Shown here: piece after piece, positions 1-34,385 of the stretch
Layout of the letters: the number at the start of each line of letters is the position of its first letter
How positions within the stretch are numbered: position 1 is the first letter of the stretch
Assembly: GCA_015661135.1 (NCBI GenBank)
Contig: JACVXW010000007.1
Span: forward strand, 3,062-37,446
DNA: 34,385 bases
Origin: Chloroflexota bacterium
GTDB taxonomy: Bacteria; Chloroflexota; Limnocylindria; Limnocylindrales; CSP1-4
Direction of reading: 5' to 3'
The notes under the pieces: model-generated
The model's input: the letters and a program-made list of their open reading frames with translations, nothing else
Told to the model about the DNA's origin: nothing
The model's database searches: none
Made by a program: the position numbers and the translations under genes

Positions 1-1822
1 GGAGGACCGCCGCGAGCACGAGAATCATCCAGAAGTCCATGCGGTCGAACCGCCCACCGCCCTCGCCGGCGAGGGTGGCGGTTCGATCGGGGCGGATCGG
101 CCGCTCATTCAACCGGGCCCGAATCCAGCCGATGAACCCGAGCTCGTCCGACGACGGCCGCGCACCCCAGACCGGCTGGAGCCGTGGTGACGCCGAGAGG
201 TCGCCGATCGGCTCCGCCAGCGGTTCGCCCAGCGCTGCGGTCGGCTCCCGATCGGATGAGGCCAGAATCGTGGTCTGCGCGCTGGTCACGGGCGCACCGG
301 CCGTCGCCGGCCTCGCGCCGTCCTGGCCCGGGCCGTCGTTGCCGGCCCCGTCATCCCATGCGGCGTCGCCGGCCCCGTCGTCGTCGCGGCGGCTCGCTTC
401 GATCTCCCGGGCCAGCCGCTCGCTCGCCGACCGCCGGAGCTCGGTCAGCGCGAACAGGAAGATCCCGGCCTGGATCGACGCCGCCACGGCCACGCCGGTC
501 CAGGAGCCGACCGCCGGTCCGATCCCCAGCCAGTCGTCGATTCCCGGGTTGTTCGGATACAGTGTGGTCAGGACGAAGTACATGTTGGCGAGGGTCGCCG
601 CGCTCGAGGCGACATAGGCGATCGTCCAGCGGATCGACACCGCTGCGAGGATCGCGCCGAGGATGGCCAGCGGGAACAGGTAGCGCTCGTGGACACGCGT
701 CGGGACCACGAAGAAGGCGATTGCCAGCACCGTGAGGCCCACGAGCATCGTCCGGCGGTCCGGGCGGCGCGCGACGAATACGCTGACCGCGATGAACACC
801 ACCAGCGTCAGCAGCGTGCCAACGACGACGGCCGGGACCGCGCCGAACGCGAACGCGTCCGGGCAGTTGTAGAACGAGATGCCCTTCGGCACGACCATGT
901 CGCAGACCCAGGTGCCGCTCTGGGCGATCCCGCCGCCCTTGAAGGTCACCAGCGCCCAGGGGTTCCAGGCGTTCACCGACAGGTATGGATAGCCGCCGGC
1001 GGTCTTGAAGATCTGCTCGACCAGGCCGGGCAATGACAGCCCGAAGGGCAGTGACATGACGATTGCGGTCGTGAAGCCGGCCAGGCCCGTGGTAATGATG
1101 CGGACGGGCCCGCGCACCCCGTCCTCCCAGCCAGTCGTCGTCCGTCGCCGCGCCGGGGGCGCTTCCTCGCCGTGGCCGCCCTCGGGCCAGAATGCACGCC
1201 GGATCGTGACCGCGGCCACGATCGGGACGAGGATCCCGAGCTGTGGCTTGATGATCGCCCCAATAACGGTCAGGATCGCCGCGCGCTCGGGCCGGTCCCG
1301 CCACAGCTCCCGCAGGCCGAGCAGCAGGAAGATCACGCCGAACGCATCCACCTGGCCCCAGATGGCGCTGTCCAGCCAGGTGATCGGATTGACGGCCACG
1401 AGGAGCGCGCCGAGCCGGGCCGCCCAGCGCCCGGCGCCGAGTTCCCGGGCCATGGACCAGACGAGCCCGGCCAGGACGACGTCGGCCACCATCGGCGGGA
1501 CCTTGATCAGGTCGCCGACGCCGCCGAAGACCTTGCCGACCATCCCGACGGCCCACAGGACGTACAGGTATCCGGGGGTGTAGTCGTGGAGGAAGTCCCG
1601 CCCGTAGAACCCGTTGAGGCCCTCGGTGGCGAGGTTGGAAGCCCAGAACTGGAAGGCGGCGATGTCGTTGGCGAAGCCGGAACCGGGCAGGAGGTATGCG
1701 ATGATGACGCGGAAGGTGAGGGCCAGCGCGAGGAGGATCAGGATGCCGCCGACGTCGTCCCGCGCCTTGGCGCGCGTCTCGGCTCCGCCCCGCACGGGCT
1801 CACCCGATACGGGGCCTGTCAA
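1..1822 (-). CDS. Multi-pass membrane glycosyltransferase (ArnT/PMT-like), C-terminus off the left edge
   Basis: Minus-strand translation gives DYTPGYLYVLWAVG, NPITWLDSAIWGQVDAFGVIFLLLGL and VVPTRVHERYLFPLAILGA, typical of polyprenol-phosphate-sugar-dependent GTs. Candidate starts TTG 1822 or GTG 1795. Missing from the ORF track because it has no stop inside the window. Confidence 0.75.
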   Translation of the reverse strand, partial: MTGPVSGEPVRGGAETRAKARDDVGGILILLALALTFRVIIAYLLPGSGFANDIAAFQFWASNLATEGLNGFYGRDFLHDYTPGYLYVLWAVGMVGKVFGGVGDLIKVPPMVADVVLAGLVWSMARELGAGRWAARLGALLVAVNPITWLDSAIWGQVDAFGVIFLLLGLRELWRDRPERAAILTVIGAIIKPQLGILVPIVAAVTIRRAFWPEGGHGEEAPPARRRTTTGWEDGVRGPVRIITTGLAGFTTAIVMSLPFGLSLPGLVEQIFKTAGGYPYLSVNAWNPWALVTFKGGGIAQSGTWVCDMVVPKGISFYNCPDAFAFGAVPAVVVGTLLTLVVFIAVSVFVARRPDRRTMLVGLTVLAIAFFVVPTRVHERYLFPLAILGAILAAVSIRWTIAYVASSAATLANMYFVLTTLYPNNPGIDDWLGIGPAVGSWTGVAVAASIQAGIFLFALTELRRSASERLAREIEASRRDDDGAGDAAWDDGAGNDGPGQDGARPATAGAPVTSAQTTILASSDREPTAALGEPLAEPIGDLSASPRLQPVWGARPSSDELGFIGWIRARLNERPIRPDRTATLAGEGGGRFDRMDFWMILVLAAVL

Positions 1823-1851
1823 CCGGATCGGCCTCCTGCACGAGCGTTGAG

Positions 1852-3354
1852 GTGGCGGGCAGCGTAGCACAGGGTCGGGGCTCCGCCGGCCCCGTCCGAT
1901 CCGGATCGCACTGGCTTGACCTCCTCCCTTCCGGGTTCATCGGAGCCGCGCTCGTGGCCCTCGCGTTGGCGGCCTACTGGCTGCCCGGGTCCCTGCGCTA
2001 CTACAACCACTTCGTCTGGCAGGCCCTCGCGTTTCTCGACGGCCAAGCGGCGATCGTGTGCCCGGTTGCGTGTGACCGATGGTTCCAGGACGTGTACCCG
2101 CTGCGGGATGCCGCCGGCAACCTGACGGGTCAGGTCCTCCTTCCGTTCCCTCCCCTGCCGGCGATCGTCCTGCTGCCGTTCGTCGCGCTCTGGGGCATCG
2201 CCACGGATCAGCGGGCTGTCTCGGTCGTGCTGGGCGCCGTGAACGTCGGCCTGTGCTGGTGGGCGCTCGGACGGCTGCCGGTCGGACGGGCCCCGCGGCT
2301 CGCGACCACGATCTTCTTCGGCTTCGGGACGGTTGCCTGGTACGCGGCCAGCCTCGGGACCACCTGGTTCTTCGCCCATGTCGTGGCCGTGACCCCGCTC
2401 CTGCTCGCGCTGGGCGTCGCCCTCGGGGGCGATCGGAGGTTCGCCCGCGATGCCGAGCCGGCCGCGGCGGATGCCCAGGAGGATGCTGATCCGGCGCCCG
2501 TCATCATGGTGATGGGCGCGGCCATCCGCACGTCCGTCCGGGAGGTGGCGGACGGTCTTCGGGCCCCGCTCGCCTTCATCGATCGGCGGCAGTTCCTGGC
2601 GGGATTGCTGTTCGGCATGGCCGCCACGGCGCGCCTGACGATCGTCTTCGGGGCGCCGTTCTTCATGCTCGTTGGCAGCGGTGGCTCGCTGGCCCGGCGG
2701 TCCGTCTCGGCCGGCCTCGGGGCGATCATTCCCGTCGGCCTGCTGCTCGCCTACAACCTGGCGACCACCGGGGAGGTCTTCCATCCGGGCTACGAGTACC
2801 AGTATCAATTGGAGGCGCACGGCTACGCGGCCCTCGGCTACAACCCGGATTGGGCTATCGAGGACATCCGCTACCTGCCCCAGAACCTGGGGATCCTGTT
2901 CCTGTCCGCACCGACGATCCTCCCGGCCAACGCGACAGGCGTCTTCGGCGACAGCGGCGCCGCTCTGTGCGCCGCGGCAGGCGCAGCGCGGGGCGTGTTT
3001 GACCCGACCTGCCCCATTGCCGTGCCGAAGGCGATCGGCATGAGCATCATCCTCACGAGCCCGGCCTTCCTGTTGGTCATCCCGGCCCTCGGCCGTCTCC
3101 GCCGTTCGCGGCTGGTGGCCGGCGCGGCGATGGCAGTGACTGCGATCGCCGTCGTCAACCTGATGCACTTCAGTCAGGGCTGGGTCCAGTTTGGCTACCG
3201 GTTCAGCAACGACTTCGTCGTGTTCGCCCTGCCGCTGGTTGCGCTCGGGATGGCCCGGCGGGGCGGCGTTGGGCTGCTGGCGGCCTGGCTCGTTGGCCTG
3301 TCCTTGGCCATCAACTTCTGGGGCATGACGTGGGGCAACGTCCTCGGATGGTGA
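1852..3354 (+). CDS. Multi-pass membrane protein, probable glycosyltransferase-like
   Basis: 500-aa ORF with many hydrophobic segments; sits with DUF2723 and GT2 genes. Exact start uncertain. Confidence 0.7.
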   Translation: MAGSVAQGRGSAGPVRSGSHWLDLLPSGFIGAALVALALAAYWLPGSLRYYNHFVWQALAFLDGQAAIVCPVACDRWFQDVYPLRDAAGNLTGQVLLPFPPLPAIVLLPFVALWGIATDQRAVSVVLGAVNVGLCWWALGRLPVGRAPRLATTIFFGFGTVAWYAASLGTTWFFAHVVAVTPLLLALGVALGGDRRFARDAEPAAADAQEDADPAPVIMVMGAAIRTSVREVADGLRAPLAFIDRRQFLAGLLFGMAATARLTIVFGAPFFMLVGSGGSLARRSVSAGLGAIIPVGLLLAYNLATTGEVFHPGYEYQYQLEAHGYAALGYNPDWAIEDIRYLPQNLGILFLSAPTILPANATGVFGDSGAALCAAAGAARGVFDPTCPIAVPKAIGMSIILTSPAFLLVIPALGRLRRSRLVAGAAMAVTAIAVVNLMHFSQGWVQFGYRFSNDFVVFALPLVALGMARRGGVGLLAAWLVGLSLAINFWGMTWGNVLGW

Positions 3355-4796
3355 TCGCGCCGGTCTCGGTACGGGATCGCGCGATGGCGCTCCCCGCCGA
3401 GTTCCAGACGGTCGCGCCGATCCTGGGCACCGCCCACCCCACCGGCTACCCCACGTACGTGATCCTTGGCTTCGTCGCCAACTTCCTGCTCACACCCCTG
3501 GGAGAGCCGGCCTTCCGGATGAACGTGTTCTCGCTCCTGTGTGTTGCGTTCGCGGCCGCGGTCACGATGCGGCTGGTCCTCCGGCTGACGGGATCGGTGG
3601 CCGTCGGCATGGCGGCCGGGGTGGGACTCACCACGACACCCGTCGCCTGGAACCTGGCAACGCACGCGGACCCGCACACCCTCCATCTGGCGCTCGTGGC
3701 GGTCCTGTTCGCCGCGCTGGTCCGCTGGGAACACGCCCGGCGAGATGGACAGGCAATGGCCGATCGCTGGCTGATCCTCGCGGCAGGGATCTTCGGCCTG
3801 TCGGCCGCAAACCACTCCCTGACCCTCCTCCTGGCCGTGCCGGTCGGGCTGTACGTGCTCAGCGTGCAGCCCGGCGTGATCGTCCGTCCACGGCTCTTCG
3901 GAGTGTGCCTCCTTGCCCTCATCGGCGCGCTCGTCGTCCCGTACCTGGAACTGCCCCTGCGCGCCGCCGATGGACCGTTCAAGGCGGCACTCGTCTACGG
4001 CAGGCCGGACACCTGGGACGGCTTCTGGTCCATCGCCCTGGCGGAGCAGTTCCGCGGCTCCCTGGCGGATCCGCTCGGCGATCTGCCGCGCAAGGTCGGG
4101 GAGCTCGGGGGGCTCGCTGCGGCCCAGTTCGGTCTCCTCGCAGCGCTCATTCCGGTTGGCTTCCTGGCGACCGTCGTTCGCCACCCGCGGTTCGCCCTGC
4201 TCACGGGCACCGCCATGCTGGTCACCGTCCTCTTCAACGCCTCGTACTCCAACGCGGACATCGGGCGCTACTACCTTGGGCCGGTCCTCTGGACATGGGC
4301 CTGGCTCGGGATCCTCGCCGGGATCGTGGTCGAGCAGGTCGGCAGCGAGCGCCGCCGCGTGGGTTCCGCGAGGGCCGTCACGGCGACCGTCCTCGCGGGG
4401 GCGCTGCTCCTTCCGGCGGCCGTGGACTTTGGGGCGCGGTCGGCCGCGGCGGACCGGAGCGGCGACACCTCGGCTCGAGCATGGGTGACGGCCGCGCTGG
4501 CCGGGATGGAGGAGGATGCGGTGGTCGTCAGCTGGTGGGGCCTGTCCACCGTACTCTGGTATGCGCGGCACGTGGACGGCCTGCGGCCCGATCTGACGAT
4601 CATCGACGACCGCACGCGTCTTGACCTCGGCTACGGAGAAGCAACAGACGTGATCGCCCGATTCCTCGGAACCCGGCCCGTGTACGTCATCCGCGCCAAC
4701 GATGCTGACCTGGCCCTCGTCGAGGCCCGGTACGTCCTCATGTCGATCTCGAACGAGCCGGCGCCGGACGTCTACCGCGTTGTTCGAGAACGCTAG
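3348..4796 (+). CDS. DUF2723 family membrane protein (protein O-mannosyltransferase-like), N-terminus apparently short
   Basis: AEFQTVAPILGTAHPTGYPTYVILGFVANFLLTPLGEPAFRMNVFS matches the DUF2723 signature. ATG 3348 overlaps the stop of the previous gene. Confidence 0.8.
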   Translation: MVIAPVSVRDRAMALPAEFQTVAPILGTAHPTGYPTYVILGFVANFLLTPLGEPAFRMNVFSLLCVAFAAAVTMRLVLRLTGSVAVGMAAGVGLTTTPVAWNLATHADPHTLHLALVAVLFAALVRWEHARRDGQAMADRWLILAAGIFGLSAANHSLTLLLAVPVGLYVLSVQPGVIVRPRLFGVCLLALIGALVVPYLELPLRAADGPFKAALVYGRPDTWDGFWSIALAEQFRGSLADPLGDLPRKVGELGGLAAAQFGLLAALIPVGFLATVVRHPRFALLTGTAMLVTVLFNASYSNADIGRYYLGPVLWTWAWLGILAGIVVEQVGSERRRVGSARAVTATVLAGALLLPAAVDFGARSAAADRSGDTSARAWVTAALAGMEEDAVVVSWWGLSTVLWYARHVDGLRPDLTIIDDRTRLDLGYGEATDVIARFLGTRPVYVIRANDADLALVEARYVLMSISNEPAPDVYRVVRER

Positions 4797-5596
4797 TGGG
4801 ACATTCGACGGCCTCCGCAGGGACGGAATCTGGCGCGCCGGCGCCGCCGCTCGTCCCGGCGCTGTCCTGCTTCTTTCCGGCCCACAACGAGGAGGCCAAC
4901 CTGCGTGGGCTCGTGGAGGAGGCGCTGGTGACCCTGCCCGCGATCGCCGAGGTCTTCGAAATCGTCATCGTCGACGACGGCTCACGGGACTCGACCTCTC
5001 GGCTCGCGGATGAGCTGGCCGCCGCCAATCCTCGCGTTCGCGCCGTCCACCACGAGGTGAACCGCGGCTACGGCGCCGCCCTGCGGACCGGCTTCGCGTC
5101 GGCGCGCCACGACCTGATCGCGTTCACGGACGGCGATCGCCAGTTCCGCGTTGCCGACCTGGCGCGCCTCACGACCCGGCTCGCGGCCGGGGACGCAGAC
5201 GCCGTGGTCGGGTTCCGGATCAAACGGGCGGACCCGCCTGTGCGGACCCTGTACGCCCGCGTCTACCGCCTCGCCAACCGGATCTTCTTCGGCCTGCGCG
5301 TCACGGACGTCGACTGTGCCTGCAAGCTGATCCGGCGCGGGGCCCTCCGTGGAATCAGCGTCGAATCGAGCGGGGCCTTCTTCTCGGCCGAGCTCCTGAT
5401 CAAGCTGCTGGCCTCCGGACGCCGGGTCGTCGAGGTGGGCGTGCCCCACTATCCCCGCACCGCCGGCAGCGCGACCGGGGCGAAACCACAGGTCGTCCTT
5501 CGCGCGGTCCGCGACTTCTGGCTGCTTCGGCTGCGCCTGTGGGCCGCGCCCGGCCGCGCCCTCGCGCGGGGCGAACCGATCCTGCCGGAGGCCTGA
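4796..5596 (+). CDS. Glycosyltransferase family 2 (polyprenol-phosphate sugar synthase-like)
   Basis: SCFFPAHNEEANLRGLVEEAL...IVIVDDGSRDSTSRLADELA...FTDGDRQF; GTG start overlaps the upstream stop by 1 nt. Confidence 0.88.
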   Translation: MGHSTASAGTESGAPAPPLVPALSCFFPAHNEEANLRGLVEEALVTLPAIAEVFEIVIVDDGSRDSTSRLADELAAANPRVRAVHHEVNRGYGAALRTGFASARHDLIAFTDGDRQFRVADLARLTTRLAAGDADAVVGFRIKRADPPVRTLYARVYRLANRIFFGLRVTDVDCACKLIRRGALRGISVESSGAFFSAELLIKLLASGRRVVEVGVPHYPRTAGSATGAKPQVVLRAVRDFWLLRLRLWAAPGRALARGEPILPEA

Positions 5597-5625
5597 CGCG
5601 CGACGGTCAGAAGGACCCGCGCCGG

Positions 5626-6231
5626 TCAGCCAGGCCGACGCCCCGAGCTTCCGCCTGAGCTCCCGCCGGACCCGGGATCCTGTTCGAGCGAGTTGACGAA
5701 CTCGCGGAACATGTCCAATCGTTCGTCCACCACGGCTTCGCCGAGCGTCTCGAGGGGCACGTCCTGGCCCTTCGAGACGGCGCCTCCCGGGTCTGCCGCC
5801 TCGGCCCGCTCGTCAGCGCCCGGATCGGCGCCGAGTGCCGCCAGGTCGAGGACTTCCTCGGCCACGAGGATCCGGGCGTCGGCGCGGACGGCAAGGGCCA
5901 CGCAGTCCGACGGCCGGGCGTCGAGCTCAATTTCCTCGCCGTCCACCGCCAGGATCAACCGGGCGTGATAGGTCTCCTCGGCGAGTGCGGAGATGACCAC
6001 CCGTTCAACCCGGGCGCGGAGCCGCTCGAGCGCGGCGAGGAACAGGTCGTGAGTAAGGGGGCGCTCGGCCGCCAGCCCCTGGAGCTTCATGGCGATCGCG
6101 CTCGCCTCCCACTGACCGATCCAGATCGGAAGGTAGCGATCGCCAACGACGTCCTTGAGGATCACGACATGTCGGCTCGAGAGCATGTGGACACGGACGC
6201 TCTCGACCTGCATCTCGATCAGGCGGCCCAT
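5626..6231 (-). CDS. Bifunctional nuclease family protein (BFN/DUF151)
   Basis: VVILKDVVGDRYLPIWIGQWEASAIAMKLQG...RPLTHDL...LDARPSDCVALAVRADARI. Confidence 0.9.
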   Translation of the reverse strand: MGRLIEMQVESVRVHMLSSRHVVILKDVVGDRYLPIWIGQWEASAIAMKLQGLAAERPLTHDLFLAALERLRARVERVVISALAEETYHARLILAVDGEEIELDARPSDCVALAVRADARILVAEEVLDLAALGADPGADERAEAADPGGAVSKGQDVPLETLGEAVVDERLDMFREFVNSLEQDPGSGGSSGGSSGRRPG

Positions 6232-6271
6232 GGGCGGATTATCCCATCGCCTGCACCGTCAGGACGGACCA

Positions 6272-6997
6272 TCAGGACGGCCGGAGCCACCAACCAGCGG
6301 TGGGCGGCGATGCGCGCCGGGTCAGCCTGACCAGCAGGCCGGCCACGAGACCGGCCACGAACCCGCCGATGTGGGCGAAGAATGCCACCCCGCCGTGCGC
6401 TGCCACCGCGCCGAGCGAAGCCGCGCCATCGAGGAGCTGGAGGAGGAACCAGTAGCCGAGGACGATGAGCGCGGGCACTTCGATCAGCTGGTAGAAGAAC
6501 CCCAGAAAGACGAAGGTCAGGATCCGGGCCCGCGGGTACAGCACGATGTACGCGCCGAGCGTGGCCGCGATCGCGCCCGACGCTCCGATCAGCGGGATTT
6601 CCGAGGCCGGATCCACCCAGACCTGGGCGAGTGTCGCGGCCAGGCCGCCGAGGAGGTAGAAGCCCAGGAACGGCAGGCGACCGAGCCGGTCCTCGATGTT
6701 GTTGCCGAAGATCCACAGGAACAGCAGGTTGCCCACGATGTGCCACCAGCCACCGTGCAGGAACATGCTGGCGAATGCGCCGGTGGCCGCGCCGCCCAGG
6801 TCGCCGGAGCCGGCCAGGGCTGCCGAGATCCGGGCCGGCACAGCGCCCCATGTCTTGAAGAACTGTCCGAGCGCCTCCGCACCGCCCGACGCCTCGATCG
6901 CAAGTTCCAACCCGAAGACGGCGACGCAGGCGCCGATCAGCCCGAGCGTCACGACCGGCCGTCGGCGCGTGGGGTTCGCGTCGCGGAGCGGAATCAC
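6272..6997 (-). CDS. Rhomboid family intramembrane serine protease
   Basis: MIPLRDANPTRRRPVV N-terminus, FLHGGWWHIVGNLLFLWIFGNNIEDRLG, IGASGAIAATLGAY (GASG catalytic motif), AHIGGFVAGL. Confidence 0.93.
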   Translation of the reverse strand: MIPLRDANPTRRRPVVTLGLIGACVAVFGLELAIEASGGAEALGQFFKTWGAVPARISAALAGSGDLGGAATGAFASMFLHGGWWHIVGNLLFLWIFGNNIEDRLGRLPFLGFYLLGGLAATLAQVWVDPASEIPLIGASGAIAATLGAYIVLYPRARILTFVFLGFFYQLIEVPALIVLGYWFLLQLLDGAASLGAVAAHGGVAFFAHIGGFVAGLVAGLLVRLTRRASPPTAGWWLRPS

Positions 6998-9255
6998 GGG
7001 GTGGTCGTCGCGGCCGCCGAATTCTCAGGGGAGGCGGCGCCGGACGGCACGGGCGTGGTGCTGCCCGGGCCGCTGGTGGCGGCCTCCAGGACCGCCTTGC
7101 GAATCGCGGTCGCGGTGATCCAGACGATCGTGTCCGGCGCGTCGGCAATGCCCGGCTCAACGTACCAGCCGCGGGCATCGGCCCAGTCAACGGCGCCGCC
7201 GGCGAGGCGGTATTGCTCCACGAAGTCGCCGCTCGCCTTGATGAATGCCGCCAGCCGCTCATTTGCCGGGTCATAGCCGTAGATCCGGCCTTCGCGGCGC
7301 ACGGTCCCCGACGTCACGCACGTGTACGAGGCGGCATCCCGGAGAATCGCGTCGGGCAGCGCCGCTGCCGTCCAGCCCGCGGTCGTCCCGGCAACGACGC
7401 GCAGGATCTCGCCCCCGTCGGCGACCCAGATGTCGCCGTCGATGAAGAGGCAGGTGACCTCGTCCACGGGTCGCGGGGTCGTCAGGCGCTTCGCCGGCGC
7501 TGCCGGAAAGCCGCTGCCGTCGGCAGCCGGTGCATAGGCGAGGATCTCCTGCTCGGAGGGATCAACGATGTACAGGTTGTACAGGCCCGCCCCGATATCG
7601 CGGAGGTAGGTGCCGATCGCGCGGAGGTCGTCGCCCCACTCCGCAGAACCGGTGACCTTGACCTTGGTCGTTGTGCCGCGGCCCGTGTCATCCGCCGGGC
7701 GCCAACGCCACAGCACGTTCTTGACGTCAAGGACGAGGAGGTCCGGGCCGCCCACGGCGATGAAGACGGGCGCAGCCTCTGTGGTCCCGGCGGCACGGGT
7801 GCCGTCCCGGAAGATCGCGACCGCCGCGCGTTCGGCCAGGTTGATCCGATAGACGCTGGCGGTCTTCGGATCCAGGACGTAGGGCGCCCCATCGGGGCCA
7901 CGGATCAGCGCCGCCAGGTCCACGCCGGCATCAAGCGGAAAGGTGAAGACGTCCGTCGGGCTGACGTCGACCATGCCGAACAACCGGTCCAGCGCGGCGA
8001 TCGCCTGGTCTCGGAGCGGCACCGTTGTCGCCTTGGCGATGCCGGATTCCTCGGCGAGGTCCAGTTGGGCGAGCGTGTCGGTGAGGAGTCGCTCGGCGGT
8101 CGCCGGCTCGCTCGCAACCAGATCCACGCCCGGCCCGCGGACCCGGTCGAGGTTCGAGCGGGCCTGTTCCAGAGCCAGCTGGCCGACCTCGACCGACGCG
8201 ATCACCGCGCCTGGCGAGGGCCGCCCGTCGAGGAGGGATGCCGCGAGGCCCAGGGACCCGGCGACGGCGACGAGTACCAGGATCGCCACGGCGGCCCGCT
8301 GCTGGGTCTCGCGACGGGCGCTCATCGGGGTGATCCGGCGAGGCCCTGGGGACCGGCTCGGCAGGGCGTCCTGTAGCCGGCCGATCGTCCGGCCGAGGAT
8401 TCCGCCGGCGGCCCGGCGAGCCCGCAGGGCCCCGGCCTGGGCCGCGGCGACGCCGCCGCTGACGGTGTCTGCGAGCGGGATCGGTGAACGGTCCGGCGCC
8501 CCGGCCAGGGGTTCCGCCGGCCGGACGGGCACGAGCGTTCGATTGGCGCGCGTTGCCGAGACCTCGGCTGCCTCCAGGATGATCCCGCCATCGCTGCCGG
8601 TGCCGCCGGCCTCGATGAATCGGCGGTGCAGGTGCTCCATCGCCGGTTGGGGATGGAGGGTGACGAGGGCGTCCTTCAGAGCCTCCGCGCCCAGCCGCGC
8701 AAGGAGGTTGGGTGACACGAGCGCAAGCTGGTCGCCCACCGCGATCTCGCCGCGCCAGACGTCGGGCTCCAGGTCCGGGGTCGGCAGGCCGCGTTCGCGA
8801 TGGGGATCCGGGAGGGTGGACAGGCGAGCGCCGCGGCTGAGGTACGCCTCGGCCGGGCCCACCGTCGCGACATACAGCTCGTGGTCCCGCACGACGGCAA
8901 TGCCGACGCCGATCGGGGCCGCGCCTGAAACGGAGCCGCCAGGCCCGGCGAGACCGGCGCGCTCGCGCGCGTGGCCAAGGCGCTTGTTGGCGGCGAGGAT
9001 CGCCTTGACGAGGCAGACCCGGATGCCGGCCGATTCGTCGTAGTAGTACTCGTGGCGGATGGCGTCGGCGACGAGGCGGGTGGCTTCCCGGGATCGCGGG
9101 CCCGGCACGGTCGATGTCACGAGGAGGTAGAGCTGGCCCTTGGATCGAGCCCGCGAGCCGACCGTCGGCTCCACGACCACGACCGTATCCGGCGAGTCGG
9201 CGAGGCGATCTTGATCGGCGACAGCGCCGAGCTTCATCTGGAGCCGGAGGGCCAT
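6994..9255 (-). CDS. PP2C-like N-terminal domain, TM segment and C-terminal repeat (beta-propeller-like) domain
   Basis: 753-aa ORF; N-terminus resembles a PP2C fold (LYVATVGPAEAYLSRGARL...GDQLALVSPNLL), TM near AAVAILVLVAVAGSLGLAASLL, then YVLDPKTASVYRINL-type repeats. Overlaps rhomboid by 4 nt. Confidence 0.65.
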   Translation of the reverse strand: MALRLQMKLGAVADQDRLADSPDTVVVVEPTVGSRARSKGQLYLLVTSTVPGPRSREATRLVADAIRHEYYYDESAGIRVCLVKAILAANKRLGHARERAGLAGPGGSVSGAAPIGVGIAVVRDHELYVATVGPAEAYLSRGARLSTLPDPHRERGLPTPDLEPDVWRGEIAVGDQLALVSPNLLARLGAEALKDALVTLHPQPAMEHLHRRFIEAGGTGSDGGIILEAAEVSATRANRTLVPVRPAEPLAGAPDRSPIPLADTVSGGVAAAQAGALRARRAAGGILGRTIGRLQDALPSRSPGPRRITPMSARRETQQRAAVAILVLVAVAGSLGLAASLLDGRPSPGAVIASVEVGQLALEQARSNLDRVRGPGVDLVASEPATAERLLTDTLAQLDLAEESGIAKATTVPLRDQAIAALDRLFGMVDVSPTDVFTFPLDAGVDLAALIRGPDGAPYVLDPKTASVYRINLAERAAVAIFRDGTRAAGTTEAAPVFIAVGGPDLLVLDVKNVLWRWRPADDTGRGTTTKVKVTGSAEWGDDLRAIGTYLRDIGAGLYNLYIVDPSEQEILAYAPAADGSGFPAAPAKRLTTPRPVDEVTCLFIDGDIWVADGGEILRVVAGTTAGWTAAALPDAILRDAASYTCVTSGTVRREGRIYGYDPANERLAAFIKASGDFVEQYRLAGGAVDWADARGWYVEPGIADAPDTIVWITATAIRKAVLEAATSGPGSTTPVPSGAASPENSAAATTTP

Positions 9256-9320
9256 GCAAGCCTCTGCCAGGTCTGGGCGGGGTGGCCGGGGCCGGGATTA
9301 TCGCACGAGGGCCGGGGGGT

Positions 9321-9668
9321 TCAGCCCCCCGGAGACGAACCCCGGAAGCGAATCGTGACGCGGATCTCGGTGACGCTCGCGCCGGCCGGGGATGCCCGGA
9401 ACGCGTCCGCCAGTTGGCGGCTGTGGAGTCGCAGCTCCTGAGCCACGATCGGGGCGTCCGCCTCCACGAGCAGAACCGAGCCCTCGATCCGTGTGGCCCG
9501 GCAGGCACCGTGGGCGGCCGGGGCCCGCTCCGCGACGATCGCGTCGAACGTGGCGACGGCGCGAGCCCGGCGGAGCTCGTCGGCCAGGCCCAGGCGAGCC
9601 GCCGCGTCCGGGATCAGGTCGCCGATCCGGGACATCGGGCCGCGCCGGCGTCGGGGCTCCTCGGTCAC
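9321..9668 (-). CDS. DUF721 / DciA-like protein
   Basis: Small basic protein (RIGDLIPDAAARLGL...VLLVEADAPIVAQELRLHSRQLADAFR) immediately downstream of recF. Confidence 0.75.
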   Translation of the reverse strand: MTEEPRRRRGPMSRIGDLIPDAAARLGLADELRRARAVATFDAIVAERAPAAHGACRATRIEGSVLLVEADAPIVAQELRLHSRQLADAFRASPAGASVTEIRVTIRFRGSSPGG

Positions 9669-10858
9669 CGTACCGCCGCCAGCGACCCTGCCGCGGCTGC
9701 ACCATCGGCGGCGGTCGGGCCATCCAGCGTGGCGCCCTCGGATGCCGGATCAACCCTCCAGGTGGTGGCGATTCGACGAAGGGCAGGGTCGAGGTCCTCG
9801 AGCGTCGTGGTGGTCACAAACGCCTGCGGGAGCTCGGCAATCCGCCGGACGAGGTGGGCTCGCCGGTCCGGGTCCAGCTCCGAGAAGACGTCGTCCAGGA
9901 GAAGGAGAGGCGGTCGGCCGTCGTGGGCGGTGAGGAGATCCAGCTCCGCGAGCTTGAAGGCCAGGATGGCTGTTCGCTGCTGGCCGCGGGAGGCGAACGT
10001 CGCCAGGTCACGGCCGTCCAGGACGAACGACAGGTCGTCGCGATGCGGGCCCACCAGCGTGGACCCGTTCCATGCCTCCTTGTCCGCCGTCTCGACGAGG
10101 CGCCGGGCCAGGGCCTCGCGGGGTGTCTCCCCGGCCCCGGCGGGTGCGTTCGTCTCGTAGCGCAGCCGCAGGGAGGCCTGGGCGGCCTCCTCAGGCGCGA
10201 TCTCGGCGTGGGCGGCACCCAGGGCCGGTCCGAGCTCGTGGAGCAGCTGGAGGCGGGCAGTCACGATGGCCCCGCCGGCGTCCAGGAACGGCTGGTCCCA
10301 GTAGCGAAGGTCGGCGCGCTCCGCCCGCTCCTCGCGGATTGCCCGGAGCAGCCCGTTGCGCTGCTGGAGGGCGCGGCCGTACGTCGAGAGGGCGGCGGCG
10401 TAGCCGGGCGATCGGCTCGCCGCGATGCGGTCGATGGCCGTCCTCCGGAGCGATGGGGAGCCGGCGACCAGGAGCATCTCCTCCGGCGCGAAGATGACGA
10501 TCCGGAGGACGGCGGCGAGGGTCGCGGGTCGCCGGGCCACGCCGTTCACCCGGATCCGCTTCCGGCCGCCGGCCGTGGCCGTGGGGCTCCCGGGCCGAAC
10601 GAGCGCGATGTCGACGGTATCGGCGCCCACGGTGCCCTCCACCCGAGCCAGGTCCGAGCCCCACCGGATCAGCTCGGTGTCCGTCGTGGTCCGATGCGAG
10701 TGCCCCCAGGCAAGGAGGACGATGGCCTCGAGGAGACTGGTCTTGCCAGCGGCGTTCGGACCCCAGACGAGCTGCGGCCCCGGCCCGAAGGAGGCCTCGA
10801 GCGCGCCGTACCCGCGAAGGTCGGCGAGGCGGATCGACGCGAGCGTGGCGACCCTCAG
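9665..10858 (-). CDS. recF: DNA replication/repair protein RecF
   Basis: Walker A WGPNAAGKTSLLEAI upstream of the listed ORF start; LLLLDDVFSELDPDRRAHLV Walker B region. Start must lie upstream of the tracked GTG at 10642; best candidate is CTG 10858 overlapping the dnaN stop. Confidence 0.9.
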   Translation of the reverse strand: MRVATLASIRLADLRGYGALEASFGPGPQLVWGPNAAGKTSLLEAIVLLAWGHSHRTTTDTELIRWGSDLARVEGTVGADTVDIALVRPGSPTATAGGRKRIRVNGVARRPATLAAVLRIVIFAPEEMLLVAGSPSLRRTAIDRIAASRSPGYAAALSTYGRALQQRNGLLRAIREERAERADLRYWDQPFLDAGGAIVTARLQLLHELGPALGAAHAEIAPEEAAQASLRLRYETNAPAGAGETPREALARRLVETADKEAWNGSTLVGPHRDDLSFVLDGRDLATFASRGQQRTAILAFKLAELDLLTAHDGRPPLLLLDDVFSELDPDRRAHLVRRIAELPQAFVTTTTLEDLDPALRRIATTWRVDPASEGATLDGPTAADGAAAAGSLAAVR

Positions 10859-11973
10859 GAAGTGGTACGGACCGGCATCACGACGTGGACGTACTGGTCG
10901 TCGCCGATCGGCTTGAAGACACCGGGGGCCAGTGGGCCCTGGAGTTCGATGGCGAACTGCTCCGCGCCGACATTCGTCAGGACGTCCGCCAGGTACTTGG
11001 CGTTGAACGCAATGGTGGTCCCGTCGCCTTCCACCACCGCCTCGACCTGGCCAACGTGATCGCCCACCTCGGCATTGGCGCTGACCGTGATCCCGGCCGA
11101 GCCATCCGAGCCGAACTGGAGCTTGACGATGTTGGCGGATTCGTGAGCGATGAGGGCGGCGGGCCGGACGGCACGCAGGAGCTCCTCGCGATCGAGGATC
11201 GCCCGGGTGGTGTGCGCCTTGGGCATGACCGTCTGGTAGTTCGGGAACTGGCCGTCGATGAGTCGGCTGACGATATCCACGCCCTCGAGATGGAAGAGGA
11301 TCTGGTTGCGGGCCTGGGCAAGGACGATCTCGACCGGCTCATCCGTGTCCGACAGGACGCGCATCAGCTCGTTCAGGGCGCGCGCCGGCACGACCACGCT
11401 CGTCTCCGCAACGGCATCGAGAATCGGGATCGTCTTCACCGCGATCCGGTAGTTGTCGGCCGCGGCGAGCGTCAGGCTGTCCCCTTCGAATTTCGCGAGG
11501 ACGCCGGTGAGGATGGGGCGGGCTTCGTCCGTGGCCGCCGCGAAGGCTGTCTCGCCGAGCGCCTGGCGGAGGACGTTCTGGGCAATCCTCGTGGTGGGTC
11601 GTTCGCCGGTTGCCTGGATGGCCGGGAACTCATCCGCGTCAATCCCCTTGATGTGCGACTCGAACCGGCCGCAACGGATATCCAGCGTCTCGTTCGTCCC
11701 GAGCTCGAGGTCGATGCGATCCCCACCCTGGAGGGAGTTCACCAGGTCCGTCAGAAGCTTTGCCGGCACCGTCGTGGCGCCGTCCGATTCGATCTTGCCG
11801 GGTACCCAGTAGGTGATCCCGATCTCGAGATTGGTGGCGGTTAACTTGAGGCCGGCGTCCTCCGTGCGGAGCAGGACGTTGGCAAGCACGGGTAGCGTGC
11901 TGCGCGCAGAGACGGCGCGACTGACCACGGACAGGCCGCGCGCCAGGTTCTCCTGCATGACCGAAAGCTTCAC
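10855..11973 (-). CDS. dnaN: DNA polymerase III subunit beta
   Basis: MKLSVMQENLARGLSVVSRAVSARSTLPVLANVLLRTEDAGLKLTATNLEIGI...; 372 aa; gene order dnaA-dnaN-recF. Confidence 0.97.
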   Translation of the reverse strand: MKLSVMQENLARGLSVVSRAVSARSTLPVLANVLLRTEDAGLKLTATNLEIGITYWVPGKIESDGATTVPAKLLTDLVNSLQGGDRIDLELGTNETLDIRCGRFESHIKGIDADEFPAIQATGERPTTRIAQNVLRQALGETAFAAATDEARPILTGVLAKFEGDSLTLAAADNYRIAVKTIPILDAVAETSVVVPARALNELMRVLSDTDEPVEIVLAQARNQILFHLEGVDIVSRLIDGQFPNYQTVMPKAHTTRAILDREELLRAVRPAALIAHESANIVKLQFGSDGSAGITVSANAEVGDHVGQVEAVVEGDGTTIAFNAKYLADVLTNVGAEQFAIELQGPLAPGVFKPIGDDQYVHVVMPVRTTS

Positions 11974-12478
11974 GTCGATTCCACTCCACAGCGGGTGCGT
12001 TGACGGGCGAGTCTGATGGTACGGGCGCGCGACATGGTCGGATGGGCGGGGGCGCGCTCGCGGGCGCCATCCCGGGGGGCGCTACCGATCGAGCCGCCGC
12101 GTCCGGGCGGGGCGTTCGGGCCCCGGTCCGGCCGTCCGGTTCACTGTGTATCTTCCTCCATTCTCAACGACTCGTCATCATCGTCATCATGCTGTTGATA
12201 CGGTGGACGGCCATGCTCGATCCTGTTCGTCTTGACCGTGGGTGACCCGGCCCGCCGGTGTGGAATTCGCGTCCCCGGCCCCAGCTCGTCGGTGCATCGC
12301 CAGGGACCGGCTGTGGATGGCGCACGGACCCTCGCGTTCCGGCCGCCACAGCGTCCACGCTCGGGGACCGTCAGCGCACGCCCGGCCTCCCCCCGGGCCG
12401 CTCTCAACGGCGCTTCCCCACTGCCACCGCCGCGGTTGTCCACCACCACCGACTCCGGTGGAGGGCGGGTAGCCGGCC
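11974..12478. other. dnaA-dnaN intergenic region, candidate oriC component
   Basis: 505 bp between dnaA and dnaN; an A/T-rich island at 12141-12200 (34/60 A/T by hand count); DnaA-box-like 9-mers TTGTCCACC (about 12435) and TGTGGATGG (about 12312), each 2 mismatches from TTATCCACA. Confidence 0.4.
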
Positions 12479-13795
12479 TCAGTCGCAGGCGTGGAGGACC
12501 GTCGAGTGGTCTCGCCCGCCGAGCTCCGCGCCGATCCGGAGGAGTGAGACGTCCGTCTCCGCGCGCATGAGGAACATCGCGATCTGGCGCGGCACCACGA
12601 TGACCTTGTCCCGCTTCTGGCCCTTGAGGGCGTCCAGGCCCACGCCGTAGTAGTCCGACACGGCCTTGACGATCCGTTCCGGGGTGATCTGGCGCTTCTT
12701 GGGGTTGTACAGGACGTTCGACAGGACCGCCTGGGCCAGCTCGATCGAGATCGGCATGGCACCCATCGACGCGTAGGCGACGATGCGGTTGAGCGCACCC
12801 TCGAGCTCGCGGATGTTGCTGACGACCTTGCGGGCGATGAACTCGATGACGTCCGAGGTGATCGGCACCCCGCCCTCCTCGGCCTTGGCCCGGAGGATCG
12901 CGATCCTGGTCTCGAGGTCCGGGGCGGTGAGGTCGGCGATCAGACCCCACTCGAAGCGGCTCCGAAGCCGCTCCTCGAGGGTCAGGATCGCCTTCGGCGG
13001 GCGGTCGGACGACAGCACGATCTGCTTGCCATCTTCGTGGATCGCGTTGAACGTGTGGAAGAACTCCTCCTGGGTCCGCTCCTTGTCCGCGATGAACTGG
13101 ATGTCGTCGATGAGGAGGAGGTCGATCCGCCGGTAGCGGGCCCGGAACTCGTCGATCTTGCCCTGCTGGATCGACGTGATGAACTCGTTGGTGAACTTCT
13201 CCGACGTGGCGTAGACGACCCGCTTCCGCGGAAACTTGGCCGCGACCTGGTTCCCGATGGCGTGCATCAGGTGGGTCTTGCCCAGGCCGACCCCGCCGTA
13301 CAGGAAGAGCGGGTTGTAGGCGTGGCCGGGACGCTCGGCCACGGACAGGCTGGCGGCGTGGGCGAGGCGGTTGGCCGAGCCGACGATGAAGTTGGCGAAC
13401 GTGTAGCGGGCGTTGATGTTCGTCGAGCCGCCGTCCCCGCCGACCCGGGTGGCCTCCACCCGGACGTGCTGCGAGCTAGGTGTGGCGACCGGCCGTTCGG
13501 GCAGGGTCGCCTGCGCCTCGGCTTCGGCTGCCTCGGCGGCCACCTCCGGGCTCGTCCCGACGACGAAGTCCACGAGGACGCTGTAGCCGACGATCCGCGC
13601 GAGCGTCTGGGAGATCAGCGATCGATACCGAGTCTCCAGCCAGTCCTTCGCGAATGCGTTCGGGACGGCGATCCGAAAGCGGTTGTCGTCGACATCCACG
13701 AGCGTGGTGTCACGCAGCCAGGTCTCGAAGTTCGCCGGGGAGAGCGACACCTGGAGCTCCCCGAGGGCAGCGCGCCAGACCTGCTTCGCGTCCAT
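12479..13795 (-). CDS. dnaA: Chromosomal replication initiator protein DnaA (C-terminus ends at HSTVLHACD)
   Basis: NPLFLYGGVGLGKTHLMHAIGN, LLIDDIQFIADKERTQEEFFHTFNAI, GGRDHSTVLHAC. Alternative GTG start at 13813. Confidence 0.96.
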   Translation of the reverse strand: MDAKQVWRAALGELQVSLSPANFETWLRDTTLVDVDDNRFRIAVPNAFAKDWLETRYRSLISQTLARIVGYSVLVDFVVGTSPEVAAEAAEAEAQATLPERPVATPSSQHVRVEATRVGGDGGSTNINARYTFANFIVGSANRLAHAASLSVAERPGHAYNPLFLYGGVGLGKTHLMHAIGNQVAAKFPRKRVVYATSEKFTNEFITSIQQGKIDEFRARYRRIDLLLIDDIQFIADKERTQEEFFHTFNAIHEDGKQIVLSSDRPPKAILTLEERLRSRFEWGLIADLTAPDLETRIAILRAKAEEGGVPITSDVIEFIARKVVSNIRELEGALNRIVAYASMGAMPISIELAQAVLSNVLYNPKKRQITPERIVKAVSDYYGVGLDALKGQKRDKVIVVPRQIAMFLMRAETDVSLLRIGAELGGRDHSTVLHACD

Positions 13796-13975
13796 TCGTC
13801 GATGACGGCTCACTGTGGGAGGGGCTGTATGGATGGGCGGCCGGAACGGAAATCGCGGGTGTCGTCGCGCCGGGACCGCCGGGGAGCTGGGTCGAGTCGA
13901 GGAGCGGCTGGGAGGGTCTGCCTCACCCCTCGAGCCGGGTCTCTTGCGGGCTGACCGAGGTGCCGAGGGTCACGA

Positions 13976-14004
13976 AAGATAGCACCGCGCACCGGGCCTC
14001 GCAA
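13976..14004 (-). promoter_or_regulatory. Putative dnaA promoter
   Basis: Minus strand TTGCGA - 17 bp - TATCTT. Confidence 0.5.
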
Positions 14005-14013
14005 GGTAATTCT

Positions 14014-14036
14014 GCGATACTCCATGGGAGTATCGC
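14014..14036. promoter_or_regulatory. Perfect inverted repeat between dnaA and rpmH promoters
   Basis: GCGATACTCC-ATG-GGAGTATCGC, 10-bp perfect arms. Confidence 0.7.
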
Positions 14037-14070
14037 CCCCAGGGTGCCTGCTGCCGCCGCTCCCGCGCGT

Positions 14071-14100
14071 TTGACACCCCTTCTCGCCCGGACCTATCAT
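14071..14100 (+). promoter_or_regulatory. Putative sigma70-type promoter for rpmH operon
   Basis: TTGACA - 18 bp - TATCAT. Confidence 0.65.
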
Positions 14101-14109
14101 CCCCCGGAC

Positions 14110-14220
14110 ATGAACGCGCCAACGCGCCGATGGGCGCACGGCGCGTTTGCGTGCCTTCAGGGGTTCACCACCGACTCGACCCCGAGGCCCGATGAAGAGG
14201 GATCCGCGAAACCCCGATGA
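14110..14220 (+). CDS. Small upstream ORF (36 aa), overlapping the rpmH start (ATGA)
   Basis: [39 protein letters not shown] about 10 bp after the -10 box; stop TGA overlaps rpmH ATG. Confidence 0.4.
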
Positions 14221-14351
14221 AGCAGACCTACCAGCCCAAGAAGCGACATCGTGCCAAGGAGCACGGCTTCCGCGCCCGGATGAAATCCACGGGCGGCCGC
14301 CGCGTTCTCGCCGCACGACGAGCACGCGGCCGGAAGCGCCTGACGGTCTGA
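14217..14351 (+). CDS. rpmH: 50S ribosomal protein L34
   Basis: [44 protein letters not shown], 44 aa, below the ORF-track length cutoff. Confidence 0.97.
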
Positions 14352-14386
14352 CGGACGGTCGCGGCCGGCATCAGCCGCGTCTGGTG

Positions 14387-14719
14387 ATGCTCTCGCGCCC
14401 GCAGGACTTCGCGGCGCTTCAGGAGCGTGGGACGATGCGATCCCACCCCATCCTCGCCGCACGGATCGCTCGAACGGACCTCGAGACCACGCGGTTCGGG
14501 TTCGCGACCGGCCGGGCACTCGGCTCGGCGGTCGTCCGGAATCGCATTCGGCGACGACTTCGCGAGGAACTGAGGGTGATGGCACCGATGTTTCAGCCGG
14601 GCTGGGACATCCTGTTGATCGCCCGGCCGGCGATCGTGGATGCCGGGCAGGACACACTGGCGGCGGCGCTCCGCCGGCTGCTCAGCCGGGACGGCGTCCT
14701 TGGAGGAAGCGAATCTTGA
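14387..14719 (+). CDS. rnpA: Ribonuclease P protein component
   Basis: FGFATGRALGSAVVRNRIRRRLREELR; follows rpmH. Confidence 0.93.
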   Translation: MLSRPQDFAALQERGTMRSHPILAARIARTDLETTRFGFATGRALGSAVVRNRIRRRLREELRVMAPMFQPGWDILLIARPAIVDAGQDTLAAALRRLLSRDGVLGGSES

Positions 14720-14922
14720 AGCGAATCGGGATCGGGTTGATCCACCTGTACCGCTTCGCGTTCGCCTGGCTCCCGTCCGCCTGTCGTTTTGAACCAACCT
14801 GCTCACGCTATACCGAACAGGCCATCGATCGGTATGGACTCCTGCGCGGCTCCTGGATGGGCGCTCGTCGGATCGCCAGCTGCCACCCCGGCAATCCCGG
14901 CGGGTACGACCCCGTCAGATGA
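14716..14922 (+). CDS. yidD: Membrane protein insertion efficiency factor YidD
   Basis: LIHLYRFAFAWLPSACRFEPTCSRYTEQAIDRYG...RIASCHPGNPGGYDPV; TTG start overlaps rnpA stop. Confidence 0.95.
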   Translation: MKRIGIGLIHLYRFAFAWLPSACRFEPTCSRYTEQAIDRYGLLRGSWMGARRIASCHPGNPGGYDPVR

Positions 14923-14941
14923 ACGAGGACCCCACCGCGTG

Positions 14942-16117
14942 ATGCTCCGCAGCCGTCTCATCCGGCTCGTGCCGCTCCTCCTGCTCATAGGGCTGGCGCT
15001 CGTCGTGGCCGGCTGCATCGGGGGAAACGCGTCCCTGGCCCCGGGCGTGACGCCGTCGCCGACGGCCACGCCGCCTGCCGCCATCCCGCTCGTCCCCGCC
15101 GAATTGAAGGCAGACCCGGTCAGCCCGTTTGCCTGGCTGTTCAACCCGATCTTCCAGGGGTTCTTCATCACCCTTGCGGTATTTGACCGGTGGACGAGCA
15201 ACATCGCGATCGCGATCGTGCTCCTCACCCTCCTGATCAAGGTCGTCCTCATCCCGCTCTTCCGGCGGCAGATCGTCTCGACGCGCCGAATGCAGCTCAT
15301 CGCTCCCGAGGCGAACGAGATCAAGCGCCGCTACAAGGGCGATCGGATGAAGATCCAGCAGGCCACGGCGCAGCTCTACAAGGAGCGTGGCGTCTCCGCG
15401 GTCGGCTGCCTGCCGATCTTCCTGCAGATGGTCCTGCTGATCCCGCTCTACACGGTCTTCAGCCAGGGCCTCACCAACTTCAACCCGCAGGCAATGCTCG
15501 ACGTCTTCGGCTTCCGCATCCTCGACCTCGGGTGCGACGCCCTCCCCATCGTCCTGTCGAGCGGCCACGTCGACAACCCGTGTCTCAACCCGTTCGCCTA
15601 TGGCGTCAACTGGGGCGTGCCGGAGGTCTTCGTTTCGTGGGGCCAGCCCGGGACCATCCTGTCCGGCCTGAGCCTCCTCGCGATCATATCGTCGCTGTTC
15701 CAGCTGGTCGCGTCGCGGATGACCGTCCCGCCGCCGAGCCCTTCGGACGACCAGAACATCAAGACGCAGCGCCAGATGGCGATCTTCCTGCCCTTCATCT
15801 CCCTGATCTACGGGAGCATCCTCCCGGCCGGCCTGTTCCTGTACTGGATCGTCTCCACGATCTTCTCGATCGTCCAGCAGTACCTGATCATCGGCTGGGG
15901 CGGGATGTTCCCGCTCTTCGGCTGGACACCACGCTTTGCCGTGGGCCACGAACCGCGCTTCCCGGTCGCCGCACCCACGGCGCCGACCCCTTCCTCGCGT
16001 GCGGCGGGAGCGCCCGCGCGAGCCAACCCGGACCGGTCCAGCCTTGACCGATCCGCAGCTGCCCAGGCCACCATCCGCCAGCGGGGCCGGCAGGGCCGAC
16101 GCGGCAGACGACGATAG
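14942..16117 (+). CDS. yidC: Membrane protein insertase YidC/Oxa1 family
   Basis: RRMQLIAPEANEIKRRYKGDRMKIQQATAQLYKERGVSAVGCLPIFLQMVLLIPLYTVF; N-terminal lipobox-like LVVAGC. Confidence 0.95.
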   Translation: MLRSRLIRLVPLLLLIGLALVVAGCIGGNASLAPGVTPSPTATPPAAIPLVPAELKADPVSPFAWLFNPIFQGFFITLAVFDRWTSNIAIAIVLLTLLIKVVLIPLFRRQIVSTRRMQLIAPEANEIKRRYKGDRMKIQQATAQLYKERGVSAVGCLPIFLQMVLLIPLYTVFSQGLTNFNPQAMLDVFGFRILDLGCDALPIVLSSGHVDNPCLNPFAYGVNWGVPEVFVSWGQPGTILSGLSLLAIISSLFQLVASRMTVPPPSPSDDQNIKTQRQMAIFLPFISLIYGSILPAGLFLYWIVSTIFSIVQQYLIIGWGGMFPLFGWTPRFAVGHEPRFPVAAPTAPTPSSRAAGAPARANPDRSSLDRSAAAQATIRQRGRQGRRGRRR

Positions 16118-16135
16118 AGATGAGTGACGACTGAC

Positions 16136-17239
16136 ATGAGTGCGTACCAGGAATTCACCGGCAAGTCCGTCGAGGAGGCCCTCCGTCTCGCGCGCGAAGC
16201 CTTCGGGGCCGGCCTTGACGACCTCGACTTCGAGATCCTGACACCCGGTAGCCGCGGCGTTCTGGGCATGGGTGCGGAGCCCGCCCGAATCCTCGCCGCG
16301 CCTCGATCCGAGCTCGGCGGGGCCGCCCCGAAGCGCGACGCCGCGTCCGCCCGACCGTTGCCGCCGCCCCCGGCCCGCGAAGACCGCGGTGACCGCCCGT
16401 CATTCGGCGACCGGGACCGTGGTCCGCGCCGGGATGACCGTGGCCCGCGCCGCGACGACCGACCCCGCGACGACCGACCCCGCGACGACCGACCCCGCGA
16501 CGACCGACCCCGCGACGACGACCGCGGCCCGCGACCGGACGCGCCATCACCCGCGGAACCCCGCGAGGATCGCAGCGACCGGCCTGCCTTCGGCGACCGT
16601 GACCGTGACCGGGACCGCGGCCCGCGCCGGGACGACCGCGGCCCGCGGCCCGACACTGCCGACCGCGGCTCGCGCCGCGCCCCCGACCTCACGGACCGCG
16701 AAGCCGCGGAGCTCGCCGCAGGGCGGGGCTCCGTCGCATCGGAGCGGGCTGAGCTGGAGGCCGCCGAGGCGTCGCCTGAGGCGCTTGCGGCCGGCAAGGT
16801 CATCCTCGAGAAGCTCCTCGACCTGATGGGCTTCAGCGTGGCGGTCACCGTCGAAGCCGCCGAGACGAGTCGCCTGAACGTGACCGGGGAGGGCGACGAG
16901 CGAGAGGCGCTCGGGGCCCTGATCGGCCGCAAGGGAGAGCGCCTCTCAGCCCTCCAGCACCTCGTCAACCTGATGCTTTCCAAGGAGATGGGCGGCTGGA
17001 CTCGGGTGCTCGTGGATGTCGAGGACTACCGCGGGCGGCGCGAGCGCCAGCTCCGCGAGATCGCCGAGCGGGCGGCCCAGCGGGTCGTCGAGACAGGCAA
17101 GATGCTCCAATTGGAGCCGATGCCGGCGCTCGAGCGAAGGTGGGTGCACCTGGCGCTCCGCAGTCACCCCGACGTCTCGACCCAGTCGATCGGCGAGGAG
17201 CCGAACCGGCGGATCGTGGTGCTGCCTCACTCGAGCTGA
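16136..17239 (+). CDS. jag: Jag/KhpB RNA-binding protein (Jag-N, KH, R3H) with long R/D/P-rich linker
   Basis: N-term EFTGKSVEEALRLAREAFGAGLDDLDFEIL; C-term LIGRKGERLSALQHLVNLMLSKEMGGWTRVLVDVEDYRGRRERQL... Confidence 0.92.
   Translation: MSAYQEFTGKSVEEALRLAREAFGAGLDDLDFEILTPGSRGVLGMGAEPARILAAPRSELGGAAPKRDAASARPLPPPPAREDRGDRPSFGDRDRGPRRDDRGPRRDDRPRDDRPRDDRPRDDRPRDDDRGPRPDAPSPAEPREDRSDRPAFGDRDRDRDRGPRRDDRGPRPDTADRGSRRAPDLTDREAAELAAGRGSVASERAELEAAEASPEALAAGKVILEKLLDLMGFSVAVTVEAAETSRLNVTGEGDEREALGALIGRKGERLSALQHLVNLMLSKEMGGWTRVLVDVEDYRGRRERQLREIAERAAQRVVETGKMLQLEPMPALERRWVHLALRSHPDVSTQSIGEEPNRRIVVLPHSS
16451..16510 (+). repeat. Four perfect copies of a 15-bp tandem repeat in the jag linker
   Basis: CGCGACGACCGACCC x4 plus a partial fifth; encodes RDDRP repeats. 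Confidence 0.95.
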
Positions 17240-17420
17240 CACCGGTGGCGGCCAAAGCCGCCTCGGCGCCTTCACGACGGGCAGGACCGGCCCCGGACGA
17301 TCGGGTCACTCGCACGACCCGGCGACACCCGTCACGATGGCCCGGGGGTGCGCGTCACCCCGTCGCTCGAATCCGTCCCAGGGGAGGGCTAGCCAGAGCC
17401 GATGCTAGGATGACCGGCCC

Positions 17421-19472
17421 ATGAACGCGCGTACCGACGAGTCCGAGACGACGCCCGGTACGGAGCCGCCCGTAGAGGCTGCCCTGGACGCAGAGGCTGC
17501 CCTGGAAGCAGAGGCCGCCCTGGAAGCAGAGGCTGCCCTGGAAGCAGAGAGTGCCGCCCTGCAGGCGCCGGCCGATCTCGCGGTGCCGGGCCTCGAACCC
17601 GGACCCGTGGTCGAGCCTGGACCGGGTCGTGCCCGGACGGCCCGCCGCTTCGTCGTGGCGTTCACGTTCGGACTCCTGGCCGTGCTCGCGGTCGCTGCCG
17701 GCGCCCTGGCGGCCTTTGATTCATCCAATGCCGGACGCATCCTGCCCAGCGTCCACGTCGGCAGCGTGGACGTCTCGGGCCTGACCCCGTCCGAGGCGCG
17801 GGCAAGGCTGTCCACGGCGTTCCCGGACCTCGCCGTCGGTGAGCTCGTCCTCACCGCGGCGGAGGAAACGCGGACCGTGTCGTATGCGACGCTTGGTCGC
17901 CGGCTGGACGTCGATGCGCTGGTGGAGCGGGCGATGGCGGTCGGTCGCGGCGGCGCAACGCTCGAACGCATCGCGTCGAATGTCCGGACGATGGTGCGCG
18001 GCGTCGAGATCGACCTCCAGGTACGTTTTGATCCGATCGCGCTGGCCGAGGCGGTCCGGGCACTCGCCCGCGCTACGGATCTCCCGCCTGTCGACGCGAC
18101 GGTCGCCGTGTCGGGGAGCGGCTTCGCGTTGACCTCCGGCCACGATGGACGGACCGCGGACGTTGACGCGGCGACGCGGGCCGCCGCCGCGCTTCTCGCC
18201 GATCCAGCCGCCCCGCCGACGGTCCAGGTCAACGTCCCGATCCAGGACGTCGAACCGGACGTGACCAGCCAGGAGGCCCGGGCGGCCCGAGCCGCCGCCG
18301 CCGGGATCGCGGTTGATCTCGAGCTCGTGGACGGGTCGGAGACCTGGACGATCGCGGGTGACTCCTTCCGCGGCTGGATCACCTTCGCCGCCCAGGACGA
18401 CGGCAGCTATGGACCGGTCGTGGCCCAGGCCGGGCTCGAAGGCGGGCTCACCGAGATTGCCGCCGAGGTCGCTCGCGAGCCGGTGGACGCTTCGTTCCTG
18501 CTCGGCGATGGCAAGACGGTCGTCGGCGTGACCGCTGCCAGGAACGGCCGGGCCCTGGACGTGCCAGCAACCGTGGCTACCCTGATCGCGGTCATCGAGC
18601 AGCTCGCGGCCGGGCTCACGGTGTCACGCATCCCGATCACGACCGAGGTCGTCGAGCCGGGTCTGACCACCGCCGAGGCGGCGCAGACCGCGCCGCTCAT
18701 GGAGCCGATCTCCGAGTGGACCACCTACTTCCCCATCGGCATCAAGAACGGTCAGGGCGCGAACATCTGGATCCCGGCCGGGGACGTCGACGGGACGGTC
18801 GTGCTGCCGGGTGCGTGGTTCGACTTCTGGGACGCGCTCGGCCCCGTGACCCGCGAGCGCGGCTACAAGGACGGCGGCGCGATCATCAACGGCAAGACAG
18901 AACCCCAGGGCGCGCTCGCCGGCGGCATCTGCTCCACCTCCACCACCCTCTTCAACGCCGCGCTTCGGGCAGGCCTCGAGATGGGCGCCCGACGGAACCA
19001 CTACTACTACATCGACCGGTACCCGCTCGGGCTGGACGCGACCGTCTTCCAGAGCAGTTCCGGCTCGATCCAGACGATGTCCTTCCGGAACGACACGGCC
19101 TCGCCGATCCTCATTCGCGGCTCTGGCTGGTCCGTCGGCCGCAAGGGCTACGTCAAGTTCCAGCTGTGGTCCGTGCCCACGGGCAGGGACGTCGACTTCA
19201 CGACACCGATCGTGGAGAACGTCAGGCCGGCCACCGACAGCACCGTCTACACGACCGAACTGGCGCCGGGCGTCAAGGAGCGGATCGAGTTCCCGGTGGA
19301 CGGCAAGGAGGTCTGGGTGACCCGTACGGTCACGGACTCCGCCGGGGCCGTCCTGCACCAGGAGACGTACTACTCGCGCTACGCACGGATCACCGGGATC
19401 CTGCGAATCGGCATCGCGCCCGACCCCGACCAGACCCCCCCGCCGGATCCCGCGCCCAGCCCGAGTCCCTAG
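17421..19472 (+). CDS. VanW family protein with peptidoglycan-binding-like domains
   Basis: GAWFDFWDALGPVTRERGYKDGGAIINGKTEPQGALAGGICSTSTTLFNAALRAGLEMGARRNHYYYIDRYPLGLDATVF; one N-terminal TM. Confidence 0.88.
   Translation: MNARTDESETTPGTEPPVEAALDAEAALEAEAALEAEAALEAESAALQAPADLAVPGLEPGPVVEPGPGRARTARRFVVAFTFGLLAVLAVAAGALAAFDSSNAGRILPSVHVGSVDVSGLTPSEARARLSTAFPDLAVGELVLTAAEETRTVSYATLGRRLDVDALVERAMAVGRGGATLERIASNVRTMVRGVEIDLQVRFDPIALAEAVRALARATDLPPVDATVAVSGSGFALTSGHDGRTADVDAATRAAAALLADPAAPPTVQVNVPIQDVEPDVTSQEARAARAAAAGIAVDLELVDGSETWTIAGDSFRGWITFAAQDDGSYGPVVAQAGLEGGLTEIAAEVAREPVDASFLLGDGKTVVGVTAARNGRALDVPATVATLIAVIEQLAAGLTVSRIPITTEVVEPGLTTAEAAQTAPLMEPISEWTTYFPIGIKNGQGANIWIPAGDVDGTVVLPGAWFDFWDALGPVTRERGYKDGGAIINGKTEPQGALAGGICSTSTTLFNAALRAGLEMGARRNHYYYIDRYPLGLDATVFQSSSGSIQTMSFRNDTASPILIRGSGWSVGRKGYVKFQLWSVPTGRDVDFTTPIVENVRPATDSTVYTTELAPGVKERIEFPVDGKEVWVTRTVTDSAGAVLHQETYYSRYARITGILRIGIAPDPDQTPPPDPAPSPSP
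17475..17546 (+). repeat. Four copies of an 18-bp near-perfect repeat at the VanW N-terminus
   Basis: GAGGCTGCCCTGGAAGCA with 1-nt variants; encodes (EAALEA)n before the TM. Confidence 0.93.
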
Positions 19473-19487
19473 ACGGGCGACCGGCGG

Positions 19488-19940
19488 TCAGGAGCTCGAG
19501 GCGGTCGCGCCGTCCGCCTGGCAGGTCGGGCACAGCCCGAAGAGCTCCAGGCGATGCGCGTCGATCTGGTAGCCGGTCTCGGTCGCGATTCGGCCGACGA
19601 CCCCGGCCAGCCCGGCGTCGTCCACATCGGTCGCCCGCCCACACCTCGCGCAGACGACGTGGTGGTGGTGGGCAGCCGGCTCGCACGCGATATACGCATG
19701 GTCGCCTGACGGGAGGTCGATCCGCTCGATCGCACCGACGCCTTCGAATACCTCGATCGTCCGGAAGATCGTGGCGCGGGCGATGCCCAGCCGCCGCATC
19801 GCCGCATCGCCGACGAGCTCGGCGGCCGTGAAGTGGCCCTGCCGCGACGCGATCAGGTCGGCCACCGCCCGGCGCGGACCCGTGAGCCGGTATCCGGCCC
19901 GGTCCAGCATGACGAGCGGCGATTCGACCACGGCATCCAT
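19488..19940 (-). CDS. Fur family transcriptional regulator
   Basis: GYRLTGPRRAVADLIASRQGHFTAAELVGDA...ARATIFRTIEVFEGVGAIERI...HHHHVVCARCG...LCPTC. Confidence 0.9.
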   Translation of the reverse strand: MDAVVESPLVMLDRAGYRLTGPRRAVADLIASRQGHFTAAELVGDAAMRRLGIARATIFRTIEVFEGVGAIERIDLPSGDHAYIACEPAAHHHHVVCARCGRATDVDDAGLAGVVGRIATETGYQIDAHRLELFGLCPTCQADGATASSS

Positions 19941-20130
19941 CGCGACAGGATACGCGGCGCATACTTCGACCTGATGAGCCAAGAGATCAGCCAGAAACAC
20001 CCTGCGAGGCTGGGCGACCGGCGCCGGCGTGTGCCGGGGTTCGCCCGCTGCGACGCGGACGGAGCGGAGGCTCGCAACCGGCGCTCCTGACCGGACGCCG
20101 ACCGAAGCCCGCTCTACCGGAGATCGTCTC

Positions 20131-21141
20131 GTGTTTTCCACCCCGTCCAGCCCGTCCATCAAGCCCCGTCGCGCCGCCGTCTGGCTCGTGCTGGCCGCCG
20201 CCGCTTGGGGCCTCGGGACGGTCATCAGCAAGCGCGCCGTCGAGGAGATCCCGCCACTCAGCCTGCTCGTCATCCAGCTCACGATCAGCGTGGTGGCGCT
20301 CTGGATCGGGCGGGGCCTCGTCGGGCGGGGCCTATTCGGGCGGGGCCTATTCGGGCGGGCCAGCGATCCGGCGGACCGTCCGGCGGATTCCGCCGCGCTC
20401 GATCGCCTGGGCCTGCTTAATCCCGGGGCCTCCTACGCCCTCAGCCTCGTGGGGCTGACGGGGATCACGGCCAGCCTGTCCGTGCTCCTTTGGGCCATCG
20501 AGCCGGTCCTGATCCTTGCCATCGCCTGGTGGTGGCTCCGCGAGCCCGTCACGCCGCGACTCGTGGTCCTCTCGGCGACCGCGGTTGCCGGGATGGCGCT
20601 CGTGGTCTGGTCCCCCGGCCTCGGCGGCCAGGTCGTGGCCATCCTCGCGACGGTCGCCGGGATCGCCTGCTGTGCGGTCTATACCGTGCTGGCCCGCCGA
20701 CGCATCGGTGACGTTCCGTCCACGCTCCGCATCGTCCTCGGGCAGCAGGCCTGGGCCCTCGGGTTCGCGGCCCTGCTCCTGGGCGCGTCGGTCCTGGTTG
20801 ACGGCGTCCTCGGCGGAACCGACGCCGCCGGCATCGGTTACAGCGCAATGTTCACGGTGACGGCGCCGATCTCCGTCGAGGCCTGGGCGAGCGCCGTCGT
20901 TTCCGGTGTCGTGTACTACGCCCTCGCCTATGTGTTCTACCTCAGCGGCCTTCGGCACGTTCCCGCGTCACGCGCAGCCGCCGCGTTCTACCTCATTCCG
21001 CTGTTCGGCGTGGCCGGCGGCGTGGCGCTGCTCGGGGACCGTCTGGACCCGGGGCAGTGGCTGGGCGCGGTGGTCATCGTCGCGAGCGTCGTCGCGATCG
21101 CCCGGTCGGGCTCGACGCCAAAGGCCGCACCCGCACGCTGA
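20131..21141 (+). CDS. EamA (DMT) family transporter
   Basis: Ten-TM-like hydrophobic pattern, AAAAWGLGTVISKRAVEEIPPLSLLVIQLTISVVAL; C-terminal AAAFYLIPLFGVAGGVALLGDRLDPGQWLGAVVIV. Confidence 0.88.
   Translation: MFSTPSSPSIKPRRAAVWLVLAAAAWGLGTVISKRAVEEIPPLSLLVIQLTISVVALWIGRGLVGRGLFGRGLFGRASDPADRPADSAALDRLGLLNPGASYALSLVGLTGITASLSVLLWAIEPVLILAIAWWWLREPVTPRLVVLSATAVAGMALVVWSPGLGGQVVAILATVAGIACCAVYTVLARRRIGDVPSTLRIVLGQQAWALGFAALLLGASVLVDGVLGGTDAAGIGYSAMFTVTAPISVEAWASAVVSGVVYYALAYVFYLSGLRHVPASRAAAAFYLIPLFGVAGGVALLGDRLDPGQWLGAVVIVASVVAIARSGSTPKAAPAR
20308..20352 (+). repeat. Three 15-bp repeats inside EamA gene
   Basis: GGGCGGGGCCTCGTC then GGGCGGGGCCTATTC x2; encodes GRGLV/GRGLF/GRGLF. Confidence 0.9.
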
Positions 21142-21233
21142 AGGTTGGCGTGGTCGCGGTCGCCCCGTTGACGCCACTCGGATACTGGGAACACCGCTCG
21201 GCTCTGCCCGAGCCCGCGCATCGGGGGGCGCCC

Positions 21234-22052
21234 GTGGCCGTCGAAGAAGTTCCGGATCTCGCCGCGATCAAGCGGCGCCAGCAGGCGACCTGGTCGGCCG
21301 GCGACTACCACAAGATCGGGACGCAGATCCTCATCGTGTCGGAGCTGCTGATCGAGGCGCTCGACGTGCGCTCGCCGGAGCGCCTCCTCGATGTCGCCAC
21401 CGGCAGTGGCAACGCCGCCCTGGCCGCCGCCCGGCGCGGGTGCACGGTCGTGGGGCTCGACTACGTTCCGGCCCTCCTGGGCCGCGCACGCCGACGCGCC
21501 GACGCGGAGGGTCTCGAGGTCGAGTTCATCGAGGGCGATGCCGAGGGACTGCCTTTCCCCGACGCGAGCTTCGACGTCGTGAGCTCCGTCTTCGGGGCCA
21601 TGTTCGCGCCGGACCAGGGGCAGACGGCCCGGGAGCTCGCCCGGGTCTGCCGACCGGGCGGTCGCATCGGCCTCGTCGCGCACACGCCCGAGGGCTTCAT
21701 CGGCCAGCTCTTCAAGACCAACGCGAAGCACGTGCCGCCGCCTGCCGGCCTGCGCTCCCCGGTCCTCTGGGGCACGGAAGATCGACTTCGGGAACTGTTC
21801 GGAGACACGCTGGCGGGCGCCACCTTCGAGCGGCGCTTCTACACGTTCCGCTACCGGTCGCCCGCCGCCTACCTGGACTACTGGCGCCGCTGGTACGGGC
21901 CCACGATTAAGGCGTTCGAGGCCGTCGGCGATGCCGGACGCGCGGCGCTCGAGGCGGACCTGCTGGATCTCATCGCCAGGTTCAACCGGGCCGACGACGG
22001 CACGATGGTCGTGCCGAGCGAGTACCTGGAGGCCGTCCTCATTCGCCGGTAA
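21234..22052 (+). CDS. Class I SAM-dependent methyltransferase
   Basis: RLLDVATGSGNAALAAARRGCTVVGLDYVPALLGRARRRA...GDAEGLPFPDASFDVVSSVFGAMFAPDQ. Confidence 0.92.
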   Translation: MAVEEVPDLAAIKRRQQATWSAGDYHKIGTQILIVSELLIEALDVRSPERLLDVATGSGNAALAAARRGCTVVGLDYVPALLGRARRRADAEGLEVEFIEGDAEGLPFPDASFDVVSSVFGAMFAPDQGQTARELARVCRPGGRIGLVAHTPEGFIGQLFKTNAKHVPPPAGLRSPVLWGTEDRLRELFGDTLAGATFERRFYTFRYRSPAAYLDYWRRWYGPTIKAFEAVGDAGRAALEADLLDLIARFNRADDGTMVVPSEYLEAVLIRR

Positions 22053-22070
22053 GGCGCGGCGCGGGTGAGT

Positions 22071-22443
22071 TGGTGGAGATGGGGGAGAGTCGAACTCCCC
22101 GTCCAGAGCCCTTCGGCAGGAACCACTACGAGCGTGTCCGATCGTTTTCGTCGACCGTCCGGGCGGGGATCGGCACTCTCCCGGGTGGTCCAGTCACGTG
22201 TCTCTAGATCGAGCTTGCTCCCGGACTACGCGACGCTCGTCCGGGCTGCAGCCCCGCTGAATGACGCTTCCACGGCCCACGGGACGGAGGCCGCTTCCAC
22301 GCTCACCTTACCGCCTAAGCGGCGAGGGCGAGAGTCGACTGCTTGTTGGCAGTTGCTTCGATTTGCCGCCTGTTTAACGAGGCCTGACGGCACCTCGGCT
22401 CGCATTTCCTGTCTTCCGGACCCTGTCGAAACCACGCATCCCC
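22071..22443 (-). ncRNA. ssrA: Transfer-messenger RNA, tag (AT)ANKQSTLALAA
   Basis: Minus-strand 5' end GGGGATGCGTGGTTTCGACAGGGTC and 3' end GGACGGGGAGTTCGACTCTCCCCCATCTCCACCA pair as an acceptor stem; internal ORF GCC AAC AAG CAG TCG ACT CTC GCC CTC GCC GCT TAG. Confidence 0.96.
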
Positions 22444-22477
22444 ACAGGACCAAGACGCGCTCGGGCGTCTCTCCCAG

Positions 22478-22506
22478 AGTCTAGCCCAGGTTGCGCGATC
22501 GGCCAA
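22478..22506 (-). promoter_or_regulatory. Putative ssrA promoter
   Basis: Minus strand TTGGCC - 17 bp - TAGACT, about 35 nt upstream of the mature 5' end. Confidence 0.5.
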
Positions 22507-22530
22507 TCTTGGGGCGAGTAGGATTCCCCG

Positions 22531-23196
22531 ATGCGACTGACGGCCTGGGAGGAGGAGCGCATGCTCGTCTTCAGCGCGGCCGAGCTGGCACGCCGCCACC
22601 GCGACGCCGGGCTGCTCCTCAACGCGCCTGAGGCTGTCGCGCTCATCTGCGACGCCATGTTCGAGGCGGCACGGGCCGGGGCCACCTTCGCCGACGTCGA
22701 GGCCGCCGGGCGGGCCGCCGTCCAGCCGGGCGAGGCCATGCCAGGCGTCCCATCCCTGGTCGACGAGGTCCGCCTGGAGGTGCTCATCGGCGACGGGACG
22801 CGGCTCATCGTCCTGCTGGATCCACTGGGCGCGGCCGCAACCGAGCCGAACGGCCCGGGCTCGGTCACGCTGGCCACGGCCGATCTTGACGATCCGGCTG
22901 CGCACCTGGAGCGACGGCAGGTCGTGGTTCGGAGCGCATCGCGGCGCGTCATCCATGTCTCGTCGCACTTCCCGTTCCATCGGGTCAACCGGCGGCTCGA
23001 ATTCGACCGGGGGGCCGCGACGGGCTTCCGCCTGGACATTCCCGCCGGAAGCTCGGAGCGCTGGGCGCCGGGCGAAACGAGGACGGTTTCGCTCGTTCGG
23101 TATGCCGCCGAGATGCATACCGGACCGGAGATCGACCCCGAAGGCGCGCCTTCGGACCCGCCGACCGACGCCTCGACCCAAAGCGGCCCTCGATGA
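22531..23196 (+). CDS. Urease-like fused gamma/beta subunit
   Basis: Gamma-like MRLTAWEEERMLVFSAAELARRHRDAGLLLNAPEAVALICDAMFEAARAG...MPGVPSLVDEVRLEVLIGDGTRLIVLLDPLG, then beta-like VIHVSSHFPFHRVNRRLEFDRGAATGFRLDIPAGSSERWAPGETRTVSLV. Confidence 0.88.
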   Translation: MRLTAWEEERMLVFSAAELARRHRDAGLLLNAPEAVALICDAMFEAARAGATFADVEAAGRAAVQPGEAMPGVPSLVDEVRLEVLIGDGTRLIVLLDPLGAAATEPNGPGSVTLATADLDDPAAHLERRQVVVRSASRRVIHVSSHFPFHRVNRRLEFDRGAATGFRLDIPAGSSERWAPGETRTVSLVRYAAEMHTGPEIDPEGAPSDPPTDASTQSGPR

Positions 23197-24917
23197 CCCG
23201 CCTCTCGCGAGTCGAGCGGCTGGCTCGCTACGGACCGACGACCGGCGACCTCGTCCGGCTCGCCGACACCTCGCTCCGGATCCGGGTCCGGGAGGACCGC
23301 CAGGCGCCCGGCGACGAGCCGGTCTGGGGATACGCCAAGGACCTCCGCCTGGACATGGCCCAATCCTCGAAGGCCGGGCCGTCCCAACTCGACGCGGTGA
23401 TCGTCGGCGCGCTCGTGGTCGATCCGGTCATCGGCATCGTCAAGGCGGACATAGGGATCAAGGACGGCCGGATCGTGGGCGTGGGACGCGCCGGCAACCC
23501 GGGCATTTCCGAGGGCATCGACCTGCCGATCGGGCCGCACACGTCTCCGATCTCGGCCTACGGGCTCATCGCGACACCGGGCGCCGTGGACTCGCACGTT
23601 CACACGATCAGCCCGAACCTGATCCCGGCGGCGCTGTCCGCCGGCGTCACGACCCTGATCACGGCGGGCTTTGAGGAGCCACCGGCCGCCATGGAGCGGA
23701 CGCTGCGCGGCCTGGAGGACTGGCCGATCAACGTGGGACTCCAGGCCAGCGCCCGGGCCGCGTCTGATGCCGCCCTCGAGCCGCTCCTGGACGCGGGGGC
23801 CGTCGGCTTCAAGATTCACGAGGATTACGGGGCTTCACCGGAGCTCATCGATCACGTCCTGCGCTTCGCCGACAGGCACGACATCTCGGTCAGCCTCCAC
23901 ACGGACGGCCTGCACGAGACCGCCGAGCTGGAGGACACGGTGGCCGCGATCGCCGGGCGTACCGTCCACGCCTACCACGTGGAAGGCTCTGGCGGCGGGC
24001 ACGTGCCCGACGTCATCGCCCTCGTCCGGGAAGCAAACGTCATCTGCTCGTCCACCACGCCGACGATCCCGTGGGGCGTGAGCGCGGCGAGCGAGACGCT
24101 GGCCATGACGATGCTCAATCACGGCACGAGCTGGGCGTTGCCGGAGGACGTTGCGCTGGTCCTGGAGCGCCTCCACCCGGCGACCATGGCTGCGGAGGGT
24201 CCGCTCCACGAGCTGGGCGCAATCAGCATCGTGAACTCGGATTCGCAGGGCATGGGCCGGATCATGGAGACGGTCCGGCGGACCTTCCAGCTGGCCGACG
24301 TCATGAAGGCCTGGCGGGCGTCGGAGGCCGGGCGGACCGTCGCGGCGCTGGCCGGCCTGCCCGACGAAGGCGAAGGCGCCGTGGGCGACGACGGGGACGA
24401 CGGTGATCGAGTCCTGCGCTACCTCGCCAAGGTGACCCTGGAGCCGGCGATCACGCACGGAATCGCGGAGCACGTCGGCTCACTCGCCCCCGGCCGGATC
24501 GCCGACATCGTCCTCTGGAAGCCCGGCTGGTTCGGGGTCAAGCCGGAGCTCGTCGTGAAGGGCGGCCACCCGGCCTGGTCCCCGCTGGGTGACGGCAACG
24601 CGTCCGTGGAGCGGTCCGAGCCGACGCGCTACGCGCGCGAGTTCGCCGGCCTGCCGCACGCTGCGCCCGGGGTGTCGGTGACCTTCGTCTCCGGGGCCGC
24701 CAACCAGGAGGTGCTGCGCCGCCGCCTCGCGAGCCGACGGACATTCCTCCCGGTTGCCGGCTGCCGGGGTTTGACGCGGGCATCCCTCGCCTGGAACCGG
24801 GCGACGGCCGCGATCGAGGTGGACCCGGCCACCGGACGCGTCACGCTCGGGGGGGTGCCCGTGGAGGCGCCGCCGGCGACCGAGCTCCCGTTGAACCGGC
24901 GATACTTCCTGCGCTGA
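23193..24917 (+). CDS. Urease alpha-like metal-dependent amidohydrolase
   Basis: YGPTTGDLVRLADTSLRIRV, DSHVHTISP, GFKIHEDYGASPELID, SLHTDG, YHVEGSGGGHVPD, NSDSQGMGR, LNRRYFLR; ATG overlaps the upstream stop (ATGA). Confidence 0.9.
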   Translation: MTRLSRVERLARYGPTTGDLVRLADTSLRIRVREDRQAPGDEPVWGYAKDLRLDMAQSSKAGPSQLDAVIVGALVVDPVIGIVKADIGIKDGRIVGVGRAGNPGISEGIDLPIGPHTSPISAYGLIATPGAVDSHVHTISPNLIPAALSAGVTTLITAGFEEPPAAMERTLRGLEDWPINVGLQASARAASDAALEPLLDAGAVGFKIHEDYGASPELIDHVLRFADRHDISVSLHTDGLHETAELEDTVAAIAGRTVHAYHVEGSGGGHVPDVIALVREANVICSSTTPTIPWGVSAASETLAMTMLNHGTSWALPEDVALVLERLHPATMAAEGPLHELGAISIVNSDSQGMGRIMETVRRTFQLADVMKAWRASEAGRTVAALAGLPDEGEGAVGDDGDDGDRVLRYLAKVTLEPAITHGIAEHVGSLAPGRIADIVLWKPGWFGVKPELVVKGGHPAWSPLGDGNASVERSEPTRYAREFAGLPHAAPGVSVTFVSGAANQEVLRRRLASRRTFLPVAGCRGLTRASLAWNRATAAIEVDPATGRVTLGGVPVEAPPATELPLNRRYFLR

Positions 24918-24952
24918 ACCGGCGCGGGGTCCGGCGACGGCCGGCCGCCAGC

Positions 24953-25417
24953 TCAGCCCTTGCGCGCCTCGGCGATGTCGCGGTCCATCTGCCGCCGGGC
25001 GTCCCGCTCGGCGATGTCGCGCCGGCGGTCGTGGAGTTGCTTGCCGCGGGCCAGTCCAATCTCGACCTTGGCCCGTCCGCGCCCGTCGATGTAGACGCGA
25101 AGCGGGATCAGGGTGAGGCCCTTTGCCTTCGTCTTGCCGAGCAGCTGGTCGATCTCCATCCGGTGGAGGAGCAGCTTTCGATCGCGCTTGGCTTCATGGT
25201 TGTAGCGGCTGGCGCCTTCCCACGGGGCAATGTGGGCACCGACGAGCCAGGCCTCGGAGCGCTCGATCCGGGCGAACGAGTCACTGAGGTTGAGCTTGCC
25301 GGCCCGGAGCGACTTGATCTCCGTCCCGGTCAGCACGATCCCGGCCTCGATCGTGTCCTCGATCGAGTATTCGTACCTGGCCCTCCGGTTGAGGGCGATC
25401 GTCTTCTCCTCGCCCAT
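24953..25417 (-). CDS. smpB: SsrA-binding protein SmpB
   Basis: IALNRRARYEYSIEDTIEAGIVLTGTEIKSLRAGKLNLSDSFARI...DRKLLLHRMEIDQLLGKTKAKGLTLIPLRVYIDGRGRAKVEIGLARGKQLHDRR. Confidence 0.97.
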   Translation of the reverse strand: MGEEKTIALNRRARYEYSIEDTIEAGIVLTGTEIKSLRAGKLNLSDSFARIERSEAWLVGAHIAPWEGASRYNHEAKRDRKLLLHRMEIDQLLGKTKAKGLTLIPLRVYIDGRGRAKVEIGLARGKQLHDRRRDIAERDARRQMDRDIAEARKG

Positions 25418-25499
25418 GGCTCAGGCTCCAATCGATGGGGCAGGGGGGCCGGTTGCCGGGTCACGCCCGCCAGGTCGGCGAGTCGGTCCCGGATTCGCA

Positions 25500-25529
25500 C
25501 GAACGCCGGCCCTTTCGGACCGGCGTTCG
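25500..25529 (-). promoter_or_regulatory. RNA hairpin in smpB leader with GAAA tetraloop
   Basis: Minus strand CGAACGCCGGUCC-GAAA-GGGCCGGCGUUCG: 13-bp stem (one G-U). Confidence 0.75.
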
Positions 25530-25560
25530 ACTTGCGGCTGCCACCCGCACGGAAGACCGG

Positions 25561-25608
25561 CTAGACGGTCGACTCCGGCGAGGTGGTGCAATGACTGTGA
25601 CTTGACAT
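25561..25608 (-). CDS. Putative 15-aa leader peptide upstream of smpB
   Basis: AAAGGAGGTGAT Shine-Dalgarno, GGAGG to ATG spacing 9 nt; MSSHSHCTTSPESTV*. Confidence 0.45.
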   Translation of the reverse strand: MSSHSHCTTSPESTV

Positions 25609-25621
25609 TGCACATCACCTC
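25580..25621 (-). promoter_or_regulatory. Hairpin sequestering SD and AUG of the leader ORF
   Basis: Minus strand GAGGUG-AU(bulge)-GUGCAAUG / UCAAGUCACAGU loop / CAUUGCAC-CACCUC, 14 bp. Confidence 0.7.
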
Positions 25622-25637
25622 CTTTCGTTCGAGCCGA

Positions 25638-25666
25638 ACCCTAGCGGATGCCCGGCTCTCTGGCAA
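25638..25666 (-). promoter_or_regulatory. Putative promoter for leader-smpB transcript
   Basis: Minus strand TTGCCA - 17 bp - TAGGGT. Confidence 0.45.
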
Positions 25667-25722
25667 CATCGGCGATCCGCCCCGGCCCGGGGTGAGGAAC
25701 CGTGCGGGCAGACGAACGTGGG

Positions 25723-26986
25723 TCAGGCCGCGATCGGCCAGGCCGCCGGGGCGGAGGAGCCGCCGGTGAGGAACTCGATCGCGCGATCCAGGACCGGGTC
25801 AACTCCGGCCGGCGTGTCGGCGGGTACCTCGACGACGATGTCCGGCACGATGCCCACCTTGTGGATCCAGCGCTTGTCGGGCGTGAGCCACTTGAAGACC
25901 GTCAGCCTGACCCCGCCGGAATCGTTGACGAGATCGATCCACTGCTGGACCGTGCCCTTGCCGTAGGTCGTCTCGCCGATCAGGGTTGCCCGGCCCGTGT
26001 CCTGGAGGGCGCCGGCCACGATCTCGCTGGCCGAGGCGCTGCCGCGGTCGACGAGGAGGACGACCTCGATGGCGGCGTCCGTGGCGATGCCCTTGCCCGT
26101 CGCGTTGGTGGGGGTCTGGGTTCCCTTCGCATCCTCCTCCCAGAAGACCGGTCCCTCCTTCACGAACGTGCTGGCGACCGTCCGGGCGGCCGTCACGAAG
26201 CCGCCGGGGTTGCCGCGGACATCGATGATGAGGCTGGTCTGACCGCTGTCGAGCGCGGCCTGGACTGCCTCTACGAACCGTTCCGCCCCGTTCTCCGAGA
26301 AGCCGGTGAGCCGGACATAACCGATCGACCCGTTCGCATAGTCATCGGTGATGACTTCCCGCTGGTGGATCACGTCGCGTACGATCGAGACCTCGAACGG
26401 AGCCGCGCCCTCGCGGTCGATCGTGATGAGGACGGTGGTGCCCTTCTTGCCGCGGATCTTGTCGCGTGCCTCGTCCGGCGAGAGTCCATCCAGCGTGGAG
26501 CCGTCGACCTCGGCGATGATGTCGCCCGGCCTGAGGCCGGCCTTCTCGGCTGGGGATCCCTCGAGCGGGGCCACGATGACGAGTCGGCAATCCGGCCCGA
26601 ATGTCGTGCAGTCGACGGTCTTTCGCGCGGCATCCACCGTCCCGATCTCGGCCCCGATTCCCTCGAACTCGCCCGAGATGTCCTGGAGCGTGGAGCGGAA
26701 CTCCTCGGACGTCAGGTAGGTGGAGTAGGGGTCGCCGATCGCCTCGACCATGCCACGGATGGCACCTTCGATCACGGCCTTGCGATCGATCGGGCCGAGG
26801 GCGAACTGATCCCTGATCGCGTGATAGGCGTCCCAGAAGGGCTGGAACGCTTCTTCCTCGCTACCTGGGGGTGGCAGCGGCCGGGATGGGGGCGGATCCC
26901 GGGATCAGGCCGGTCGGCCCAGGGCCGGCGGGATTGCCGGACTCGCCGGGCGGGTCGGCGGGTCGGTCGCGGTCGTCGGGGAACAT
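25723..26986 (-). pseudogene. S41 family C-terminal processing peptidase, apparent frameshift near N-terminus
   Basis: PDZ and S41 core (RLVIVAPLEGSPAEKAGLRPGDIIAEVDG, SLIIDVRGNPGGFVTAA, LLVDRGSASASEIVAGALQD, IGETTYGKGTVQ). Conserved AFQPFWDAYHAIRDQF segment has no canonical start in its frame; losing one base of a C5 tract (26867-26871) joins it to an ATG at 26986. Confidence 0.7.
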
Positions 26987-27117
26987 TGCGGCGTGGCCCT
27001 CATGGAAAGCGTGCGAGCCTGGAGGCGGGGTTTCGGCGGCGTCGCGTGCGGCGGCAAGCCTACACGCGTGCCGCCGATCCTACGTCCGGGGAGAGCGCGG
27101 CGGCTGCCCCGGCGAGG

Positions 27118-28002
27118 CTAGCGGATCAAGTACGTCCGAACGGACAACCACGCGCCGAGCACGCCCAGCCCGATGCCGGAGCCCAGGACCAGGACGCTGA
27201 CCTCGCGAGCAATCGCGCCGACCCGGATCGGGAGGACGCGGAAGAACTCGAACATGAAGCCGCCCATCGGTTCCGCGAGGGCCGCCACGATCGCCAGCGT
27301 GAGCGTTGCCCCGAGCAGGCCGACGAGCGCGCCCTCGAAGATGAACGGCCAGCGGATGAAGGCATCGGACGCACCCACGAGGCGCATCACCTCGATCTCA
27401 TCCGCCCGGCTCACGACCGCGAGACGGATCGTATTGACGATGATGAACAGCACGATCAGGCCGATCAGCCCGAGGATGCCCAGGCCTGCCGTCCGAAGGA
27501 ACCCTGTCACGGTCGTGACGCGCTGCGCGAGGTCGGTGAGGTTCTTCACCTGGTCCACCACGGGATCCGCCCGCAGTTGCTCCATGACCGCCCCGAAGTC
27601 GGCTGGATCGCGAAGCTTGACCTCGAGGCTGGCCTGGAGCGGATTGGCGTCGAGATAGCGGGTAAGGTCTTCCTCACCCTGGGCGGCGCGGGACTCACGG
27701 AAGCGGCGCAGGGCCTCCTCCTTCGAGACGAACTGGACCGCCCGTACCTCCGGCAGCGCCTCGATCCTGGCCTGGAGCACGGCGACATCCACGTCTGCAG
27801 CGGTCGCCCGGAGGTCTGCCACGACCTCGACCTTCTGTTCAACGAACGCAAGCCCGGCGAGCAGGCCGTTCTGGAGGATGAAGAAGCCGGCGAGGAGGAG
27901 GAGCATGAGGGTCATCGTCACCGTCGCCGCGAGGCTGATCGCGGCGTTGCGCCAGAAACCCTGCCAGGCCCGCGACAGGCTGAACCCGAGGAACCCGATC
28001 AC
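27118..28002 (-). CDS. ftsX: Cell division protein FtsX
   Basis: FSLSRAWQGFWRNAAISLAATVTMTLMLLLLAGFFIL...IVNTIRLAVVSRADEIEVMRLVGASDAFIRWPFIFEGALVGLLGA. Confidence 0.96.
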   Translation of the reverse strand: MIGFLGFSLSRAWQGFWRNAAISLAATVTMTLMLLLLAGFFILQNGLLAGLAFVEQKVEVVADLRATAADVDVAVLQARIEALPEVRAVQFVSKEEALRRFRESRAAQGEEDLTRYLDANPLQASLEVKLRDPADFGAVMEQLRADPVVDQVKNLTDLAQRVTTVTGFLRTAGLGILGLIGLIVLFIIVNTIRLAVVSRADEIEVMRLVGASDAFIRWPFIFEGALVGLLGATLTLAIVAALAEPMGGFMFEFFRVLPIRVGAIAREVSVLVLGSGIGLGVLGAWLSVRTYLIR

Positions 28003-28038
28003 CGGGCACCGCCGCCGTGCCGGGTGCCGCCGCCGGAC

Positions 28039-28852
28039 TCAGCCACGCCGGTGATACCCGCCGCCCACTTCGTCGCGGATGACGCGGCCGTCTTCCATGG
28101 CGACCACCCGCTTCCGGAGCGCCGTGACGATGTCGGCATCGTGGGTCGCCATGAGGACGGTGACGCCGAGCTCATTGATGCGGAGCAGGAGCTGGATGAT
28201 CTCCCAGCTGATGAGCGGATCCAGGTTGCCGGTCGGCTCGTCCGCGATCACGAGCCGTGGATCGTGGACCAGGGCGCGGGCAATCGCGGTCCGCTGCTGC
28301 TCGCCGCCCGACAGCTGCCGGGGATCGGTCCACGGCCGGCCCGATCTTGCGGCGTGGCGTGCCGGTCACCTGGAGAGCGAAGGCGACGTTCTCGCGGACC
28401 GTCTTGGTCGGGAGGAGCTTGAAGTCCTGGAAGACCGTCCCGATCTTGCGCCGGATCCGGGGCACGAACCGACGCGGCAGCCGGGCCAGGTCCTGGCCGT
28501 CCAGGATGACCTCGCCCTGGGTGGGCGTCTCGTCGCGGATGAGCAGCCGCATCAGGGTGGACTTGCCCGCCCCACTCGGGCCGACCAGGAAGACGAAGTC
28601 GCCCTCGGGCACGATGAGATCCACGTCGCGCAGCGCCTCGCGACCATTCGGGTAGCGCTTCGTCACGTCGTTGAGGACGAGGATCGGGCGCCGGCCAGCC
28701 CCGGCGGTGCCGTTCGCGATTGCCGCGGCCGCCGCTTCGCGGCTCGGACCCTCGTCGGTGTCGTACGGGTCGGGATCGGAACGGTCGTCGAGACCGGCCG
28801 GGCGCGCTCGTCCGGTGTCGATTCGGCCCACTCGGGTCCGGGGAGGTGCCAT
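28039..28852 (-). pseudogene. ftsE: Cell division ATP-binding protein FtsE, reading frame interrupted
   Basis: N-part ILVLNDVTKRYPNGREALRDVDLIVPEGDFVFLVGPSGAGKSTLMRLL...[14 protein letters not shown] in one frame; C-part [35 protein letters not shown]...[13 protein letters not shown] in another; linking helix missing. Confidence 0.8.
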
Positions 28853-29004
28853 CGTCAGGTTCGGCTCCGCGATTGCGTGCGCCATCGGCGGGGATGCCTG
28901 GCGGCGCGTCGGCGCGGGACTCCGGGCACGGGCACGGTGGGTGGAGCCACGTCGAGCGGAGGCTACCACCGGCTTCGACGCCCCGGCAAACACGGGGCCG
29001 GGCG

Positions 29005-29914
29005 TCAGGGCAACCCCGGCGAAAACGGCAGGTAGCGGCCGAAGTCGGCAAACGGCCGGTTCCAGCAGAGCAGGACCGGGAAGCCGTCCATCCGCAGCCC
29101 GGCCCGAAGCGCCGCGGGGAGTGACGGCGTCCAGGAGGTGGGCCACGATCGGCGCCACGAGCCCCGCGTCTCGTGTCGCGACTGGGCCGATCCGCCCGAG
29201 CTCCGACCCGTAGCCGTAGCCGAGCATCTCGCCGCCCCCGTCGCGGTAGGCGAACCCGACCCGACCCTGACCGCGGATGAAGTCGTGATCCTGCGGGTGG
29301 GCGTATCCGAGTACCGACCCGTCCAGGGCCGCCAGTTCCGTCTCCAGGAGCCGATCGCGTTCGATGGGCGCGGTCGCGTCGAGCCGGACCGGGTGGATCC
29401 CGGTTGGCAGCGCTCGCAGCGCCTCGGGCCGCGTTGGCCGGCCAACGAGGTTGAACATCGGCAGGCGCGGCACCATGCCCATCGACGCGTACAGGCCGTT
29501 CGAGATCGGTTGGGCGGCATCCGTGACCGTAGCCATGACCGCGTCGTCGACCGGGTCCGGCCGAATGCGCTCGACCAGGCCCCGGCCCACCCCGCTCGCC
29601 TGGGCCTCGGGTCGAACGAAGAGGTTGGACAGGAACCAGACGGGGCCGCGGCGGATGGCCGAGGTGAACCCGACGATCTCCTCCGCGTCGCCCGGCGCGT
29701 CCTCGCCTGACCTCCGTGTCGCGACCCAGAAGCGGGCGGGGTCTGTCGCCAGCATGTGCGCGTGCATGGCGCGCAGGGCGGGGTTGTCGGCCGGGATCTC
29801 GTACTGGCCCAGCGGCACGAGATAGCCGTTGAGGCTTTCCCGGAAGATCGTCTCGCAGGTCGCGAGGTCCGCCTCGGTCGCCCGGCGGTAGCCGATCTCG
29901 CCGGCAGCAGTCAC
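29005..29914 (-). pseudogene. GNAT-like acetyltransferase, C-terminal frame break
   Basis: RRATEADLATCETIFRESLNGY...VGFTSAIRRGPVWFLSNLFVRPEAQASGVGRGLVERI...; after DAVTPRGA the plausible ending RAGLRMDGFPVLLCWNRPFADFGRYLPFSPGLP* lies in another frame. Confidence 0.65.
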
Positions 29915-30950
29915 TCGGCCTCGCTGCCCGCGGGCGGGCGACCCGTCGCGAGGCGCTCCAGCTCGGCCTGCATGAAGACGTCGAGTTCGCCATCGAGCAC
30001 GGCGCCGGTGTTGGACGTCTCGTACCCGCTCCGGAGATCCTTGACCATCTGGTAGGGATGCAGGACGTAGCTTCGAATCTGGTTGCCCCAGCCGGCCTCG
30101 ACGTGCTCGCCCTTGAGCTTGCGGAGGGCCGCCTCCTTCTCCTCCAGCGCCCGTTCCAGGAGCCGGGCCTTGAGGACCTTGATCGCCAGCTCCTTGTTCT
30201 GGGTCTGGCTCCGTTCGTTCTGGCTCTGGGCCACGATCCCGGTCGGCAGGTGGGTCAGGCGGACGGCCGAGTCGGTCTTGTTGACATGCTGCCCGCCGGC
30301 GCCCTGGGACCGGAAGGTGTCCACCCTGATCACGTCCCAGTCCAGTTCGATCTCGACGTCGTCCTCTGCCTCGGGCAGGACCTCAACGAGCGCAAAGGTG
30401 GTCTGGCGGCGCTTCTGGGCGTCATACGGGCTGATCCGGACGAGGCGATGGACCCCGCGCTCGGCGCGCAGCCAGCCGTAGGCCCGGCGCCCGTTCACGG
30501 CCACGGTGACGCTCTTGAGGCCGGCCTGTTCGCCCGCCTGCTCGTCGAGGACCTCGGTCCGGAACCGATGTCGCTCGGCCCAGCGGAGGTACATCCGAAG
30601 CAGCATTTCCGCCCAGTCGGTGGCCTCGGTCCCGCCGGCGCCGGCACTCACGGTCACGAGTGCCGCCCGCTCGTCGTATTCGCCCGAGAACAGGAGCGCA
30701 GTTCGTTCCGTCGAGAAATCGCGCGACAGCGCCGCCGCCTCCGTCTCCAGCTCGGCGATCAGCTCGGAGTCGTCCGACTCGCCGATGAGCTGGACCATCG
30801 TTTCGAGGTTTTCGGTCCGGGCGAGGAGCGAGCCCCACAGGTCGATCTCGGTGCGCAGACCGTCCGCCTCGCGGAGGATGCGCTGGGCGCTCCGCTGGTC
30901 ATCCCAGAAACTCGCCTCCTGGGTCAGCGCGTCGAGTTCGGCGACTCGTG
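29911..30950 (-). CDS. prfB: Peptide chain release factor 2, 5' reading frame disrupted
   Basis: SAGAGGTEATDWAEMLLRMYLRWAERHRFRTEVL, RVDTFRSQGAGGQHVNKTDSAVRLTHLPTGIVAQSQNERSQTQNK; RVAELDALTQEASFWDDQRSAQRIL extends upstream of the listed start without a canonical start codon. Confidence 0.88.
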
Positions 30951-31151
30951 GAGCAGGATCGGACGGAGCTCGATGAGTCGGAGGGCCGACTTGCTCCGGG
31001 CGACGACGGGGTTCACGCAGGGGCAGTAGCCGTTATGGGGGCAGACACCGCAGTTGCCATCGCAGTCGAGGGCGGCGGCGTAGCTGCAGTTCCGACAGTC
31101 TCGCTCACAGGCGATCAGGTCAACGAAGCTTGCTTCCTCGGCCTGCTTCAC
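30924..31151 (-). CDS. Cysteine-rich ORF overlapping prfB 5' end
   Basis: VKQAEEASFVDLIACERDCRNCSYAAALDCDGNCGVCPHNGYCPCVNPVVARSKSALRLIELRPILLHESPNSTR*; GTG preceded by AGAGAGG. Confidence 0.5.
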   Translation of the reverse strand: MKQAEEASFVDLIACERDCRNCSYAAALDCDGNCGVCPHNGYCPCVNPVVARSKSALRLIELRPILLHESPNSTR

Positions 31152-31245
31152 GGATCCCTCTCTCAACACACCTTGGGCACGGCGGGTGGGCGCGGGGGCT
31201 GCCGATGGGACGAGCGCGTCCCGGAACTATCGGGAAGTTGCCCGG

Positions 31246-31274
31246 AGTATAGGCGGGGACCTGCGGATCGCCAA
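31246..31274 (-). promoter_or_regulatory. Putative promoter for the Cys-rich ORF/prfB unit
   Basis: Minus strand TTGGCG - 17 bp - TATACT. Confidence 0.5.
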
Positions 31275-31321
31275 GGGGGTGAATGCGATTTCGCGCGAAT
31301 TCCGTGCCAGAATCATGCTGC

Positions 31322-31822
31322 TCAAGGGAGTTGGGCGCCGAATTCCTCCGTGAAGACATGGCCGGCACCCAGGAAGTACACGGCCAACGCCGCGGCCTCG
31401 TGGAGAATCGCCCCGATTCGGCTGTCGCGACCACCCTCGGTCGGGCTCGTTCGCGTCGGGGACCCCCACGCCTGAACACCTTCGTCCGTGGCAATCCGGA
31501 GGACTCGCAGCATGTGGCTGGGGTCACTCACGAAAACGGCGCTCGTGAGCCCGCGGGCCGTCATCATGCCGGCAACGCTCTCGATCGACTCCAGCGTCGT
31601 CCGTCCGCGATCCTCGGCGAGGATGGCCTCGGCGGGCACGCCATGGTCGATCGCCCATGCGCGCGCTGCGGCTGCCTCGGTCGTCCGATCGCCGGTTGCC
31701 TTGCCGCCGGTCACCACCAGGAGGGGTGCGATCCCCGCCTGATACAGGGCCACGGCGTGTTCCAGCCGCGCCTCGAGCACGGGCGACGGCCGGCCGTCGT
31801 ACTGGGCAGCTCCGAGGATCAC
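31322..31822 (-). CDS. YdcF/DUF218-like protein, N-terminus incomplete
   Basis: IVILGAAQYDGRPSPVLEARLEHAVALYQAGIAPLLVVTGGKATGDRTTEAAAARAWAIDHGVP...; homologous-looking residues (ADA) continue upstream of the only start (GTG 31822). Confidence 0.75.
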   Translation of the reverse strand: MILGAAQYDGRPSPVLEARLEHAVALYQAGIAPLLVVTGGKATGDRTTEAAAARAWAIDHGVPAEAILAEDRGRTTLESIESVAGMMTARGLTSAVFVSDPSHMLRVLRIATDEGVQAWGSPTRTSPTEGGRDSRIGAILHEAAALAVYFLGAGHVFTEEFGAQLP

Positions 31823-31927
31823 GATCGCGTCGGCGGGCCGGGCCTCGTCCCTCCCCGCCTGGTCCAGGATCCGGTTGGCGTCGGCGAGGCGAGGTCCCCG
31901 GCGCCGAGCTTCAGCGCCGCCGGCGGA

Positions 31928-34385
31928 TCAGGAGCCGTGGCACTTCTTGTACTTCTTGCCCGATCCGCACCAGCAGGCGTCGTTGCGGCCGATCTTCTCG
32001 CCCGTCGGCGTGTGGCCGGGTCTCGCCTGGGCCCCACCCAGACCGGGCAGACCGGCCCCGCCGCCCGAGGCCGCGATGCCCCCGCCCGACACGCCGCCGC
32101 GCAGCACGGCCCCACCCGCCACACCGACGCTCGGCCCCACCCCGCCGCCGGCCGTGACCGCCGGCCTCGCCTGTTGGCCCGGCCCGGCGAGCGGGAAGAC
32201 GCCTGCGGGGGGTGCTGCGGGCGAGGGTGCCCGCGTCAGCGTCACCCGGAAGATCGTGCTGGCAACCTGGTGGCGGATGAACCCGCCCAGTTCCTCGTAC
32301 AGCCGGAAGGCCTCCTTCCGGAACTCGTTCAACGGGTCCTGCTGCGCATAACCTCGCAGGCCGATGCCACGGCGCAACTCGTCCAGCTCGGTGAGGTGCT
32401 CCACCCACAGCGAATCGACCGTTCGGAGGAGGACGAAGCGCTCGATCAGGATCCACTCGGGCCCGATCTCGTCTTCCTTGGCGTCGAGCTTGGCGCCCGC
32501 CACCTCCTTGAGATGCACGCCGATCGCATCGGGGGTCCGCAGGTCCCAGAGCTCGTCCTCGTTCACGTCTTCGGCCGTGAAGCCAATCCGCCGGAGGGCC
32601 TCCACGAGGCCGTCCATCGTCCCGGTCTCGGGCCCGCCGCTGCCGGCGTGGGTATCGACGAGGACGTCGATCTCCTCGCCCAGGAAAGCCCGGACCGTCT
32701 CGGTCAGGTCCTCGTTGCGGAGGACCTTGTCGCGCTCGGCGTAGATCGTCTCGCGTTGCAGGTTGATGACGTCGTCGAACTCGACGACGCGCTTGCGGAT
32801 ATCGAAGTTGAAGCCCTCGACCCGGGTCTGGGCGCTCTCGATGGTCTTGCCCACGATGCCGGACTCGATGTAGGTGTCATCGTCCAGGCCAAGGCGCTCC
32901 ATGAGGCCGGTGACGCGCTCGGACGCGAAGCGCTTCATGAGGTCGTCGTCGAGCGAGAGGTAGAACCGGGACGAGCCCGGATCGCCCTGGCGGCCGGACC
33001 GGCCGCGGAGCTGGTTGTCGATCCGCCGGCTGTCGTGGCGCTCCGTGCCCACGATGTGGAGCCCGCCGGCCGCGACCACCCGCTCATGGTCCTCGTCGCA
33101 GATCGTCCTGGCCTCGGCGAGCGCCTCGTCGTAGGTCGCCTTGTCCACCTCGGCCGGGTTGAGTCCGCGCCGATGGAGGATTTCGGAGGCCAGCCCGGCG
33201 GGATTTCCGCCCAGCTGGATGTCCGTGCCGCGACCGGCCATGTTCGTCGCGATCGTCACGGCGCCGGTCTTTCCGGCCTGGGCCACGATCTGCGATTCCT
33301 TCTCGTGGAACTTGGCATTGAGGACTTCATGTTTCACGCCGCGCCGCTTGAGGAGCTCGCCCAGGATCTCGGACTTCTCGACCGAGACCGTGCCAACGAG
33401 GACCGGCCTCCCGACCTCCTGCATCGCGACGATCTCCTCGATCACCGCGTTGAACTTGGCGTTCTCGTTTCGGTAGACCAGGTCGGTCTCGTCCTCTCGG
33501 ATCATCGGCCGGTTGGTCGGGATGGCGACGACCTCCAGCTTGTAGATCTTCGAGAACTCCTCGGCCTCCGTCATCGCGGTGCCGGTCATGCCGGCGAGCT
33601 TGTCGTACAGCCGGAAGTAGTTCTGGAAGGTGATCGTGGCGAGCGTCACCGACTCGCGCTGGACCCGCAGCCCTTCCTTGGCCTCGACGGCCTGGTGGAG
33701 CCCCTCGCTCCAGCGACGCCCCGGCATCTGGCGACCGGTGAATTCGTCGACGATGACGATCTCGCCGTCCTTGACGATGTAGTCCCGGTCTCGCTTGTAG
33801 AGGGCGTGCGCGCGGAGCGCCTGCTCGAAGTGCCGGGCGAGCCGCGGGTCCGCGTCGTAGAGGTTTTCGACGCCGAGGAGCTTCTCCATCTTGTCGACGC
33901 CCTCCTCGGTCGGCGAGACCGCGCGATCCTTGAGGTCAATGAAGTAGTCGCCGCCCTCCTCCTCGCCCTCGGGGCGCTCGGAGAGCCGCGGCACGAGGCG
34001 GGCGAACTGGAAGTAGAGGTCCGCCGATTCCTCGGCCTGGCCGCTGATGATGAGCGGCGTCCGGGCCTCGTCGATGAGGATGTTGTCCACCTCGTCCACG
34101 ATCCCGAAGAACCGCTCGCGCTGGACCCGCAGGTCCAGCTCCGTGACCATGTTGTCGCGGAGGTAGTCGAACCCGAACTCGTTGTTCGTGCCGTAGGTGA
34201 TGTCGGCGGCATAAGCCTCGCGCCGGCTGACCGGCTTCAGGTTGATGAGCCGCTCGTCGTTCGTCGGGTACCCGGGCTCGAACACGAACGAGGTGTCGTG
34301 GGTGATCATCCCGACGCTCAGGCCCAGGAAGTGGAAGACCGGGCCCATCCACTGCGGGTCGCGTCGGGCGAGGTAGTCGTTGACC
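31928..34385 (-). CDS. secA: Preprotein translocase subunit SecA (N-terminus off the right edge)
   Basis: VNDYLARRDPQWMGPVFHFLGLSVGMI, NEFGFDYLRDNM, DEVDNILIDEARTPLIISG, GRGTDIQLGG, QLRGRSGRQGDPGSSRFYLSLDDDLM, C-terminal SEC-C NDACWCGSGKKYKKCHG. Confidence 0.98.
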   Translation of the reverse strand, partial: VNDYLARRDPQWMGPVFHFLGLSVGMITHDTSFVFEPGYPTNDERLINLKPVSRREAYAADITYGTNNEFGFDYLRDNMVTELDLRVQRERFFGIVDEVDNILIDEARTPLIISGQAEESADLYFQFARLVPRLSERPEGEEEGGDYFIDLKDRAVSPTEEGVDKMEKLLGVENLYDADPRLARHFEQALRAHALYKRDRDYIVKDGEIVIVDEFTGRQMPGRRWSEGLHQAVEAKEGLRVQRESVTLATITFQNYFRLYDKLAGMTGTAMTEAEEFSKIYKLEVVAIPTNRPMIREDETDLVYRNENAKFNAVIEEIVAMQEVGRPVLVGTVSVEKSEILGELLKRRGVKHEVLNAKFHEKESQIVAQAGKTGAVTIATNMAGRGTDIQLGGNPAGLASEILHRRGLNPAEVDKATYDEALAEARTICDEDHERVVAAGGLHIVGTERHDSRRIDNQLRGRSGRQGDPGSSRFYLSLDDDLMKRFASERVTGLMERLGLDDDTYIESGIVGKTIESAQTRVEGFNFDIRKRVVEFDDVINLQRETIYAERDKVLRNEDLTETVRAFLGEEIDVLVDTHAGSGGPETGTMDGLVEALRRIGFTAEDVNEDELWDLRTPDAIGVHLKEVAGAKLDAKEDEIGPEWILIERFVLLRTVDSLWVEHLTELDELRRGIGLRGYAQQDPLNEFRKEAFRLYEELGGFIRHQVASTIFRVTLTRAPSPAAPPAGVFPLAGPGQQARPAVTAGGGVGPSVGVAGGAVLRGGVSGGGIAASGGGAGLPGLGGAQARPGHTPTGEKIGRNDACWCGSGKKYKKCHGS

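Follow-up and report, generated by a model that had tools for sequence, protein, structure and literature searches.

The question raised by this locus is whether a tiny open reading frame (ORF) in front of smpB, with its Shine-Dalgarno sequence (SD) and start codon folded into a hairpin, is a leader that controls smpB or a gene in its own right. The ORF lies on the minus strand of the window, the whole stretch of 34,385 nucleotides from a Chloroflexota bacterium that was analysed, and the unit to which it belongs is flanked by a CtpA-type S41 protease gene and by smpB, as identified with Pfam. In the original prediction the hairpin was thought to be a thermosensor, a riboswitch platform or a translational attenuator ahead of a ribosome-rescue gene, with a DNA operator as the alternative. 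The window also contains a tmRNA gene (22071-22443, tag ANKQSTLALAA), which is on the minus strand like smpB and lies some 2.5 kb downstream of it. The features of the locus are collected in Table 1.

Table 1. Positions in the window of the features of the unit and of its downstream neighbour
Feature	Position	Strand	Basis or remark
Promoter-like pair	25638..25666	-	-35 TTGCCA 25666-25661, 17-nt spacer, -10 TAGGGT 25643-25638
Predicted transcription start	near 25631	-	inferred from the promoter-like pair
Strand S (SD), AAAGGAGGTGAT	25614..25625	-	perfect 12-nt complement to the 16S rRNA 3' end
Micro-ORF ATG..TAG, MSSHSHCTTSPESTV*	25561..25608	-	start 25608-25606, TAG 25563-25561; 15 codons
Hairpin P1 (SD and start codon with strand A, codons 6-10)	25580..25621	-	fold, covariation
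Strand A, anti-SD-like, inside the ORF, common to P1 and P2	25573..25593	-	fold, covariation
Hairpin P2 (strand A with post-stop strand S')	25542..25585	-	fold, covariation
P3, intrinsic-terminator-like hairpin CGAACGCCGGTCC-GAAA-GGGCCGGCGTTCG	25500..25529	-	compensatory pairs, arm covariation
smpB, downstream neighbour outside the unit	24953..25417	-	Pfam SmpB 196 bits; ATG at 25417

The promoter-like pair that had been proposed, TTGCCA-N17-TAGGGT, is present and is kept in relatives, with 82 of 84 units having such a pair 10-12 nt before the SD motif AAAGGAGG compared to 0.4% of shuffles. As the pair stands at a set distance from the SD, the start of transcription is placed upstream of the hairpin, and the predicted transcript includes it, as the earlier reading had it. 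The SD, described there as a near-perfect complement of the 16S rRNA tail, is in fact a perfect one: the 3' end of 16S is GGATCACCTCCTTTC in two genomes of the window's genus, and AAAGGAGGTGAT matches it over 12 nt, or over 13 nt if the mature 16S end includes the next C. The same string is single copy in its own 2.03-Mb genome.

The leader-sized ORF that follows is there too, with its 15 codons, and its reading frame is conserved over 84 relatives. Distances between landmarks inside the ORF are equal modulo 3 (17/20/23/26 and 22/25) in these units and after the stop codon all residues modulo 3 occur, in-frame stops are found in none of the 84 compared to 65 and 56 of them in the other two frames, and the stop codon itself varies (TAG 53, TAA 25, TGA 6). 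Given indels that are only in-frame, the absence of in-frame stops and the turnover among three stop codons, the comparison indicates that the micro-ORF is under selection as an ORF and is translated. Its length ranges from 13 to 27 codons across relatives and the peptide is highly variable; by inspection of the translations the peptides are short, polar or hydrophilic, and have no membrane stretch. No Pfam match was found for three of the longer relatives (22-26 residues), most of the peptides being too short for such a search. The start codon is GTG nearly throughout the window's family and ATG in the window itself, where the change is matched by the opposite base of P1 (G-C to A-U). The serine codon AGT makes up 73 of 201 in codons 2-6 of the units and 2 of 114 in genes of the window, and is strongly over-represented for GC-rich genomes. 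One of the six genomes of family f24 (G245, locus L368) keeps the hairpin strands and has TTACC where its sisters have TAACG, leaving the ORF without the usual stop codon.

The stem that was said to bury both the SD and the start codon is present as hairpin P1, in which GAGGTG(AT)GTGCAATG (25621-25606) pairs with CATTGCACCACCTC (25593-25580) over 14 bp with a 2-nt bulge. What was missing from the original prediction is a third strand, S', which lies after the stop codon and competes for strand A. When a 101-nt piece was folded (-42.5 kcal/mol compared to -32.9 for shuffles, z -2.97), CACC-U-CGCCGGAG paired with the post-stop GGGUGG to form P2 and the SD was left open. The apical loop of P2 contains the stop codon, and P2 is incompatible with the outer part of P1.

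Both helices, that of the SD strand with the anti-SD strand and its mutually exclusive alternative, are backed by covariation. Partner strands were swapped among one representative per family, in 22 families and with 5000 permutations. Cognate strands gave -24.1 kcal/mol compared to -19.1 when swapped for P1 (z -7.3) and -34.7 compared to -25.6 for P2 (z -9.0), with 0 of 5000 permutations reaching the cognate value in either case; the 22 families are not entirely independent, but swapping at family level is a strict control. The negative control pair of S with S' gave z -0.2. The pairing of P1, first read in one genome, is in this way conserved in relatives. Within a single family P2 covaries over 44 lineages (z -8.1), and in L036 and L039 a paired change is seen, with CACCATCTC as the middle strand and GATGGTG as its P2 partner. 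In the alignment of 81 distinct units from the order P1 looks invariant because the search pattern required the letters of the SD and anti-SD, and the independent evidence for P1 is given by units detected by other means as well as by other families. Among units the helices are better conserved than the peptide. A DNA operator, the alternative given for the inverted repeat, is unlikely, as the compensatory changes, in-frame indels and lack of in-frame stops indicate an RNA and a coding sequence.

For three families of the class the two states have nearly the same energy, and most other families favour P2; the mean difference between the P1 and P2 states is 1.3 kcal/mol in the window's family (f1), -1.3 in f2 and -0.5 in f5. 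Folding of the complete transcript with ViennaRNA gives no clean on-state, the SD being ~25-30% unpaired in the window's class, and the unit of the window keeps its start codon within inner P1 in both states in silico. One hairpin holding both the SD and the AUG would suit the RNA thermometer suggested in the original prediction, but in-silico melting up to 65 C never brings the pairing of the start codon below 86% and an alternative partner such as S' is not a thermometer feature, so that a thermometer is barely credible here.

The unit is ended by P3, whose arms covary with compensatory pairs (cognate z -10.6); the U-rich tail that follows it is weak in the window's family and clear in several other families. 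In the window 82 bases separate P3 from smpB. If the unit were a leader acting in cis on smpB, the read-through of P3 or the later translation of smpB would depend on whether the micro-ORF is translated and on how P1 and P2 fold. This is favoured by the order ctpA - unit - smpB, found at nearly all loci of the class Limnocylindria, by a P3 that has no strong U tract in f1, and by the gap from P3 to smpB, which shrinks to 6-26 nt in a few genera, g25 among them, where some read-through into smpB is plausible. However, no upstream strand was found that covaries with the 5' arm of P3 (z 0.37), and classical attenuation is therefore without support; an smpB attenuator with an antiterminator was rejected for lack of a covarying partner for P3. 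By eye, -10-like boxes precede smpB in many genera, and in one genome (G012) smpB is inverted, yet the unit is kept intact. The unit and smpB are 489 nt apart at locus L099.

Constant co-orientation upstream of smpB holds in Limnocylindria except for G012 and fails in the other classes read, where no smpB was found within about 1 kb of the unit. The neighbours there, by inspection of translations, are murI (f11), RNase H (f16), def (f80), recN (f59) and a LysM protein (f53 and f25), and in f25 the end of 23S rRNA also adjoins the unit (Rfam). With neighbours so varied, the smpB neighbourhood belongs to the class and not to the unit, and a leader of smpB is distinctly unlikely. Of what was originally proposed, translational gating by sequestration of the SD and start codon in RNA is supported, whilst its assignment to smpB is not. 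Judged from sequence comparison, the locus is a self-contained gene of ~140 nt with its own promoter and terminator-like hairpin.

The hairpin pattern was matched in 82 of the 126 genomes of the order, with no match to the reversed control. With a covariance model (R1) the unit was detected widely in the class, in 143 genomes out of 177, and also in families scattered through Chloroflexota. A second model (R2) was made from 14 units drawn from seven families. At E <= 1e-4 it gave hits in 132 Chloroflexota genomes out of 400, in almost every case a single hit per genome, with E-values that are rough (short calibration), assemblies that are MAGs and weakest hits that include false ones, for example L391. 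When units were read, the plan was found to recur in more than 20 Chloroflexota families. In an example from f76, P1 is formed by GTGATGCCC and GGGCATCAC and P2 by GGGCATCACAGC and GCTGTGATGCCC, and in Ktedonobacterales (L316) the anti-SD strand comes after the stop codon (ACATCACCTCCTTTCG).

Weak model hits at L162, L163, L309, L310, L314, L318 and L391 were read as false, that at L314 resembling a T-box leader (GGGTGGTACCGCGGG). Two different units are carried by G447 (f53), and the second units of G073:C18 and G114:C145 are identical or nearly identical to those of other genera and are probably MAG contamination. The unit is also carried by L206 and L245, records titled Steroidobacteraceae and Proteobacteria that are probably mislabelled MAGs. 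No plasmid relatives were found for the 141-base stretch of L357. On three viral contigs (L322, L323 and L324) an identical SD string, AAAGGAGGTGATGTGCAATG, precedes an ORF of 21-23 codons, and two of these ORFs contain Cys (MPTPKCIYCGGSHDSDWCPSK and MQCGKCGDYHTSSVCPGQPLM); these tiny ORFs were rejected as units, as the SD string is alike and the rest of the architecture is absent as read.

The unit is probably a micropeptide gene whose translation is gated by a bistable switch at the SD. Such a gene would consist of a promoter, an ORF of 13 to 27 codons and a terminator, with an mRNA that acts as a bistable switch of three strands. In P1, strand S (the super-SD with the spacer and start codon) would pair with strand A in the ORF and translation would be off, whereas in P2 strand A would pair with S' after the stop codon, the SD would be free and translation would be on. 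P1 would be first to form in the nascent RNA, and S', emerging later, would compete for A and rescue the SD; ribosomes reading through A would disrupt P1 too. The conserved frame, the promoter spacing, both helices, the terminator-like hairpin, the spread across the phylum and the independence from smpB are the parts of this scheme that come directly from comparing sequences; which state is off and which on, the order of folding, and a peptide rather than an RNA as the product are inferred. As the peptide varies greatly, the product could instead be the RNA.

It might be supposed that the RNA acts in trans, with 16S tails, or SDs on other mRNAs, bound by A or S' and the ORF setting only folding or stability. 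The 12-nt complement of the 16S tail, which occurs nowhere else in the genome, would fit with this, as would the imitation of the 16S tail by strand A and a peptide that is less conserved than the helices, but the frame is strictly conserved with turnover of its stop codon and strand A is paired in both states, and a trans-acting RNA is unlikely. As strand A resembles the 16S tail and strand S complements that tail over 12 nt, 30S subunits are the obvious competitor, and they would naturally compete for S. That free 30S is sensed, and is the signal, is speculation. A Chloroflexota-wide RNA gene in which the 16S tail and its mimic A contend for the super-SD, with ribosome supply setting P1 against P2, is a tentative idea and more doubtful than probable; if 30S sensing is true, the supply of ribosomes would set the amount of micropeptide or the RNA conformer that is made.

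A conserved gene of ~140 bases, nearly always single-copy, across much of Chloroflexota seems to have gone undescribed. Its length is below what gene callers pick up, and it is absent from Rfam, with no family at gathering score on the unit and only weak sub-threshold hits in loosened searches, and no earlier description was found in the literature searched, most subscription journals being outside that search. Its design, with an extreme SD, a mimic of the 16S tail in the ORF, exclusive helices, a stop codon in a hairpin loop and a terminator, leads to direct predictions on the control of translation initiation.

Several known systems share parts of this design. Chloroflexi-1 RNA (RF01698) is likewise a conserved RNA in Chloroflexota, but like the other Rfam families it scores below its gathering threshold on the unit. 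In dual-function small RNAs of the SgrS/SgrT type a small protein is also encoded on a short, terminator-ended transcript, whereas the ORF of the unit extends over the entire switch and has an exceptional SD. Leader-peptide attenuators of the ermC type have a tiny ORF, a strong SD and alternative hairpins, but in the unit the pairing would gate the tiny ORF itself and a terminator-like hairpin follows instead of a regulated gene.

The mRNAs of the type I toxin-antitoxin systems AapA3/IsoA3 and hok/Sok are alike in being short, in having local anti-SD strands, of which one is in the ORF, that mask the SD, and in having mutually exclusive hairpins able to form in the order of transcription. The unit could on this basis be a toxin mRNA silenced by metastable SD hairpins, as the mRNA of AapA3 from H. 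pylori has SD-sequestering hairpins, one with the anti-SD inside the ORF (PMC6733600). A toxin is very improbable, though, with peptides that are short, hydrophilic and without a membrane stretch, and a locus that is nearly always single copy and conserved within the class. Compared to both systems the peptide of the unit is hydrophilic and of 13-27 residues, the sequence is unrelated, the unit is nearly always found once per genome, and its alternative helix frees the SD.
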